DNA from: Phragmitibacter flavus
GTDB lineage: Bacteria; Verrucomicrobiota; Verrucomicrobiia; Verrucomicrobiales; Verrucomicrobiaceae
Assembly (NCBI RefSeq): GCF_005780165.1
Contig: NZ_VAUV01000024.1
Coordinates: 1-62,446 of the forward strand
Length of the DNA stretch: 62,446 bases
Direction: 5' to 3'
The notes under the pieces are model-generated. The model made no database searches, was not told the origin of the DNA, and saw nothing but the letters and a program-made list of their open reading frames with translations. The position numbers and the translations under genes are program-made. Positions 1 through 62,446 of the stretch are shown in pieces; position 1 is the stretch's first letter; every line of letters starts with the position of its first letter.

Positions 1-120
1 CGCGTGGGTGAGGCTGTTTGCCTGTTTTGTTGGAGAGCTCGGCCTTTGCCATGGGACAAGATGCGGCTGAGTGAAAATGGGGGCAAGGGCAATTTGTGAA
101 ATTTTTCACAAGCGGGAGAA
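1..120. other. Unassigned left edge
   Basis: No gene is recognised here. One plus-strand frame is open from the window edge to a TGA at 100-102, but the roughly 33 residues show no family signature, so it could be the tail of a cut gene or chance. The stretch leads into the heptamer array. Confidence 0.4.
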
Positions 121-330
121 GTGGGCAGTGGGCAGTGGGCAGTGGGCAGTGGGCAGTGGGCAGTGGGCAGTGGGCAGTGGGCAGTGGGCAGTGGGCAGTG
201 GGCAGTGGGCAGTGGGCAGTGGGTAGTGGGAAGTGGGAAGTGGGAAGTGGGAAGTGGGAGGTGGGAAGTAGGCAGTGGGCAGTGGGCAGTGGGCAGTGGG
301 CAGTGGGCAGTGGGCGGTGGGCGGTGGGCG
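121..330. repeat. Heptanucleotide tandem array, 30 copies (GTGGGCA type)
   Basis: Thirty 7-bp units follow one another without any indel: 14 GTGGGCA, one GTGGGTA, four GTGGGAA, GTGGGAG, GTGGGAA, GTAGGCA, five GTGGGCA and three GTGGGCG. The plus strand therefore has a GGG run every seven bases, which is the spacing expected for G-quadruplexes with 4-nt loops. The unit contains no stop in any frame, so three long overlapping reading frames arise by chance (reading VGSGQWA repeats). I treat it as non-coding repeat DNA about 60 bp upstream of the M50 protease gene. The form resembles the STRR heptamers described in cyanobacteria; that analogy is an inference. Confidence 0.97.
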
Positions 331-389
331 GTGCGATGTGACCTTTTTGATTTTTCTTTGCTCTTCGCGCTTCTGGGGCAAGGTGGGGA

Positions 390-1049
390 ATGCTGCGTTT
401 TTCGCTATTTGGGTTTCCAGTTTCAGTGCATTGGTTGTTTTGGGTGACCTGCGGTCTCATCGGGGGTGGGCTGGGGGCGACGACGCGCGATCAAATCATT
501 GCGCTGGCGATGTTCATCGCGGCGGCGTTTGTTTCGATTCTGATTCACGAGCTGGGTCACGCATTTCTGATGCGGAAGTATGGGGCGAGGGCGAGCATCA
601 TGCTTTACGCGATGGGTGGACTGGCGGCGCCGGATCGTTGGTTTAGCCGGGGTCAGAGCATTGTGGTGAGCCTGGCAGGTCCGCTGGTGCAGATTGCGAT
701 CGGGGTGCTGGTGTTGATGCTGGTTCGAAACTTGCAGGTGGAGTCGCTGTTTCTTCGGGTGTTTGTTTCCGAATTCATTCAAGTGAGCGTGTTTTGGGCG
801 CTGCTGAATCTGGTGCCGATCTATCCATTGGATGGGGGTCAGGTATTGAACAGCGCATTGGGGCCGGGGCAAACCAAGATTACTTTTACCGTGAGTGTTG
901 TTGCGGCGGTATTGATGTCCTGTTTCTTTCTGGTGCTGTTTGGGACAAATGGGATCATCGGAGTCCTGATGTTTGGCATGCTGGCCTTTGAAAATGTGCA
1001 GCGCCTTCGCGGGGAGCGGCCCAATTCGATGTTGAATCCGCAGCAGTAA
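390..1049 (+). CDS. M50 family (site-2-protease-like) membrane zinc metalloprotease
   Basis: A 219-residue polytopic membrane protein. The zinc-binding HELGH is at residues 53-57 inside a hydrophobic segment, and the second M50 signature, [11 protein letters not shown], is at 140-150, giving the third zinc ligand. No PDZ or CBS domain is present, so this is the compact SpoIVFB-like form that cleaves substrates within the membrane. The family usually releases membrane-tethered regulators, but nothing nearby names the substrate. The start is the ATG at 390, which places the first helix (residues 8-30) correctly. It stands alone, between a G-rich heptamer array and a peptidase gene. Family assignment is firm; the physiological role is unknown. 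Confidence 0.93.
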
Positions 1050-1085
1050 TTTGGTTTTAGATTTAGATAAAATTTGATTTCATTT

Positions 1086-2414
1086 ATGAGCACACAGCCT
1101 TTGGAAGATCTTTTTACCTTGTTGCGTTTTGCGAGTGTTTCGACGGATTCAGCTCACGATGGCGCGACGCGCGCGGCGGGGGAGTGGTTGAGGAACAAGC
1201 TGGAGGGAATGGGGTTTCGAGCGGCGTTGCATGAGACGCCGGGACATCCGGTGGTGGTGGCGAAGAATGAACACAAGCCGGGTCGGCAGACGGTTTTACT
1301 TTATGGCCATTATGATGTGCAGCCGGCGGAGCCTTTGGAGGAATGGAGAACTCCGGCGTTTGAGCCGGTGGTGATCGATGGACGGATTTTTTGCCGGGGA
1401 GCCACGGACAACAAGGGTCAGTTGATGGCGCATGTCTGTGGACTGGAGCGGACTCTGCTGGAGCAGGGAGAGTTGCCGGTGAATTTGACGATCCTGTTCG
1501 AGGGCGAGGAGGAGATCGGCAGTCCAAATTTGAAGCCGTTTTTGGAGGCACATAAGGAGGAACTGGCCTGTGATGTGGTGGCGATTTCGGACACGGGCAT
1601 GGTGGCGCCCGGAGTGGGGACGTTTACGTATGGGTTGCGGGGGATCGCGTGTTGCGAGGTGGTGGTGCGGGGACCGGCGATTGATCTTCATTCGGGGATT
1701 TTTGGCGGGGCGGTGGCAAATCCGGCGACCATGGTGTCCAAACTGGTGGCGGGGCTGCATGATTTGAACGGCAAGGTGCTGGTGGACGGGTTTTATGATG
1801 CGGTGCGACCGCTGGCGGAGTGGGAGCGTCAGGCTTGGAAAAAACTGGGAGATAGCGAGGCAGAGACGTTGTCGCTGACGGGTTCGCCGGGATTGTTTGG
1901 CGAGGCGGGGTATTCGGATTTGGAGCGTCGCTGGGCGAGGCCGACGGCGGAGGTGAACGGGATCGGCGGCGGCTATCAGGGCGAGGGGAGCAAAACGGTG
2001 ATTGGTCGGTCCGCCTTTGCGAAGCTGAGTTTCCGGTTGGTGCCGGATCAGGAGCCCGGGGACATTTTGGCGAAGGTGCAGGCGCATTTGCAGAAACAGC
2101 AGCTGCCGGGGGTGAAGGTCGAGGTGCAGATCGGGCACGTGGGGCAGGCCTATTTGATGGACCCGATGTCAGCACGCGGACAGGCGGCGCAGAGGGCATT
2201 GGAGAAGACCTTCGGAGCGCCCCCGGCATTGATCCGTGAGGGCGGGAGCATTCCGATTGTGCAGGCGTTTAAGGAGGTGCTGGGAGTGGATACCTTGTTG
2301 TTGGGTCTGGCGTTGCCGGATTGTCAGGCGCATGCGCCGAATGAGAATTTCCCCGTGGCGAATTTCGAGGCGGGGATGGTGCTCAACCGGCATTTGCTGG
2401 AGGCGCTGGCTTGA
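1086..2414 (+). CDS. M20 family dipeptidase (metallopeptidase)
   Basis: A 442-residue cytosolic di-zinc peptidase of the M20/M28 clan, of the dipeptidase type similar to carnosinase and DapE relatives. The first metal motif GHYDVQP is at 74-80 (H75, D77), the bridging Asp is in GATDNKGQ near 108, and the catalytic Glu pair is in FEGEEE at 138-143. The lid domain follows at about 190-310. The ATG at 1086 is preferred over the upstream in-frame TTG at 1074, because homologues begin with such a short leader before the first helix. It lies 36 bp after the M50 gene and 28 bp before the DUF2238 gene, so the three may be co-transcribed. Substrate specificity cannot be read from sequence. Confidence 0.93.
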   Translation: MSTQPLEDLFTLLRFASVSTDSAHDGATRAAGEWLRNKLEGMGFRAALHETPGHPVVVAKNEHKPGRQTVLLYGHYDVQPAEPLEEWRTPAFEPVVIDGRIFCRGATDNKGQLMAHVCGLERTLLEQGELPVNLTILFEGEEEIGSPNLKPFLEAHKEELACDVVAISDTGMVAPGVGTFTYGLRGIACCEVVVRGPAIDLHSGIFGGAVANPATMVSKLVAGLHDLNGKVLVDGFYDAVRPLAEWERQAWKKLGDSEAETLSLTGSPGLFGEAGYSDLERRWARPTAEVNGIGGGYQGEGSKTVIGRSAFAKLSFRLVPDQEPGDILAKVQAHLQKQQLPGVKVEVQIGHVGQAYLMDPMSARGQAAQRALEKTFGAPPALIREGGSIPIVQAFKEVLGVDTLLLGLALPDCQAHAPNENFPVANFEAGMVLNRHLLEALA

Positions 2415-2442
2415 TGAGAAGTAAACCGAGAGGGCGAACGAA

Positions 2443-3057
2443 ATGACCAATCAAACTCAGCCGAAGTTGTGGCCGCTGGCGATATTTGTGGTGCTTTACA
2501 TGGCGCTTTCGATCGGGGCTTCGCTGATGGCGGGGAATACGGAGTTTGTGTTCTACATCATAGTGATGGTCGTGCTGATCGCGGTGGTGCTGCTGGTGCA
2601 TTTTCGCGTGGGACTGACTTCGTGGTTGTTATGGTTGTTGGCGGTGTGGGGACTTTTGCACATGGCGGGTGGATTGGTGCCGCTGCCGAAAGGGTGGCCC
2701 TATGATGGGGAAAATGCGGTGTTGTATAGTTGGTGGCTGGTTCCGGACCGCCTTAAATATGATCAGGTGGTGCATGCTTATGGATTTGGTCTGACGACGT
2801 GGGTTTGCTGGCATGTGTTGAAGACCTGTCTGCGGGATTTGCAGGGTCGGGTGCCGAAGCCGACGTTTGGGCTGCTGGTGCTGTGTGTGGCGGCGGGCTG
2901 TGGATTTGGTGCGATCAATGAGGTGGTGGAATTTGCGGCCACGTTGATGATGCCTAAGACCAATGTGGGCGGGTATGAGAACACAGGGTGGGATTTGGTG
3001 GCGAATTTGGTCGGTGGCATTGTGGCGGCGGTGGGGGTGAGGCTGACCAGCAAATGA
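2443..3057 (+). CDS. DUF2238 (YjdF-like) inner-membrane protein
   Basis: A 204-residue protein with about six hydrophobic segments. Conserved polar residues sit inside or beside the helices in the DUF2238 pattern: H73, D107 and H111 (KYDQVVHAYG), E160 and E163 (GAINEVVEF), and the GGYENTGWDLVANLVGG stretch at 176-192. This arrangement is typical of the YjdF family, whose biochemical function is not established; the buried His/Asp/Glu set suggests metal or proton handling, which is only inference. It follows the M20 peptidase by 28 bp and precedes malQ by 110 bp. Confidence 0.85.
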   Translation: MTNQTQPKLWPLAIFVVLYMALSIGASLMAGNTEFVFYIIVMVVLIAVVLLVHFRVGLTSWLLWLLAVWGLLHMAGGLVPLPKGWPYDGENAVLYSWWLVPDRLKYDQVVHAYGFGLTTWVCWHVLKTCLRDLQGRVPKPTFGLLVLCVAAGCGFGAINEVVEFAATLMMPKTNVGGYENTGWDLVANLVGGIVAAVGVRLTSK

Positions 3058-3167
3058 CGGTGGACGGATGACGGGGCGATTGAGAGCCTCCCCACGTCGG
3101 CGGCTACGATTGGGAAAGAATTGCCTTCCCGGACTTGCGCGGCACGATGGTTGCGTTCATTTGAAGC

Positions 3168-4700
3168 ATGTTCCAACTCGAGCGCTCCTCTGGCATTTTG
3201 TTGCACCCGACTTCGCTACCCGGACGCTTCGGAATCGGGGAGATCGGACAGGGCTCGGTGCTGTGGCTGGAGGCGATGGAGCGCATGGGCCAGAAACTTT
3301 GGCAGATCCTTCCGCTGGGACCGACCGGTTATGGGAATTCGCCGTATCAGTCGCTGTCGAGTTTTGCGGGCAATCCGTTGTTGATCAGTTTTGATGCGCT
3401 GGTGATGGACGGGGTGGTGACCCCGGGGGATTTGCAGTTGTTGCCGGGATTTCCCGATGAGCGGGTGGACTTTGGTCCGGTGATCGAGGTGCGGTCGGCG
3501 TTTTTGAAACAGGCGGCGAGGAAGTTTTTGGAGCAGTGCGATGCAAGCCCTCTACTGAGGACGGCGTTTGATGCGTTTTGCGAGCGTGAACAGGCCTGGC
3601 TGGATGATTTTGCCTTGTTCACGGCTTTGAAGACGGCGTATGAGGGCCGGCCCTGGACGGAATGGCCACGTGACCTCGCGTTGCGTGAGCCGGGGGCTCT
3701 GGCGCAGGCGATTGTGAACTACGAAGCCGAGGTGGACGAGTGCAAGGCACTGCAGTTTTTGTTTCACCGGCAATGGAACAAGCTGCGGGTGAAGGCCCGC
3801 GAGTTGGGCATTCAAGTGGTGGGCGACATTCCGATTTTTGCGGCGCACGACAGTGCGGATGTGTGGGCGAACCGGGATCTTTTTCATCTGGACGAGAATG
3901 GCAATCCCATCGTGGTGGCGGGTGTGCCACCAGATTATTTCAGTGCCACGGGTCAGCGATGGGGAAATCCGCTGTATGATTGGGACCGGCACAAGGAGAC
4001 GGATTTTGCGTGGTGGAAGGCGCGGATGCGCAAAACGCTCTCGCTGGTGGATGTGGTGAGGATCGACCACTTTCGCGGATTTGCGGCTTATTGGGAGATT
4101 CCGGGCGATGAGGACACGGCCATCAATGGCAAGTGGGTGGAGGCCCCGGGCGACGATTTGTTTAACGCGCTGTTTGAAGAACTCGGTTCGGTGCCGGTCA
4201 TTGCGGAAGATTTAGGCGTGATCACGCCGGACGTGGAGGCGCTGCGGGACCGGCATGGTTTCCCTGGGATGCGCGTGATGCAGTTTGCATTTGGGGCGGA
4301 TTCTCTGGCACCCGAATACGTGCCGGTGAACTATCCTGAACATTGTGTGGCCTACACGGGAACGCACGACAATGACACGACGCTAGGTCTTTTTAACAGT
4401 GGTCCGGATGAGCACACCACCCGGACGCAGGAAATGGTGGATGCGGAGCGACGCACGATATTGAATTACACACAGACGGATGGAAGTGAACTCAACTGGG
4501 ACTACATCAAGGACGTGTGGGGTAGCAAGGCGGGATTTGTGATTTGTCCCTTGCAGGATGTGCTGGGATTGGGGAGCGAGTCGCGGATGAACATTCCTGG
4601 AAAAAGCGGGGATTTTTGGAGCTGGCGTTTTGAGTGGCAGCAACTGACGGCTGGGATCGAGCAACGCTTAAGAAATGTGACGGAGGAGGTCGGGAGGTAG
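3168..4700 (+). CDS. malQ: 4-alpha-glucanotransferase (amylomaltase, GH77)
   Basis: A 510-residue enzyme, matching the roughly 500-residue Thermus-type amylomaltases rather than the longer enterobacterial MalQ. It transfers alpha-1,4-glucan segments between maltodextrins in the cytosol, in glycogen and maltose turnover. The N-terminal HPTSLPG signature is at about 13-19. The catalytic triad is visible: nucleophile Asp near 300 (VVRIDHFRGF), acid/base Glu near 347 (VIAEDLG) and Asp near 401 (THDND). Start ATG at 3168 puts the signature at the normal distance. No other glycogen genes are adjacent, so it is a stand-alone housekeeping gene. Confidence 0.96.
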   Translation: MFQLERSSGILLHPTSLPGRFGIGEIGQGSVLWLEAMERMGQKLWQILPLGPTGYGNSPYQSLSSFAGNPLLISFDALVMDGVVTPGDLQLLPGFPDERVDFGPVIEVRSAFLKQAARKFLEQCDASPLLRTAFDAFCEREQAWLDDFALFTALKTAYEGRPWTEWPRDLALREPGALAQAIVNYEAEVDECKALQFLFHRQWNKLRVKARELGIQVVGDIPIFAAHDSADVWANRDLFHLDENGNPIVVAGVPPDYFSATGQRWGNPLYDWDRHKETDFAWWKARMRKTLSLVDVVRIDHFRGFAAYWEIPGDEDTAINGKWVEAPGDDLFNALFEELGSVPVIAEDLGVITPDVEALRDRHGFPGMRVMQFAFGADSLAPEYVPVNYPEHCVAYTGTHDNDTTLGLFNSGPDEHTTRTQEMVDAERRTILNYTQTDGSELNWDYIKDVWGSKAGFVICPLQDVLGLGSESRMNIPGKSGDFWSWRFEWQQLTAGIEQRLRNVTEEVGR

Positions 4701-4746
4701 TGTGTTTTTGTATTGACGTTGTGTTTTGCACGGGTTTTTCTGTGGG

Positions 4747-7299
4747 ATGCGCAGGGTTGTTTTATTTTTGATGGTCTCGATTTTGTCGTGGGGGTTTGAG
4801 GGGGTTAGAGCGGCGACGGTGTTGAAGGCGGACAATGGGGACGATTTGGAGTTGGGGAGCAGCTGGGTGGGTGGGGTGGCGCCGGGGATTGCGGATGTGG
4901 CGACGTGGGATGGGACGGTGACGGGGGCGAGCACGGTGGAGTTGGATGTGAGTTTGGGGACGGTGACGTGGGGGGGTATGCAGGTGGTGGATCCGGCTGG
5001 GTTGGTGACAATTCAGTTGAAGACCGGGCTGAATTTCGGGGATGCGTCGGGGAATTTGGGGATCGACATGAGTGCGGCGACGCAGGATATGGTGATTGAG
5101 AGTGCGACGAGTCAGGTGATCAACTGGACGACGGCGCAATTGAATGTGAACATTGCGAGTGGGCGGACGTTGACGGTGAATACGAAGTTTGGGGCGAGTG
5201 ACACGTTTCGGAAGCAGGGTGAGGGGACGTTGATTTTGATGGGGTCGAATGACAATGGCGGGACGCAAGGGATTGTGGATGCGGGGGTGTTGGTGTTGGC
5301 AAAGGCGAGCACGTCGGGATTTCATGCGTTGGGTGGTGGCACGCATGTGGTAAACGGGGGTGTGATGAAGATGGGGGGCACGGGTGGGGATCAGATTTAT
5401 TTTGGTGCGAACGTGTCGTTGAATGGTGGGATGATTGATTTTGATGGGCGCAGCGAGGGGTGGAATTTGTTGAATGGTGGGGCGGCGGGGACGGTGACGA
5501 ATTCGGGGGCGACAGGGTCGGTGATGACGTTGGGGGAGGGGACGGGAAATGGTGCTTTTTCGGGGGTAATTGAGGATGGGGTTGGTGGTCTGGCGTTGGT
5601 GAAGAAGGGGACGGGGACGATGGGGTGGTTGGGGACGACGAATACTTATGCGGGTGGGACGCGGGTGGAGGGTGGGGTTTTGCAGATGGTGGATGATGGT
5701 AGTTTGGGGGCGGCAGCAAGTGGGGTGACTTTGTTGAATGGGGGGACGTTGATGAACAGTGCGACGAGTCCGGCGGAGGTGGTGATGGGGCGGACGATTG
5801 ATCTGGAGCTGGGGGAGGGGGCGTTTCGCGCGGGTTGGGGCAAGCGGATTAGGTTGGATGGTTTGGTGACAGGGGCGGGGGGGTTGCGGGTGAGGAATGA
5901 TTCGGGAGATGTGATGCTGATGAATGCGGCAAATGACTTTGCGGGTGCGACGTTGATTGGTGGGACGGGTGGTTCGGGGACGTCGGCACGGCTGACGTTG
6001 GGGGTGGATGGGGCGTTGCCGGATGGGACGGATTTGTTTTTTGATGCGGGTGTGGTCGGGACGGGAGTTCTCAACTTGAACGGGCGGACGCAAACGGTGA
6101 ATAGTTTGTCGACTTTGAGCGGCTTGGGGAGGGTGGAGAGTGTGTTGCCCGGAACTTCAACGCAGGCGAACGGTGCGAATCTGATTGTGGCCGGGGATGA
6201 GACGACGGTGTTTACGGGGACGATGGGGAATTCGATTCGGCTTACGCATTCGGGGACGGGTCAGTTGAGTTTGGAGGGGACGGGGGACAACAGTGGATTG
6301 CAGGCGACGGTGAATGCGGGGACACTGGTGCTGGCGAAGACGTCGACGGTGTCACATCATGCGTTGGGTGGGGGGTCGCATGTGGTGAACAGTGGAGGGA
6401 CGATGAGGTTTGGTGGGACGGGTGGGGATCAGATTTATTTTGGCTCGACGGTGACGGTGAATACGGGAGGGGTTTTGGATTTTAATGGAAGGGATGAGAG
6501 TTGGAATGTGTTGCAGGGGAGCGGGCTGGTGACGAATACGGCGGCGGGGACGGCTTCGGTGATGACGTTGGGGGAGAGCAGCACGTCGGGCAGTGTGGCG
6601 TTTGCGGGGCAGGTGAATGATGGTGCGGGATCGATGGCGGTGCGGAAGATAGGGTTGAGCGCGCTGATGATGAACGGGGTGAGTGATTATTCAGGAGGAA
6701 CGACGGTGGAGAGTGGGATGTTGGGGGGAGTTGGGGTGTGGGGGACGGGGCCGTTGGTGGTGAGGTCGGGTGCGACGTGGTCACGGGGGAGTAATGCGGG
6801 TGGGACGTTTTTGGGGGCGGGCACTTTGGATGGAGGGGGAGCGGTGACGTTGGAGGTGGGTGCGATCATGGCGGTGAATGTGGCTTTTGGCGGAAATGCG
6901 GCGCAGACGGATTTGGTGAGGATGAGTGGGGCGATGAATTTGGGGGGTGCGGTGCTGGACGTCGCCTGGGGTGGGAATGCGAGCCATGAGTTTGCGGGGA
7001 CTTATTCGGACCAGAATATGTTTTGGCTGACGGATGGGGCGAGTGCGGTGGTGGGCGAGTTTGCGAATTTTAGTGCGGTGGGTGATTGGGGTTTGTTTGG
7101 TGGGGTGGAGTATGCGACGGCGACTTTTGGGGGACAGGAATTTGCGTTGTTTTATGGTTCGCAATATGAGGTGTATGGTGCGGGTGGTTTGGTGGGAGGT
7201 TCGGATTTGTTGGTGATGGCGGTGCCGGAGCCGGGTCGCGCTGTCATGGTGGTTGTGGGGTTGGGCTGGTTGTTGGGGGTGAGACGGAGGTGGGTTTGA
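4747..7299 (+). CDS. Autotransporter-type beta-strand repeat protein with PEP-CTERM sorting signal
   Basis: An 850-residue secreted protein. The start ATG at 4747 gives a normal signal peptide (MRRVVLFLMVSILSW...), so the TTG 21 bp upstream is not used. The body is Gly/Thr/Asn-rich, with motifs of the autotransporter-associated beta-strand repeat type (GTGTMGWLGTTNTYAGGT, then YSGGTTVESGML). The C-terminus is a PEP-CTERM signal: VPEP, a hydrophobic helix, then RRRWV, expected to be handled by an exosortase and anchored at the cell surface. A block of about 120 residues is duplicated (about 172-290 and 515-638), with GTGGDQIYFG and SVMTLGE shared. No autotransporter barrel domain is present. 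It is probably a surface or matrix filament; the ligand is unknown. The coding strand is very rich in GGG and GTG. Confidence 0.88.
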   Translation: MRRVVLFLMVSILSWGFEGVRAATVLKADNGDDLELGSSWVGGVAPGIADVATWDGTVTGASTVELDVSLGTVTWGGMQVVDPAGLVTIQLKTGLNFGDASGNLGIDMSAATQDMVIESATSQVINWTTAQLNVNIASGRTLTVNTKFGASDTFRKQGEGTLILMGSNDNGGTQGIVDAGVLVLAKASTSGFHALGGGTHVVNGGVMKMGGTGGDQIYFGANVSLNGGMIDFDGRSEGWNLLNGGAAGTVTNSGATGSVMTLGEGTGNGAFSGVIEDGVGGLALVKKGTGTMGWLGTTNTYAGGTRVEGGVLQMVDDGSLGAAASGVTLLNGGTLMNSATSPAEVVMGRTIDLELGEGAFRAGWGKRIRLDGLVTGAGGLRVRNDSGDVMLMNAANDFAGATLIGGTGGSGTSARLTLGVDGALPDGTDLFFDAGVVGTGVLNLNGRTQTVNSLSTLSGLGRVESVLPGTSTQANGANLIVAGDETTVFTGTMGNSIRLTHSGTGQLSLEGTGDNSGLQATVNAGTLVLAKTSTVSHHALGGGSHVVNSGGTMRFGGTGGDQIYFGSTVTVNTGGVLDFNGRDESWNVLQGSGLVTNTAAGTASVMTLGESSTSGSVAFAGQVNDGAGSMAVRKIGLSALMMNGVSDYSGGTTVESGMLGGVGVWGTGPLVVRSGATWSRGSNAGGTFLGAGTLDGGGAVTLEVGAIMAVNVAFGGNAAQTDLVRMSGAMNLGGAVLDVAWGGNASHEFAGTYSDQNMFWLTDGASAVVGEFANFSAVGDWGLFGGVEYATATFGGQEFALFYGSQYEVYGAGGLVGGSDLLVMAVPEPGRAVMVVVGLGWLLGVRRRWV
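5255..6665 (+). repeat. Internal gene duplication (about 360-bp module, two copies)
   Basis: Two stretches of the beta-repeat gene (about 5255-5620 and 6283-6665) encode the same ordered landmarks: a VLVLAK strand, HALGGG, HVVN, GTGGDQIYFG, a WN-L turn and SVMTLGE. At DNA level, the bases around GGGTGGGGATCAGATTTATT are identical in both copies, so the duplication is fairly recent or kept uniform by conversion. Confidence 0.8.
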
Positions 7300-8050
7300 T
7301 TGGTCCTTTTTGATATTATATTGGCGGGGCGAGGGATGAAGGGGTTTTGTGGTGGCGGATAAGTTCAATGTTGGGGGCCAATGGGGACGGTTGGGCGGGG
7401 ATTGTGATGCTCGCGCGTCAGATGATTGGGTGGATGCGCTGGGACGTGGCGGGGTGGATTTCGAGCACGTCGGTGGATCTGTATGCGGCGCAGGATGAGA
7501 TTGAACAACGTTTGGGCAGGGAGACCGAGAAAGTTCAGAGATAGGCGTGAGTTAGCGCCTTGAATCGAACATTGAGGTGGCAGCCATCGGGGTTGATAAG
7601 CTGGCGGCACATTCAACACCATTAAATTGGTGATCGGACGAGATCACTGCTGATGTTCTGGTGATTAGTTCGATGTGCGTCGTCGGACTGGTTGAACCCT
7701 CGGATCAAGACGCAAGTTAGTGATTTTTTGCAATACCCGCAGGTGTTCAGTCATTGATCACAACTGGTTTGAATTGAGGAGGGTTGGGCTCGGCCCGCCC
7801 AAAAATGAGAATTGTAATCCCGTGGAGCAACTTTGAGTTGAGCGAGATAGTCATCGCAACTCAATTACGCAAAAACATGTTCAATGGAACTATGTATTTA
7901 CCTTGTATATCGTTGATAATGAATGAGTAACAAAAAAATAATCTTTACTCTTCAAAATCGAATTCCTATTTTCTTATCAAATTCAAATAAATCGTCGGCG
8001 ATTATTCGCGTGGCGATCTTTCGCTCCTCACTTCAAAAAATTAAGCGATT
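7300..8050. other. 750-bp intergenic region, increasingly AT-rich
   Basis: No intact gene is visible. The first part holds a short relic matching the end of a DUF1501 gene (see 7433-7490). Short frames at 7347-7544 (+) and 7365-7622 (-) have no recognisable product. From about 7870 to 8050 the DNA becomes AT-rich, as expected for the promoter region of the large DUF1800 gene, but I cannot assign -35 and -10 boxes with confidence. Confidence 0.6.
7433..7490 (+). pseudogene. Relic of a DUF1501 gene C-terminus
   Basis: The 35 bases at 7456-7490 match 14358-14392 in the intact DUF1501 gene at 31 positions, and looser similarity with a small gap extends left to 7433. Translated, one frame gives VDALGRG and the next gives WISSTSVDLYAA, which together correspond to the conserved TSVDQYAA end of DUF1501 proteins after one frameshift. 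No further DUF1501 sequence follows, so this looks like a decayed fragment left by duplication or recombination. A chance match is less likely but not excluded. Confidence 0.5.
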
Positions 8051-11000
8051 ATGAAGTTCCAATTGCGTGGTCTCGTCAACGCCCGGGCGTGGTTTCCCGG
8101 TGAAGGCAGGAAAGCCGATTTCTCCGTCTTAGGATGGGGTGCGGTGGTTTCTTGTGTAGGTCTCCTGTCAGCAGTGCAACCGGTTTTTGCCGTCGATGGT
8201 TTGAAGGGGGAGTATTACAACAATGTTCAGCTCACTGGCAGCCCGGTAGTTACCAAAACCGATGCAACGGTGAATTATAACTGGGGTTCGGGCATTCCCA
8301 CGACGGGTGTTGAAGCCAATAATTTCAGCGTGCGTTGGACGGGCTCGGTGGAGGCGGAGTTTACCGAGACTTACACGTTTTACACGCAAAGTGATGATGG
8401 CGTGCGCCTGTGGATCAATGGTCAGCAATTGGTCAATAACTGGACGCCGCATAGCGTGACGGAGAACTCGGGCACCATCGCACTTGAGGCGGGGAAACGA
8501 TACAATGTGGTGCTGGAATATTATGAGGCCGGGGGCAATGCAGAGATCCGCTTGTTGTGGTCGTCGCCAAGCCGGGTGAAGCAGGCGATTGCGGCCACAC
8601 AACTTTCCCCCGTGATGGTCAATGGGTTGAAAGCGGACTATTTTAACAACAAGGAATTGACCGGAACACCGGTGGTGAAGCGGACGGATGCCACGGTGGA
8701 TTTCGGCTGGGCCTCGGGGAGCCCGGCGACGGGGGCGGTGACGGTGGACAACTTCAGCGCGATCTGGACGGGCACGGTCAAACCGGAGTTTACTGAGTCC
8801 TACACGTTTTACACGCGCAGCGATGACGGCATCCGTCTTTGGGTGGACGGTCAGTTGCTGGTGGATAACTGGACCTTGCACGGCGTGACTGAGGATGTGG
8901 GATCACTGCTTCTTGAGGCCGGTCGATCCTACAATGTGCAGATGGAGTTTTTCGAGAACGGTGGCTCGGCGGAGGCGCGACTGTTGTGGTCTTCAGCGAG
9001 TCAGGTCAAGCAGGCGGTGCCGATGGCGAGACTGACGCCTTTTGGAGGTTGGCAGAACCATGATGTCGGGGCAACCGGGTCGGTGGGGGTGCTGGCTTAC
9101 GACACGATTGAAGGCACTCACCAGGTGACCGGATCAGGCACAATCACCACGGCGGAAGATCGGTATCAGCTGGTGCACCAGCCGTTGTATGGGGATGGGG
9201 AGATCACGGCTCGCGTGGTCAGTCAGATCAATGTGGGAAGCGCGTCGGCACTGCCGAGCACCGCGGCGGCGGGGATAGTGATTCGTGATTCGACCGTGGC
9301 GTCCGGGTTGTCGGCAGGAGTGTTTGCAACGGTGGGCTCGGGGGTGGTGATTCGTGAGCGGCTTTCGACCGGAGGAACCGGCACCGTTCGCGCTGCCGAG
9401 GCTTCGGGCTCGGCTCCGGTTTGGTTGAAGATGGTGCGCAAGGGCGGGTTGGTGACGAGTTATCTCTCGACGGATGGAACCAACTGGACCCTGGCGGGCA
9501 ATTCGATCATCAATCTGCCCACCCGTGCGGTGGCTGGACTGGCGGTTTACACGAACAGCAGCACGGCTGGATTGCAGAATCGCGCGGTGTTTGACAACGT
9601 CACGGTGTTTCAGGGACTTACTCCAGAAGGCGATGCGGACACTGATGGCGATGGAGCGACGGATTTGGAAGAGGCGGCGATGGGCACCGACATCAACCTT
9701 GCCAACTCGCCCAACAACGCTTCTGGCGGGGTGGCCAGTGATGGCGATGTGTTGCGCAGTCTGCGTTCCATCACCACCAGTGTGGTGACGGCCAATGCGT
9801 ATGAGAAGGAGAATACCAATGCGCGGATCCGGGTTTCCCGCACGGTAGGGACAATGCCGTTGACGGTGTCGATTGGTCGTTCGGGAAACACGGATGGGAC
9901 CAAGGGATCGGCCTCGTTGAGCGACTACATTCTGAAAGATGGAGCGGGTGCGACCATCAGCGGAAGCACCATCACCATTCCGAATGGGGCCATGCAGCAT
10001 GATGTGCAGATCGCGCCGGTGGTGGAAACCCCTGCGGTGGTGGAGGTGCCTGAAATGCTACGGCTTTCGTTCCGGATCACCTCACCAGCGGGAACGACCC
10101 AGTTTGGCGAAACCCGGGCGGTGCATATTCGCGACGCGACCAACACGGAGGCGAATCGTAAACTTTTTGTGGCTTACTATGGTCGTGAGGGCGGTGCCGT
10201 CACCACGGCGACGGGGGTGTCAACCTTGCTGTTGAATGGTGACAACACGGTGGGGGTGGTGAACTCCAATTTCAGCAACCTCACTTCGGCACAAAGTGCT
10301 TCCCACCTGCACGCGGCACCGGCGAACGATCCGCAGGCCAGTGGTCCCATCATCGAGAGCATCCCGCTCGGACAGATCAACGAACATGTCTGGACGGTGC
10401 TGGCCGAGCCAGGTGTCGGGTGGACCACGGATCAGGCAACGTTGACTGCCTTGGTGAACGGGTTTCTCTACATCAATGTTCACAGCGCCAATTATCCCGG
10501 TGGTGAGATACGCGGGAACTATGCGCTGGCCAATGGCTCGGTGGCACCTCCGCCCACCCCATCGGCTCCGCCAACCTATGGCAGCACCCAATGGCCGACA
10601 TTGGCAGGAGATGATCTGGATCGCGACATTGCGCGTTTTCTGACTCAAGCCACTTTTGGACCCACACCAGAAACGATTCAGGAAGTTAGAGCCTTGATTG
10701 CTGCCAATGGCAACAACGCCATCGCGGGATACACCGCCTGGATCAACCAGCAGATGGACCTGGTGCAGACGCCATCGCCTTCATTGGTGCGCCTGGTGCA
10801 GGCGGCGGATGTGGAGGATTTCATTTTGCGAGGAAACCGCCACATCAATGCCTTCAATGATCCCCAGTTCGGTGGTGGTTCGTTCGGATGGAACACGACG
10901 ACGCGCACCTGGAATGCGAGCACCATTCATCAAAATAACTATCCCAACCAAACCAACATGCGTCGCGAATGGTGGACGTTGGCATTGCAAAGCAAGGATC

Positions 11001-12850
11001 AACTGCGCCAGCGCATGGCTTTTGCTTTGAGTCAAATTACCGTGGTTTCAGAAGTCGATACCACCGTCGGGTCGTATCATTACGGGCTGGCCAATTACTG
11101 GGACATGTTGGCGGGCGGTGCGTTTGGGCGCTTTCGAGACATTCTATCGGGGGTAACTCAACACCCGATCATGGGCATCTATCTGAGTCACCTGAAGAAC
11201 CGCAAGGCTTCAGGGACCATCACTCCCGATGAAAACTATGCCCGCGAGATCATGCAGTTGTTCTCCATAGGTCTGGTGCTGCGCCATTCCGATGGAAGTT
11301 TGGTGTTGAACCAACAAGGTTTGCCGGTGGCCACTTATGATCAGGAAGATATCCGTGAACTCGCCCGGGTGATGACCGGATTCAGCTTCAGCAAGCGCCC
11401 GGCCAATGTGACTGGTGCCCCCACCTATCCGACGCCATCCACCCAACGCATCGGTGCGGTTGAGAACAATCCAGACTTCACCTTGGGCAATGGCGTGAGG
11501 TATTGGCAAACCCAATGGATGAATCCGATGAAGATTTTTGACACCCACCATGACTTTGGGGCCAAGACCTTGTTCAACGGAAAAGTTGGGCAAACGCCCA
11601 TTCCGGCGAGAACCGACAATACGTCGATCGAGTCGGAAGGGTTTGTGGATGTCGACCTTGCCCTCAACGCTCTTGCTGGTTTGCCCGGTTCGGGCACCTA
11701 CAGCGGTCACCCCAACACGCCGGTATTCATCAGCCGATTGTTGATTCAGCGGTTCACCACCTCCAATCCAAGTTCTGGATATCTCTATCGTGTTGCCGAT
11801 CGATACAAACAAACAAACGGAAATCTCGGTGAAGTGGTGAAGGCGATTCTGCTTGACTATGAGGCTCGTAGTCTAACTCTTGCCAACAACACGGCTTCAG
11901 CTGGCAAGCCCAAGGAACCATTGCTTCATTTCACCACTTACCTGCGTGCAACGAAAGCCTTCACGGGTTCGCCATTGGCCAATCTCAATACCTTGACCGT
12001 GCCGTTCACCAGCGTGGAGGCGCCGGTCACCGAACCCTATCCGTCGTCCGAGTTGAGCAAGTTCCCAACCGGGGCGCTGCGCTTCCGCTTCTTCGATCTG
12101 ACCGGCACCATCGCACAGAGCCCATTGCGTGCCCCATCGGTATTCAACTGGTTTCTGCCGGATTACGTGATGCCGGGTCCGTTGGGGGCGGCGGGATTGG
12201 TGGCTCCCGAGTTTCAGGTGGCCACGGAGTCAAATCTGGTCAACACGGTGAACAATCAATACAACACCATCTTCACCTCACTGCCTTCGCCGACGAATCC
12301 CAATACGGGCCGGGGATTGGATGACTTTCCGTTGATTGCCCAGTATCAGACGGCTTCGGGGACGCAATTGAGCATCCCGGCCTACGGGGTAAGTGCGGGT
12401 TACTTTAATGCAACCACGTTTGATGCTTCTCCGGGAGGCACGCAGCAGCCGTCGAGTTTATCGAATCAAAAGGACAACTTGCAGGTGACTTATGATGCGT
12501 TGATTGCCCAATACACGACGGCTTATTCGAACTCGCTCACGACCCAGTATGCGCCTGCGGCGGTTCCGGCGGCTCCGGGGACGACGCAAAAACAGGTGGC
12601 GCATGCGGAGGCGGTGAAGGCGGTGCTGGATCAACAGGATCTGCTGTTCACGGGGGGGTATCTCAAGGCGAAGTTTGGTGGAGACACCGGAAGCAATCCG
12701 CGTCAGGCAATCATCAATGCGGTGAACCTCATCGCCACCAGCAACCGCCACACGTCGGACCTGACCAACTTCAACAACGATGCACGCACCCGCATTCGCA
12801 ACATCATCTATCTGGTGATCAGCAGTCCCCAGGCTCTTGTGCTCAAATAA
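8051..12850 (+). CDS. Giant secreted DUF1800 protein with two PA14 domains and a CHRD domain
   Basis: A 1599-residue exported protein. After an N-terminal signal (hydrophobic segment at about 27-48, ending near VFAVDG) there are two PA14 modules (about 50-180 and 193-325), each with the YTFYT-SDDG-RLW core. A laminin-G-like beta domain follows (about 345-510), then a thrombospondin-type calcium loop DADTDGDGATDLEE near 528, a Calx-beta-like segment (580-693), a CHRD domain (about 700-826) and finally DUF1800 (about 857-1599). PA14 and CHRD suggest carbohydrate or protein binding outside the cell. DUF1800 function is not established. It is followed 42 bp later by a DUF1501 gene, the usual companion of DUF1800 in Planctomycetes and Verrucomicrobia, so the two probably form one export or surface system. 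Confidence 0.9.
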   Translation: MKFQLRGLVNARAWFPGEGRKADFSVLGWGAVVSCVGLLSAVQPVFAVDGLKGEYYNNVQLTGSPVVTKTDATVNYNWGSGIPTTGVEANNFSVRWTGSVEAEFTETYTFYTQSDDGVRLWINGQQLVNNWTPHSVTENSGTIALEAGKRYNVVLEYYEAGGNAEIRLLWSSPSRVKQAIAATQLSPVMVNGLKADYFNNKELTGTPVVKRTDATVDFGWASGSPATGAVTVDNFSAIWTGTVKPEFTESYTFYTRSDDGIRLWVDGQLLVDNWTLHGVTEDVGSLLLEAGRSYNVQMEFFENGGSAEARLLWSSASQVKQAVPMARLTPFGGWQNHDVGATGSVGVLAYDTIEGTHQVTGSGTITTAEDRYQLVHQPLYGDGEITARVVSQINVGSASALPSTAAAGIVIRDSTVASGLSAGVFATVGSGVVIRERLSTGGTGTVRAAEASGSAPVWLKMVRKGGLVTSYLSTDGTNWTLAGNSIINLPTRAVAGLAVYTNSSTAGLQNRAVFDNVTVFQGLTPEGDADTDGDGATDLEEAAMGTDINLANSPNNASGGVASDGDVLRSLRSITTSVVTANAYEKENTNARIRVSRTVGTMPLTVSIGRSGNTDGTKGSASLSDYILKDGAGATISGSTITIPNGAMQHDVQIAPVVETPAVVEVPEMLRLSFRITSPAGTTQFGETRAVHIRDATNTEANRKLFVAYYGREGGAVTTATGVSTLLLNGDNTVGVVNSNFSNLTSAQSASHLHAAPANDPQASGPIIESIPLGQINEHVWTVLAEPGVGWTTDQATLTALVNGFLYINVHSANYPGGEIRGNYALANGSVAPPPTPSAPPTYGSTQWPTLAGDDLDRDIARFLTQATFGPTPETIQEVRALIAANGNNAIAGYTAWINQQMDLVQTPSPSLVRLVQAADVEDFILRGNRHINAFNDPQFGGGSFGWNTTTRTWNASTIHQNNYPNQTNMRREWWTLALQSKDQLRQRMAFALSQITVVSEVDTTVGSYHYGLANYWDMLAGGAFGRFRDILSGVTQHPIMGIYLSHLKNRKASGTITPDENYAREIMQLFSIGLVLRHSDGSLVLNQQGLPVATYDQEDIRELARVMTGFSFSKRPANVTGAPTYPTPSTQRIGAVENNPDFTLGNGVRYWQTQWMNPMKIFDTHHDFGAKTLFNGKVGQTPIPARTDNTSIESEGFVDVDLALNALAGLPGSGTYSGHPNTPVFISRLLIQRFTTSNPSSGYLYRVADRYKQTNGNLGEVVKAILLDYEARSLTLANNTASAGKPKEPLLHFTTYLRATKAFTGSPLANLNTLTVPFTSVEAPVTEPYPSSELSKFPTGALRFRFFDLTGTIAQSPLRAPSVFNWFLPDYVMPGPLGAAGLVAPEFQVATESNLVNTVNNQYNTIFTSLPSPTNPNTGRGLDDFPLIAQYQTASGTQLSIPAYGVSAGYFNATTFDASPGGTQQPSSLSNQKDNLQVTYDALIAQYTTAYSNSLTTQYAPAAVPAAPGTTQKQVAHAEAVKAVLDQQDLLFTGGYLKAKFGGDTGSNPRQAIINAVNLIATSNRHTSDLTNFNNDARTRIRNIIYLVISSPQALVLK

Positions 12851-12892
12851 TTCACCCACCCACTTCAGTTGAACCTTTGATTTTTCCTCGCC

Positions 12893-14512
12893 ATGAACCT
12901 CATCTTTCGCCGCAAGAACGAGCCAACCCGTCGTCAGTTTCTGGTCAAAACCGGATGTTCAGCAATGGGCATCACCAGTGTGGTCAACACACTGGCGCAT
13001 CTAAAATTGATGCAGGGGGCGTTGAATGCGCAGTCGGGCGGCGGCGGGGGATACAAGGCGCTGGTTTGTGTGTTTCTGAACGGGGGCAATGATTCGAATA
13101 ACATGCTGATTCCTTTCTCGGGATCGGCACGGACGGATTATGTGAATGGTCGCGGCATGCTGGCCATCCCCACCAATGATGCAAATGCGGCCTTGAATGC
13201 GCTGCCTCTGGCGGCGACAAACGTGGCGGAGTGTGATCCGTTGGGAGGTTATCTTGGCACATTTGGGGTGCATCCGAAGCTGGGGGCCATCAAGACCATG
13301 TTTGATGAAGGGGATGCGGCGTTTGTGGCGAATGTGGGAACAATGACGATGCCGGGGGTGACACGGGCGAACTATTCAACGGCACCGAAACCGCCGCAGT
13401 TGTATTCGCATTCGGACCAGCAGGTGCAGTGGCAGAGTTCCATTCCGGACCGGCCGTTCACCAGTGGATGGGGCGGGCGCATTGCGGACTTTCTTGATCC
13501 GGTGCACAACCCGAGCACGGGCAATGTGTCGATGAACATTTCCATATCCGGGGTGAACAGTTTTCAGGTAAGTCCCACCGGGTCGGTGACGCCTTACATC
13601 ATGGGCAGCAATGGTTTGGTAAGCTTTGCGGGTTATGGGACGAACTATGCCAGCGCAGTCAACAATCCGAATGTGTTGTTTGAGGCGACCAACTACAAAA
13701 CGGCTGAGGCGGGTCGGAGACTTCAGGCGTTTGAGAGCATCTTGAACATGACGCATGCGAACCTGATGGAGAATGCGTATAGCAACGTGGCGATAAGTGC
13801 GCGGATGACCGAAGGGATGGTGGGAAGTGCGTTGTTGCCGACGACGATCACGGGTGGCAGTTCACTGGACACGTATTTCAATAATGCCTTCGCCGGAACG
13901 GGGATCAGTGCGAACAACACGTTCACCAATCAGATGAAACTGGTGGCGCGGTTGATTGCAGGACAAAGCGCGTTGGGCAATGGTCGGCAGATTTTCTTTG
14001 TTCAGCACGGTGGGTATGACACGCACATTGCGCAGATCCCGGCGGGCAGCAACACGGCGGGTCACACAGGGTTGATGAGCACGCTGAACTGCACGCTGAA
14101 GGGCTTTGCAGATGCGTTGAAGGGGCCTGAGGTGGGCAATCAGTGGGACAACGTGTTGTCGTTCACGGCATCGGATTTCACGCGGACATTCACGGCCAAC
14201 AAGCCCGACACCAGCGCGGGAAGCGATCACGCATGGGGCGGGCACGCCCTGGTGTTGGGTGGGGCGGTGAAAGGGGGCCGTGTGTATGGCAAGTTCCCGG
14301 TGTTAAAGCTTGGGGCGGTGGCGGATTCGATCGATGCAACGGGGACACGCGGGTTGTGGATTCCGAGCACTTCGGTGGATCAATATGCGGCGAACATCGC
14401 GAAATGGTTCGGAGTGGATCCGTCGGCATTGGGAACGATCTTCCCGAACTTGAGCCGCTTTGTGACGTTGCCGAACATCACGTCGGGGAATTTGGATTTC
14501 CTTCAGGCGTGA
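12893..14512 (+). CDS. DUF1501 family protein, Tat-exported
   Basis: A 539-residue protein. Residues 12-16 (TRRQF) before a short hydrophobic stretch are a twin-arginine signal, so it is likely folded in the cytosol and exported by Tat. The DUF1501 fold is alkaline-phosphatase/sulfatase-like; landmarks are VFLNGGNDSNNMLIP near the N-terminus, HGGYDTH in the middle, SDHAWGGHALVLGG near 443 and STSVDQYAANIAKWFGVD near the end. These carry the Asp and His residues that bind metal in related folds, but no substrate is known. It is paired with the DUF1800 gene upstream and ends before a two-way terminator. Confidence 0.92.
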   Translation: MNLIFRRKNEPTRRQFLVKTGCSAMGITSVVNTLAHLKLMQGALNAQSGGGGGYKALVCVFLNGGNDSNNMLIPFSGSARTDYVNGRGMLAIPTNDANAALNALPLAATNVAECDPLGGYLGTFGVHPKLGAIKTMFDEGDAAFVANVGTMTMPGVTRANYSTAPKPPQLYSHSDQQVQWQSSIPDRPFTSGWGGRIADFLDPVHNPSTGNVSMNISISGVNSFQVSPTGSVTPYIMGSNGLVSFAGYGTNYASAVNNPNVLFEATNYKTAEAGRRLQAFESILNMTHANLMENAYSNVAISARMTEGMVGSALLPTTITGGSSLDTYFNNAFAGTGISANNTFTNQMKLVARLIAGQSALGNGRQIFFVQHGGYDTHIAQIPAGSNTAGHTGLMSTLNCTLKGFADALKGPEVGNQWDNVLSFTASDFTRTFTANKPDTSAGSDHAWGGHALVLGGAVKGGRVYGKFPVLKLGAVADSIDATGTRGLWIPSTSVDQYAANIAKWFGVDPSALGTIFPNLSRFVTLPNITSGNLDFLQA

Positions 14513-14531
14513 CCAGGCTCGGACCACAAAA

Positions 14532-14562
14532 AACCCCATCGATGCGAGACACCGATGGGGTT
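14532..14562. terminator. Bidirectional intrinsic terminator between DUF1501 gene and typA
   Basis: A perfect 10-bp stem, AACCCCATCG at 14532-14541 with CGATGGGGTT at 14553-14562, encloses an 11-nt loop between two converging genes. An A-run precedes it, giving U-rich RNA on the minus-strand transcript. Confidence 0.85.
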
Positions 14563-14583
14563 GGATGATTAGTCGGTGATCGG

Positions 14584-16431
14584 TTAAACCGTCACTTCCG
14601 CAGTGGCGGCGTCGAGTTTCTTTTTCTCACGTTGACGGACACTGGCATCGAGGATGCGTTTGCGAAGGCGGATGCTTTTCGGGGTGGCTTCAACAAGTTC
14701 GTCGGCATCAATGTATTCGATGGCGCGCTCAAGGCTGAAACGGATCGGCGGGGTCAGCTTGGACGTTTTGTCCTTGCCGGCGGAACGCATGTTGTCGAGG
14801 TGCTTCTCTTTCACCGGGTTGACGGGAAGGTCGCCGACGCGTGGGTTTTCACCGACGAGCATGCCTGCGTAGATGGCATCGCCGGGGGCGGCGAAGAGGA
14901 TGCCGCGATCTTCGAGGGCTTGCAGGGAATAGGTGGTGGCGTTGCCGTTGTCCATGGAGACGAGGGTGCCGGTGGTGCGGTTGACAATCTCGCCAGCGTG
15001 TGGGCCGTATTCCTTGAAAAGGTGGGACATGATGCCGTGACCGGAGGTAAGGTTCACCAGTTCGGTCTCGAAGCCGATCAGGCCGCGGGTGGGGATGACG
15101 GCCTGGATGAACGTGCGGCCGGAGGGCTCGGTGTCCATGTTTTCCATGACGCCTTTGCGGTTCACAAGGGTCTTGAGGATGCCTTGGGTGTAGTCGCCAG
15201 GAGCTTCGATGTAGAGGGTCTCGTAAGGCTCCTGAAGTTTGCCCTTGTCGTCGCGACGGTAAATGACGGTTGGACGGGAGACGAGCACTTCAAAACCTTC
15301 GCGGCGCATTTGTTCGACGAGCACGGCGATCTGCATGGCTCCGCGGGCGGAGACGTTGAAGATACCGGCGGTGTCGGTGTCTTCGACCTGCACCGAGATG
15401 TTGGTTTTCAACTCGTGCATGAGGCGGTCGCGAATCGCACGGGAGGTGACGTGTTTGCCTTCTTTGCCGGCGAGGGGGCCGTCATTGATGGAAAACTGCA
15501 TCTGGACGGTGGGTGGGTCGATCTCGACGAAGGGCAGGGGAGATGCATCGGCGGTGCCGGAGAGGGTTTCGCCGATGTCGATGTTTTCAATGCCGGCGGC
15601 GACGCCGACGATACCGCCTGCGCCGCAACCTTCGGAGTCGGTGGTGGCAAGGCCGGAGTAGGTGAAGGTTTTAAGGACCTTGGACTGAACTTTGGTGCCG
15701 TCTTTACGGAGGAGCCAGACGGGGTCGCCTTTTTTGATGCTGCCGCCGAGAATTTTGCCGACGGCCACGCGGCCGACGAAGTTGTCCCACTCGATGTTTG
15801 AGACGAGCATGGAGAAGGGGGCGTCGGGATCGGCGACGGGGGCGGGGATGTGTTTGATGATCTGACGGATGAGGGGGATGCAGTCGACTTTTTCGTCGTC
15901 GGGGCTGTCCATGAAATATCCGTCGCGGGCGGAACCGTAGCTGAAGGGGGCGTCGAACTGCTCTTCGGTGGCGTCGAGGTCAAGGAAGAGTTCGAGGACC
16001 TGATCGTGGACTTTTTTAGGGTCGGCGAGCGGGCGGTCGATTTTGTTGATGACGACGATTGGCTTCAGGCCCTGGGCGAGAGCTTTGCGGAGCACGAAGC
16101 GGGTCTGGGCTTGCGGGCCGCCAAAGGCGTCGACAACGAGAAGGACGCCGTCGACCATTTTCATGACGCGTTCGACTTCAGCGCCGAAGTCGGCGTGGCC
16201 GGGAGTGTCGACGATGTTGATGGTGTAACCTTCAAAAAGAATGGCGGTGTTCTTCGCCTTGATGGTGATGCCTTTTTCGCGTTCGAGGTCCATCGAATCC
16301 ATGGCGCGTTCGGTCTGGGCCTGGTTTTCGCGGTAGGTGCCGCCGGCTTGCAGAAGCTGATCGACCAGGGTGGTTTTGCCGTGGTCAACGTGGGCGATGA
16401 TGGCAAGGTTGCGGATTTTAATGTCTGACAT
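14584..16431 (-). CDS. typA: Ribosome-associated translational GTPase TypA/BipA
   Basis: A 615-residue GTPase of the EF-G superfamily that binds ribosomes and helps large-subunit assembly and stress growth. The P-loop reads AHVDHGKTT at about 11-19, switch II is DTPGHADFG and the base-specificity motif is NKIDRP, followed by domain II and the EF-G III/V-like and BipA-specific C-terminal domains. Length fits the family (about 605-620). The start is the ATG whose first base is 16431 ([11 protein letters not shown]); an upstream in-frame start would add a 13-residue leader unlike homologues. It stands alone on the minus strand. Confidence 0.97.
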
Positions 16432-16593
16432 GGAGTGGATGGGTGGGACGGACGATGCGCATTTGGGCACCGAATTTGGAGGGCGGGCAGCTTACGGGCA
16501 ATTTGTAAAGATGCAAGAAAAGTGAGTGTCACGGAGCAAGTTTGGGGCCTTTTGATGGGGGGTGTGGCATTGGAGGGAACGTTTTTTTTCAAC

Positions 16594-16686
16594 CACAGAT
16601 GGACGCAGATGGACACAAATTTTCACTGATGAGGGTGGGCTTTGAAGGGGGGAAACCACGAATGGACACGAATTTACACGAATGGG
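16594..16686. repeat. Decanucleotide repeats (CACRRATGGA type), two clusters
   Basis: Four 10-bp units lie at 16594-16633 (CACAGATGGA, CGCAGATGGA, CACAAATTTT, CACTGATGAG) and three at 16657-16686 (CACGAATGGA, CACGAATTTA, CACGAATGGG). Both clusters sit between typA and the aldo/keto reductase gene. The phrasing is that of dispersed intergenic repeats I have seen in many Verrucomicrobia and Planctomycetes; that recollection was not checked here. The rest of the 297-bp gap shows no gene. Confidence 0.85.
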
Positions 16687-16728
16687 GGGGTGACGTTTTT
16701 GGGGTCAGTGGGTGGGGGAGGGGCGTAT

Positions 16729-17769
16729 ATGATGGTGATGATGGAATACAGATTTCTTGGTGGATCGGGACTTAAAGTTCCGGTTTTGACGTTGGGCACG
16801 GGGACATTTGGAGGGAACAACGAGTTTTTTAAGGCGTGGGGAAATGCGGGGGTGGAGGAGGCGACGCGACTGGTGGATATCTCGCTGGAGGCGGGGCTGA
16901 CGATGTTCGATTCGGCGGATATCTATTCGGATGGTCAGGCGGAGGAAATTTTGGGGAAGGCGATTGCGGGTAGGCGGGATCAGGTGCTGATTTCAACGAA
17001 AGCGACATTTCGATGGGGCGATGGGCAGAATGAGGTGGGGTCTTCGCGGTTTCATTTGATCCGTGCGGTGGAGGGGGCGTTGAAGCGGTTGGGGACGGAC
17101 TACATTGATTTGTTTCAGTTGCATGGGTTTGATGCGCAGACGCCGGTGGAGGAAACGTTAAGTGCGCTGGATGATCTGGTTCGGGCGGGCAAGATCCGAT
17201 ACATTGGGGCGTCGAATTTTTCGGGGTGGCATCTGATGAAGTCGCTGGCGGTTTCGGATCGATATGGCTGGGCGCGGCATGTGGCGCATCAGGCATATTA
17301 TTCGTTGATTGGCCGGGAGTATGAATGGGAGTTGATGCCGCTGGCGCTGGATCAGAAGGTGGGGGCGGTGGTTTGGAGTCCGCTGGGATGGGCGAAGTTG
17401 ACGGGCAAAATTCGTCGCGGACAGCCTTTGCCGGAGACGTCGCGCCTGCAGAGTCAGATGAGCAATGATGCGGGTCCGCAGGTGGATGATGAGTATCTTT
17501 ATCGCGTGGTGGATGCTCTGGACGAGGTGGGGGCGGAAGTGGGCAAGTCGGTGCCGCAAGTGGCGTTAAACTGGTTGTTGCAGCGTCCGAGTGTGTCGAC
17601 GGTGATCATTGGGGCAAGAAATGAAGAGCAGTTGCGCTCGAATTTGGGGGCGGTGGGGTGGAATTTGACGGCGGAGCAGGTGGCCAAATTGGATGCAGCG
17701 AGTGCGGTGACGCCCGTGTATCCGTATTGGCATCAGCGTCGCTTTGAGAGGAATCAACCGCCGGTTTGA
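16729..17769 (+). CDS. Aldo/keto reductase
   Basis: A 346-residue NADPH-dependent oxidoreductase with a TIM-barrel fold. The catalytic tetrad can be read: Asp and Tyr in MFDSADIYSDG, Lys in VLISTKATF and His in DLFQLHGFD. The NADPH-binding region near the C-terminus has VIIGARNEEQL. Four in-frame ATGs are packed within 16729-16743; I take the first because a purine-rich GGGGGAGGGG lies 6-7 nt before it, but 16738 or 16741 is equally possible. It is followed after 59 bp by a flavin-dependent monooxygenase on the same strand. The substrate is not predictable. Confidence 0.93.
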   Translation: MMVMMEYRFLGGSGLKVPVLTLGTGTFGGNNEFFKAWGNAGVEEATRLVDISLEAGLTMFDSADIYSDGQAEEILGKAIAGRRDQVLISTKATFRWGDGQNEVGSSRFHLIRAVEGALKRLGTDYIDLFQLHGFDAQTPVEETLSALDDLVRAGKIRYIGASNFSGWHLMKSLAVSDRYGWARHVAHQAYYSLIGREYEWELMPLALDQKVGAVVWSPLGWAKLTGKIRRGQPLPETSRLQSQMSNDAGPQVDDEYLYRVVDALDEVGAEVGKSVPQVALNWLLQRPSVSTVIIGARNEEQLRSNLGAVGWNLTAEQVAKLDAASAVTPVYPYWHQRRFERNQPPV

Positions 17770-17797
17770 GGTGATGGTGAACGGAATCAATGAACTG

Positions 17798-17816
17798 CGC
17801 GAAGTTCAGCTTCGCG
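17798..17816 (+). other. Hairpin between the reductase and the flavin monooxygenase genes
   Basis: CGCGAAG at 17798-17804 pairs with CTTCGCG at 17810-17816 around a 5-nt loop. It has no U-tract, so it is more likely an RNA-processing or stability element in the leader of the next gene than a terminator. Confidence 0.5.
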
Positions 17817-17828
17817 GTTCCTCCCTAT

Positions 17829-18854
17829 ATGAATGCGTTGTCTGAGGTGAAGTTTTCGGTGCTGGATCTTGCTCCGGTGGTGCAAGGGGGGACGGTTGCG
17901 GACGCGTTTCGCAATACGCTGGATCTGGCCCAGCATGTGGAGCGTTGGGGGTATCAGCGCTTCTGGCTGGCGGAGCATCATAACATTGCCGGGATTGCGA
18001 GTGCGGCGACGTCGGTTTTGATTGGTCATGTCGCGGCAGGGACGAAGACGATTCGTGTGGGATCGGGGGGCATCATGTTGCCGAACCATGCGCCGCTGGT
18101 GATTGCGGAGCATTTTGGGACATTGGAGACGCTTTTTCCGGGAAGGATCGATCTTGGACTTGGCAGGGCACCGGGGTCGGATCAAATGACGGCCCGGGCG
18201 TTGATGCGGGATGCCAGTGCGGGGGAATTATTTCCGCAACTGGTGGATGAATTGTTGTCGTTGATGGGCACGGCGAAGCCGGGTCAGCAGGTGCGGGCGA
18301 TGCCGGGGGAGGGGACGAATGTGCCGGTGTGGTTGTTGGGTTCGAGCACGTTTAGCGCGCAACTGGCGGCGATGATGGGATTGCCATTTGCGTTTGCAGG
18401 ACAGTTTGCGCCGAGGTTGATGCAGGAGGCATTGCATTTGTATCGGAAGAAATTCCAGCCCTCCGAACGCTGGCCGAAGCCGTATGTGATGATTGGGCTG
18501 CCATTGTTTGCGGCAGATGAGGATGCGGAGGCGCACCGATTGGCGACATCGGCTTATCAACAAATTCTGGCATTGCATCGGGGCAGTCCGATTGCGTTGC
18601 CGCCGCCATTGGACCGCGCGGGGGACATGGTGAGGTTGTGGTCGCCGATGGAGGAGGCGGGGGTGAGATCGCATCTGGCAGCAGCGGTGATTGGCGGACC
18701 CGAGACGGTGCGCAAAAAGCTGCTGGAGGTGGTGGCGGAGACGCGGGCCGATGAGTTGATGTTCAATTCGCCGATGTTCCGTCATGAAGACCGGTTGAGG
18801 TCCTATGAATTGTTGATGCAGGCCCGGGATCTGGAGTTTGGCATGCAAAGTTAG
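17829..18854 (+). CDS. LLM-class (luciferase-like) flavin-dependent monooxygenase
   Basis: A 341-residue protein of the bacterial luciferase-like superfamily that uses reduced FMN. Typical marks are [14 protein letters not shown] near 45-58, the strand with [20 protein letters not shown], and [15 protein letters not shown], as in the MsnO8/YhbW subgroup. The start is set at the ATG at 17829, since the 13 residues encoded upstream overlap a hairpin and are not family-like. It probably shares a transcript with the aldo/keto reductase; a joint role in aldehyde or small-carbonyl metabolism is only suggested by that neighbourhood. Confidence 0.92.
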
Positions 18855-18899
18855 GTGGGGATTAGTGGGTGTGACCGCAGATCGTATCGCGGTTGGAGC

Positions 18900-18979
18900 G
18901 GGCTTTCAGCCCTACACAAACAAAATCGACCCTACCTTGGGCGTTGCCCAAGGCTTTCATAAAACCGCGCCGTTGGCGC
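18900..18979. repeat. Cluster of three mini-hairpins with 3-nt loops (REP-like)
   Basis: Three perfect small stems follow each other: GGGCT-TTC-AGCCC at 18900-18912, CCTTGGGC-GTT-GCCCAAGG at 18935-18953 and GCGCC-GTT-GGCGC at 18967-18979. The cluster lies between two converging genes. A short plus-strand reading frame across it (18838-19104) is most likely a by-product. The arrangement recalls repetitive extragenic palindromes and may also stop transcription or protect the mRNA end. Confidence 0.8.
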
Positions 18980-19109
18980 TATGCTATGAGCAAATGCTCG
19001 ATAACAAGACGAATTTGCCACCAGTGAAGGACCTCATGAATCTGCGACTTGGGGGCGATGGGGGTATTAAGCCAACTTCCTTACCTCTTAAGATTGCAGT
19101 TTAATAAGA

Positions 19110-20396
19110 TTACCGGATGCCGATTTTGCGGTAGGCCTCACGGATATCCTCTTCAAGCTGCTCGGGGGTGCGTCCGTTGAGAAGAATGGAGAGTTGGGAG
19201 AAGCCATAGGTTTCGTCGCGGGGCTGTTCAGGCAATGGAAGAGTGGAGGGGTAGGAGAAATTGCCGTCGGCATTGCGTTTGACGGCGGGATTTTTGAAAA
19301 AGGCAGCCCATGCGTCGCGGGCTTTGCCGATGGATTTCATGTAGTCGATGAACCGGGTGCCGGTGCCGTCGCCGTCGAGGTGGCAGAAGTAATACACGAG
19401 GATGGCGGAGGCGTGATAAAGGCGCGCCTGGCCGCCGGAACTGACCCGGCTGCGTTCGTTCCACTGATCGTGGGTGACGGTCATGTTGGCGGCGAGGTTG
19501 GTGGCGTCGGAAAAGCTGATGCCGCGGTTTTCTTGAAAGTCGCGCACGTATTCCTTGATGCCACGTTGATGGGCGCCGGCGAGAAATTTTCCGGCGTTGT
19601 AGGGGATCATTTCGGTGTATTCGGCGCTGCCTTCGATGATCCACATGGGGAGGAAGGGCAGGAAATCGTGCATCATTTGATGGGTGATTTCGTGGACGAG
19701 GGTGTCGTTGCGGTAGCTGTCGTTTTTGAACCACGTTTTGCCGCGCATTTCGAGGCCGAGACTGTCGAAAGGGATGCGAAAAATACGGTCGCCGGTGAAG
19801 TAGACGCCGCCGGAGTTTTCGGGTCCGCCATCGAGGATGTAGTTGCGGCGGTTGAGGTAGAATTTGGCCTGGTAAAAGCCGAGATCCGCCGGGGGTGAGG
19901 GATCAATCGACCAGGGGAGGGCGCTGACAAGGGCGTGGGCGCTTTCGAAGGTGCGGGCAATTTCCTTCATGACGCTGACGGCGAGTTTGTCCTGGGCGGT
20001 GAACTGGAAAAATTCGGATCGGTAGATGTAGCTGCGTTTGGCGAGGTCTTCTTCGACGGCTTTGACGTCGAGGGCACGGTTGGACACCTCGACGACATCG
20101 GGCCATTTGGCAGCGACGGTGGTGGGGAAGTTGATGCGCACGAAGTGTTGATCGACGGCGGACAACTGGGAGATGGTGAGGGTGGCGTGCTGGCCGTTTT
20201 GGAGGAGGAAGGTGAGGTTTTCTGCTTCGCGACGAACCAGGCGCGCCTGCATGGTGCGGCCCTCGCTGTTGGTCCAGGTGCGGGCTTCAGTCGCTTTTTG
20301 TGCCTGCGCCTGAGCGCCGCCAGGCTCAACGCAAAGCGAGAGGAGGAGGACGAGGAGTTGAAGGACGCAGCGCATGAACGGATGAATTTTTATCAC
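19110..20396 (-). CDS. Secreted SHD1-domain zincin-like metalloprotease
   Basis: A 428-residue exported protein. A signal peptide covers about 1-30 (ends AQA). Residues 38-86 form an SHD1-like beta module (RTWTNSEGRTMQARLV then LSAVDQHFV), common in secreted verrucomicrobial and planctomycetal proteins. The C-terminal part holds HEITH at 235-239 and a downstream IIEGSAEY with Glu255 and Glu259, the HExxH...E layout of gluzincin peptidases. I infer a periplasmic or secreted zinc peptidase, but no substrate. The start could also be the second Met (codon at 20375). It ends beside the mini-hairpin cluster and lies 44 bp downstream of the PP2C gene. Confidence 0.8.
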   Translation of the reverse strand: MIKIHPFMRCVLQLLVLLLSLCVEPGGAQAQAQKATEARTWTNSEGRTMQARLVRREAENLTFLLQNGQHATLTISQLSAVDQHFVRINFPTTVAAKWPDVVEVSNRALDVKAVEEDLAKRSYIYRSEFFQFTAQDKLAVSVMKEIARTFESAHALVSALPWSIDPSPPADLGFYQAKFYLNRRNYILDGGPENSGGVYFTGDRIFRIPFDSLGLEMRGKTWFKNDSYRNDTLVHEITHQMMHDFLPFLPMWIIEGSAEYTEMIPYNAGKFLAGAHQRGIKEYVRDFQENRGISFSDATNLAANMTVTHDQWNERSRVSSGGQARLYHASAILVYYFCHLDGDGTGTRFIDYMKSIGKARDAWAAFFKNPAVKRNADGNFSYPSTLPLPEQPRDETYGFSQLSILLNGRTPEQLEEDIREAYRKIGIR

Positions 20397-20439
20397 ATCG
20401 AATGGTCGAACGTCAACCCCGGCTCGATGATGCTGGGTT

Positions 20440-21285
20440 TTAGGGGACTTTTACCAGGGCAATGGTGACGTTGTCCTGTCGGGGATGATCGACGCAGCGG
20501 ATGGCAAAAAGCAGGGAATTGGCGAGTTTGGCGGCGCTGTTGCGGCTGCCGTTGAGGAGGAGTTCTTCAATTTCCTTGGTGCCGAGGGTGAGGATGCCGT
20601 CGCTGGCGGCGAGGAGGATGTCGCCGCTGTGGAGATCGTAGGGGTAGGTGCGCGCGTCGACGAGGGTGAGCGGCTGGCCCATGCAGGCGGACTGGAGGAT
20701 GTGGCGGTCGGGATGGGCGAGGGATTCTTCCTCGGTGATTTCGCCGTTGCGAACGCGGTCTTCAAGAATGGGGGTGAGGGAGTGGTCGGCATTGAGGCGT
20801 TCGAGTTTGCCGTTGCGAAAGATGAACAGGGGGGAGTCGCCGACGCTGATCCACTGGCAAAACGTGCGGGTGATATGCAGGCCGATGAAGGTGGTGCCCA
20901 TGGGGAGCAGTCCCCCGTAGCGTTTGGAGAGTTCGTCGAGATGATCGTTGGCCTGTTCGAGGGCGATGCGCATGCGCCAGGATTCGGCGAGCTTGGTCGA
21001 CTTGTAGGCCTTGATGAATTCGGTGACGAGGTGGGCGCTGGCAAGATTGCCGCCGCTGTGGGCACCGAGTCCGTCGCCCAGGCCGACGAGCAGTTGGGTA
21101 AGCGCGGGCTCGCCGGGATCGGACACATCGCTGAAGGCGTAAAAGTCCTCCTGTTTGGAGCGGGAACCGACGAGCTGTCGTCCGGCGAAATCGCGATCGG
21201 TGACGAAGGTGACGTTGAGTTGCCCGTTGGTCGGTTCTTCAGCGATGGGTGTGGGAATGAGAGGTTGGGTGGGTTGCTCGGTCAC
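20440..21285 (-). CDS. PP2C-family serine/threonine protein phosphatase
   Basis: A 281-residue cytosolic metal-dependent phosphatase. The PP2C motifs are in order: GSRSKQEDFYAF at 40-51 (Asp47), VGLGDGLGAHSGG at 67-79 (Asp71), GTTFIGLHI, WISVGDSPLFIF, LLAASDGIL and a final DNVTIALV. All metal-binding aspartates appear intact. The start is a GTG, overlapping the stop of galM as GTGA, so translation of the two is probably coupled. No Ser/Thr kinase is seen in the window, so its partner must lie elsewhere. Confidence 0.9.
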   Translation of the reverse strand: MTEQPTQPLIPTPIAEEPTNGQLNVTFVTDRDFAGRQLVGSRSKQEDFYAFSDVSDPGEPALTQLLVGLGDGLGAHSGGNLASAHLVTEFIKAYKSTKLAESWRMRIALEQANDHLDELSKRYGGLLPMGTTFIGLHITRTFCQWISVGDSPLFIFRNGKLERLNADHSLTPILEDRVRNGEITEEESLAHPDRHILQSACMGQPLTLVDARTYPYDLHSGDILLAASDGILTLGTKEIEELLLNGSRNSAAKLANSLLFAIRCVDHPRQDNVTIALVKVP

Positions 21286-22421
21286 GGGGCTTCTGCGGTA
21301 AATTGGTATTCGGTGCGGTGATCGTAGGCATCACCGGGAAGGAGGGTGGTGGAGGGGAAGGCGGGCTGGTTGGGGCTGTCGGGATAGTCCTGGGTTTCAA
21401 GGCAGAGGCCGCTGCGATGGGGGTGGGGCACGCCGTTTTTGCCGAGGTGGTTGCCGGAATAAAATTGCACGGCGGGCAGGGTGGTGCGGATGTCGAGAAC
21501 GCGACCGCTCTTGGGGTCTTTCAAACGGGCAACTTTTTTGATTTCCGACGCGTCGTCGAGGATGAAATTGTGATCATAACCGAGGCCGGAGATAAGGTCG
21601 GGCGTTGGTTCGTTGATGCGGGTGCCGACCGTCTGGGGCGTGGTGAAGTCGAGCGGGGTGCCTTTGACCGGGGCGATCTGACCGGTGGGGATCTGGGTGT
21701 CGTCGGTTGGAGTGTAGCGGCTGGCGAAGAGGGTCAGCTGGTGGTCCAGGATGTCGCCCTGGCCCTGTCCTGCGAGGTTGAAATAGGTATGATTGGTCAG
21801 ATTGATCACCGTGGGTTTGTCGGTGGTGGCATGATACGCGATGGTGAGGGTGTTGTCAGGTTGGAGTCGATAGGTCACGGTGCATTTTAGTTCCCCGGGG
21901 TAGCCTTCTTCTCCGTCGGGACTGGTATAGGTGAGAATCAGGGCGGCATACTGATCGTTCTTCTCGGTCGTGGCGGCCCAGATTTTTTTATCGAATCCGA
22001 ATTTTCCCCCGTGGAGATGATTGGGGCCATCGTTGGTGGCGAGCTGGTATTCGGTGCCGTTGAGCGTGAACTTGCCCTTGGCGATGCGGTTGGCGTAACG
22101 ACCGGTGATGCAGCCGAAGTAGGGGTTGTTGGCTTCGTATTCGCTGAAGGTGGGGTAGCCGAGGACGGTGTTGGCGAATTTGCCTTGGTGGTCGGGAGCG
22201 GTGAGGCTGACGATGATGCCGCCGTAATTGGTGATTTTCACCTCCATGCCGTTGGGGTTGCGCAGGGTGTGGAGGGTGACGGGCTCACCATTTTTGGTGG
22301 TGCCCCAGGATTCTTGGGTGATTTCCATGGCAGGTAGTGGGACGAAAAGGAGGAGTAGAAGAGGCAACGCCAGCAGGGCGGCGACAAGTCGGCGATCAGT
22401 CTGGAGGTGCTGGGATTTCAT
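21282..22421 (-). CDS. galM: Aldose 1-epimerase (galactose mutarotase), exported
   Basis: A 379-residue GalM-type mutarotase that interconverts alpha and beta anomers of aldohexoses. A signal peptide at 1-32 (Leu-rich core, ends PAM) places it in the periplasm, unlike cytosolic enterobacterial GalM. Active-site landmarks are GPNHLHGG, TNHTYFNLAG (catalytic His) and CLETQDYPDSPNQP (catalytic Glu), all intact. The start is the ATG whose first base is 22421; an upstream in-frame start would bury the signal peptide. It is the first gene of a minus-strand pair with the PP2C phosphatase. It diverges from opgG, sharing a 167-bp promoter region. Confidence 0.94.
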   Translation of the reverse strand: MKSQHLQTDRRLVAALLALPLLLLLFVPLPAMEITQESWGTTKNGEPVTLHTLRNPNGMEVKITNYGGIIVSLTAPDHQGKFANTVLGYPTFSEYEANNPYFGCITGRYANRIAKGKFTLNGTEYQLATNDGPNHLHGGKFGFDKKIWAATTEKNDQYAALILTYTSPDGEEGYPGELKCTVTYRLQPDNTLTIAYHATTDKPTVINLTNHTYFNLAGQGQGDILDHQLTLFASRYTPTDDTQIPTGQIAPVKGTPLDFTTPQTVGTRINEPTPDLISGLGYDHNFILDDASEIKKVARLKDPKSGRVLDIRTTLPAVQFYSGNHLGKNGVPHPHRSGLCLETQDYPDSPNQPAFPSTTLLPGDAYDHRTEYQFTAEAP

Positions 22422-22588
22422 GAGGGAGTGTTGGGCGGAATCGATTTTGCGTTGGGGACGACGCGACAGATTCAAGCAGCAGTGGCGACGATTGGCGAGG
22501 AGGAAGTTTGTGGGGTGATGTGGGTGGCTGCTTGACGTTGAACAAAGTGCGTCCATGCTTGGCCGCTTGTTCGATCCTTTATCGCTGT

Positions 22589-24214
22589 ATGTTTTCGATC
22601 CGATTGTTATCCGCTGGTTCCCTGATTTTGGCTGCTACTATTTCACTGCACGCTCAAGAGCCCGCAGCTCCGGCAGTTGAAGCTGCAGAAAAGCCTGCAG
22701 TCGCCGCACCTGCTACTGCACCTGCTCCCGCTCCGGCACCAGTGGTTGCCGATCCTGGCGCTCCGCCTCCAATCCGCACCTTTCTTGATTTAGAAGCGTA
22801 TGCCTCCAAGCTGGCGAGCAAGGCGTTTGTGCCTCAAGAAATAACTTTGGACCCGTTTTTCGGAGGATTGCAATATGACGGGCACCGGCAGATCCGGTTC
22901 CTTAAAGACAAGGCGCTGTTTGAGGACAATGGTGACGGATTCCGGGTGGAGTTTTCGCATCCGGGCTGGATGTTCAAAAAGACGGTGGACATGTTTAAGA
23001 TGGAAGACGGACAACCAGTGCCACTGAAGAATGGTCCGGAATTTTTTAGTTATGGGGATCTGAAGCCGGGTCCGGAAGTCAAGTATCCTGTGGGATTCAG
23101 TGGTTGGAAGCTGCTGTCGGCAGAGGAAGGGAAAAAGGAGCGTCCGGAGTTTTTGACTTTTCAGGGGGCGAGTTACTTTCGCGCAGTGACGACCAAGCTG
23201 GGCTGGGGCATCTCGGCGCGTGGCGTGGCGATCAACACCATTGGTGGCGAACCGGAAGAGTTTCCTGACTTCACGCACTTCTGGTTTTTGACGCCGAAGG
23301 AAGGAGACAAGACCTTCCAGTTTCTCGCATTGTTGAATGGTCCGAGTGTGACGGGAGCTTATCATTTCGAGGTGCAGCCCGGGGAGACGACGGTGATGAC
23401 GGTGCGCAGTTCCCTGTTCATGCGCAAGGTGGTGAAGATGCTGGGGCTGGCGCCGTTTTCGAGCATGTTCTGGTATGGTGAGAACACACATCCCAAACCG
23501 CTGGATTTCCGTCCTGAGGTGCATGATTCCGATGGATTGTTGATCGAACAACACAACGGTCCGATATTGTGGCGTCCCTTGGACAATGGTCGCGAGATGC
23601 GTCACAGCGTGTTCAGCCTTGAGGCGGCCAAAGGATTTGGGTTGCTTCAACGTGATCGCGACTTCAAACACTATCAGGATCTTGAGGCAAACTATCACAA
23701 CCGGGTGTCGGTTTGGGTGGAGCCGGTGGAAGGGTTTGGACGCGGCAAACTGCATTTGATCGAGCTGGCAACGGGCGAAGAGACCTGGGACAACATCGTG
23801 TCCTTCTGGGAACCGGATCTTTTGCCAACTGCGACGGAGCCCGCGCGGTTTGTCTATAAGTTGCACTGGTTGAAGGAGCATGAGCACAACCTGGCCAAAG
23901 TGACCGATTCCCGTTGGGGCGAAGGGGTGGCGACGATGGACGTGCCGAATGATTATGAGTTTGTGATCGATTTTACCAAGGGGACCTTGAAGGAAGGAAC
24001 GCCTGCGGATTGGCTGCCGGAAGAGGCGGTTAATATCGTGGGTGAGGCGAAGATGATTGATAAGCGGGTGATGTTCAATCCGCAGACCGGAGGCTGGCGC
24101 GCCTTCTTCAAGCTGGACATTCCACCATCCACCAAATTGCTCGAAATGACTTGTGAACTTTTGCAGGACGGGAAACCTTTGTCGGAGCGATGGACTTACC
24201 AATGGCGACGTTGA
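22589..24214 (+). CDS. opgG: Periplasmic glucan biosynthesis protein OpgG
   Basis: A 541-residue periplasmic protein of the MdoG/OpgG family, which shapes the beta-glucan backbone of osmoregulated periplasmic glucans. A signal peptide (about 1-21, ends HAQ) is followed by an Ala/Pro linker (to about 65) and the two-domain OpgG core, with LQYDGHRQIRF, FSSMFWYGENT and the C-terminal Ig-like domain ending in LSERWTYQW. The start ATG at 22589 is chosen because it begins the signal peptide. The gene overlaps the next one by 25 bp, and opgH follows, so the set is an operon. Confidence 0.95.
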   Translation: MFSIRLLSAGSLILAATISLHAQEPAAPAVEAAEKPAVAAPATAPAPAPAPVVADPGAPPPIRTFLDLEAYASKLASKAFVPQEITLDPFFGGLQYDGHRQIRFLKDKALFEDNGDGFRVEFSHPGWMFKKTVDMFKMEDGQPVPLKNGPEFFSYGDLKPGPEVKYPVGFSGWKLLSAEEGKKERPEFLTFQGASYFRAVTTKLGWGISARGVAINTIGGEPEEFPDFTHFWFLTPKEGDKTFQFLALLNGPSVTGAYHFEVQPGETTVMTVRSSLFMRKVVKMLGLAPFSSMFWYGENTHPKPLDFRPEVHDSDGLLIEQHNGPILWRPLDNGREMRHSVFSLEAAKGFGLLQRDRDFKHYQDLEANYHNRVSVWVEPVEGFGRGKLHLIELATGEETWDNIVSFWEPDLLPTATEPARFVYKLHWLKEHEHNLAKVTDSRWGEGVATMDVPNDYEFVIDFTKGTLKEGTPADWLPEEAVNIVGEAKMIDKRVMFNPQTGGWRAFFKLDIPPSTKLLEMTCELLQDGKPLSERWTYQWRR

Positions 24215-24813
24215 ATCCCGCATCTGCCTCCGAACCGATGGAGGCTGTTACCATTCATTTCGCGCCCAGCAGTGGCTCGGAAAATGAATGGAATGAAGCT
24301 TATGCCAGGCTGGCGGATTACTTCCGCAGTTATCGTCTGCATAACCGGATTCGACGCACGCAATTGGTGCTTGAGACGTTGAGGCGTGCGGCGGAAGCGC
24401 ATCAAAAAAATCCTGAACGCACCCCGACCTCACACGCCATTGAACAGGCGCGTGAAATGCTGCGTGAGTGGCTCGGCAAGATTTATGAAGGCATGGAACT
24501 GACCGAGGCGCAGCTGGAAGGATCGGGTCGGTTGGGGTTTCATCTTTGTGATGGACCGAGCCGCTGGCCGCACTTTTTCATTGATCGGGAAAACCTGCCG
24601 CCGGACATGGCGGAAGCGATGAGGTCCGCAATCCGGACATCGGGTCCGCGTTTGCAGGTGTCGAAGATGACCCCGCGTCCGATTGATCTTGGGCTGATTG
24701 ATGATGTGGCGGATGACACTTTTGAGAACAATGCAGCGGCGTTTTTGCGCTATCTCGCGCTGACAGTGTTTGTGGTCGGGGTGTTGTGGTTTGTGTATTG
24801 GTTGACGAAATAA
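24190..24813 (+). CDS. Unknown membrane-anchored protein between opgG and opgH
   Basis: A 207-residue protein that I do not recognise. Residues 1-150 are soluble, charged and mainly helical, with the conspicuous segment FHLCDGPSRWPHFFIDRENLP split around 116-136. A single hydrophobic helix lies at about 185-204, followed by WLTK, so it is predicted to be a C-tail-anchored membrane protein facing the cytosol. It overlaps opgG by 25 bp and ends 3 bp before opgH, so it is surely co-expressed with them. In that position it could regulate or scaffold the OpgH glucosyltransferase; this is inference from context alone. A second ATG at 24202 is a possible start. Confidence 0.8.
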   Translation: MDLPMATLNPASASEPMEAVTIHFAPSSGSENEWNEAYARLADYFRSYRLHNRIRRTQLVLETLRRAAEAHQKNPERTPTSHAIEQAREMLREWLGKIYEGMELTEAQLEGSGRLGFHLCDGPSRWPHFFIDRENLPPDMAEAMRSAIRTSGPRLQVSKMTPRPIDLGLIDDVADDTFENNAAAFLRYLALTVFVVGVLWFVYWLTK

Positions 24814-24816
24814 GGC

Positions 24817-26991
24817 ATGAACATCCCCACTTCTTCGACCCCACCCGAAGCGCCGGTGCCTTTCTCTGCGGCCCGCACCACGCCGTTGGTGTCCCAGGCC
24901 GGGCTGCCTTCGAGCGCGCAGTCGCGCATGCGGCGTGCGACTTTTTTCTCGTTTGTTTTCGTCGGAACCGTGATCGGTGTCTGGCTGATGTATCTGATGC
25001 TGCAGAACGACGGGCTGGTCTGGTCGGAGATCGGCCTCATGCTGGTTTTTGTGCCGCTTTATTATCAGTTGAATGTTGGATTCTGGACGGCGCTGTTTGG
25101 CATCTGGCTGATGAACCGGCCGAAGCCGGACACGCTCGATTTGCTGCGCACCATCACGAAAGACGATCTGGCCGAGCCATTGAACGCGACCACCGCGATC
25201 ATAATTCCGGTTTACAACGAGGATGTGACTCGGGTGTTCGAGGGACTGCGGGCGATTTACAATTCCCTGCAAAAAACGGGCAAGCTGGAGCACTATGACT
25301 TTTTCGTGCTGAGCGATTCGGATGATACGAACAAGTGGATCGAAGAGGAGACAGCGTGGCTGGAGTTGTGTCGGCAGTTGAATGCGTTTGGGCGAATTTT
25401 TTATCGGAAACGCCGCACGCCGATCAATCGCAAAAGCGGAAACGTAAGTGATTTCTGTCGTCGTTGGGGCAAACGGTATCGCTACATGATCGTGTTGGAT
25501 GCGGACAGTGTGATGAGTGGTCCGCTGCTGGTGAATCTGGTGCGCATCATGGAGAAGAATCCCGGGGTGGGAATCTTGCAGACGTTTCCAAAACAGATTG
25601 GTGCTGACACCTTGCTGGGTCGGGTCATGCAGTTTGCGCAGGCGCTTTATGGACCGGCGTTTCTTTCCGGATTGAGTTACTGGCAATGTGGCGAAGCCAA
25701 TTTTTGGGGACACAATGCGATCATCCGTCTGGCTCCGTTCATTGAATATTGTGCGCTGCCACCCTTGCCGACGAAGGTGCCGTTTGGCGGGCACATCATG
25801 AGCCACGACTTTGTCGAAGCAGCGCTGATGCGCAAGGCAGGTTATGCGGTGCGTTTGCTGCCGATGGATGAGGGCAGTTATGAAGAGGGTCCGCCGACAT
25901 TGATTGATACCCTGAAGCGTGACCGACGCTGGTGTCTGGGCAACATGCAGCACTTTTGGTTGTTGTTTGCAAAGGGCTGGCATCCGATGAGCCGGATCAA
26001 TTTCTTCAACGGCATCATGAGTTATGCGAGTTCGCCGCTGTGGCTGATGTTCCTGATTCTGGGAACGATCATGGCGGGATCAGAGCAGGGGGTGACGGGC
26101 AGTCAGGCTGGGTTTGCGGGTCAGTTGCTGCTGGGCATCACGGTGATGTTCATCTTCATGCCGAAGACCTTGATCGTGCTGGATGAGCTGGTGACGGGGC
26201 GTTTGTTTAAGCCATTTCGGTTGCGGTTGTTGACGGCGTTCAGCAGTTTGCTGGATACTTTTGTCTTTTCGTTGATGGCACCAATCATGATGATTTTCCA
26301 CAGTCGTTTTGTGGTGAAGACGATTCTCGGGCAGGGAGTTAGCTGGGTGGCGCAACGGCGCAAGCTGGCAGCAGGAATTGACTGGCGGGAACCGATTCTG
26401 ACCTTTGGCAGTTTGACATTGATTGGGGTGGTCTGGTCCATCATTGCGTTCTTCATCTCGCAGTCTTTTCTGTTGTGGATCAGTCCGGTGTTGGTGGCGA
26501 TGATCCTCGCGATTCCGTTCGCGATCACCACGTCGAGCACGCGCACTTTTCAGCGTTTTGGATTGTTTTTGACGCGTGAAGAGCTCCATCCGCCGCCGGT
26601 GTTGCAATCGTTGCAGGCGAGATTGGAGGAGGTGAATGATCGGGTGTTGTTGCAGCCGGAATTGGAGCACCGGTTTGGTTTGGTGCAGGCGTGTTTGGAT
26701 CCGTATGTGAACGGTCTGCATGTGAGCCTGTTGCGTCGTCGCAAAAATCCGCATCACTCGCGCGAGTATTTCAAGTATCTAAGTCACAAGTTGATCACCC
26801 AGGGGCCGAATGCATTGACGGCGCGGGAGTTGAGCGCGGTGATGTATGATCCGGATACGGTGACGCAGCTGCATTATGATTTGTGGTCTTCGTCGGAGGA
26901 TCAGATGTCGCAGTTTTGGAAGCTGGCGATCCGCCAATACAACGTGGTTGCCCCCAATCCGTTTGCGCATTTGCTGGCCCAACCGACTTGA
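24817..26991 (+). CDS. opgH: Glucan biosynthesis glucosyltransferase OpgH
   Basis: A 724-residue inner-membrane GT2 glucosyltransferase that makes and exports the beta-glucan chain of osmoregulated periplasmic glucans from UDP-glucose. Two N-terminal helices (about 45-65 and 73-105) precede the catalytic domain. There IIIPVYNED, LSDSDDTNKW, VLDADSVM and KRDRRWCLGNMQH give the D, DxD and QxxRW-type elements. Several helices follow (about 400-570), then a cytosolic tail. It is shorter than E. coli OpgH (about 850), mostly in the N-terminal extension. It is co-transcribed with opgG and the small unknown gene. Confidence 0.96.
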   Translation: MNIPTSSTPPEAPVPFSAARTTPLVSQAGLPSSAQSRMRRATFFSFVFVGTVIGVWLMYLMLQNDGLVWSEIGLMLVFVPLYYQLNVGFWTALFGIWLMNRPKPDTLDLLRTITKDDLAEPLNATTAIIIPVYNEDVTRVFEGLRAIYNSLQKTGKLEHYDFFVLSDSDDTNKWIEEETAWLELCRQLNAFGRIFYRKRRTPINRKSGNVSDFCRRWGKRYRYMIVLDADSVMSGPLLVNLVRIMEKNPGVGILQTFPKQIGADTLLGRVMQFAQALYGPAFLSGLSYWQCGEANFWGHNAIIRLAPFIEYCALPPLPTKVPFGGHIMSHDFVEAALMRKAGYAVRLLPMDEGSYEEGPPTLIDTLKRDRRWCLGNMQHFWLLFAKGWHPMSRINFFNGIMSYASSPLWLMFLILGTIMAGSEQGVTGSQAGFAGQLLLGITVMFIFMPKTLIVLDELVTGRLFKPFRLRLLTAFSSLLDTFVFSLMAPIMMIFHSRFVVKTILGQGVSWVAQRRKLAAGIDWREPILTFGSLTLIGVVWSIIAFFISQSFLLWISPVLVAMILAIPFAITTSSTRTFQRFGLFLTREELHPPPVLQSLQARLEEVNDRVLLQPELEHRFGLVQACLDPYVNGLHVSLLRRRKNPHHSREYFKYLSHKLITQGPNALTARELSAVMYDPDTVTQLHYDLWSSSEDQMSQFWKLAIRQYNVVAPNPFAHLLAQPT

Positions 26992-27030
26992 GTAGCGTCC
27001 GGATGACGGATGCCAGACGATTATAAAGAC

Positions 27031-27690
27031 ATGACCCCCTGTCTTCTGTTTCGAATTTTAGTGGTGGCTGGTTTGACGGTCCCGATGGGCGTAGTGGCGC
27101 AGACGGTCAAGGTGGAGAAAGAGCCGGTCAAACCCGCAGCAGTGTCATCCATGACGGCGGAGGAACTGGCAGGCTTTGAAGGGTATTCGCCTGAGTTGCA
27201 GTCGCTGGTGCGCAAGGCATTGGATCTGACGAAGTTAAACTTGCGGTATCAGTTCGGATCAGCGGAACCGAAGGCGGGCGGCATGGACTGCTCGGGGGCG
27301 ATTTATTACCTGTTGAGGGATTCGGGAGTTAAAAGTGTGCCGCGTCAGAGCGATGAGATTTGTCGTTGGGTGATGCGGCGCGGGGTGTTGTATCGGACCG
27401 AGAATGTGGGCGCGCTGGACGAGACGCCATTCAAGGCGCTGAAGCCGGGGGATTTGCTTTTTTGGACGGGGACCTATGAGACGAGCACGCCAAGGGAGTT
27501 GCCAATTTCGCATGTGATGATGTATCTGGGAAAAAGGAAGAAAGATGGCAAGGCGGTGGTGTTTGGCGCAAGCGATGGGCGTTCGTATGAAGGACAGCGC
27601 AGGAATGGCGTGAGTGTATTTGACTTTGCCCTGCCGCAGCGTGCGGCCAAGTCGGAGTTCTTTGGGTATGGGGCGATCCCTAAGATTTAA
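27031..27690 (+). CDS. NlpC/P60 family cysteine peptidase (exported)
   Basis: A protein of about 219 residues with a signal peptide ending near VVAQT. The papain-like NlpC/P60 domain has the catalytic Cys in GGMDCSGAIYY and the His in LPISHVMMYLG, with the third polar residue downstream near the VVFGASDGRSY stretch. Such enzymes cut peptide cross-links in peptidoglycan or related amide bonds. The start at 27031 gives a standard signal peptide; an in-frame ATG at 27010 adds seven polar residues. It lies 39 bp after opgH and may be its last co-transcribed gene, linking glucan and wall remodelling only by position. Confidence 0.88.
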   Translation: MTPCLLFRILVVAGLTVPMGVVAQTVKVEKEPVKPAAVSSMTAEELAGFEGYSPELQSLVRKALDLTKLNLRYQFGSAEPKAGGMDCSGAIYYLLRDSGVKSVPRQSDEICRWVMRRGVLYRTENVGALDETPFKALKPGDLLFWTGTYETSTPRELPISHVMMYLGKRKKDGKAVVFGASDGRSYEGQRRNGVSVFDFALPQRAAKSEFFGYGAIPKI

Positions 27691-28153
27691 CAGCTTCGAA
27701 GAGTCTGCGGATGGTTTGAATTGATTCTGGTGAGAGAGAAATGGCGGGCGACGAAGCAGTTGAACTGAACTCGCCGTTGAGGTAGCAAGCGACAGCGTTG
27801 GATTTGAGCGAGAAGACCAGGTCGATGGTCTGTTGTTCGTTTTCAAAACGAAGCAGGGCATCAGGTCGAAGGAGTTTCTTGTCCGCTTGCGAAGTGAAGG
27901 CGCTGGACTGGCTGAACATCTTTGAAGCGAGGTCGGATTGTTCGTCGTTCAGGGAATGCGGGGATTCGGAGAAATGGTGCTCACCGTGGTGGATAGTGCC
28001 TTTTGGGTCGACGAAATGGAACGAGACCCGGAGTGGATGGACGAGGAGTTCCTGCGCCCAGCGATCAGGGAAAATTTGTTCATAAACCGTCTCTTGGGCG
28101 ATAAGCAACGAACTAACGGCAACGAACAATACCGTGGCAAAGAAACGCTTCAT
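27680..28153 (-). CDS. Unknown exported protein
   Basis: A protein of 157 residues with a clear signal peptide (MKRFFATVLFVAVSSLLIAQ). The mature part has no family I recognise; it contains LRVSFHFVDPKGTIHHGEHHF and a Ser-rich C-terminal half. It starts 8 bp after the DUF98-like gene on the same strand, so it is likely the last gene of that operon. Its 3' end overlaps the end of the converging NlpC/P60 gene by 11 bp. Function unknown. Confidence 0.72.
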   Translation of the reverse strand: MKRFFATVLFVAVSSLLIAQETVYEQIFPDRWAQELLVHPLRVSFHFVDPKGTIHHGEHHFSESPHSLNDEQSDLASKMFSQSSAFTSQADKKLLRPDALLRFENEQQTIDLVFSLKSNAVACYLNGEFSSTASSPAISLSPESIQTIRRLFEAVKS

Positions 28154-28161
28154 CGAATGGC

Positions 28162-28710
28162 TCAAACCTGACAGCACGGAAGAACTTCGACAACTTCGGC
28201 GATGGGGGATCCGTCGGGATGGCGGAGTTCATTGCAGCGACCATAACAACGCTGGCCATCGAAACCTCCGAGGAGGTCGGCGAGACGGTGATCGATCTCG
28301 ATGCGGAAGAAGCCGCTCGGATGACTGGAATGGGGAACGTGGTATTGTTGCAGAAGCCCGCCAAGCGGGATGCGGCCTTCGAGGATGAACTGCCGGATGC
28401 TTTCGTCAAAACCGTCGAGATGAATGCCAATCGCACCAAATTCAACAGGTTGTTGATCATCAGCACGGCGCAGGATAACGGCGCGAACGAGGTAGTTGCT
28501 GCCAACAACAGACCGGGCGTGAACGTCGAGCGCGATTGGAGTGCCGTGATGTTCGGCGAGCGTAGGGGTCATGTCGCTCTCGTGAACCAGCAAGCTTCTC
28601 TCGGTGGGAGGGATTTCGCCGGGGTCAACGAAGGTGACGCGCAGGTCCTGACTGGCGAGTCCGTAGAAGAACCGCAGCGGGGCAAGGATGTCAGCCTGGG
28701 CGATGGACAT
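28162..28710 (-). CDS. Chorismate-lyase-like protein (DUF98 type)
   Basis: A 182-residue cytosolic protein. The pattern is that of the chorismate lyase/UTRA-related DUF98 group: HESDMTPTLAEHHG at 43-56, an Arg in YLVRAVIL at 73-80, the paired acidic PVEFGAIGIHL at 88-98, and the loop IPLGGLLQQ at 114-122. In the family these shape an aromatic-acid pocket; chorismate lyases release 4-hydroxybenzoate and pyruvate. I assign the fold from these landmarks only. It begins 12 bp after the radical SAM gene and is followed by an exported unknown, so it is operonic. A role in making a chorismate-derived aromatic compound is inference. Confidence 0.62.
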   Translation of the reverse strand: MSIAQADILAPLRFFYGLASQDLRVTFVDPGEIPPTERSLLVHESDMTPTLAEHHGTPIALDVHARSVVGSNYLVRAVILRRADDQQPVEFGAIGIHLDGFDESIRQFILEGRIPLGGLLQQYHVPHSSHPSGFFRIEIDHRLADLLGGFDGQRCYGRCNELRHPDGSPIAEVVEVLPCCQV

Positions 28711-28722
28711 GGCTTTCTTGAC

Positions 28723-30090
28723 TTAGGTGTAACGGGCGGTGCGGTGGTGGGGCAAGAAGAACTCGTGAAGGAGCCGGTCGACTTGCAGAAGTCCATCGCG
28801 GGTGAGTTCGATTTTGTCGTTGGCGGCATCGACCTTGCCGAAGCCTTCGCTCTCGATCCACTGAAGCTGGGGGGCAAAACGGGTCAGCACGTCTTCGCCG
28901 AATTTTGCCTGGTAGTAACTGGGGCGGACAGAGCCGAGCTTAAGTTTGAGGATGAATTCGCGGATGAAGCGTTCGTCGGGACTGGTCGCGTAGGCGCGGA
29001 AGATGGCGCTGTCGCCGCGTTCGATGGTGTCGATGTAGGGGGCGATCTCGGCCTGGTTTTGAAGGTGGATGCCACCAAGATGGCCGAAGGAGGCAACGCC
29101 AATGGGCAGGAGGTCGGCCCCTTCCCAGAGGGCGTCGCGATAGACGAACTTGATGCGTTCAGGGTCTTTGACGACGGTGTAGGCGCTGGTGACGGTGTAA
29201 CCGGCTTTTTCGAACTCGGTGAAGGCGTAGTTGACCCAGCCACGTTTGGTTTCCCAGTCGGCAACGGGTGCGGTTTCCTTGCCATCGGCCTTCATCTGTT
29301 TGTAGATGCCGGTGTTGTAGGGGACCTCCATCTGATAAATGGTGACGCAGTCAGGGGACATCTCGACGGCTTTGGCGACGGTGGCTTTCCACAATTCGTC
29401 GGTGTCATTCATCATGCCGGCGATGAGGTCGATGTTGACGTGTTCGAAGCCGAGCGAGCGGGCGATGCCGTAGGCGCGGTCGATCTCACCGGAGCGATGG
29501 GCGCGTCCGTTGGAGCCGAGGACGTGGTCGTCAAAATGCTCGACGCCAAGGCTGAGTCGGGTGACGCCGATGTCGCGGATGGCTTCGAGTTTGTTGGGGT
29601 TGAGGGTGCCGGGCTCGGCTTCGAAGGCGACTTCGGAGACTTCATCCCATGGCATGAGGTCTTTCATGCGGTCGGTGAGTTCGCGAAGCTGGGGGACGCT
29701 CAGATAGGACGGGGTGCCGCCGCCGAAATAAACGAAGTGAGGTTTGCGGCCTTTGAGATAGGGGCGGGCGGCGTAGCGGGCAAACTCCTCCATGCCGGCG
29801 TGAATGTAGCGGCGGATTTCGGAGGCATTTTTGTCGGTGTAGACGCGGAAGTAACAGAAGTGGCAGCGCTTGCGGCAGAAAGGAATGTGGAAGTAGAGGC
29901 CGAGGGGAACGTCTTCAGGAGGAGCGGTGTCGAGCAGTTTTTCGACGGCGAAGGCCTGTTCTTTCTGCCAGAAGGAGAACGGGGGGTAGTTGGCGACGAA
30001 GTAGTTGCCGACCTCAGTGGCGTGATGTTTCTCCTGGCCTTTTTTGGAGTCAGAAAGGTGGGTGATGGGGATATCAGCGGTGGAAGACAT
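28723..30090 (-). CDS. HemW/HemN-like radical SAM protein (coproporphyrinogen III oxidase family)
   Basis: A 455-residue radical SAM enzyme. The 4Fe-4S cluster motif is CRKRCHFC, with Cys72, Cys76 and Cys79. The SAM-binding YFGGGTPSYL is at 121-130, and EAEPGTLN plus VTRLSLGVEHFDD follow, as in HemN/HemW proteins. A HemN C-terminal domain occupies about 330-450. The N-terminal 60 residues are longer than in HemW, and the extra cysteine of HemN is absent at the usual place, so genuine coproporphyrinogen oxidase activity is doubtful. It is first in an operon with a chorismate-lyase-like protein. Its start codon (first base 30090) is preceded within 7 nt by a heptamer array instead of a Shine-Dalgarno site. 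Confidence 0.85.
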   Translation of the reverse strand: MSSTADIPITHLSDSKKGQEKHHATEVGNYFVANYPPFSFWQKEQAFAVEKLLDTAPPEDVPLGLYFHIPFCRKRCHFCYFRVYTDKNASEIRRYIHAGMEEFARYAARPYLKGRKPHFVYFGGGTPSYLSVPQLRELTDRMKDLMPWDEVSEVAFEAEPGTLNPNKLEAIRDIGVTRLSLGVEHFDDHVLGSNGRAHRSGEIDRAYGIARSLGFEHVNIDLIAGMMNDTDELWKATVAKAVEMSPDCVTIYQMEVPYNTGIYKQMKADGKETAPVADWETKRGWVNYAFTEFEKAGYTVTSAYTVVKDPERIKFVYRDALWEGADLLPIGVASFGHLGGIHLQNQAEIAPYIDTIERGDSAIFRAYATSPDERFIREFILKLKLGSVRPSYYQAKFGEDVLTRFAPQLQWIESEGFGKVDAANDKIELTRDGLLQVDRLLHEFFLPHHRTARYT

Positions 30091-30097
30091 GGATGAG

Positions 30098-30125
30098 AAA
30101 GGATAAAGGCGAAAGGATCAAGGAT
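30098..30125. repeat. Heptamer array (AAAGGAT type) abutting the radical SAM start codon
   Basis: Four in-phase units: AAAGGAT, AAAGGCG, AAAGGAT, CAAGGAT. The array is in the leader of the minus-strand radical SAM gene and ends 7 nt before its ATG; those 7 nt (GGATGAG on the plus strand) look like a decayed fifth unit. In the mRNA the array reads as repeated AUCCUUU. Confidence 0.85.
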
Positions 30126-30163
30126 AAACTTTCGGAGCGGGCAGTAGGGTGATCTGAAATGAT

Positions 30164-31354
30164 CTAAGGCGCAGGAGAGGGAACGTTCTTGAAGCAGTAA
30201 ACATTGCCGTCATCGGCTCCGACAAGGATAAAGTTTCCGGCGACGGCGGGGGCGACTTTGATATCGGCACCAATTTCATACCGCCATTTCTCTTCGCCAT
30301 TGGACAAATCAAGTGCGTAAAAGTAGCCGTCGCCGCTGCCGAACAGCACATGCTGGTTGGCACAGATGAGAGGGGAGCCGTCGATGTCGCCACGAGTGCG
30401 AAACTCCCAGACCTCCTTGCCGGTGGCGCGTTCGAGTTTGCGAATGCGTTTATCGCGTCCGGCGGCGACGACCCATTCGTCACTGACGGCCGCGGCTGCG
30501 TAGTAAGGGAAGTCGCGTTCGCCGTATTCCCAGAGTTTGGTGCCGTCGTTGAAGTCGAAGGCGGCGACCTTGTTGCCGTAGTGGGTGATGTAGGCGATGC
30601 CTTTGTCGACGGCGATGTTGTTGCCGATGTAGGCGCCGACTTCGATGGTTTTGACCTCTTTGCCGGTGGCGATGTCGATGACGTAAAGCATGCCGTCGCA
30701 ACCGCCGAAGACGACCTTATCTTCGTAGATGGCGGCGGCACCGTTGATGTAGTTGGTGGTTTCGTATTCCCAGAGTTTGGTGCCGGTGGCGGCGTCGAGG
30801 CAGTAGAGAAGATTGTCGTAGCTGCCGATGAGGACGTGTTCCTTACCTTCGGCGTTTTTCCAGGTATTGATGCCGGCGTGGATCTCGCCACGGGTTTCGA
30901 ATTTCCATTTTTCTTCGCCGGTGGTGGCGTCCCACGCATAAACGAAGCTGTCGACACACCCGGCGATGACGAGGTTGCCAGAGAAGCCGGCGTTGCCTTC
31001 AAAGGCAGATTCTTTTTCGACTTTCCAGACCTCTTTGCCGGTGGCGAGGTCGATGCAGTAAAAACGCCCGGACTGGCCGCCGATGTAGACCTTGCCGTCT
31101 TTTACGACGGGAGTGGCGAGAACGCCTTCTTTGCGGGCCTTGTCGCCGGTGGTGAAGGTCCAGACGAGTTCGAGAGGAAGATTGAGCTGGGTGGGGGAGA
31201 GTCCGGTCATGGCCTCATTGCCGCGGGCGTGGAGCCAGTTGAGGTTAGGGGCAGTGTCGGCCGCGGTGGCAGTAGCAGCAGCGGCAGGGTCCTGGGCTTG
31301 CAATTGCAGGAGTGATGAAGTGATGAGAAGAAGGGCGAGAAGAACGGTGGTCAT
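30164..31354 (-). CDS. PQQ-binding-like beta-propeller repeat protein (exported)
   Basis: A 396-residue exported protein with a signal peptide (about 1-21, ends LQAQ). Seven or so blades carry the PQQ-type tryptophan-docking motif in forms such as DLATGKEVWKVE, DATTGEEKWKFE, DAATGTKLWEYE and ERATGKEVWEFR. No dehydrogenase active-site residues or heme motif are visible, so it is more like the BamB-type or structural propellers than a quinoprotein enzyme. The start ATG (first base 31354) is chosen to begin the signal peptide. It lies upstream of the radical SAM operon on the same strand, 73 bp away, but the array between them argues for a separate translational unit. Confidence 0.9.
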   Translation of the reverse strand: MTTVLLALLLITSSLLQLQAQDPAAAATATAADTAPNLNWLHARGNEAMTGLSPTQLNLPLELVWTFTTGDKARKEGVLATPVVKDGKVYIGGQSGRFYCIDLATGKEVWKVEKESAFEGNAGFSGNLVIAGCVDSFVYAWDATTGEEKWKFETRGEIHAGINTWKNAEGKEHVLIGSYDNLLYCLDAATGTKLWEYETTNYINGAAAIYEDKVVFGGCDGMLYVIDIATGKEVKTIEVGAYIGNNIAVDKGIAYITHYGNKVAAFDFNDGTKLWEYGERDFPYYAAAAVSDEWVVAAGRDKRIRKLERATGKEVWEFRTRGDIDGSPLICANQHVLFGSGDGYFYALDLSNGEEKWRYEIGADIKVAPAVAGNFILVGADDGNVYCFKNVPSPAP

Positions 31355-31587
31355 GGGCGAGCAGGAATGGGTTGGGCGCGAGCCTGGCAGCATTTAGGAT
31401 ACGTCTGGCGACCGGGGATTGTTCAGGCTTTGGGGGAAGTGGATGGCGTTGCGTGGTTGATAGGCTGAGTAATGGGCCACGTTCTGCAAGGCGAGCAAGG
31501 GCAGGACATGTCCGACTCTCGTTGCCGGACCATGGGGGAAATTCGTTGCGTTGATGATGATGGTGGGCGTATGGGTTTTTACGCGTT

Positions 31588-32370
31588 ATGGAGATGGACA
31601 TTGATTTTGATCTAAGGACGATTGCGATTTCGATCGGAATTGACGGTGTTGATGAGGTGGTGCGCAGGGAGGAGCCTGTGGTGATTGGCAAGGCGAACAT
31701 GAAGATGCTGGGGTCGATGGGGCATGTGCTGGTGCGGTTTTGGGAGGCGCAGCGGGTGTTGATGAAGAAAGGGGGGAAGGAGGTAGAGGGATTGGAGGTT
31801 TGGTTGGAAGGGGCACCAGAATTTCGCAACGTGCCGGATGGATTTGGGGTGCTGCTGAGGATGACGCCGTCCGGATTGAAACTGGATGGGGTGCTTGGTG
31901 AAGGCGGGGATGGGGCGAATGGATCGATCTGGCCAGCTTTGTTAAGGCTACCGGGTCTGCGGGGGTTTTGGGAACAGCAACTGAGAGGGAGTGTGTTGGA
32001 GACTTTGTTGTCGGTGACGCCACAAGCCTGGTTGGTCGATCCGACGCCGTTGCCGCCTGGATCGGTGACTGCTGGATTGGATGTGGGAAGCTGGGCGGAC
32101 TTCGGCGGGCAGACGGACGAATTTTCGCTGTCTTCGCGTTGGGAAGCGCCGGGGGATTTTCGCGCGGCGGGAGATCTAGAGTTGACCAAGGCGCTGGCGG
32201 CTTTTCCTGAGGAGCGAACAGTTTTGACGCGGGCACTTGTGAACGCTGAACCTGGTTTCGTGGTGGCGACTTATCGAGTGGATGAAAAGGGAACTTCTTT
32301 GGTTGAGGCGGTGCAATTGAGCCGCGATGAAGCGGGGAAATGGATGGCGGCTCCGGTAACTGGGAAGTGA
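31588..32370 (+). CDS. Unknown protein upstream of Smr
   Basis: A 260-residue soluble protein with no signal peptide, membrane helix or family that I recognise. It is rich in Gly, Leu, Trp and acidic residues; visible landmarks are MTPSGLKLDGVLG and SWADFGGQTDEFSLSS. It ends 3 bp before the Smr gene, so the two are co-transcribed. The ATG at 31588 is used; nothing upstream in frame is better. The 233 bp before it, up to the PQQ gene start, form a divergent promoter region with no further gene. Confidence 0.7.
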   Translation: MEMDIDFDLRTIAISIGIDGVDEVVRREEPVVIGKANMKMLGSMGHVLVRFWEAQRVLMKKGGKEVEGLEVWLEGAPEFRNVPDGFGVLLRMTPSGLKLDGVLGEGGDGANGSIWPALLRLPGLRGFWEQQLRGSVLETLLSVTPQAWLVDPTPLPPGSVTAGLDVGSWADFGGQTDEFSLSSRWEAPGDFRAAGDLELTKALAAFPEERTVLTRALVNAEPGFVVATYRVDEKGTSLVEAVQLSRDEAGKWMAAPVTGK

Positions 32371-32373
32371 ACG

Positions 32374-32670
32374 ATGGCGGATGATGCTACAGAAAACGAG
32401 AATGAGCCGGTCGAGTGGCCGATCACGAACGAACTGGACCTGCATGCGTTCAGGCCGTCAGAGGTGAGCAGCTTGTTGCCGGAGTATTTTTTGGAGTGTC
32501 GGAAGCGAGGAATTTTTGAGGTGCGCGTGGTGCATGGCAAGGGCACGGGAGCCTTACGGGTGGGGGTGCATCGGTTGCTGGAAACGATGGAGGAAGTGGC
32601 GGACTGGCATTGGCCGGCCGGACAGGGAAGCGGAGGTTGGGGGGCGACTTGGGTGAGGTTGAGGAGGTGA
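32374..32670 (+). CDS. Smr domain protein
   Basis: A 98-residue protein that is essentially one Smr (small MutS-related) domain. It shows ITNELDLHAFRPSEV at about 17-31 and the VVHGKGTGALR loop at about 52-62, the two signatures of Smr nucleases that nick DNA or cleave RNA. The family includes ribosome-rescue RNases, but a stand-alone short copy cannot be assigned to either role. It follows the unknown 260-residue gene by 3 bp. Confidence 0.9.
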   Translation: MADDATENENEPVEWPITNELDLHAFRPSEVSSLLPEYFLECRKRGIFEVRVVHGKGTGALRVGVHRLLETMEEVADWHWPAGQGSGGWGATWVRLRR

Positions 32671-32675
32671 GGAAA

Positions 32676-33323
32676 CTAGTCGGACAGCGGAGGAGCTTGC
32701 AGGTTGGGCAGAAGGACTGGGTCAGGAACGAGAACGGGACTGGTCGGAAGAAGGGGTTCGACGGCGATGTCGGTATCGGTGTCGAGGGGGGATGACAACG
32801 GTGTTGAGTCGCCCAAAGGTTTTTCGAGCGGGGTGGGAACGAGTTGGAAGGTGCTCGATGGGGCCATCGTGCCGCGGTTGAGATCTTGCCATTCCTGGCG
32901 TTCGAGGATGACGATTTGTTCGATGCCGTCCGGTTTTTTGATGGTGAGCTCAACCAGGGTGCCGGGCCAGCCGCTGCTGGCTGCGACGACTTGTTTGTCG
33001 GTGTAGCCGAGCGTGGATTCCTGATCGATGGCGATCAACTGATCGCCGTTGGTCAGGCCAGCCAGTTGTGCAGGTGAGCCGGAGAGGGTGCCGACAATTT
33101 CAGGAAAACGACCCGGGTGGCCGACGATGCCGATGCCGATGCCTCCGGTGAGTTGCTGGCGGGTTTTATGAATTTGTTTTTGCAGGGTTTCCGATAGGGG
33201 ACTGGTGTTTTTGGAGAGTAGGGTGGAACTGGTGACGAGGGTTTTGGGCAGGAATTTCCAGATGGCTGCAAGGGAAATCACGGCAAGGAGCGTGACGGTG
33301 ATGAAGAGCAGCGGGCGATTCAT
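32676..33323 (-). CDS. PDZ-domain membrane-anchored protein
   Basis: A 215-residue protein. A hydrophobic N-terminal helix (about 4-23) anchors or exports it. A PDZ domain lies at about 60-140, with GIGIVGHPGRFPEIVGTLSG, a binding groove, and GLTNGDQLIAIDQ. The last 70 residues are Pro/Asp-rich and probably disordered. There is no protease domain, so it may present substrates or bind C-termini in the periplasm. The ATG with first base 33323 is preferred over an upstream start that would add 16 polar residues. It is the last gene of the long minus-strand run. Confidence 0.82.
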   Translation of the reverse strand: MNRPLLFITVTLLAVISLAAIWKFLPKTLVTSSTLLSKNTSPLSETLQKQIHKTRQQLTGGIGIGIVGHPGRFPEIVGTLSGSPAQLAGLTNGDQLIAIDQESTLGYTDKQVVAASSGWPGTLVELTIKKPDGIEQIVILERQEWQDLNRGTMAPSSTFQLVPTPLEKPLGDSTPLSSPLDTDTDIAVEPLLPTSPVLVPDPVLLPNLQAPPLSD

Positions 33324-33371
33324 CGAACGGTTGGGACTCGAGCCTTTCTGTGTCGGCTGCCACGTTTTCAA

Positions 33372-33851
33372 TCAACGACTGAGGTCGTTTTGGCAGAGGA
33401 CTTGGTAGCCGGTTTTGCGGAGGGCTTCTTCGCCGACTTCGCCGTCTTCGACGCAGAGGGCGAGGAGGGGCTTGTCCTGATGGCGGACGAGCAGGGGATA
33501 GCTGTGGTGGATGTTGATTTCGGCGGCGAGGAGGGAGGCGAGGGCCTGGCAGAGGTCGGGGGCGCCTTCTTCAAGGGCGACGACCACCACGGTCTTTATC
33601 GCACAGGAGTGGCCTTGTTCGTCGAACAGGTCTTTGGCAGATTCCGGATCGCTAACGATGAGACGGACGAGGGTGAGGTCGATGGAGTCTTGCAGGCTGA
33701 AGCCGAGGACTTCGATGTGGTGGTCGTTGAGGAGTTTGACGAGGGTGAGGAAGGCACCAACGCGGTTGTGGAGAAAGACGGAAAGTTGCCGAACGGGGGA
33801 GCGGGCGTTGGTGGTGCTGAGGGAGGAGACAAAAGAGGTTTTCGAGGACAT
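33372..33851 (-). CDS. ACT-domain protein
   Basis: A 159-residue soluble protein with two ACT-like repeats. The first is VRQLSVFLHNRVGAFLTLVK then HHIEVLGFSLQDSIDLTLVR; the second is at about 85-155 with LLAAEINIHHSYPLLVRHQ. ACT domains bind amino acids or similar ligands and regulate enzymes; no catalytic domain is attached, so it may be a free regulator. The ATG with first base 33851 is used because upstream the frame runs through a simple repeat (SYSYSY). The array in that leader ends only 2 nt before the ATG. Confidence 0.82.
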   Translation of the reverse strand: MSSKTSFVSSLSTTNARSPVRQLSVFLHNRVGAFLTLVKLLNDHHIEVLGFSLQDSIDLTLVRLIVSDPESAKDLFDEQGHSCAIKTVVVVALEEGAPDLCQALASLLAAEINIHHSYPLLVRHQDKPLLALCVEDGEVGEEALRKTGYQVLCQNDLSR

Positions 33852-33853
33852 AT

Positions 33854-33915
33854 CGAAAGGAGAAAGGCGGAAGGATGAAGGCGAGTAGGAGTAGGAGTAG
33901 GAGTAGGAGTAGGAG
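33854..33915. repeat. Heptamer array fused to a GAGTAG hexamer array
   Basis: Four heptamers (CGAAAGG, AGAAAGG, CGGAAGG, ATGAAGG) occupy 33854-33881 and change directly into five copies of the hexamer GAGTAG at 33883-33912, plus a partial sixth. The composite lies between the DUF6941 and ACT genes on the minus strand and reaches to 2 nt before the ACT start codon. Confidence 0.88.
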
Positions 33916-33921
33916 GAAGAG

Positions 33922-34347
33922 CTACCCGGCAGGCTGGTTGGAGCCGCGCATTTCTTCGTAGCGGGTGACGCGGAGGGGAAGGGTGGCGAGTTCGTCGCCG
34001 TTGATGTGGATGACGAAGTGATAAACGCCGGCTTTTTCGAAGTGCAGTCGCTGGAGGTTGAGGACCAGATTGCGACTGACGAAAGGGATGGCACCGGGGG
34101 GGAAGTTGACGTCCATCATGGGGGTGAAGGCGGGCATGATGGAGAGACCTGCTTCGTTTTTAAGCTCGATGCGGAGCTGGTGCTGGCCGACATCGTGGGG
34201 GGAAAAGAGCAGTCGCAGGGCGAGGGAACACTGCGGGTGGGCGACGGGAAATTCGCGGGCGCAGAGGGTGTCAAAGGTGCCGAGGATGCAGAGTTTGCCC
34301 TGGTAGTCGGCGGCGGAATCGCAAAGGGTGATCAGTTGCAACTGCAT
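33922..34347 (-). CDS. DUF6941-like protein
   Basis: A 141-residue soluble protein, likely a beta-sandwich. The opening QLITLCDSAADYQGKLCILG and the following GTFDTLCAREFP resemble the DUF6941 family, which has no known function. The gene begins 41 bp after the PBP2 stop and belongs to the same minus-strand run. Nothing in it suggests export. The C-terminal residues end 6 bp before the hexamer/heptamer array. Confidence 0.72.
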   Translation of the reverse strand: MQLQLITLCDSAADYQGKLCILGTFDTLCAREFPVAHPQCSLALRLLFSPHDVGQHQLRIELKNEAGLSIMPAFTPMMDVNFPPGAIPFVSRNLVLNLQRLHFEKAGVYHFVIHINGDELATLPLRVTRYEEMRGSNQPAG

Positions 34348-34388
34348 GCGATGCGATTTGGTGGTTGAGTGGTGAAGCGGTCAGCAAG

Positions 34389-36488
34389 TTAGCGGCCAAA
34401 AAGCTTGCGAAAAAATCCACCGATGCCGCGTTTCTCACCTTCGTCGACAGGCTCGGCTTCATTGATGGGAGTGACGGCTTCGCCATCGTTGCCCATGCCG
34501 CCGCTGCCTTCAATTTCTTCGTCTTCTTCGGAAACGGGGATCGCCTTGGCGGCTTCTTCGGCTTGGGAGAGGAGGATGAGTGGGTCGTCAGGCGGGGCGT
34601 TGTCGTAGACTTTGGTGAACACTTCTTTGACGATGGGGGCGGCTTTGCCACCGCCGGAAACGGATTCATAAGGCTGGCCTTCGTAGACGATGGCGTAGGC
34701 GTAGATGGGGTCGTTGGCGGGGAGGAAGCCGGTGAACCACGCAAGGTTGCGTTCTTCGTTGGGTTTCCACTGGGCGGTGCCGGTTTTGCCTGCAACCTGG
34801 CAATTGTATTTTTTGTCGAGCGCGGCGGCTCGACCGGTGCCGCCGGGGGAGTTGCAGACGGCGACCATGCCTTTGATGACGGCTTCGCGGGCGGCGGGTT
34901 GGAGGTTGACCTGACGGGCGACCTGCGGTGGGAAGGCTTGCAGGACGCGGTCGTTGGGGTCCTGAACTTGCGAAACAAGGCGGGCACGTGGCATGTTGAC
35001 ACCATCGGCGACGGCGGCCATGGATTGGGCGGTTTGCAATGGGGTGACGAGGGTGCGGCCCTGGCCGATGGAGAGGTTGGCGATATCGCCGCCCTGCATG
35101 CGGTGGCCGAGGCGTTCGATCATCCAGGTGTTGGTGGGAACGAAGCCGGCGGTTTCGCCACCAACGGGGATGCCGGTGCGTTCGCCAAAGCCAAAGCGCT
35201 GGGCCATGTCGGTGATGGGATCGGCACCCACGGCGAGTCCGGCCTGATAAAACCAGGTGTTGCAGGAGCGTTTGATGGCGCTCACGACGTTCATGTAGCC
35301 TTCGGGATTTTTGGTGTGGTTGTGGAAGACGCGGTCGCCGATTCGAAGGGCGGTGCTGCAGTCGTAGGCGCTTTTGGCGGTGATTTTGCCGGTCTCGAGT
35401 GCGGCAAGGGAGACGATGATTTTGAAGGTGGAGGCGGGAGGGTATTCGCCCTGGAAAGCGCGGGCGTAGAGGGGGGTGCGTTTGTCTTCGTTGAGGGCGC
35501 GGAAGTTTTCGCTGGTGATGCCGGGGACCCACATGTTGGGATCGTAGAGAGGATAGGAGGCCATGGCGAGGACGTCGCCGGTGCGCACGTCCATGACGAC
35601 CATGGCGCCGCCTTTGGTGTGTTTGGCGAGGGCGGTCTCGGCATAGGACTGCATGTGGTAGTCGAGCGTGGTGACCACGTTGTTGCCGGGTTTGGGACGG
35701 CGAACGGTTTGTTCGTCGATTTTGCCGCCGTCGGCATCGAAGAGGACGCTGACCATGCCGGGCGTGCCCTGGAGGTCGCGATCAAAGCTTTGTTCGAGGC
35801 CGCTTTTGCCTTCGGTTTCTTCAAAGATGGGGTCGCCATCCTGGGCGGGGGTGACGGGGAGCGGGCGGCTTTTGCCGACGTAGCCGAGCATGTGGGGGGC
35901 GCTGGCGCCTTTGGGGTAGAAGCGCAGGTAGGCGGCTTGAAGGAGGAGGCCGCTGCCTGGTTGGGTAAGAGGTTTGAGGAGGGCCTGTTGCTCTTCGCTG
36001 ATTTCTTCGTTGATGCCGTCGTTGAGGGAGAAGACGAGGGGGAGCCAGCGACGGTTTTTGTAGTGATTGAGGAGTTTATCGCCGGTGATGTTCCAGTTTT
36101 TTCCTAGCAGGCGGTTGGCTTTGAGAATGCGTTCGTGGGCGAAGGAGACGATTTCGGTGTCGGTGGCGTCTTTTCCAAGGAAGGGGTAGCTGAGGGCGAG
36201 ATATTGGGCGACGCGAGTTTGGGCAAGAGGAATGCCATTGCGGTCGACGATCTGACCACGTGGCGCGGGGATGATGAGGCTGAGGGCGCGGGCCTGGGTT
36301 TGGGTTTTCCAGCCGGCAGAAAGTTCCCGTTTGGCGGTCGGAACGTCGAGGCTGGTGTCGGAGTCTGAATCGTCGGCGGGAAGGGCTCGGAGGGCGGCGG
36401 ACTGTTGCGCTGAGACTGGAATCCCTCCAGACGCCAAAATCAGGGCGAGTGAGGAAAGGAGAGACCAGAAGCGCACGGAAAAAGGCAT
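34389..36488 (-). CDS. mrdA: Penicillin-binding protein 2 (class B transpeptidase)
   Basis: A 699-residue peptidoglycan DD-transpeptidase. The PBP dimerisation domain spans about 60-260 (IIPAPRGQIVDRNG near 72). In the transpeptidase domain STFK is at 353-356, SCN at 408-410 and KTG at 568-570, so the active site is complete. After residue about 625 there is an acidic, disordered tail (EEDEEIEG) ending in GGFFRKLFGR. The N-terminus looks more like a cleavable signal (ends VSAQQ) than the usual uncleaved anchor, which would be odd for PBP2. No rodA is adjacent. In rod-shape systems PBP2 works with RodA and MreB. Confidence 0.93.
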   Translation of the reverse strand: MPFSVRFWSLLSSLALILASGGIPVSAQQSAALRALPADDSDSDTSLDVPTAKRELSAGWKTQTQARALSLIIPAPRGQIVDRNGIPLAQTRVAQYLALSYPFLGKDATDTEIVSFAHERILKANRLLGKNWNITGDKLLNHYKNRRWLPLVFSLNDGINEEISEEQQALLKPLTQPGSGLLLQAAYLRFYPKGASAPHMLGYVGKSRPLPVTPAQDGDPIFEETEGKSGLEQSFDRDLQGTPGMVSVLFDADGGKIDEQTVRRPKPGNNVVTTLDYHMQSYAETALAKHTKGGAMVVMDVRTGDVLAMASYPLYDPNMWVPGITSENFRALNEDKRTPLYARAFQGEYPPASTFKIIVSLAALETGKITAKSAYDCSTALRIGDRVFHNHTKNPEGYMNVVSAIKRSCNTWFYQAGLAVGADPITDMAQRFGFGERTGIPVGGETAGFVPTNTWMIERLGHRMQGGDIANLSIGQGRTLVTPLQTAQSMAAVADGVNMPRARLVSQVQDPNDRVLQAFPPQVARQVNLQPAAREAVIKGMVAVCNSPGGTGRAAALDKKYNCQVAGKTGTAQWKPNEERNLAWFTGFLPANDPIYAYAIVYEGQPYESVSGGGKAAPIVKEVFTKVYDNAPPDDPLILLSQAEEAAKAIPVSEEDEEIEGSGGMGNDGEAVTPINEAEPVDEGEKRGIGGFFRKLFGR

Positions 36489-36559
36489 GACGGTAGTTAG
36501 GGGAAGGTGCCAGTGTGGCTTGAAAGGGGGGTTCCGTCAATGAGGTTCACGCGGAAGGG

Positions 36560-37450
36560 CTAGCGGCTGGCGAGGGGGGTGCTTTGCCGGGAATGGAGGG
36601 TTTTGGCGATGTCCCTGCCGGTGGCACGTCCGACTTCGAAGAGGGATTCGCGCTGTTTGTGGGGGAAGAGTTTGGGGTGGGCAGTTTCGCTGCGGGCGAT
36701 GATGAGGTTCTTGCCGTGCATGCGGGCGAGGCGCAGGCGGAGATCGGTGGTTTCCTTGGAGATGGTTTCGTGGCAGGCGGCGAAGCCGGAGGAAAGGGTG
36801 GGCCACTGCATGACGAGTTCGGTGCCGGGGGTGTGGTCGATGTTGTGAATGACGATGGTGTGGATGGAGGGGTCGTCGATCCAGTGGTCGAAGGGAACAT
36901 GGAGGGCGACACCGCCGTCGCACCAGCGTTCGCCGTTGATGACGCGATTGCAGAAGAGGCCGGGGATCGAGCAGCTGGCGATGACCCATTCGGCGGCGTC
37001 GCCTTCGGTGATGAGGCGGCTTTCGCGTTTGGTCAGGTTGGTGACGGCGATCTGGATGCGTGGAGACTGGAAGTTTTCGAGGCGGGCGCTTTGCAATTGT
37101 TCGCGGAGGTATTTGACGGCGTTGTTGCCAGAGAGGATGCCGGAGCTGTAGAGGCTGCTGGCGACGCCGGGAAAGCGCAGCGGTGCGGCCCAATCAATGA
37201 AGGACCGGCGCAAACCGGGGCGGAGGGTGAAGTTTTCGATTTCGCGACCTTGCAGGCCCATGCCACAGATGGCGGCGGTGAAGGCTCCGGAAGAGGTGCC
37301 GGCAATCTGGTCGGGAAAGATGCCGGCTTCATGAAGCGCGCCCATGAAGGCGGAATGGGCGTAAAATCCATAGAAGGAGGAACTGAGGGCAACGGCGATG
37401 CCGGTGCCTGGGTGGGATGATCGGGCGCTCATGTCCGGGTTGGATGTCAT
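36560..37450 (-). CDS. Patatin-like phospholipase with atypical oxyanion loop
   Basis: A 296-residue protein of the patatin family. The nucleophile elbow is GTSSGAF with Ser53, and the catalytic Asp is in ERWCDGGVALH (Asp178), so the Ser-Asp dyad is intact. The glycine-rich oxyanion loop normally written GGGxRG is replaced by SSSFYGFYAHS at 23-33, which may change or abolish lipase activity. There is no signal peptide. Its ATG directly follows the TAA of the flippase gene, so translation is coupled. A lipid substrate in the envelope is plausible from neighbours (flippase, PBP2). Confidence 0.82.
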   Translation of the reverse strand: MTSNPDMSARSSHPGTGIAVALSSSFYGFYAHSAFMGALHEAGIFPDQIAGTSSGAFTAAICGMGLQGREIENFTLRPGLRRSFIDWAAPLRFPGVASSLYSSGILSGNNAVKYLREQLQSARLENFQSPRIQIAVTNLTKRESRLITEGDAAEWVIASCSIPGLFCNRVINGERWCDGGVALHVPFDHWIDDPSIHTIVIHNIDHTPGTELVMQWPTLSSGFAACHETISKETTDLRLRLARMHGKNLIIARSETAHPKLFPHKQRESLFEVGRATGRDIAKTLHSRQSTPLASR

Positions 37451-38452
37451 TTAGGTCTGCTGGGTGACGCTGGTGGATGCAGATTGTGTTCCAGAACGGA
37501 TTCGATGCAGGCCAAGCCAGATGCCTCCGACGAGTCCCCAGATGCCGGTGACGGCGAATCCGAGCAGGGAGACGGTGACGGCCCCCTGGGCTCCCATGGG
37601 TAGGGTGTGTCCGAGCAGTTCGACAAAAAGGTTTTCGCGCACGCCAAGTCCGCTGATGGTGATGGGAATGGCGGCGATGGCGTCCACCATGGGCATGATG
37701 GCGAGCATTTGCAGCGGGGGGATGGGTTGGGCAACGGCGTGGCTGGAACACCAGTAGGCGGCATAGCCGGAGAGAATGCTGAGGATGGAAACGATCTGGG
37801 CGCGGTAGATGGCGTTGCGGTGGGGCTGAAGATGAAGGAACGGTCGGAGCGGAAAGGTGATGCGACGGAGGAAGGGTTTGCTGTTGATGTGGTTCCAGAT
37901 CGAAGGGAAGCAGATCGCGGTAAAGGCGCTGAGGGTGAGGAGGCCCATGATGCCCAGGATGATGTCGGTGGCGACGAGGGCGATGCCGGGGACCATGCTG
38001 TTGTTGGAGGTGAGCCAGGCCGTTTGAGGTCGGGTAAACAAGATGTAAAGAATGGTGCCGGCCATCAGTCCAACGCCGTGATCGAGCAGGATGGATTGGG
38101 CGATGCGCAGTTTTTGATTGGGGAACTGGCGGTTGAGGAACACGGCACGGATGCCGTCGGCACCGAGAGGACCGAGGAAGTAGAAGTTAAAAAAATCGGC
38201 AAACATCGTCAGCCGGATCGACTCACGGAAGCTGAGAGCCATGCCGTTCATCTGCACGAAGGCGCGCCAGCGCATGGCCCATCCTAAAACGGCGAGGCCG
38301 CCAAAAAGCATGGCGAGCAACAGCCAGCCGAAGTGAATGGTGGTGTTTTGGAGACTGGGCAGGCTGGCGAACTCAGCACGTCGCAGAGCCCACCAGAGCA
38401 GGGCACCGCCACAAGCGAGGCGCAAGAGAAGCATCCAGTGGCGGCGGGGCAT
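37451..38452 (-). CDS. Flippase-like membrane protein (LPG_synthase_TM/AglD superfamily)
   Basis: A 333-residue polytopic protein with about eight hydrophobic segments. Family features are FNFYFLGPLGADGIRAVFL at about 88-106, and SGLGVRENLFVELLG near 275-290 with the conserved Gly-Arg-Glu. The superfamily includes the membrane half of lysyl-phosphatidylglycerol synthase and undecaprenyl-linked lipid flippases; no aminoacyl domain is attached, so a lipid-flipping role is inferred. Its start (first base 38452) lies 4 nt after an AAAGGAT heptamer array, and its stop abuts the patatin start. Confidence 0.85.
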   Translation of the reverse strand: MPRRHWMLLLRLACGGALLWWALRRAEFASLPSLQNTTIHFGWLLLAMLFGGLAVLGWAMRWRAFVQMNGMALSFRESIRLTMFADFFNFYFLGPLGADGIRAVFLNRQFPNQKLRIAQSILLDHGVGLMAGTILYILFTRPQTAWLTSNNSMVPGIALVATDIILGIMGLLTLSAFTAICFPSIWNHINSKPFLRRITFPLRPFLHLQPHRNAIYRAQIVSILSILSGYAAYWCSSHAVAQPIPPLQMLAIMPMVDAIAAIPITISGLGVRENLFVELLGHTLPMGAQGAVTVSLLGFAVTGIWGLVGGIWLGLHRIRSGTQSASTSVTQQT

Positions 38453-38456
38453 GCTA

Positions 38457-38484
38457 AAAGGCTAAAGGATGAAGACTAAAGGAT
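38457..38484. repeat. Heptamer array (AAAGGAT type) abutting the flippase start codon
   Basis: Four in-phase units: AAAGGCT, AAAGGAT, GAAGACT, AAAGGAT, followed by AAACTT as in the array at 30098-30125. It fills most of the 62-bp gap between rimO and the flippase gene and ends 4 nt before the flippase ATG. Confidence 0.85.
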
Positions 38485-38514
38485 AAACTTGGCCAGGTCA
38501 GTTGGCGAAGGCGA

Positions 38515-39873
38515 TTACCTTTTGGCAACGAGGTCGTAACCGCGCCAGTCGGCGATGGTGACATCGGCGAAAGTTCCGACGGGGATGGTGGGATCAACAA
38601 AAACCATGCCATCGATGTCAGGAGCGTCCATGTAGGTGCGCGCTTCGCCGGGTTTTTCAACGAGGACGCGGACGGTTTTTCCAACTTGGGACTGGTTGAA
38701 TTCTTCGGCGCGGACCTGCAGGTGGCTCATGGCTTCGTTCCAGCGGCGTTTGCGGGTGGCGTGGTGGACGTGGCCTTCCATTTTGTTGGCGCGGGTGCCT
38801 TCTTCGCGGGAGTAGTTGAAGACGCCGGCGCGTTCGAATTTGAATTCGTCGATGAAGTCGAGGAGTTCTTTAAAGTCTTCCTCGGTTTCGTTGGGAAAGC
38901 CGACGATGAAGGTGGTGCGGATGGCGATGCCGGGGATGCCGGCGCGCATGCGGCGGATGAGGTCGCGGATGTAGTCGCCGTTGGTTTCGCGGCGCATGAG
39001 GGTGAGCATGTGGTCGCTGATGTGCTGGAGGGGGATGTCGACGTATTTGACGACCTTGTCGGATTCAGCGATGGCGGCGATGAGGTCATCGCTCCAGTGG
39101 GCGGGGTGGGTGTAGAGGAGGCGGATCCAGAAGTCGCCCTCAATGGTATTGAGTTCGCGGATAAGGGTGGCGAGGCTTTCGCCGCGCGAGCTGTCGACGG
39201 GGCTGCGCGGGTTGGGGCGCTGGCCTTCCCATTTGTCCATGCCGAAATAAGTGATGTCCTGGGAGATGAGGTTGATTTCCTTGATGCCGGAGGCGACGAG
39301 AGCGCGGGCTTCCTTGACGACGCTTTCCTGGGTGCGGGAGCGGTGTTTGCCGCGGATTTTGGGGATGATGCAGAAGGAGCAGGGGTGGTTGCAGCCTTCG
39401 GCGATTTTGATGTAGGCGTAGTGCGAGGGAGTGAGGCGGAAGCGCGGGGTGTCGTAGTCGGGGATGTATTGGGGTTTTTCGGTGACGTGGTTGTCGGGCG
39501 ACTCGTCTTCGGCGCGTTCGTGGCCGGTGAGGCGGTTGACGATGGTGCCGACTTCGGTGAGTTGGTCGAGGCCGATGAAGGCGTCGACTTCGGGCATCAG
39601 GCTGGGAAGTTCCTGGGCGAAACGCTGGGCCATGCAGCCGGCGACGATGATTTTCTTTTTGCGGTCGGTGCGTCCGTCGATGGCTTCATGGACGCTGGAG
39701 ATGGACTCCTTCTTGGCCATGTCGATGAACGAGCAGGTGTTGATGATCATGACATCGGCGTCGTCGGACTTGGGGGTCATCTGCATGCCGGCCTGCTGGA
39801 TGTGGCCGACCATGATTTCAGAATCGATGAGATTTTTGGCGCAGCCGAGGCTGACGAGTCCGACTTTGGTCAT
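38515..39873 (-). CDS. rimO: Ribosomal protein S12 methylthiotransferase RimO
   Basis: A 452-residue radical SAM methylthiotransferase that modifies Asp in ribosomal protein S12. An N-terminal MTTase domain holds LGCAKNLIDSE, NTCSFID and VAGCMAQR, giving three cysteines for one cluster. The radical SAM centre reads CNHPCSFC, and a TRAM domain ends the protein. RimO is favoured over MiaB because of the LGCAKNLIDSE opening and overall length. The start is the ATG with first base 39873; the longer open frame upstream is low-complexity and unlike the family. First gene of the run down to 32.7 kb. Confidence 0.95.
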   Translation of the reverse strand: MTKVGLVSLGCAKNLIDSEIMVGHIQQAGMQMTPKSDDADVMIINTCSFIDMAKKESISSVHEAIDGRTDRKKKIIVAGCMAQRFAQELPSLMPEVDAFIGLDQLTEVGTIVNRLTGHERAEDESPDNHVTEKPQYIPDYDTPRFRLTPSHYAYIKIAEGCNHPCSFCIIPKIRGKHRSRTQESVVKEARALVASGIKEINLISQDITYFGMDKWEGQRPNPRSPVDSSRGESLATLIRELNTIEGDFWIRLLYTHPAHWSDDLIAAIAESDKVVKYVDIPLQHISDHMLTLMRRETNGDYIRDLIRRMRAGIPGIAIRTTFIVGFPNETEEDFKELLDFIDEFKFERAGVFNYSREEGTRANKMEGHVHHATRKRRWNEAMSHLQVRAEEFNQSQVGKTVRVLVEKPGEARTYMDAPDIDGMVFVDPTIPVGTFADVTIADWRGYDLVAKR

Positions 39874-40030
39874 GATGGGTGAAAAAGGTGAGTGAGCGGG
39901 GCTTGGGTGGGTTCGGTGGGGAGGGAGTTTAGCATGGATTCGGTCAGTGGGAAGCGAGATGTGAGGGGAGGATGGTGACCCATGGAGAAATGTGCTGGAC
40001 TTGGGCAGGGATTTTTTGTCATGTTGATTC

Positions 40031-41437
40031 ATGCAACCACCCCCAGTTTCCCGTGTTTCTGAGATTCGACGTAGTTCGATAGCGAGGCGGTTGGTCAAAT
40101 GGCTGGCTTATGGCGTTGGAGGATTGATTGGGTTGGTGGTTTTGATTTTACTGGCGGTGATTTTTTGGCCGGACGCGCCGCCGCCGGAGGATGGGGAAAT
40201 GATTCCCGTTTTCACCGAGGGAGGTGGGCCGAATAATCCGCTGGTGGAGTTTGTTAAAAACGCACCGAATGCGGTGGGGGTCGGCTTGTTATCCGAGGAG
40301 GCAAAGGAGCTGCGGGTGGGTTCGGAACCGGAGTTGCGGGAACATTTGAAGCGCAACGAGAATTTGCTCAACGCATGGGACAAGCTGGTTCAGTCTGACC
40401 GGGATTCGTGGCGCTGGCGTTTGCAGGATTCTGCGCTGGTGTCTCGACCTTTGGAGTTCGAAGGATGGCAAAAACTGCAAGATGTTTGCAACTTGGATCG
40501 CTGCCGAATCGTGCTCCTGGTCAGGGATGGACGGCTGAGCGAAGCTGCGGAAAAGGCGCTCGCGCTCATAGCCAGTGGAGAGGCTCTATTCCATGCAGAA
40601 GGGGATGGCATGGATTTTCTGGTGTCGAGCACGGTGAAGTCAATTGGGGTTTCTTGCATGGAAGAAGTTCTTATCGCGAGTAGGAATGATGGGATGGTGC
40701 TGACGGATTTGCAGGCAAAAATGTCGCGGTTGGAAGGCGACTGTCTCAGTGCAACCAAGCACATGTTGCAAGTGGAGTATCTGACAACGAAAAAGATATT
40801 GAACAATTGGGATGAGTATTTAGCTGCGGGCTTGAAACGGAGAAGGATTAGGTCTGCCAAGTGGCTGATTGATGTTAATCGATCACTTAACATCTACATT
40901 GAATTTCAAAGGCCGTTGCTAGTTTCAGCTTCGAAGGATACGTCGACACTTTCGAAGGCCGCTATTAGGCACAATTACGCTCGGCGTGAATGGAGGCCAT
41001 ATCCGGCGAGGTTCCTAAGTTTAAATTTCTTTGGAGATCATACTGCTCATGATCGAGCAGGCTCGTTGAATTTAGTAGTGGATCGAGGTATTAGGGGACA
41101 GTTTTGGTCTACGGCGATGCCTGTCATCATCGCATTGCGGAGACATGAGCTTGAAAAAGGGAAATTGCCTGTGGACCTAGAGAAATTGGTTCCGGAGTAT
41201 TTACCGAAAGTCCCTTTAGATCCTTACGATGGGGCACCGCTACGATGGAACTTGGAGAAGAAGCGGCTTTACAGTGTGTGCAGTAATGGCAAGGATGATG
41301 GTGGTGATTTTGGCAGGCCAATGATGGCGAGATTTGAATTTGGTGATCTTGGCTTGTTTTATCTTTGGGGTGAAGAATACAAGGCTTACCATAGGAAATT
41401 ATACGCGCCACTAAATGAACTCTTGAGGAGGCGATGA
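40031..41437 (+). CDS. Unknown membrane-anchored protein with GspG-like C-terminal end
   Basis: A 468-residue protein with a single N-terminal membrane helix (about 28-52) and a large extracytoplasmic part I cannot assign. The C-terminal 110 residues resemble the tail found in planctomycetal and verrucomicrobial proteins: LRRHELEKGKLPVDLEKL, then VPLDPYDGAPLRW and YSVCSNGKDDGGD, a pattern also seen in pseudopilin ends. The 3' half (from about 40780) is clearly more AT-rich than the 5' half and the neighbours. Start ATG at 40031. Function unknown. Confidence 0.75.
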   Translation: MQPPPVSRVSEIRRSSIARRLVKWLAYGVGGLIGLVVLILLAVIFWPDAPPPEDGEMIPVFTEGGGPNNPLVEFVKNAPNAVGVGLLSEEAKELRVGSEPELREHLKRNENLLNAWDKLVQSDRDSWRWRLQDSALVSRPLEFEGWQKLQDVCNLDRCRIVLLVRDGRLSEAAEKALALIASGEALFHAEGDGMDFLVSSTVKSIGVSCMEEVLIASRNDGMVLTDLQAKMSRLEGDCLSATKHMLQVEYLTTKKILNNWDEYLAAGLKRRRIRSAKWLIDVNRSLNIYIEFQRPLLVSASKDTSTLSKAAIRHNYARREWRPYPARFLSLNFFGDHTAHDRAGSLNLVVDRGIRGQFWSTAMPVIIALRRHELEKGKLPVDLEKLVPEYLPKVPLDPYDGAPLRWNLEKKRLYSVCSNGKDDGGDFGRPMMARFEFGDLGLFYLWGEEYKAYHRKLYAPLNELLRRR

Positions 41438-41500
41438 AAACAGCGCTGGGGAAATTTGTTTGCAACTGTGGTGAGAAGTTGAGGTTCTAGTGTATTCGAT

Positions 41501-42187
41501 ATGATGATTTTTTCTCGCCGTTTACTGTTTTTGGGGCTGGCTTTGATGGCCATTGCGACTGGCAAAGCGCAGGCACAAGTGGTGGTTTACCGACTGACGT
41601 TTGAGGAGATTGGAGAGAGCATCAATTACCGGCCTTACCAGAATGGGTATTACGTCGCACCGATGGAGGGTGGGGCAGGCTCGTTGGTGCTGACGCTAAC
41701 GACGGGGAATGTAAGGCAATATTTTGCTTATGAAGGGTTTGGGGAATTGTTTGTGGCGGTGAAGGGGGAGTCGCAGAAGATGGTTTTGAGTGCGACGGCG
41801 GCCAACGAGGTGAGCACGACAGTGTTTTATGCGCTGGGCACGGCGACCAAGGAATTTGACGTGGAATCGCGCAACTTGAGCGGGAAGATCAAGGTGGCGG
41901 AAAAGATGGTGGGGTATGCGGTGAGCGCTGACAGTGAGCAGGATTTGCCTTTCATTGGCACCGGGATGTCGATTGGCGTGGCGGGGGCGAGTCAGTTGAC
42001 GGCCCGAATTGACGAGGCTTACACCAACAAGGCGGTGCAGGAAAATCTGGATTCGGCCGCGGCGGTGGATGCGGTGATCGAGGCTCTAACAGCGGCGGGG
42101 CATGTGAATGGCAATCCACAAACCGGGAATGGTGGCAATGGCAACAACGGCGGCGCTGGGGGCGGCACGGGGACCAATCAGGAGTAA
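41501..42187 (+). CDS. Unknown exported protein with Gly/Asn-rich tail
   Basis: A 228-residue protein with a signal peptide (MMIFSRRLLFLGLALMAIAT..., ends AQAQ). The mature domain is predicted beta-rich, with YRLTFEEIGESINYRPYQNG and a hydrophilic helical segment near 160-200. The last 25 residues are a flexible tail of Gly and Asn. No family is recognised. It lies 63 bp after the preceding unknown gene on the same strand and may be transcribed with it. Periplasmic or outer-membrane location is likely. Confidence 0.75.
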   Translation: MMIFSRRLLFLGLALMAIATGKAQAQVVVYRLTFEEIGESINYRPYQNGYYVAPMEGGAGSLVLTLTTGNVRQYFAYEGFGELFVAVKGESQKMVLSATAANEVSTTVFYALGTATKEFDVESRNLSGKIKVAEKMVGYAVSADSEQDLPFIGTGMSIGVAGASQLTARIDEAYTNKAVQENLDSAAAVDAVIEALTAAGHVNGNPQTGNGGNGNNGGAGGGTGTNQE

Positions 42188-42229
42188 ACTTCCTCTTCAG
42201 GAGGGGACCAATTGAGGCAAGTTTTCTAG

Positions 42230-43039
42230 TCAGGGATTGGAGGGCGTCGGTGGGACAGGAGGGGAGGTGCGGTCGATGGAGGGCACGCGGAAGATTCTGC
42301 CGCTGTAAGGGCATTTCACTTCGGAGCCTGGGGTGAGACCGACGACATCAACGAGTTGATGAGGTTGAGCGAACGGGCTGCGAACAAAGCCGGGCTGGCC
42401 GGGAATGTTTTCGGCGTAGGGAATGGGCGGAATCGAAGGTGTGGACGTGGGGGGCGTGGCTGCTGTTGTCTGTGAGGTAGGAGTTGTTTCAGGCTCGGAC
42501 ATGATGGGATTGGGTGCGGATGGAGTGGCGTCGACCGAGGGGGCCGGTTCGGTTGGATTCAGCAGGGCGGGAGTGGGTGAGGGCGCAGATTCCAGAGGAG
42601 CAGGAGCAGGATCGGGAGTAGGAGCAGCAGCGGCAGCAGCAGGAGACGGGAGCTGTTTTTTGACGAGCTGGGGTTTGGTGACCGGCTTGGAAGTGGTGGC
42701 TTTAGGTTTGGGTTTAATTTTGGATTTGGCGACCGGTTTGGAGGGAGCCTGGGTCGGCAATTGGGCATTGTTGAGGGCGTCGCGCTGGCCGGGAACGATG
42801 AAGGGACGCTTGGTGTAGGGGCAGATAATGGTGTCACCCGGGCGGGCACCGTCGAGTTTGACCAGCTTGGCAGGGCGGGTGTAGGGCGAGCGGGCGTGGT
42901 CGGAGGCGTAGGGAACGGCGATGCCTGTTTTGATCCTGGCTTTCTTTGTCGCGGCGGGGGCGCTGGTCGAGATGCTGCTGAAGAGGGCAGCAATGATGAG
43001 CACGAGAACTCGAGGGATCAGGGTTTTTGCGTGGACCAT
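42230..43039 (-). CDS. Exported Pro/Ala-rich protein with duplicated CPY module
   Basis: A 269-residue protein with a signal peptide (about 1-30). Two copies of a module of about 45 residues bracket a long Pro/Ala/Lys linker: the first has VPYASDHARSPY, KLVKLDGARPGD, CPYTKRPFIVPG; the second has IPYAENIPGQPG, FVRSPFAQPH, LVDVVGLTPGSE, CPYSGRIFRVPS. Spacing from PYA to CPY is kept. The Cys in CPY could bind metal or form a bond between copies. I recall similar single modules in short verrucomicrobial proteins, but no function. Start ATG with first base 43039 begins the signal peptide. It converges with the previous gene. Confidence 0.78.
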   Translation of the reverse strand: MVHAKTLIPRVLVLIIAALFSSISTSAPAATKKARIKTGIAVPYASDHARSPYTRPAKLVKLDGARPGDTIICPYTKRPFIVPGQRDALNNAQLPTQAPSKPVAKSKIKPKPKATTSKPVTKPQLVKKQLPSPAAAAAAPTPDPAPAPLESAPSPTPALLNPTEPAPSVDATPSAPNPIMSEPETTPTSQTTAATPPTSTPSIPPIPYAENIPGQPGFVRSPFAQPHQLVDVVGLTPGSEVKCPYSGRIFRVPSIDRTSPPVPPTPSNP

Positions 43040-43155
43040 GGATGCAAAAGGTGGCTTGTTGCCGGAGTGTAGAGGTGAAGGCACATGATGCAACCTCATC
43101 TAATTTTTGCGTAGCATTGGATCGCGCGAAGGAAGGTTTAATTGATTAATCAAAT

Positions 43156-43596
43156 ATGAAATGGCAGGTGATCACGGTAGGCAAACCAGCTTTGACTTGG
43201 GCGAAGGCGGGTTTGGAGGACTATGCGCGTCGGCTGACACGCATGGCGCAGGTGGAGATGGTGGTTCTGAAGGAGGGAACGCCGGCCCAGGTGGCGCAGC
43301 GGGCGCTGGAGGCGTCGAAAGGTTCGTGGCGGGTGGTGTTGGATGAGAGAGGCAGGGATTTGACCAGTGTGGAGCTGTCGGGCTGGGTGCAGAAACAGGA
43401 AAATGCTTCGTTAAAACGAGTGAGTGTGTTGATTGGTGGAGCGGATGGACATGATGAATCGCTGAGGTCGGAAGCGGACGAATGCTGGCGTTTGTCAAAG
43501 ATGACGTTGCAGCACGAGATGGCGCTGGTTTTGTTTTATGAACAATTGTATCGCGCCTACGGAATGCTTAGGGGTGATCCTTACCATCGAGCATAA
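43156..43596 (+). CDS. rlmH: 23S rRNA (pseudouridine-1915 N3) methyltransferase
   Basis: A 146-residue SPOUT methyltransferase (RlmH, formerly YbeA) that methylates pseudouridine 1915 in helix 69 of 23S rRNA. The SAM-binding knot contains VLIGGADGHDESLR, and the C-terminus has the diagnostic QLYRAYGMLRGDPYHR. Length and ends match the family (about 155). It starts 117 bp from the divergent CPY-module gene and ends before an AT-rich region. A stand-alone housekeeping gene. Confidence 0.97.
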   Translation: MKWQVITVGKPALTWAKAGLEDYARRLTRMAQVEMVVLKEGTPAQVAQRALEASKGSWRVVLDERGRDLTSVELSGWVQKQENASLKRVSVLIGGADGHDESLRSEADECWRLSKMTLQHEMALVLFYEQLYRAYGMLRGDPYHRA

Positions 43597-43640
43597 CCCG
43601 CTGCTTTTTTCCACAATTACTATGATTTTCACATTGCAAA

Positions 43641-43715
43641 GTATGGAAATTACGGAAAGATTATTTTAATAAATTTCAGTCTTCCATACATTTCTAACTT
43701 GAGAATCTTCTCAAG
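43641..43715. promoter_or_regulatory. AT-rich leader with two inverted repeats before the histidine kinase gene
   Basis: The 159-bp gap upstream of the PAS kinase is AT-rich and holds two dyads. GTATGGAA (43641-43648) is inverted as TTCCATAC at 43682-43689, and CTTGAGAA-TC-TTCTCAAG (43698-43715) is a perfect 8-bp palindrome. They are candidates for operators; no regulator can be named. Confidence 0.5.
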
Positions 43716-43755
43716 AAGATTATTCATGGATGAGAAATTTTAACAATTTGCTGTT

Positions 43756-46700
43756 ATGTCTTCACCGTCCCCTTCTTTTTTGAAACAAATTCTCGAAGCA
43801 GGATCGGTGTCTCAAACTCCAGATCGTTCGCAAGAAGTTGCTTCTCCATTTAGCAAACTGGGTGGAGGGAGTGGTGGGGTGGTTTCACCGTTTTCGATTG
43901 TCGGACCGGCGCACGGTGATCTGGCAAAGGGACTGGTGGCTCCCAAGAGGGTGGAATCGGCCATTGAGAGTGTGGGAATGGAACATTTTCGGTTGTTGCT
44001 GGACAATGTGCCGGTGGCGATGGCGATGTTTGATCTGGAGATGCGCTATTTGCTGGCGAACAGTCGTTGGGTGGAGGATTTTAAGCTGGCGGAGGTGGAG
44101 TTGGTGGGGCGCAGTCATTACGAACTGTTTCCGATGCTGCATCCGGGCTGGCGTCATGTGTATGAGAGGGCGTTGCAGGGTCAGGTGGTGAAGTGTGATC
44201 GGGATGCGATGATGCAGAATGGCCGGCCAATGGTGTATCGATGGGAGGTGCGTCCATGGAGAAACGCGGATACGCGCATTGGCGGGATCATGATTTCGTG
44301 TTCGCGATTGCAGGCTCCCTTGCCGGATGAAGCGACGGCTTCGACGACCAATTCAACGCCATCGCTGAATGAAAGTGGAGCCGCCACGGACGGGATGGAA
44401 GCGATGTGGATGGGGAGGTTGCCGATGCTGGCGGTGGATGTGAACGGGAGAATTTTGCGGGCCAGCTGCGGGGCTTCGACCTTTTTGCTGCCGAAGGGTT
44501 TGGAGGAGGGGGTGACGAGTTTTTGGGAGGTGCTGGGCGAGCGCAGCGGGCAGGGGGCTTTGCGGGAGCGGGTCGAGCAAGTGCTGCAATCGGTGCTGGC
44601 GGAGGGACGGGCGCAGGAGGTGATCCGCACTTCGCTTTCGACGGATGAGGAGGCAACGAGCGAGGTGCCGGCGCATTGGTTGTTTACGCCGATGGGTGAG
44701 CCGAAAGAGGGGCAGGCAGCGGTGGCGCTGGTGGTGGGACTTGAGGGGGTGCCGATGTTGCCCCCGGTGCAGGTGCCGCTTTCGCTTTCGATTTCGGCTG
44801 CTGAAGCGCCTTTGATGGAAGCGCGGGGTGAGGCGATGGAGATTCAGCGTCGGCTGGCGGAAGCGGCGGATGCAGAGAAGCTTTCACGGCAGAGGGAGAG
44901 CCGGCTGCGGTCAGTGTTGGATCTGGCGCCTTGTGGTTTGCTGGTGCTGGATGAGAAGGGGCGGCTGATTTTTCAAAATGCACGCTTGCGGCATTTGCTG
45001 GGTCGCGAGGTGATGGAGGGGCAAAGGGTGGATGAGTGGTTGATTTTGGGTTGTCGCGATGCGGTGCACGCCCGGGAGGTGGCGCGGCGCTGGCAGGAAG
45101 ACATCTGGAGGCGTCAACTGGTGCAGGTGCTGACGCTGGTTTCGATGGACGATTTGTTGAAGGACATTGAGATTCGTCCGGTGGCGTTGCCGGGCGGGGG
45201 GATGATGCTGATGTTGCAGGATGTGACGGAGATGCGTCGGGGTGAGGAAATGTTGAGGTCGACCGAGGCGAAGTTCCGCACCTTGGTGCATGAGAATCCG
45301 TTGCCGGTGGTGTTGACGGATCGCAGTGGGGCGGTGTTTGATGCGAACCCGGCGGCAGAAGTGCTGCTCGGGCATCCGCGGGCGGAGTTGCGTCGGATGC
45401 GTCTGAATCAGTGGATGGATGAGGCATCCGTGAAGCGACGGGCGGAGGTGCTGGAGGGGATGAATTTGTGTGATGCGTCTTCGGGCGAATTGGAGGCGTT
45501 GTTGCCGCTCGCGAATGGGTCGGTGGCGAAGGTGGCGATGCGGGTGGCACTGGTGATGGATGTGGAGCGTCGTGCGTTGTTTACGGTGCACTTCATGCAG
45601 GAATTGGAGTCGAAGTCGAAGGCGAAGACTGAGACGGAAGAGAAGGCGGAGGCGCAGGTTCAAGCTGAGCCACAAGTTCGAATTCCTGTTGAGAAGGCGG
45701 CTGCGGAATTTCGTCACCCGCTGATGCTGGTGGATCGATTTCAGGAGATGGAGGATGAGGAAGAAGAGTCGCTGGAGTCGGAGCAGGTGGAGTTGTTGTC
45801 GACCGATGCGCATGGTCGCGTGGCCTCTTGGACGGAGGAGGCGACTGAGATTTTTGGGTTTGCGAAGGAAGAGATTCTCGGTCGTGGTTTGCATTTGTTG
45901 TTCCGTCCCTCGGACGCGACGGGGTTTTGTCAGGATCTGGCGAAGCACCATGCGCTGGCGTTTGGCGGCAAGGTGGTCGAGTGGACTTTTTATCACAAGG
46001 TTCACGGCCGAAGTGTTGGCTCATTTGTTCTGAATGCAGTGGGAGATTCGCCGCTGGCGGTGCAGTTGAAATTGAAGCAGAAGCAGAAAGTGGCTGCGAC
46101 CGTTGGGGTGGATGCGGAAGAAGTGGATGTCGATCTGGATCACGCGATGGAGCAGCAGCGGGTGGTGATTGGGGAGACGCATCAGCGGGTGAAGGATCAA
46201 TTGCAGATCATCAACTCGATGCTGAATCTGCAGTTGAACACGTTGCGCAACGAAGAAGCACGACATGCGTTGCGTTCGAGTCAGAATCGCATCGGCTCGA
46301 TTGCGGCGTTGCATCATCATTTGTCGCGGATGGCGGCGGGCGAGGAGATGAATTTCAAGGCGTTTGTGGCGGGGTTGATTGAGCGGTTGCGTGAGTGTTT
46401 TGATGTGCCTGCGGGGCGGGTGCATGTGGAGATCGATTTGTCGAAGAAGCAGGTGCCGGAGAAGTGGTTGCTGCCCTTGTCACTGGCGTTGAATGAGATG
46501 GTTTCCAACGTGTTCAAGCATGCGTTTCCCGGGGATCGGATCGGCGTGGTGGAAGTGGCATTGCATTGGAATGGGGAGATGGGGGCGCTTTCGGTGGTGG
46601 ACGACGGCATTGGATTCGCGGCGGATTTTGATGATCATCACCATGAAGGCATGGGTCTGAAAATTTTACGGGTTTTTGCGGGTCAGTTGGGTGGGGAGAT

Positions 46701-46767
46701 CAAGATGAACCATGGCGCGAATGGCGGGGCTGAGGTGGTTTTGCAGTTTCCGGTGAAGCGGGCTTAA
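43756..46767 (+). CDS. Multi-PAS sensor histidine kinase, HisKA_2 type
   Basis: A 1003-residue kinase without membrane helices, so a cytosolic sensor. PAS or PAS-like domains begin near 75, 214, 383, 507 and 678. The HisKA_2 dimerisation segment starts near 806 with ETHQRVKDQLQIINSMLNLQ, and His809 is the expected phosphate acceptor. The HATPase domain has LALNEMVSNVFKHAF near 910 (N box) and VDDGIGF near 950. HisKA_2 kinases often act with PAS light, redox or ligand sensing. It is followed 81 bp later by a hybrid kinase on the same strand, and may feed into it. Confidence 0.92.
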   Translation: MSSPSPSFLKQILEAGSVSQTPDRSQEVASPFSKLGGGSGGVVSPFSIVGPAHGDLAKGLVAPKRVESAIESVGMEHFRLLLDNVPVAMAMFDLEMRYLLANSRWVEDFKLAEVELVGRSHYELFPMLHPGWRHVYERALQGQVVKCDRDAMMQNGRPMVYRWEVRPWRNADTRIGGIMISCSRLQAPLPDEATASTTNSTPSLNESGAATDGMEAMWMGRLPMLAVDVNGRILRASCGASTFLLPKGLEEGVTSFWEVLGERSGQGALRERVEQVLQSVLAEGRAQEVIRTSLSTDEEATSEVPAHWLFTPMGEPKEGQAAVALVVGLEGVPMLPPVQVPLSLSISAAEAPLMEARGEAMEIQRRLAEAADAEKLSRQRESRLRSVLDLAPCGLLVLDEKGRLIFQNARLRHLLGREVMEGQRVDEWLILGCRDAVHAREVARRWQEDIWRRQLVQVLTLVSMDDLLKDIEIRPVALPGGGMMLMLQDVTEMRRGEEMLRSTEAKFRTLVHENPLPVVLTDRSGAVFDANPAAEVLLGHPRAELRRMRLNQWMDEASVKRRAEVLEGMNLCDASSGELEALLPLANGSVAKVAMRVALVMDVERRALFTVHFMQELESKSKAKTETEEKAEAQVQAEPQVRIPVEKAAAEFRHPLMLVDRFQEMEDEEEESLESEQVELLSTDAHGRVASWTEEATEIFGFAKEEILGRGLHLLFRPSDATGFCQDLAKHHALAFGGKVVEWTFYHKVHGRSVGSFVLNAVGDSPLAVQLKLKQKQKVAATVGVDAEEVDVDLDHAMEQQRVVIGETHQRVKDQLQIINSMLNLQLNTLRNEEARHALRSSQNRIGSIAALHHHLSRMAAGEEMNFKAFVAGLIERLRECFDVPAGRVHVEIDLSKKQVPEKWLLPLSLALNEMVSNVFKHAFPGDRIGVVEVALHWNGEMGALSVVDDGIGFAADFDDHHHEGMGLKILRVFAGQLGGEIKMNHGANGGAEVVLQFPVKRA

Positions 46768-46848
46768 CCAAGGTCTCAACGGGGGAAGAAGACGATTTTC
46801 TGCTTGCGTGAGTCTTGGGAACTCAACGATAGTCCGGCTGTGGAAAAT

Positions 46849-49170
46849 ATGGATACCCCTGATAAACTTAGTGTGTTGATGGTTGACTGTGGGGCGGGGG
46901 TTCGATCGCTGGCGGGTGAGGCTTTGATTGAGGCGGGGTTTGAATTGGTGGGGGCGGAGTCAGAGAGACTCGGGTTACAGGATGCACTGGATCTGGCGGG
47001 GCGGCGTGAGGTGGATGTGGTGGTGATGGGGAGTGAGGAGAAAGATGTGCAGCGGATCCTGACAGTGGCGCGTCAGTTGTTGTTGGAGGGCGGTCCGGTG
47101 GCGGTGGTGCACTTGATGAGTGCGGATGAAGTGGAGCGGATTTCGGAGGTTTTAGGGAACGATTTAGGGGAGTGTGTGCTGGTGCCGTTCAGCAAGGAAC
47201 AACTGGCGGTTTCGGTGCAGGCGGCGGTCGCGCGGCGCTTGCGTGTGATGGAGGCAAAATTGCCGGAGCTGGGAGTGATGGAAGTGCTGGATGGACTGGA
47301 CGAAGGTCTTTTGGTGGCGGATTTTGCGGGGCGGGTGAAGTGGGTAAATCGAGCAGCGACGCTGATGCTGGGGATGGAGGGCAACGAATTGTTGGGGCGC
47401 GATCTGAGTTCGGTTTATCAGGTGAATTTGCCGGATGGTGGCGAGGTGAAGTCCTTTTCAGCGGCGACGGGAGTGCCGAGGTTGCTGAGTTTGAAAAACA
47501 AGCTGGGGGAGGTGGGATTGATTGAGGATCGTTGCTCGGTGCTGCATGATGCGATGGGTGAGGTGCAGGGGGTGGCGATTTTATTCCGGCGTTTGTCGAA
47601 GGTTGAGGCGGCGGCGAAGGAAAGGGATTCGAATTTGGTGGACAGCGTGACCGATCCGTTGCTGGCGGTGGATGCGGAGTGGAAGATTGTTTTTGCCAAC
47701 GGGGCGGCGGCGAGATGGCTGGGTGCGGTGGGAGAAAATTTGCGGGGGCGATGGTGGTGGGAGCTGTTGCCGGAGTCGGCGCGGGAAATGCATGAGGCGG
47801 CTTTTGTAAAGGCGTGGGAGCGACGCGAAGCGCTGGGGGCGGAGATTTTTATGGAGGGCAGCGGGGCGTGGTATGAGGTGAGATCGTATCCGCATGGCGA
47901 CGGGCGCCTGATGTGGATGAAGGACATCACGACGCGCAAGCTGGAATGGGAGCGCGGCAACCGGTTGGACCGGCTGGAGTCGTTGGGATTGCTGGCGCGT
48001 GGGTTTGCGCACGACTTCAACAATCTACTGACGGTGTTGCTGGGCAATCTGTCTTTGGCCGAACACCGGCTGGGGGCGGGTGGACCGGTGATGGAGATTC
48101 AGTCGGCACGGCAGGCGACGCTTTTGGCGCAGGGTTTGGTGCAGCAGTTGTTGACGTTTGCTCGAGGGGGAGCGCCGGTGAAGCGGGCCATTGCGCTGGC
48201 GGATCTGGTGAAGCATTTTTTTGAGCAGCATCCGAAGGTGGTGGGGATTGAGTATGGGATCGAGGTGCAGGAAGGACTGCCGTCGATGGCGTTGGATCCG
48301 AATCAGATTCGGCGTTTGTTGGGGAACCTGGTGCGCAATGCCGAGCAGGCGACGTCGAGGGGTGGTCGGATTGTGGTGAAGTGTGAGGCAGCGGATCCGA
48401 GCAGCATGTTTGGACATGATGTGTTGAAGGATGCGCCGGAGTCGCTGGCGGGAATGGTGCTGGAGGTGGAGGACAATGGGGAAGGGATTGAGGCGCAGAA
48501 TTTGCCGCACATTTTTGAGCCGTATTTCACGACGCGGAAGAAGCAAAACGCGACGGGTTTGGGGTTGACGGTTTGTGAATCCATTGCCCGGGCGCATGGG
48601 GGAACGATCAATGTTTATGCGGTGAAACCGCGAGGCACAAGGGTGCGGTTTTTTCTGCCGGTGGAAGAGGATGCGGCTGGGAATGATGGGGAGCCGGAAA
48701 TGCTGGAGATGAAAGGACCAGGACCGGGCAGGACGCCGAGAATTCTGGTGCTGGAAGATGATCACCTGGTGCGGGCATTGATCTGCCGTGGATTACAGAG
48801 TCAGGGGTATGAGGTGACGGAGACGGTGGATGGATTGGAGACGGTGCGGCTTTATGAGCAGTCGATGAAGGAAGGGCGCGCTTTTGATGTGGTGATTCTG
48901 GATTTGAGCATTCCGAATGGGATGGGCGGAGTGCGCACGATGGAGAAGTTGCGGGCCTTGGATCCGCAGGTGTTGGCTTTGGTCAGTAGCGGGTATTCGG
49001 ATGATCCGGCGATGGCGCAGCCTTCAGCGTATGGTTTTGCGGCGGTGCTGCCGAAGCCGTATGAACCGTTGGAGTTGATCCATGTGGTTCAGCGGTTGCT
49101 GGATGAGCGGATGAAGAGTGGGAGGGGAGGAGAGGTCAATCACCATTCATTCATCATTTTGATTTTCTAG
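46849..49170 (+). CDS. Hybrid histidine kinase with degenerate N-terminal receiver and C-terminal receiver
   Basis: A protein of 773 residues. The N-terminal 6-120 look like a receiver fold, but where the phosphorylatable Asp should end strand 3 it reads DVVVMGSEEK, so it is a pseudo-receiver. PAS domains begin near 140 and 260. The HisKA box is GFAHDFNNLLTVLLGN with His388. The ATPase domain has VEDNGEGIEAQNLPHIFEPY and GLGLTVCES, and the C-terminal receiver (about 640-765) is intact with Asp685 in VVILDLSIPNG and a Lys in VLPKPYEP. The ATG at 46849 is used rather than an upstream TTG. Output is by phosphotransfer, with no DNA-binding domain. Confidence 0.92.
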   Translation: MDTPDKLSVLMVDCGAGVRSLAGEALIEAGFELVGAESERLGLQDALDLAGRREVDVVVMGSEEKDVQRILTVARQLLLEGGPVAVVHLMSADEVERISEVLGNDLGECVLVPFSKEQLAVSVQAAVARRLRVMEAKLPELGVMEVLDGLDEGLLVADFAGRVKWVNRAATLMLGMEGNELLGRDLSSVYQVNLPDGGEVKSFSAATGVPRLLSLKNKLGEVGLIEDRCSVLHDAMGEVQGVAILFRRLSKVEAAAKERDSNLVDSVTDPLLAVDAEWKIVFANGAAARWLGAVGENLRGRWWWELLPESAREMHEAAFVKAWERREALGAEIFMEGSGAWYEVRSYPHGDGRLMWMKDITTRKLEWERGNRLDRLESLGLLARGFAHDFNNLLTVLLGNLSLAEHRLGAGGPVMEIQSARQATLLAQGLVQQLLTFARGGAPVKRAIALADLVKHFFEQHPKVVGIEYGIEVQEGLPSMALDPNQIRRLLGNLVRNAEQATSRGGRIVVKCEAADPSSMFGHDVLKDAPESLAGMVLEVEDNGEGIEAQNLPHIFEPYFTTRKKQNATGLGLTVCESIARAHGGTINVYAVKPRGTRVRFFLPVEEDAAGNDGEPEMLEMKGPGPGRTPRILVLEDDHLVRALICRGLQSQGYEVTETVDGLETVRLYEQSMKEGRAFDVVILDLSIPNGMGGVRTMEKLRALDPQVLALVSSGYSDDPAMAQPSAYGFAAVLPKPYEPLELIHVVQRLLDERMKSGRGGEVNHHSFIILIF

Positions 49171-49390
49171 AATGAATAGAGAGCCCAACCGCCATCCCGA
49201 TCAGGCCGAGGGGGACACTTATCAATGGCCAGAATAACGGACCACCTGTGTCACCAAAAGCGGCTGCGATGAAAAGCAGCGCCACTGGTAGCAGGCACCC
49301 CCCGGCCCCTCCTCCCAGGATGGCATATACGCAACCCGGCGGTTTTTGCCGCTCGTCATCCTGAAACCGGGTTGGTGGCAATGGCCGCAT
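49154..49390 (-). CDS. Small two-helix membrane protein
   Basis: A 78-residue protein with a polar N-terminus and two hydrophobic segments (about 20-45 and 50-70), ending in SIHSRKSK. No family is recognised. It overlaps the last 17 bp of the converging hybrid kinase gene. The composition fits a real small membrane protein, but coding status is not certain. The stop of the following esterase gene's frame lies beyond it, 19 bp from its start codon. Confidence 0.5.
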   Translation of the reverse strand: MRPLPPTRFQDDERQKPPGCVYAILGGGAGGCLLPVALLFIAAAFGDTGGPLFWPLISVPLGLIGMAVGLSIHSRKSK

Positions 49391-49409
49391 CTAAGGCTAA
49401 GACACTCAA

Positions 49410-50660
49410 TTACTGAGCCCAGTTGAGGTCGAGGGTGAGGTTGTTGACGCCTTCTCTGACTTCGGTGGTGAGTTCGTCGGGACTGTTGGGGGAGATTTTG
49501 GTGGTTTCAGCGATGCCGGCGGGGGCTTGTTGGGTGCTGAGATTGGCGTCAGCGGCGGAGAACATGATTTTTAGATGATGTTTGCCGACGGGAATCTGGT
49601 CGCGGTTTTTGGCGCTGAATTCGCCGTTGCGGATGCGGGCGGTGATGAGGGGGAGGAGGTTGTCCTCAGGAACAAAGGTGATGCTGCCCCAGGTGATGGG
49701 TTTGCCGTTGATGGTGATTTTGCCGCTGACCTCACCGGTGGCGGAGGGACGGAGGAAGCGGTTGTTGCGGAGCCAGTGGGTGAGGTGTCGGCTCCAGGTG
49801 GAGAGGATGGGATCGCCTTGCATGAGGCCGACGCCGTGGACACCGCGCTGGTAGATGTGGAGTTCGGCGGGGATTTTGTTCTGGCGAAGGGCGAGGTAAA
49901 AAGCGACGGCGTTTTCGGCGGGGACGGCGGTGTCTTCATCGGTTTGAAAGATGAAGGTGGGCGGGGTTTCGGCGGTGACGTTGTGCTGGCTGGAGAGCTT
50001 TTTGGCGAGCTCGTCGTCCGCTTTTTTGTCGGGTCCGAGAAGGTTGTTGCGGCTGCCTTTGTGGGTGTAGGTGTCGGACATGGAGATGACAGGGTAGCCG
50101 AGCACGAGGAAGTCGGGACGGGAGGAGGCGCGTTCGATTTTGTCGGGGGCATCGGGGTTGCCTTTGTCGAAGAGGGTGCCGGCGGTGCTGGCGAGGTGTC
50201 CCCCGGCGCTGAAGCCGGTGATGCCGATGCGGGAGGAGTCGATGTTGTATTCTTCGGCGTGGTCGCGCACCCAGCGGATGGCACGTTTGGCATCGTTGAG
50301 CGGGGTGGGGTGATGGTAGCCGGTGCCGCTGTGACGATAAGTGAGGACAAAGGCGGTGACGCCGATGCTGTTGTAGTATTGGGCGACTTGTTTGCCTTCG
50401 TGGTCGAGGGCGAGTCCTCCATAACCGCCGCCGGGGCAGATGACGACGGCCGCGCCGCTGGAGTTGGTTTCGGGACAGTAGACGTCGAGGGTTGGCTGGT
50501 GTTCGGGGCCGGGTCCCTTGGCATCAGGGGCACCTTCGGGCCAAAGAGGAACAGCGCGTTGATTGACAGGTGCGGGATCTCGAGCGGAAGCAGCGGGTTG
50601 GGCGACGCTGATATTGATGGCTAAGGCAGCGAAGAGGAGGGATGCAGCTAGGGCTTTCAT
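49410..50660 (-). CDS. Exported alpha/beta-hydrolase (BD-FAE/acetylxylan-esterase type)
   Basis: A 416-residue exported esterase. After the signal peptide (about 1-20) the hydrolase has the oxyanion loop VVICPGGGYGGLAL, the nucleophile elbow GITGFSAGGHLAS, an Asp in FIFQTDEDTAVP and the catalytic His in QRGVHGVGLMQGDP. From about 320 to the end there is an extra beta-sandwich (VSGKITINGKPITWGSITFVP) like the carboxypeptidase-regulatory domains on verrucomicrobial lipoproteins. Such enzymes remove acetyl or feruloyl groups from plant polysaccharide. The ATG with first base 50660 starts the signal peptide. Confidence 0.9.
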   Translation of the reverse strand: MKALAASLLFAALAINISVAQPAASARDPAPVNQRAVPLWPEGAPDAKGPGPEHQPTLDVYCPETNSSGAAVVICPGGGYGGLALDHEGKQVAQYYNSIGVTAFVLTYRHSGTGYHHPTPLNDAKRAIRWVRDHAEEYNIDSSRIGITGFSAGGHLASTAGTLFDKGNPDAPDKIERASSRPDFLVLGYPVISMSDTYTHKGSRNNLLGPDKKADDELAKKLSSQHNVTAETPPTFIFQTDEDTAVPAENAVAFYLALRQNKIPAELHIYQRGVHGVGLMQGDPILSTWSRHLTHWLRNNRFLRPSATGEVSGKITINGKPITWGSITFVPEDNLLPLITARIRNGEFSAKNRDQIPVGKHHLKIMFSAADANLSTQQAPAGIAETTKISPNSPDELTTEVREGVNNLTLDLNWAQ

Positions 50661-50700
50661 CAGAGGAAAAGATGGAAAGGAAGGAGGGATGGATAAAAAA

Positions 50701-50726
50701 AGAAAGACCATCGGGATGGTCTTTCT
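50701..50726 (-). terminator. Intrinsic terminator after the OprM-like gene
   Basis: A perfect 11-bp stem, AGAAAGACCAT (50701-50711) with ATGGTCTTTCT (50716-50726), has a CGGG loop. On the minus-strand transcript a U-run follows (plus strand ATAAAAAAAG just before it), so it ends transcripts arriving from the outer-membrane lipoprotein gene. Confidence 0.85.
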
Positions 50727-50786
50727 ATCTTAATATGGGGCCGCGTTGGTTGCCAGTGCAAACGCGGGTGGATAAAAGGAGACTGA

Positions 50787-50806
50787 AAGGCTCGAGGACG
50801 AGCCTT
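50787..50806. terminator. Second hairpin after the OprM-like gene
   Basis: AAGGCTCG (50787-50794) pairs with CGAGCCTT (50799-50806) around a 4-nt loop. It lies directly downstream of the minus-strand gene ending at 50815. On the plus strand it is followed by a T-run, so it may stop transcription from either side. Confidence 0.65.
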
Positions 50807-50814
50807 CTACTTTT

Positions 50815-52266
50815 TTACTTCTCGGTGCGGCCGTTGGTTTCCCAGCCGCCGCCGAGTGCTTTGTAGATGGCAACGAGGGAGGTGGCGGTGAGGGTTTCGC
50901 TTTCGGCTAGCTGACTTTGGGCGTCGAGCAGTTCGCGCTGGGCGTCCAGGACGGTGAGAAAGTCGGCGACCCCGTTTTGATAACGCTCACGAGCGAGGTC
51001 GGCGGCTTGTTGGGAGGCATTGGCGGACTCGCGCAGGTAGTTGCGGCGGGCGCGTTGACGCCCATAAGCGACGAGAGCGTTTTCGGTTTCTTCGAGGGCT
51101 CCGAGAACGGTTTGTTCGTATTCAGCGAGACTGCGTTGGGTGCGGGCACTGGAGGCTTTGATCTGTGCCTGAACACGACCGAGGTCGAAGGCGGCCCAAC
51201 GGATGCTGGGACCGAAGGAGGTGGCATCGGCTCCAGAGCGACCCAGGCCACTGAAGCTTTCAGCTTGAAGGGCGGCGGTGCCGTTGAAGGTGACACTCGG
51301 GAAGAGGTCGGCGGTGGCAACTCCGACACGCTGGGTGGCGGCCTCGAGTTGTTTTTCGACCGCGTAAACATCGGGACGACGGCGGAGAAGGTCAGCAGGA
51401 TTGCCGATGCGCACCAGGCTCGGCAGGGCGGGCATGGGGCGGGACTTGATGAGTTCGCTTTTCAAAGCCGATGGCTGGGCGCCGACGAGGACGCTGAGGC
51501 GATGGATGTCCTGATGGATGGCGCTTTCGATGAGGGGAATGGCGGCCAGGGTGGAGTTCAGCAGTGCCCGGGAGCGGGAGGTGTCGAGCTCGGTGCCGCG
51601 ACCGCCTTGAAGGAGGCTTTCGGTGAGCTTGAGGGTTTCGCCCTGGTTGTTGGCGTTTCGGCGGGCGACGGCGAGTTGATTCTGCAATCCGCGAAGGTCG
51701 AGGTAGGCGGAGGCGACCTCACCGGTGATGGCGACCATGACGGCGTTGCGGGTGGCTTCGGCGCTTTCGACGTCGGCACGGGCAGCCCAGTTGGAACGGC
51801 GGACGCGTCCCCAGAGGTCGAGTTCCCAAGTGGCGTCGAATCCGGCTTCATAAACTTCAGAACCGCGACCGTTGCTGCCCCCCCCGCCGAAGCCGGTGAA
51901 GCGGCCCTGGCTGGTCTGGGTGCTGGAGCGTTGGTTGGTGTAGCTTCCGCCGGAGGTGACGGTGGGGAAGTAGTCGAAACGGACGGAGTTGCGCAGGGCG
52001 CGGGCTTCTTCAATGTTGGCGGCGGCGATGCGCAGGTCGTGGTTGGCGGCAATGGCGCGGTCGATGAGAGAGTTCAGCTTGGCATCGTTGAACTTGCGCC
52101 ACCACAGGGGAACGGCGGCGGCGGTCGAGAAACCGGATTCCTTGGTGCTGAATTTTTCGTCCACCGGAGTTTCCGGTTTGGTGTAGTTGGGGCCGACTGC
52201 GCAGGAGGACAGGGAGGCGAGGACGAGAATGCTGAAGCTGAACAACGCGGTGGGACGGGGAGCCAT
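50815..52266 (-). CDS. Outer-membrane efflux lipoprotein (OprM/NodT family)
   Basis: A 483-residue TolC-type channel of an RND efflux system. A lipoprotein signal ends in LSSC with the lipidated Cys22, and CAVGPNYTKPETPV follows, as in NodT/OprM proteins. Two repeats of the OEP domain (about 60-255 and 270-465) form the coiled-coil barrel; GLGRSGADATSFGPSIRWAA marks the central strand region. The usual membrane-fusion and RND pump genes are not adjacent, so it is an orphan channel here. The start ATG with first base 52266 begins the lipoprotein signal. Two hairpins follow it. Confidence 0.94.
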   Translation of the reverse strand: MAPRPTALFSFSILVLASLSSCAVGPNYTKPETPVDEKFSTKESGFSTAAAVPLWWRKFNDAKLNSLIDRAIAANHDLRIAAANIEEARALRNSVRFDYFPTVTSGGSYTNQRSSTQTSQGRFTGFGGGGSNGRGSEVYEAGFDATWELDLWGRVRRSNWAARADVESAEATRNAVMVAITGEVASAYLDLRGLQNQLAVARRNANNQGETLKLTESLLQGGRGTELDTSRSRALLNSTLAAIPLIESAIHQDIHRLSVLVGAQPSALKSELIKSRPMPALPSLVRIGNPADLLRRRPDVYAVEKQLEAATQRVGVATADLFPSVTFNGTAALQAESFSGLGRSGADATSFGPSIRWAAFDLGRVQAQIKASSARTQRSLAEYEQTVLGALEETENALVAYGRQRARRNYLRESANASQQAADLARERYQNGVADFLTVLDAQRELLDAQSQLAESETLTATSLVAIYKALGGGWETNGRTEK

Positions 52267-52459
52267 GAGACGGGAAGTGAAGGAGAGACTGCTGAAAATG
52301 CAAGTGATTGCTTGCGTCATTGGGGATGCACCATCATTACGTTTCAGCCCGCGCATGGGCTCAAGTTTTTTTGAACGCAAAGCGAGGGCCAACCTGGACG
52401 TGCGGCTTTTGGCGACGCAGGGTTTGAAGCCGAGGACCGATGGAGGGTGGCGACGTGGT

Positions 52460-52903
52460 TCAGATGCCATCGAAATATTCGTCGCCGTCGCAAATACGTT
52501 GAAGCACGCGGAGCAGATTTTTTGGTGAGGTGGTTTTGGCAACGTATCCGCAGGCTCCCAGGTCACGGGCACGACGGGCATAATCGATGTCGTCGTGCAT
52601 GGAAATCATGAGAACGCGGGTGGTGGGCCAGGTTTGCAGCACTTGTTCAGTGAGCTCGAAGCCGTCTCCATCCGGCAATGAGACGTCCACGATGAGCAGA
52701 TGGGGGCGGGTCTTGACGAGTTGCTGGCGCGCGGCGGCCAAGTCTGGAGCGGTCCAGGTGAGCCGGAGATCGGGGGCGTCTTCGGCAATACTTTTAAAAA
52801 TAGCACGGATGATCGCGTGATCATCAACGACTGCCAGGCTGAAGGTGGGGGAGTCCGCAACCACGACATCGACTTCAGGGTAGGGACTGGAAGCGAGGTT
52901 CAT
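52460..52903 (-). CDS. Single-domain response regulator (receiver only)
   Basis: A 147-residue protein consisting of a receiver domain with a short N-terminal leader. The acidic pocket is VVDDHA near 26, the phosphate-accepting Asp73 is in LLIVDVSLPDGDG and the Lys is in CGYVAKTTSP (Lys123). The sequence is most like the receivers of NarL/FixJ regulators, but no DNA-binding HTH follows, so it works as a free receiver. No kinase gene adjoins it; the two PAS kinases about 4-9 kb to the left are possible partners by location only. Confidence 0.92.
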   Translation of the reverse strand: MNLASSPYPEVDVVVADSPTFSLAVVDDHAIIRAIFKSIAEDAPDLRLTWTAPDLAAARQQLVKTRPHLLIVDVSLPDGDGFELTEQVLQTWPTTRVLMISMHDDIDYARRARDLGACGYVAKTTSPKNLLRVLQRICDGDEYFDGI

Positions 52904-53011
52904 GGGAATTGAACGCTGACACTGAAGAAGTTGGGGCCTTCAGCGCAGTAGCTCGAATTAGACCTTTATCGGGAAGGAGCGCTCAAAGATTTTTTAAAAT
53001 TTTTGCGTCCT

Positions 53012-53707
53012 TTATCGTTTTGCTTCGTAAAGCGAGGCGATGCCGCCATGAAGCGGTGTGCAGGTGCAGTCGGTGAAACCATTGGAATCAATCAATTGGC
53101 ACATGGCGTTGCCTGAGGGGAACTTTTCAATGGAACCGCAGAGGTATTGATAAGCGGCGCGTTCTCCGGTGAGAAGTCCAGCGATGCGTGGCATGAAATG
53201 ACGCAGGTAAAACAGGTGCGCGGCCCGCAGCGGGCGCGAGGTGGGCAGGGAAAAATCGAGGACGAAGAGGGAACCGCCAGGTTTGAGAACGCGGGCCATT
53301 TCTTTGAGGGCGTCGGCCCAGGAAGCCATGTTGCGGAGGCCGAAGGCGACCGTGACGACATCGGCGGTGGCGTCTTCGATGGGGAGGTCGAGGGCATCGG
53401 CGACGATGAGGTTTTTGAGTCCGCGCAGACGGGCCTGGTCGAGCATGGGCTCTGAGAAATCGGCACCGAGGATGTGGGCGTCGGGGCAGCGGGACTGGAT
53501 CTCGGCGGCGAGGTCTCCGCTGCCGGTGGCGAGGTCGAGAACGAACTTGGGATTGAGGGCCTGGACGCGGCGGGCGGTGGTTTTGCGCCAGAGGACGTCG
53601 ATGCCGAGGCTGAGCACGTGGTTGGTGAGCACGTAGCGTCCGGCGATGGATGCAAATGCATTGCGGACGAATCCTGAATCTTGACCTGTCATCTCCTTCT
53701 CCTCCAT
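53012..53707 (-). CDS. ubiE: Demethylmenaquinone/ubiquinone methyltransferase
   Basis: A 231-residue class I SAM methyltransferase of the UbiE/MenG family. Motif I reads VLDLATGSGDLAAE near 56-69, followed by ADFSEPMLDQAR, VADALDLPIED and VTVAFGLRNM, all typical of UbiE. In this phylum the product is expected to be menaquinone, made by C-methylation of demethylmenaquinone in the last step. Two in-frame ATGs lie 15 bp apart (53707 and 53692), either of which may be used. It follows tRNA-Leu on the same strand. Confidence 0.94.
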   Translation of the reverse strand: MEEKEMTGQDSGFVRNAFASIAGRYVLTNHVLSLGIDVLWRKTTARRVQALNPKFVLDLATGSGDLAAEIQSRCPDAHILGADFSEPMLDQARLRGLKNLIVADALDLPIEDATADVVTVAFGLRNMASWADALKEMARVLKPGGSLFVLDFSLPTSRPLRAAHLFYLRHFMPRIAGLLTGERAAYQYLCGSIEKFPSGNAMCQLIDSNGFTDCTCTPLHGGIASLYEAKR

Positions 53708-53762
53708 GGTGGCGATCTCCAGTGCGCAAGGGGGGCTCGCGGGTTTCGGCGAAAAGGGGAGA

Positions 53763-53847
53763 TGGTGCTCACGAGAGGACTCGAACCTCCACGATGTTAC
53801 TCACTAGAACCTGAATCTAGCGCGTCTACCAATTCCGCCACGTGAGC
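53763..53847 (-). tRNA. tRNA-Leu (anticodon CAG)
   Basis: The minus strand folds as a class II tRNA of 85 nt: the acceptor GCTCACG pairs with CGTGAGC, the anticodon stem CTAGA/TCTAG encloses the loop TTCAGGT, giving the anticodon CAG. There is a long variable arm (GAGTAACATC) and a T-arm with GGTTCGAGTCC. The CCA end is encoded. Confidence 0.97.
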
Positions 53848-54122
53848 ATGATTCCTGCAGCAGGATAGATAACTTGCGCAGGATCGTAAGGTTCTCAACT
53901 GGAATTTTTGGGGAATTGGGGGCGGAGGCGGAAGTTGGAAGTGGGAAGTGGGAAGTCGGAAGTCGGAATGCGGAAGTCGGAATGCGGAAGTCGGAGACGT
54001 GAGGTCGACTGGATGTTATGGGTGAGCTGCGGTTTGGTGGGGCCGGCTTGAACCCGGTCTGGGCATGGGCCTGCCCGTCGAACAGGAGGTGCCTACTGCC
54101 TTACTTGCCACTTGGCCGCGTT
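53848..54122. other. Gap between tRNA-Leu and the royal-jelly-family gene
   Basis: Apart from the heptamer array (53924-54007) nothing is seen. A weak frame at 54016-54291 lies mostly inside the next gene and has no coding look. Confidence 0.5.
53924..54007. repeat. Heptamer array (GAAGTGG/GAAGTCG type)
   Basis: Nine clean in-phase units occupy 53931-53993: GAAGTTG, two GAAGTGG, two GAAGTCG, GAATGCG, GAAGTCG, GAATGCG, GAAGTCG; weaker units flank them. GAAGTGG is the same 7-mer, rotated, as the GTGGGAA block in the 121-330 array, linking the two loci. Confidence 0.92.
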
Positions 54123-55274
54123 TCAATCGCCAACGCGACCGGAGGCAGGGGTTTGGATGCGGAAGAGGTAGTTGGTGGCGGGCGGGGGGGAACCGAGTGG
54201 GGCGATGGCGGCCCCGACGTTGTAGAGTTTGCTGGCGTTGTTGAAGAAGTAGAGTTTGCCATCGGTGCCGAAGCAGAGTCCATCGGGCCATAGCAGACGG
54301 GGATCGGTGATGAGGTGGGTGTATTGTTTGCTGCCGGCGGTGATCATGCCGATGCTTTTGGCGGCGAGATCGGAGACGTAGATGTTGTTTTTGGCATCGA
54401 TGGTGATGCCGTTGCAGAGGGGTTTGGAGGCGTATTGCTCAACATGACTGGCGAGCTGCTCGGCGCTGAGTAAGTCGTTGCGCAGGTGCTCGGTGCGGAT
54501 GCGGAAGAGCCAGGTGGATCGCATGGGACCGAAGTAGAGCCATTCACCTTTGCGGTCGATGGCGATGGGATTGATGCCGCCTTGAGGATCGGTGATGGTG
54601 CCGTCGAGTCGTTTGGTAACCTGCGGTTGGTGATCGATGATGAGTTCGAGTCCGGGGTTGGCAAGAACGGAAGGATGACCTTGCAGAACACGGCGTGCCA
54701 TGCCGGTGTTGAGGTCGAGAACGATCAGGGCCGCGTCGGGGCCGCTGGCGGGATCGCCAATGTAGATGAAGGGCGTTTCGGGATCGAGCACGAGGTCGTC
54801 GAGGAGCGAGCTGGGAAGGATGGCGGGGGCTCCAAGATGGATCACGCGCTGCAGACGGTTTTTGTCGTAGTCCCAAGCAACGACCTTGGGCGTGATCTCG
54901 CTGCGGCGACCGTGATCGATCATCCACACGATGCCGTGTTTGTCAGCCTGCATGCCTTCAATGGCGTCGAGTTGTAGGGGATCGCCCGGGGCGGCCTGGC
55001 TGACGCTTTCATTGGGGAAGGGTTTGGATTCGCCTTTTTTGTTGATCTCGACGATGCGGTTTTGCGGGCGTTGTTCAAAGCTGACGCTGAGAAGGTAGTT
55101 GCCGTTGGGGACCATGGTGAGTCCGGCCGGGGCGAGGGGAAGTTGAAAAAGAACCTCCAGCGCGGGAGGTTTCGCGGCGAACGCCGAATGCAGACTGCAC
55201 CCGATCATGACCACGACCATGAGCAGGCAGAGCAAAGCTCGCAGCGCATGGGAGTGAGGGGGCCGGACAGGCAT
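54123..55274 (-). CDS. Exported major royal jelly/yellow-family protein
   Basis: A 383-residue exported protein with a signal peptide (about 1-33) and a six-bladed propeller. Landmarks of the MRJP/yellow family are EGMQADKHGIVWMIDHG, YIGDPASGPDAALIVLDLN, RVLQGHPSVLA and NGITIDAKNNIYVSDL, with DGLCFGTDGKLYFF near the end. Bacterial members are rare relative to insects and have no settled function; the fold is related to SMP-30/gluconolactonase. The gene lies between two heptamer loci, and its promoter faces the globin-recQ pair. Confidence 0.85.
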   Translation of the reverse strand: MPVRPPHSHALRALLCLLMVVVMIGCSLHSAFAAKPPALEVLFQLPLAPAGLTMVPNGNYLLSVSFEQRPQNRIVEINKKGESKPFPNESVSQAAPGDPLQLDAIEGMQADKHGIVWMIDHGRRSEITPKVVAWDYDKNRLQRVIHLGAPAILPSSLLDDLVLDPETPFIYIGDPASGPDAALIVLDLNTGMARRVLQGHPSVLANPGLELIIDHQPQVTKRLDGTITDPQGGINPIAIDRKGEWLYFGPMRSTWLFRIRTEHLRNDLLSAEQLASHVEQYASKPLCNGITIDAKNNIYVSDLAAKSIGMITAGSKQYTHLITDPRLLWPDGLCFGTDGKLYFFNNASKLYNVGAAIAPLGSPPPATNYLFRIQTPASGRVGD

Positions 55275-55291
55275 GATGGTAAGATGTCGAG

Positions 55292-55378
55292 AAAAGTTAA
55301 AAGTTGAAAGTCAAAAGTGAAAAGTGGCATGCGGTGCCGGGCACTTGCTGTATGGATAGGTCGGTGATTTTAACTTTT
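55292..55378. repeat. Heptamer array (AAAAGTT type) with an inverted copy
   Basis: Five in-phase units lie at 55292-55326 (AAAAGTT twice, GAAAGTC, AAAAGTG twice). The first eleven bases, AAAAGTTAAAA at 55292-55302, recur inverted as TTTTAACTTTT at 55368-55378. The pair lies in the divergent promoter region between the royal-jelly-family gene and the globin gene. Confidence 0.85.
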
Positions 55379-55397
55379 AGCCCCCGTTCTATTTTTT

Positions 55398-55772
55398 GTG
55401 ATTGATCAACTGCATGCCCAACTCGGTGATGAAAAGATAACGCGAATGGTGGGGGCGTTTTATGCCCGGGTGAAGGACGATGATTTGATTGGGCCGATGT
55501 ATCCGGATGATGATTGGGAGGGCGCGGAAAAGCGCTTGCGGGATTTTTTGATCTATCGGTTTGGCGGGCCGGACACCTACATCAGAGAGCGCGGGCATCC
55601 GCGTTTGAGGGGCCGGCATTTGCCGTTCAAGATTGGGGTGGCGGAGCGGGATCGCTGGCTGGATTTGATGGGGCAGGCGATGCGGGAGGCGGAGGTGCCG
55701 GTGGAGGTCGCACCAGTGCTGGGGGCGTTTTTTGCGCAGATCGCGGATTTCATGCGGAACACGGAGGGGTGA
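55398..55772 (+). CDS. Group II truncated hemoglobin
   Basis: A 124-residue heme protein of the truncated globin family, group II (trHbO-like). Family marks are IGPMYPDDDW near 31-40, FGGPDTYIRERGHPRLRG at 55-72 and RHLPFKIG, with His74 as the proximal ligand, and a distal Trp in DRWLDLM. These globins bind O2 or NO and detoxify oxidants. The start is the GTG at 55398; no ATG is available in frame upstream. The TGA overlaps the recQ start as TGATG, so the two are translationally coupled. Confidence 0.92.
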   Translation: MIDQLHAQLGDEKITRMVGAFYARVKDDDLIGPMYPDDDWEGAEKRLRDFLIYRFGGPDTYIRERGHPRLRGRHLPFKIGVAERDRWLDLMGQAMREAEVPVEVAPVLGAFFAQIADFMRNTEG

Positions 55773-57712
55773 TGGAGACGATGAATTTGCGCGGGGCATT
55801 AAAGGAACATTTTGGGCATGAAGGTTTCCGCCCGGGGCAGGAGCGTGTGGTCGAGGCATTGCTGGCGGGGAAGTCGGCGCTGGCAGTGTTTCCGACGGGT
55901 GGAGGCAAGTCGATTTGTTATCAGTTGCCGGCGTTGTTGATGGAAGGATTGACGCTGGTGATCTCGCCGTTGATTGCGTTGATGAAGGATCAGGTGGAGG
56001 CGTTGAAGGCGCGCGGCATTGCGGCGGCAAGGTTGGATTCCACGTTGTCGGCAGCGGAGGTGCAGGGGGTGTTTGCGGACATGCGCGCGGGACGGTTGAA
56101 GCTGCTGTATATCGCGCCGGAACGATTGATGAATGAATCGTTCATGGAACGGCTCGGGCAGACAAAGATTGCTCTGCTGGCGATTGATGAGGCGCATTGC
56201 ATTTCGGAATGGGGTCACAATTTCCGACCGGAGTATCTGCGGCTGGCAGCAGTGGCGCGTCGCTTGAAGCTGCATCCGGTGCTGGCGTTGACGGCGACCG
56301 CGACTCCGGCGGTGGCGACGGACATTCGCAAGGCGTTTGACATAAAGGAGGTCGATCATGTGCAGACTCCGTTTCGGCGGGCGAATCTGGCGTTGCTGGT
56401 GACGCCGAGTGCGGTGGACAAACGATTGGAGGTTTTGACGCGCAGGCTGAAGCAGTCGGGCAAAGGGCGTTTGTTTCCTGCGGTGGTGTATGTGACGCTG
56501 CAACAGACGGCGGAACAGGTGGCCACGCATCTGGCCAAACAGGGGGTGAATGCGAGGGCCTATCATGCAGGGTTGCCGGATGAGGTGCGCGCGGAGGTGC
56601 AGGAGGCCTTCATGCGCGGAACGGTGGACGTGATGGTGGCGACGATAGCGTTTGGGATGGGGATCGACAAGGCGGATGTGCGGGCGGTGTTTCACTACAA
56701 TCTGCCAAAAACGCTGGAGAATTATCAGCAGGAAACGGGTCGCGCGGGCCGGGACGGATTGCCTGCGCATTGCGAGATGCTGGCGTGTCTGGACGACTTG
56801 GGGGTGCTGCGCAATTTTGTGTATGGGGACACGCCGACAGCGCTTGCGTTGAAGCAGTTGGTGGATCATTTGCTGCGGAAGGGGTCGGAGTTTGACATCA
56901 GCCGGTATGACCTAGCGCACACGGTCGACATCCGGCCGTTGGTGCTGGAAACGGTGCTGACTTATCTGGAACTGGAGGGCGTGTTGCAACCGTTGGGGGC
57001 GTTTTACAATGGGTATCAGGTGCATTTTACGCACGGCGAGGAGCGGGTGTTGTCGGGACACAAGCCGGAGCGGCAGCAGTTTTTGAAGCGGCTTTTTGAC
57101 AGTGGCAAGCGGGGTTATCGCTGGCTCACTTTGGACATGACGGTGGCCATGGAGGCGACGGGGGACGGTCGCGAGCGCATCATGAAAGCGCTGCTGTGGA
57201 TGGAGGAGGCGGGGGACATCACTTTAAAACCGAGCGGGTTGAGGCATCGCTATCGCTTGTGTGAAAACGCGGGACAGCGTGATCCAGCAGTGATTTGCAA
57301 ACGCATGCAGGCATTGTTTGCGGCGCGGGAGGTGGCGGACGCCAAGCGGCTTGAAGAAGTGGTGGGGTTGGCGAGTGATCCAGGATGTTTAACGCGGCAT
57401 CTGCTGCGGCATTTCGGGGAGGTGATGGAGGAAGATTGTGGAACTTGCAGCAGCTGCGTGGAAGGGCTGACCGTTCCGAGGCAATTGCCGAAATCGCCTG
57501 AGCCGCTGATCACCACGGAACACGTGCAGCAGATTCAGGCGGTGATGGCCGAGGGGCATGCGGCGTTAAGAGCTCCGCGGCAACTGGCGCGATTTTTGTG
57601 TGGCTTGAGCAGTCCGGCGACCACCCGGGCGAGGTTGTCCCGGCATGATGCGTTCGGTTTGCTGGAAGGGTATCCGTTTCAGGTGGTGCTGGAGCAGACG
57701 GAAAGCCAGTAA
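55772..57712 (+). CDS. recQ: ATP-dependent DNA helicase RecQ
   Basis: A 646-residue superfamily 2 helicase. Motif I is PTGGGKSICYQ near 38, motif II is IDEAHCISEWGHNFR near 134, and motif VI is QETGRAGRDG near 320. The RQC zinc-binding and winged-helix region follows at about 350-520 (cysteines in CEMLAC, though the set is incomplete), and a C-terminal domain has CGTCSSC near 558. The start is the ATG at 55772, overlapping the globin stop; reading upstream would fall inside the globin gene in another frame. It ends before a heptamer array and terminator. Confidence 0.95.
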   Translation: METMNLRGALKEHFGHEGFRPGQERVVEALLAGKSALAVFPTGGGKSICYQLPALLMEGLTLVISPLIALMKDQVEALKARGIAAARLDSTLSAAEVQGVFADMRAGRLKLLYIAPERLMNESFMERLGQTKIALLAIDEAHCISEWGHNFRPEYLRLAAVARRLKLHPVLALTATATPAVATDIRKAFDIKEVDHVQTPFRRANLALLVTPSAVDKRLEVLTRRLKQSGKGRLFPAVVYVTLQQTAEQVATHLAKQGVNARAYHAGLPDEVRAEVQEAFMRGTVDVMVATIAFGMGIDKADVRAVFHYNLPKTLENYQQETGRAGRDGLPAHCEMLACLDDLGVLRNFVYGDTPTALALKQLVDHLLRKGSEFDISRYDLAHTVDIRPLVLETVLTYLELEGVLQPLGAFYNGYQVHFTHGEERVLSGHKPERQQFLKRLFDSGKRGYRWLTLDMTVAMEATGDGRERIMKALLWMEEAGDITLKPSGLRHRYRLCENAGQRDPAVICKRMQALFAAREVADAKRLEEVVGLASDPGCLTRHLLRHFGEVMEEDCGTCSSCVEGLTVPRQLPKSPEPLITTEHVQQIQAVMAEGHAALRAPRQLARFLCGLSSPATTRARLSRHDAFGLLEGYPFQVVLEQTESQ

Positions 57713-57714
57713 GA

Positions 57715-57735
57715 AAGGATGAAGGATGAAGGATA
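57715..57735. repeat. Short heptamer array (AAGGATG type)
   Basis: Three in-phase units, AAGGATG, AAGGATG, AAGGATA, lie between the recQ stop and its terminator. They belong to the same unit family as the arrays at 30098, 33854 and 38457. Confidence 0.8.
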
Positions 57736-57751
57736 GAGCATCGGGCATAAA

Positions 57752-57782
57752 AAAACCCGGGCGCTTTCGGCGACCGGGTTTT
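57752..57782. terminator. Bidirectional intrinsic terminator, recQ / exported unknown
   Basis: AAAACCCGG (57752-57760) pairs with CCGGGTTTT (57774-57782), with an inner CGC/GCG stem and a TTTCG loop. A/T runs on both sides serve the converging transcripts. Confidence 0.88.
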
Positions 57783-57811
57783 AAGAAAATGAACTTGGAG
57801 CGTGATGTCGC

Positions 57812-58432
57812 TTATGGGGCGGCAGGAGCTGGAGCAGGAGCGGCGCCGCCGATGGGGGTGGCGATGGGCTGCTGCATGTCAGGATTGATAAACCATTTGG
57901 CGGTGTTGGTTTTGTCCTGAATCATGGAGATCAGCAGGAGCTCAGAGATGCCGGTATCGTTGGTTTCCTGGTTGGTGCGCACGATGGCGTGGACGATTTT
58001 GCCGTCGTTTTCAGGAATCAATCCGAGGATGTTGATTTTGAGCGACTCTTTTTTCTTTTTGATCACGTCCGGTGCGATCGGCATGCGGGAGTAGACGGCT
58101 TTGCGATCAGCAACGTAGGCTTCTTGTGGGGTAAGTTTTTCGAGCTCGCTGATTTCTTTGAGGCCAAGCAGCTTGAGACGGGCGGCTTCTTCCGTCATGG
58201 TCGGGGAGCTTTTGAGGGCTTGGGACATCTTTTGCTGACGGCTCTCCAGGGAAACGGGAAAAATCATGCCGGCGGCGGTGGTCCAGTCTTGTTCAACGAT
58301 GGCCACCAGGTATTTGTTCACCACCGCAGCGGTGGGATGGTCGGCCTTGAGGGTGGTTTGAGCCTTGATCGCGGGTGCACATGCCAGAATGGCGGCGGCC
58401 ATGGCGGTGTTGAAGAAAAATCGGGCGTTCAT
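57812..58432 (-). CDS. Unknown exported protein
   Basis: A 206-residue protein with a signal peptide (MNARFFFNTAMAAAILACAP...). The mature part contains HPTAAVVNKYLVAIVEQDWTTAA split around residues 33-55, a Lys-rich stretch (KKKKESLKINILGLIPE) and a final Ala/Pro tail (GGAAPAPAPAAP). No family is recognised; the DWTTAAGM pattern recalls periplasmic proteins with an NTF2-like fold, but that is only an impression. Start ATG with first base 58432 begins the signal peptide. Divergent from the rhomboid gene. Confidence 0.75.
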   Translation of the reverse strand: MNARFFFNTAMAAAILACAPAIKAQTTLKADHPTAAVVNKYLVAIVEQDWTTAAGMIFPVSLESRQQKMSQALKSSPTMTEEAARLKLLGLKEISELEKLTPQEAYVADRKAVYSRMPIAPDVIKKKKESLKINILGLIPENDGKIVHAIVRTNQETNDTGISELLLISMIQDKTNTAKWFINPDMQQPIATPIGGAAPAPAPAAP

Positions 58433-58619
58433 GTAGATGATGGAGGGGAAATGACGGAAGCGGAATATGGCTTGTCTGACCGGAGTGGTCGGGATGTGTT
58501 CGTAAACGAGGGCAAATTGGCCGTCAAATGGGAATGTGGGGCGTTGTGGTCCGGAAGTGAGATTTTTTGCAGGGATATTTGGCGTTGCAGCAACATTCGT
58601 GTTATATAGGACCCCACGC

Positions 58620-59549
58620 ATGCTGCATGATCGCGACTACATGAGAGGCCGCCAGTCTCCCAACTGGTTGCAGTGGATGTGGTCGGATGCCGTCACTTTA
58701 TTGGTGGTGATCAATGTGGCGGTTTTTTTGATGCAGGTGTTTGTCAATGACGGCCGGCCCTTCGAGTGGGGCGTGCTTTCGATGTCAGCCCTGGCGGATG
58801 GACGGGTATGGACCCTGTTCACCCACATGTTCCTGCATCACGGGATTTTTCATATCCTCGGCAATGCCTTGATGATCTTCTTTATCGGCAAGGCGTTGCA
58901 GTCACTATTGGGCACGCGGAATTTGTTGTATGTTTATTTCCTGTCGGGTCTGGGTGGGGCGGTGATGGAAATGGCGATTGGCTGGGTGGCCGACCAGCCG
59001 AGTGCCATGGTGGGCGCATCGGCGTGTGCCTTTGGATTGTTGATGGGACTGGCGGTGATGCTGCCACAGGAAAAGATCACGGCGATGATCTATTTTATCA
59101 TTCCGTTGCGGATGAAACTTTGGAACCTGGCCATGATGCTGATGGGGTTGTCGGTGGTGCTGGCGTTGTTGCAGTTGTTCAACATATGGGACATGCAGAT
59201 CGCTCATTTCGCGCACATCGGAGGCGGTTTGACGGGGTGGTGGTTTGTGCGCACGCTGGGTTACGGCGGGGGTCCCATCACCTACGAGAGGCTTTGGCAG
59301 GAGCGGCAGCAGCGCGAGCAAAGTCGTGAACTCGCCGGGGTGCGTCGCAAGTTGCGTGAGGTGACGACGCGCAAGAGCTCGGACGACCTCAAACTGTTGG
59401 AGGCTCCGGACACCAAGGATTTTATCGAGCGTGAGATTGATCCCATTCTCGACAAAATCACGGCGCATGGCATCACCAGTCTCACGGAGGCGGAGCGCGA
59501 ACTGTTGCAGCGGGCTCGAAATGAAATCATCAACCGCGATCGGCATTAG
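58620..59549 (+). CDS. Rhomboid-family intramembrane serine protease
   Basis: A 309-residue membrane protease. The nucleophile Ser134 lies in VGASACAFGLLMG and the His199 in IAHFAHIGGGLTGW, giving the Ser/His dyad; the HGIFHILGNAL segment at 74-84 matches the family's conserved HxxxN region. About six helices lie between 24 and 210. The C-terminal 100 residues are charged and helical, probably cytosolic (KSSDDLKLLEAPD). Start ATG at 58620. The substrate is unknown; the gene precedes rsmD by 84 bp. Confidence 0.93.
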   Translation: MLHDRDYMRGRQSPNWLQWMWSDAVTLLVVINVAVFLMQVFVNDGRPFEWGVLSMSALADGRVWTLFTHMFLHHGIFHILGNALMIFFIGKALQSLLGTRNLLYVYFLSGLGGAVMEMAIGWVADQPSAMVGASACAFGLLMGLAVMLPQEKITAMIYFIIPLRMKLWNLAMMLMGLSVVLALLQLFNIWDMQIAHFAHIGGGLTGWWFVRTLGYGGGPITYERLWQERQQREQSRELAGVRRKLREVTTRKSSDDLKLLEAPDTKDFIEREIDPILDKITAHGITSLTEAERELLQRARNEIINRDRH

Positions 59550-59633
59550 GATGGCAAGCATGGGGATTGGGAAGATGCAGCTGCGGGTGAAATGGGGTGA
59601 TGATCATCAGGACAACCGTTTGGTTCACCGGAG

Positions 59634-60251
59634 ATGAGGATCATTTCCGGCAGCGCGGGTGGCATCCCGATCAAGGTGCCCCCGTTGGTGGCGCGTCCGA
59701 CGACGGATCGGGTTCGCGAAGCCTTGTTTTCGATGCTCGGTGGTTCTTGTGAGGATTTGAAGGTGCTGGATCTGTTTGCGGGTTCGGGGGCGCTGGGGTT
59801 GGAGGCGCTGAGCCGTGGGGCAAAGGAGGCGAGGTTTGTGGAGCAACATGGTGGGGCGGCGGGCATCATCAGCGAGAATTTGCTGAAGACCCGCTTGCAG
59901 GGTGGCCAGGTGATGAAGGCCGAGGTGTTTGCGACGTTGCGTCGACTGGCCCAGGAGGGGTCGACGTTTGATCTGGTGTTTGCGGATCCTCCCTATGCCA
60001 AGCTCCCTGGCGAGGTCAACCTGGCGGAGACGTTGCTGGCGAATGAGGATTTGCGCTCGCTGCTGGCGGGAGGTGGCAGTTTCGTGCTGGAATGCATGGC
60101 GACAAAAAAGCCGTTGGCAGGCATCGAGCACTGGCAAGTGGTGCGCGACCGGGTGTATGGTTCGACCCGCATCCTGATCCTCACGCTTCATCTTATTCTC
60201 CCGACTGCAACCGACCCCGATGGCGAAATACCTTCTGCTGCTGATCTATAA
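59634..60251 (+). CDS. rsmD: 16S rRNA (guanine-966 N2) methyltransferase
   Basis: A 205-residue SAM methyltransferase. RIISGSAGGIPIKVP begins the protein, PTTDRVREALFSML and VLDLFAGSGALGLEALSRG form the SAM-binding start, and the catalytic DPPY is in LVFADPPYAKLP. The gene overlaps waaA by 32 bp in another frame, so both are on one transcript; in many bacteria rsmD is found with coaD instead. Confidence 0.95.
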   Translation: MRIISGSAGGIPIKVPPLVARPTTDRVREALFSMLGGSCEDLKVLDLFAGSGALGLEALSRGAKEARFVEQHGGAAGIISENLLKTRLQGGQVMKAEVFATLRRLAQEGSTFDLVFADPPYAKLPGEVNLAETLLANEDLRSLLAGGGSFVLECMATKKPLAGIEHWQVVRDRVYGSTRILILTLHLILPTATDPDGEIPSAADL

Positions 60252-61563
60252 CGCGTTGTTTCCCATTGGTCTGGTGTGCATGGCTCCCGGAGCGTTGAAG
60301 AAGATGAAGGCCCGTGGTGGCAGCCCGCGCGACTTATGGCAGCGACTGGGATTTTTCAAAGCGTCGCAGCTTCGACAATTGGATCAAATGCGAAGCGAGG
60401 GCAGGTTGTTTTGGATTCATGCCGCCAGTGTGGGCGAGGTGGGAATTGCGGCGAAGCTCATCCGCCAGATTTTGAAAGACCGGCCTGAATCGAGGTTTGC
60501 GCTCACGACGACCACCCCGACCGGATTTGCTCAGGTGGAAGCCATGAAGGAGGTGCAGGCTGGAGTGGTGCTGCCGCTTTACAGTGCGCTGGATGGTTGG
60601 CTCATCGTGAGGCGTTTTTTGCGGGCGATCCAGCCGGCACAATTGATTTTGGTGGAGGCCGAAGTCTGGCCAAACCTCACCCATGCCTGCAAAAAAAGGG
60701 GCGTGCCAATGTATCTGGTCAATGCCCGTCTCTCGCCGCGATCCGAGCGTCGATTTCGCAAAGCGCTGCCGTTCACCCGCGCCATCTTTTCGATGTTGAA
60801 TCATGTGATGGTCCAGGAGCCCGAAGATGTGGCCCGCTGGCAGAGTCTTGGACTTGAATCGTCGAAGATCACCTGCACCGGCAGCATCAAGTTTGATCCT
60901 GGAGCAGGTGGGCAAACCCGTCCCGAGGCGCAGATTGAAAAGTTTCAGCAGCTCCTGCGCGAGCTTGGCTGGGGCGCGGAAGATCCGGTGATCCTGCTGG
61001 CCAGCACGCATCCAGGTGAGGAGCTTGCGCTGGCACAGGTGTATGGTCGATTGGCGAAGGATTTTCATGACCTTCGTCTGATCGTGGTGCCTCGACATGT
61101 CGAGCGCGCGGAGGAAATCGATGTAGAATTGAAGGCCCAAGGGTTTTACGTTGTCCGACGCAGCCAAGGGTTGGTTTCTACCGGAAAGGTGGCCGTGGCC
61201 GATGTGTTGTTGGTGGACACCACCGGGGAACTGGGGGCCTGGCAGCATCTCGCCACTGCCGTGATCGTAGGCAAAAGCTTTCTAGCGAAAGGTGGTCAAA
61301 ATCCCGCCGAGGCAATCATGGCAGGGAAGCCCGTGCTGTTCGGACCCCACATGGCGAACTTCGAAGCGCTGGTGGATCAGCTTCTGAAAAAGGGGGGAGC
61401 CGTTCAATCGCCGGATCTACTGGCCCTGGAGCGCGATCTGCGCAGTTTGTTGAGTTCTCCTGATCGCGCCCGCTCAGTCGCCGTCGCGGGAATGGGCGCG
61501 TTGACTCCGCACGAAGGTGCTACGGCGAGAACCGCCGTGTTGTTGGGTGAGTCTTTGAAGTAA
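60220..61563 (+). CDS. waaA: 3-deoxy-D-manno-octulosonic acid (Kdo) transferase
   Basis: A 447-residue GT30 glycosyltransferase at the inner membrane that adds Kdo to lipid A precursor, so the organism makes lipopolysaccharide. An N-terminal helix (about 3-20) anchors it. WIHAASVGEVGIAAKLI holds the family Glu (about 70), LTTTTPTGFAQV follows, VEAEVWPNLTHAC is near 145, and the C-terminal Rossmann domain has VGKSFLAKGGQNPAEA near 350. Starts with an ATG inside rsmD. Confidence 0.95.
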   Translation: MAKYLLLLIYNALFPIGLVCMAPGALKKMKARGGSPRDLWQRLGFFKASQLRQLDQMRSEGRLFWIHAASVGEVGIAAKLIRQILKDRPESRFALTTTTPTGFAQVEAMKEVQAGVVLPLYSALDGWLIVRRFLRAIQPAQLILVEAEVWPNLTHACKKRGVPMYLVNARLSPRSERRFRKALPFTRAIFSMLNHVMVQEPEDVARWQSLGLESSKITCTGSIKFDPGAGGQTRPEAQIEKFQQLLRELGWGAEDPVILLASTHPGEELALAQVYGRLAKDFHDLRLIVVPRHVERAEEIDVELKAQGFYVVRRSQGLVSTGKVAVADVLLVDTTGELGAWQHLATAVIVGKSFLAKGGQNPAEAIMAGKPVLFGPHMANFEALVDQLLKKGGAVQSPDLLALERDLRSLLSSPDRARSVAVAGMGALTPHEGATARTAVLLGESLK

Positions 61564-61629
61564 AAGCGAAAAAGCCGACAAAAAGGACTTGCAAACAATG
61601 CCGATCAGCCGACTGTGCTTGCCCACAAA

Positions 61630-61704
61630 GACCCCTTCGTCTAGTGGTTAGGACACATCCCTTTCACGGATGTGACACGGGTTCGAGTCCCGTAGGGGTC
61701 GCCA
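61630..61704 (+). tRNA. tRNA-Glu (anticodon TTC)
   Basis: GACCCCT pairs with AGGGGTC in the acceptor stem, CATCC/GGATG encloses the loop CTTTCAC with anticodon TTC, and the T-arm reads CGGGTTCGAGTCCCG. The CCA end is encoded. Length 75 nt. Confidence 0.97.
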
Positions 61705-61858
61705 TCTTTACCTAGGTAAAATACCAGGTGAAGCGGTCATAAAGTGACGCAATAAGTCACAATCGGACAAAAAAGCGTGACTCAGATGTGACGGGATTTT
61801 CGGCAGTCGGGGACATCTCAAGACAGTATCACGGCACCCTAATCTGAAGTCGATTTAG
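61705..61858. other. Gap after tRNA-Glu with a 14-bp palindrome
   Basis: TTTACCTAGGTAAA at 61707-61720 is a perfect 14-bp palindrome 3 bp after the tRNA. Further on, GTGAC is inverted as GTCAC around 61744-61760, and GATTTTCGG occurs near 61795, the reverse complement of the CCGAAAATC in the IS end at 62332. No gene is seen. Confidence 0.6.
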
Positions 61859-62235
61859 GATTGCCTCTTGGGCCCTGACCCTCATGTCCCTGATGATGTG
61901 AGCGAAGTGCGCATTCCGGCGGGAAAGACCAACTGGCCATTGCATGCGCACACGAACCAGTGGGAATTTTCCTGGTGAAGTCCGGCAAAGGATTGGTGCG
62001 GACATCAGACGGAGACATGGAGATTGGTGTGGGCGATTATTTGATGCAGGCACCTGGCGTGGCGCACCAGGTCGTCAATCAGGGAGACGAAGATTTGGTG
62101 ATGCTGGTGATCGCGGACAATCCGGCAGCGGACATGATTCGTTATCCTGCAAGCAAGAAGTATTTCTTGAAGCCTTCGCGGGTGATGTTTGGCGAGCTAG
62201 GCGAATCGGTTGAGTATTACGAAGGGGAGGAGTGA
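61859..62235 (+). pseudogene. Cupin-domain protein remnant, frameshifted and 5'-truncated
   Basis: Two frames join into one cupin. The first, open from the TAG at 61856, reads PDPHVPDDVSEVRIPAGK then TNWPLHAHTNQWEF; the second, from about 61969, reads FLVKSGKGLVRTSDGDMEI and APGVAHQVVNQGDED. The metal ligands (HxH, Glu, His) are split between frames. The shift is one base at the T4 run 61967-61970; a fifth T would restore the frame. No start codon of normal context precedes the first frame. It is a decayed gene or an assembly error. Confidence 0.78.
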
Positions 62236-62320
62236 TTGACTGAGGCGTGTGTCAGACTCGAAATCGGTAAATCGGTCGAAATGAGATGCAACGGATTTCT
62301 GGACCAGTAGTTGGTTAGTT

Positions 62321-62446
62321 TGATCAGCCCCCCGAAAATCGGACATGGTGAAGTGCTAGTCGAGTGGTTAAATTAACCACAAGACGACCATGAGAAAGAG
62401 ACACAGTGTAGAACAGATCATCAAGACATTGAAACAGGTGGAGGGC
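62321..62446 (+). mobile_element. Left end of an IS3-family insertion sequence (cut by window edge)
   Basis: A TG-beginning terminal sequence, TGATCAGCCCCCCGAAAATC, stands 69 bp before a reading frame that opens like IS3-family OrfA. The right end and direct repeats lie outside the window, so length and integrity are unknown. The exact terminus is inferred. Confidence 0.6.
62390..62446 (+). CDS. IS3-family transposase OrfA, N-terminal fragment
   Basis: Nineteen codons to the window edge encode MRKRHSVEQIIKTLKQVEG, which matches the opening of IS3/IS911-type OrfA proteins (a helix-turn-helix DNA-binding subunit, usually about 90-100 residues). The start ATG is at 62390. The rest, and the OrfB integrase expected by frameshift, are outside the window. 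Confidence 0.72.
   Translation, partial: MRKRHSVEQIIKTLKQVEG

Follow-up and report, generated by a model that had tools for sequence, protein, structure and literature searches.

Heptanucleotide repeats at the starts and stops of genes in Phragmitibacter flavus: probably a dispersed, lineage-specific repeat family

Introduction

A contig of Phragmitibacter flavus (Verrucomicrobiaceae; assembly GCF_005780165.1, contig NZ_VAUV01000024.1, positions 1–62,446; the whole stretch of 62,446 nt that was analysed is called the window) contains three genes whose start codons are closely preceded by tandem heptamers. A preliminary description had read these arrays as a possible device for tuning translation. 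Repeats just before starts need not be translation signals, because the same repeats sit just after stops in this genome, and the locus raises the question whether placement at gene borders comes from selection or from a copying process. Several unit families occur together in this one genome, and its main family keeps a strict border polarity; the genome also has a very strong strand asymmetry that is missing in sampled family relatives. Because the polarity and the asymmetry coexist in one genome, the cause of the arrays becomes testable.

Results

Heptamer arrays in the window

The main heptamer family, named the A family, has YTTAKCC-type units on the coding strand (AAAGGAT-type on the other strand). 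The features of the window are as follows.

28723–30090, minus strand: radical SAM gene (Pfam match Radical_SAM) with an array at its start border
30098–30128, minus strand: A-family array in the radical SAM leader, TTTATCC-TTGATCC-TTTCGCC-TTTATCC and TTT, 7 nt from the ATG at 30090
33372–33851, minus strand: ACT gene (Pfam match ACT_8) with an array at its start border
33856–33879, minus strand: A-family array in the ACT leader, TTCATCC-TTCCGCC-TTTCTCC and TTT, then CGAT-ATG, 4 nt from the ATG at 33851
33883–33915, minus strand: separate hexamer array of 5.5 copies (GAGTAG on the plus strand), immediately upstream of the ACT heptads
37451–38452, minus strand: flippase-like gene (Pfam match LPG_synthase_TM) with an array at its start border
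38457–38487, minus strand: A-family array in the flippase-like leader, TTTATCC-TTTAGTC-TTCATCC-TTTAGCC and TTT, 4 nt from the ATG at 38452
57715–57748, minus strand: fourth A-family array, lying in a convergent gap 2 nt past the stop of the plus-strand gene 55781–57712 (stop border)
120–333, minus strand: other heptamer family, AGTGGGC about 30 times on the plus strand
53930–53995, minus strand: other heptamer family, CGGAAGT about 9 times on the plus strand, near tRNA-Leu
55292–55326, minus strand: other heptamer family, AAAAGTT about 5 times, in a divergent gap

All three start arrays were confirmed in the leaders of the ATGs to which the preliminary description had assigned them, and its remark that they do not resemble Shine-Dalgarno (SD) sites holds for the coding-strand sequence. 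The arrays reported there as ending 2–7 nt before the starts are real, with the last base 4–7 nt before the ATG and with degenerate units. The fourth array, at 57715–57748, is a counter-example to start-only placement within the window itself. When Rfam was run over the window at the gathering threshold, only two tRNAs were returned and no known RNA family was found at the arrays. A G-quadruplex, taken as four tracts of three or more G, does not fit the main AAAGGAT family, which has mostly GG tracts and in which GGG is confined to arrays with CTTATCC-type units. Judged from their unit, the AGTGGGC arrays would supply such runs; units such as AACTCTC rule out a G-quadruplex as the basis common to all families.

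Size and anatomy of the family

The A family as a whole is far above chance, though single arrays are weak; those of the window have TRF scores of 33–47, with no TRF report for the ACT heptads. The pattern YTTANCCYTTANCC gave 260 matches in the genome against 5 when reversed, TTTAKCCTTTC gave 123 against 13, and TTTAKCCTTTC-N0-7-ATG, whose matches include the radical SAM array (C24:30088–30107), gave 63 against 0. The looser TTYAKCCTTYAKCC separated less well in the P. flavus genome (186 against 68 reversed). The first loose family expression collected 39 arrays and 18 matches on the reversed sequence, the latter because it admitted loose two-unit matches. The stricter A family accepted only T or G as the fifth base, and any array added to the border set had to have three or more units.

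Seven was the dominant intergenic tandem period in the 1.65 Mb scanned, where 52 of the 56 lag-7 arrays were intergenic and three local shufflings left 0, 0 and 1 arrays. The intergenic arrays of other periods numbered 2 (period 5), 16 (period 6) and 0–6 each (periods 8–13); counted wherever they lay, 34 arrays had period 6 and 1–8 each had periods 8–13, compared with the 56 of lag 7. Calothrix-type heptanucleotide repeats are named STRR, and the arrays share the properties of such dispersed intergenic repeats, having a unit of exactly 7 nt and lying at many unrelated, mostly intergenic loci. REP/RAYT elements are built of a palindromic unit of 20–40 nt with a Y1 transposase; Y1_Tnp has 13 matches in the genome, and the arrays read as direct repeats.

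Exactly four strict units was the commonest size (18 of 34 A-family arrays), and the last unit was followed by TTT in 33 and by TTTC in 27 of the 34. The flanks carried TCAG on the far side in 8/34 arrays (1.3 expected) and GATA on the gene side in 7/34 (0.3–0.45 expected). Unit quality was level across four units and down to background by the seventh, and no sign was seen of arrays growing in one direction and decaying slowly with distance from the gene. No functional theme was apparent in the 20 of 27 array-flanking genes that were scanned.

A border rule at both ends of genes

The position of arrays relative to genes was monitored with gene calls from a home-made finder, which were also used for the SD counts. 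The border set left out one array without G/C excess and six arrays that were inside a called gene, had no usable gene on both sides or were far from a gene; two of these six belong to the A family (C2 267941 and C2 387424). Two CTTCCGC-type arrays let in by the pattern (C2 141874 and 253885) were removed from the A-family set, which went from 32 to 30 and kept one divergent gap (1/1) instead of three.

In the strict A family, the 5' end of the G-rich strand was no more than 10 nt from the edge of a gene in 30/30 arrays; the opposite end was that close in 10/30, where uniform placement expects 13.0 each. Nineteen of these borders were starts and 11 were stops. Without the three window start arrays, 27/27 kept the rule (16 starts, 11 stops), and with the two CTTCCGC-type arrays included, 31/32 did. 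Furthermore, the polarity was kept by 5/5 A-family arrays in convergent (stop-stop) gaps, with a start codon at neither border. The G-rich strand thus runs away from the gene at start and stop alike. By more than 10 nt, 23 A-family arrays were nearer the 5' edge and 2 nearer the other edge; the figures for the other families were 17 and 6. Among these other families, the 5' end of the G-rich strand was within 10 nt of an edge in 19/30 arrays and the other end in 10/30 (10.4 expected), and in tandem gaps whose G-5' edge is a start these families did not follow the polarity (3 nearer the 5' edge, 5 nearer the other). The preference for starts over available borders was not significant (p = 0.11; 0.26 without the three window start arrays).

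Arrays and Shine-Dalgarno sites at starts

The enrichment near starts, proposed in the preliminary description as a check, was found genome-wide. An ATG lay within 7 nt of 63/123 array ends, of which at least one (C3:383370) is in fact a stop border; of random 10-nt intergenic windows, 13% contained an ATG. SD-like tetramers occurred in 1/34 starts with an array and, among starts without one, in 13/290 of lagging type, 50/316 of leading type and 36/405 of low skew. The scarcity of SD-like sites at starts of both kinds led us to discard the idea that arrays replace SD sites.

Strand choice and GC skew

The leading strand is generally the G-rich one. The G-rich strand of the array matched the local GC skew in 50/55 arrays and disagreed in five. 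Array clusters were delimited visually among the matches listed, the first 100 out of 123 TTTAKCCTTTC places, and 80/91 clusters were on the majority strand of their contig, the best of 100,000 shuffles reaching 74. The array strand flips together with the skew on contig C1, and minority-strand arrays are present on C6, C8, C9 and C10. Array density climbed with skew: the 47 bins below 0.05 contained no array, and the 81 bins of 0.30 or more contained 29.

The skew is extreme in P. flavus and missing from the sampled family relatives, and weak-skew relatives still carry the family (−0.07 to +0.04 at loci of genome G004, +0.03 at L163 and −0.03 at L171). Seven more distant loci of Opitutae or Verrucomicrobiales type, with skew of 0.18–0.24, have one heptamer array in total, and skew alone therefore does not bring arrays. 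Lagging-type leaders that lack an array were C-rich, with C at 0.46 between −1 and −5. Skew was no higher at stop borders on the array side than at stop borders on the opposite side.

The repeats in relatives

The comparison covered 57 genomes, P. flavus and 56 others, none of which belongs to its genus. TTTATCCTTTATCC had 30 matches in P. flavus and 1 match, in one genome, among the 56. A TTCAKCC version with the TTTC-N-ATG ending occurred in G004 (13 matches), G008 (17, one array doubly counted) and G016 (9), with 0 in the reversed control; these three genomes of two genera have the start anatomy of P. flavus and also contain close inverted array pairs. The flippase orthologue of G004 has heptads at its start in the same place as in P. 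flavus, which, going by their position, hints at retention. The contigs of the radical SAM, ACT and cysH-like orthologues in G004 (three of the four start-array genes checked) had no match listed. Several near radical SAM orthologues have C/T-rich leaders and no tandem array. The gap between the PQQ and radical SAM genes is 73 nt in P. flavus and 22–92 nt in relatives at the measurable loci (five could not be measured), a comparison that favours neither insertion nor overwriting. Gap lengths at the arrays agree better with replacement of the spacer than with plain insertion, which speaks against the reading preferred below; too little large-scale synteny was found for a spacer comparison with the relatives.

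Discussion

These findings make it moderately probable that the arrays form a dispersed, lineage-specific heptanucleotide repeat family at gene borders and are not primarily a translation-tuning device. The proposed element consists of mostly four YTTAKCC units followed by TTTC, at a start or a stop, with the G-rich strand outward from the coding sequence. Its positions differ between genera at the handful of genes that were compared, and its strand choice in P. flavus correlates with the extreme GC skew. Such elements may spread through replication-linked copying or slippage on single-stranded DNA, and the copies may persist only where genes stay undamaged. Because SD-like sites are rare in the genome anyway, arrays would be tolerated at starts and perhaps occasionally used there, and the tuning of individual genes by start arrays is perhaps an occasional event. 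The four-unit preference, the TTTC end and the shared TCAG and GATA flanks could instead mark a functional binding site and not a neutral repeat. The analysis turned up neither a machinery for copying nor an intermediate.

In a translation device, along the lines suggested in the preliminary description and near the reading of MacGregor for the TAACTGA repeats, the C/U-rich repeats would recruit or tune ribosomes, for example through S1, at starts without SD sites, and the unit number would set the output. The ATG close to 63/123 array ends, the SD-like tetramers in just 1/34 array starts and the recurrence of the start anatomy in three further genomes belonging to two genera speak for it, but 11/30 strict arrays are at stops, 5/5 arrays in convergent gaps keep their polarity without a start codon, starts are not significantly preferred over available borders, genes without arrays also seldom have SD sites, and 3/4 checked genes have no array listed at the G004 orthologue. 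What that description saw of leader placement and non-SD sequence stands, and so does the start enrichment that it proposed to check; its start-specific explanation is not supported, and tuning as the general role was set aside because of the stop-border arrays and the convergent gaps, so a translation device now looks unlikely. A single polarity accounting for both starts and stops is what would be expected if the arrays were candidate Rho-loading or pausing sites insulating gene borders from incoming transcripts, which would read the C-rich strand (sense at a start, antisense at a stop). The inward strand of the units is C-rich and G-poor, which would suit the sequence preference of Rho, yet the arrays in convergent gaps lie at the far border and not just behind the gene whose transcript would be stopped, and we regard such a boundary signal as distinctly unlikely.

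It is improbable that the arrays are a by-product of composition, with strong GC skew and C/T-rich leaders seeding slippage of which heptads are merely the commonest product. Array density does follow skew, and array-free leaders are C-rich at lagging-type starts and C/T-rich at radical SAM orthologues; however, period 7 is favoured over other periods, unrelated loci share the unit, the preferred four-unit length and the TTTC end, weak-skew relatives also have the family, and array-side stop borders are not more skewed. Strand homogeneity within contigs and its agreement with skew would also suit a replication-polar DNA site comparable to KOPS-type motifs, which act as guidance motifs. Such a site is highly improbable here, as neither the border rule nor the close inverted pairs of G004, G008 and G016 are expected from it, and the units are lineage-specific and arrayed.

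A more far-reaching reading, to which we give little credence, is that the arrays are a general polar border mark of bacteria, in which, for any unit and at either end of a gene, the C-rich strand is read inward. If true, a single border process common to all, such as insulation from incoming transcription or replication-linked copying halted at the coding sequence, would lie behind the rule as seen in Verrucomicrobiaceae, Xanthomonas, Nostoc and perhaps Beggiatoaceae.

Comparison with known repeats

Heptamer over-representation in bacteria was noted earlier, and polymerase slippage was put forward as a hypothetical cause (as cited in PMC4692102). Dispersed short tandem heptanucleotides are known from the cyanobacterium Calothrix (as cited in PMC4692102), and P. 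flavus has the same type of repeat with different units. Elements of four tandem heptanucleotides in Geobacter metallireducens (GGGACCG, 49 sites) also lie inside genes (PMC2700814); P. flavus likewise has dispersed four-heptanucleotide elements, with another unit. The TAACTGA direct repeats of Beggiatoaceae are mostly intergenic, most of them ending a few nucleotides before starts with few SD sites, and translational regulation was proposed for them (MacGregor, 2015, PMC4679880). The P. flavus heptamers are also mostly intergenic with few SD sites, but they comprise several families in place of one mostly start-directed unit, with 11/30 strict arrays at stops. They were therefore not placed in this predominantly start-directed class, their borders being 19 starts and 11 stops. 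The closest likeness is to the G-rich intergenic heptamers of Xanthomonas (GGGAATC, mostly four units) and Nostoc (GGGGA(T/C)T), for which the relevant passages of Rehm et al. (2015, PMC4692102) describe a nearer ORF on the 5' side whatever the ORF orientation, with location upstream on the non-coding strand within 0–50 bp and downstream on the coding strand. The intergenic P. flavus heptamers similarly have the 5' end of the G-rich strand nearer the gene in any orientation, and differ in their units, an offset of at most 10 nt, the TTTC end and mostly GG tracts. The same passages report paired convergent arrays in Xanthomonas, a further point of likeness. No leading or lagging preference was seen in Xanthomonas, whereas the array strand in P. 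flavus follows the skew, and because of this we call the P. flavus arrays a variant of the border-polar heptamers of Xanthomonas and Nostoc.

Heptamer arrays in the leaders of three genes

The A family (AAAGGAT/TTTATCC) has YTTAKCC heptads on its C-rich strand, and the window contains four arrays that concern us here:

30098–30128, minus strand (coding strand): degenerate YTTAKCC heptads and TTT, 7 nt before ATG 30090 of the radical SAM gene
33856–33879, minus strand (coding strand): degenerate YTTAKCC heptads and TTT, 4 nt before ATG 33851 of the ACT gene
38457–38487, minus strand (coding strand): degenerate YTTAKCC heptads and TTT, 4 nt before ATG 38452 of the flippase-like gene
57715–57748: array in a stop-stop gap

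The preliminary description had placed AAAGGAT-type arrays 2–7 nt before three starts, and the distances of 7, 4 and 4 nt agree with it. The products of these genes contain the domains Radical_SAM, ACT_8 and LPG_synthase_TM, respectively. Among named sources, the proteins closest to the radical SAM protein (75–85% identity) come from Verrucomicrobium sp. BvORR strains and from MAGs labelled Verrucomicrobia, Verrucomicrobiaceae or Phragmitibacter, which puts the genome in Verrucomicrobiaceae. Each of the three arrays is weak when taken alone (TRF scores 33–47). A perfect hexamer array (33883–33915, CTACTC on the minus strand) adjoins the ACT heptads directly on their upstream side, and the 70-nt spacer before this gene therefore consists mostly of repeats. 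The longest heptamer array of the window is AGTGGGC (about 30 copies, 120–333), the GGG runs of which could fold as G-quadruplexes, and a CGGAAGT heptamer array lies about 80 nt away from a tRNA-Leu gene (53763–53995).

A genome-wide family of preferred size

The window belongs to a draft genome of 5.91 Mb in 44 contigs, and matches to the family were counted in this genome against the same patterns read backwards. The pattern TTTATCCTTTATCC gave 30 matches and 0 backwards, with 1 match in one of the 56 other genomes searched; the counts were 260 against 5 for YTTANCCYTTANCC, 123 against 13 for TTTAKCCTTTC and 186 against 68 for the looser TTYAKCCTTYAKCC. A tandem-period scan over 1.65 Mb (contigs C1–C4 and the window, with genes called by a simple hexamer model) found 56 arrays of period 7, 52 of them intergenic, compared with 16 intergenic arrays of period 6 and 0–6 for each of the periods 8–13; three local shuffles of the scanned sequence yielded 0, 0 and 1 period-7 arrays. 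The heptamer families coexisting in this genome include AAAGGAT, AGTGGGC, CGGAAGT, TTGAGAG, TTGGTTC and TTTATGA, and outside the A family some arrays are far longer. A stretch of more than 100 nt on contig C2 (386873–387036) is very G-rich and is possibly low-complexity sequence or an assembly artefact.

The architecture was examined in 34 members drawn by the strict-unit expression, two CTTCCGC-type arrays included. Exactly four strict units were present in 18 of the 34, and the units were followed by TTT in 33 and by TTTC in 27. TCAG was overrepresented on the far side of the array (8/34, 1.3 expected) and GATA on its gene side (7/34, 0.3–0.45 expected). Because the size centres on four units, over which unit quality is constant before reaching background by the seventh, the A family resembles a short element with a preferred size more than it does a slippage tract of open length.

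Arrays adjoin starts and stops with fixed polarity

In all 30 strict A-family arrays having genes on both sides, a gene edge stood no more than 10 nt from the G-rich strand's 5′ end; the opposite end was this close to an edge in 10 of them, and 13.0 would be expected if arrays were placed uniformly in those gaps. The rule held in 31 of 32 arrays (13.1 expected) when the two CTTCCGC-type arrays were added, and in 27 of 27 (16 starts, 11 stops) without the three arrays before the radical SAM, ACT and flippase-like genes. Enrichment near starts was borne out in so far as 63 of the TTTAKCCTTTC matches, and 0 backwards, have an ATG 0–7 nt downstream, and the 63 include at least one stop border (C3:383370); ATG occurs in 13% of random 10-nt intergenic windows. 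The enrichment is not specific to starts, since the strict arrays met 19 starts and 11 stops. With 310 starts and 321 stops available, a preference for starts was not significant in the 32-array set (p = 0.11) or without those three arrays (p = 0.26). Starts are thus one of two border kinds occupied by the A family. In convergent gaps, 5 of 5 strict arrays stood at the edge of the same polarity, and the single one in a divergent gap was consistent with the rule. All 20 border genes scanned, of 27 outside the window, matched Pfam and are therefore taken as real. For the non-A families the G-strand 5′ end was near an edge in 19 of 30 arrays and the other end in 10 (10.4 expected); where a start stood at the G-5′ edge and a stop at the other, these families showed no polarity (3 closer, 5 farther).

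Array strand follows GC skew

GC skew is extreme in contig C2 (+0.277; up to 0.44 in 10-kb blocks) and in the window (+0.274), and weaker and patchy in C1, C3 and C4. Codon usage depends on the strand: where skew was 0.2 or more, third-codon-position skew was −0.68 for lagging-type and +0.54 for leading-type genes, the G-rich strand being as a rule the leading strand. Local skew matched the G-rich strand of the array in 50 of 55 cases. Array density climbed with skew: the 47 bins below 0.05 contained 0 arrays, and the 81 bins at 0.30 or more contained 29. In within-contig clusters, made by eye among the matches listed (100 of the 123 TTTAKCCTTTC places), 80 of 91 lay on the strand that predominated in their contig; 100,000 shuffles gave 74 at most. 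On contig C1, array strand and skew flip at the same place. The strong-skew regions are broken by low-skew patches in which arrays are few or absent. In five relatives, the stretches sampled had mostly 0 to 0.08 skew per 20 kb (a single block 0.12), and seven more distant relative loci with skew of 0.18–0.24 carry one heptamer array in total.

The arrays had been proposed as a possible tuning device for leader-weak translation. With start positions that are approximate calls, SD-like tetramers were found at 0/26 lagging-type, 1/5 leading-type and 0/3 low-skew starts with an array, and at 13/290, 50/316 and 36/405, respectively, of those without. Array-bearing leaders would mostly be without SD in any case.

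Arrays in relatives and their possible spread

Seven genomes (G004, G005, G008, G014, G016, G021 and G028) hold 13–48 matches each to the looser pattern, and each of the remaining 49 at most 7. TTCAKCCTTTC followed by ATG after 0–7 nt occurred 13 times in G004, 17 in G008 (one array twice) and 9 in G016, and 0 times backwards. Skew at the examined G004 loci is weak (−0.07 to +0.04); strong skew is thus not required for the family or for its arrangement at starts. At least 11 inverted array pairs less than 300 nt apart were seen by eye in G004, G008 and G016; among the matches listed, all 11 have the G-rich strand on plus in the left copy and minus in the right, and 0 the opposite, as the border rule would predict if each pair flanks one gap.

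Array positions mostly differ in G004 for the four genes compared: heptads stop 3 nt before the ATG of the flippase orthologue, and the radical SAM, ACT and cysH-like orthologues had no array on their contigs among the matches listed. None of 29 radical SAM leaders examined in relatives showed a tandem array by eye, and several from near relatives were C/T-rich. At a G005 locus (L243) an 8-nt repeat, TACTGATT, stands a few nt before the ACT orthologue start, where P. flavus has heptads.

Copies may have spread from locus to locus by copying and been retained at gene borders only. Tandem gaps with arrays were not longer than other gaps of at least 0 nt (medians 93 and 78, p = 0.56), and the gap minus the array was shorter than array-free gaps (median 40; p = 2e-5 for gaps of at least 0, 0.004 for all gaps), a comparison biased by the array detection limit. 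These lengths suggest that arrays replaced part of the spacer and were not simply inserted into it. The genome has 13 Y1_Tnp (IS200/RAYT-type) matches, and Y1-type transposases as possible agents are only a lead. Two consecutive genes on C2 (86519, GTP_EFTU/GTP-eEF1A_C; 87473, PAPS_reduct), which belong to a probable sulfate-assimilation operon, each have an array before the start.

Comparison with known heptamer repeats

According to Rehm et al. (2015, PMC4692102), GGGAATC and GGGGA(T/C)T heptamers lie nearer to the 5′ neighbouring ORF whatever its orientation, and the Xanthomonas repeats have mostly four units, many in convergent pairs, with no leading/lagging preference seen. TAACTGA heptamers are mostly just ahead of starts, and translational regulation was proposed for them, according to MacGregor (2015, PMC4679880). 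Among the papers listed in searches of the open-licence literature, none dealt with such repeats in Verrucomicrobia. Given these precedents, we regard the A-family arrays as a variant of the published bacterial heptamer repeats.
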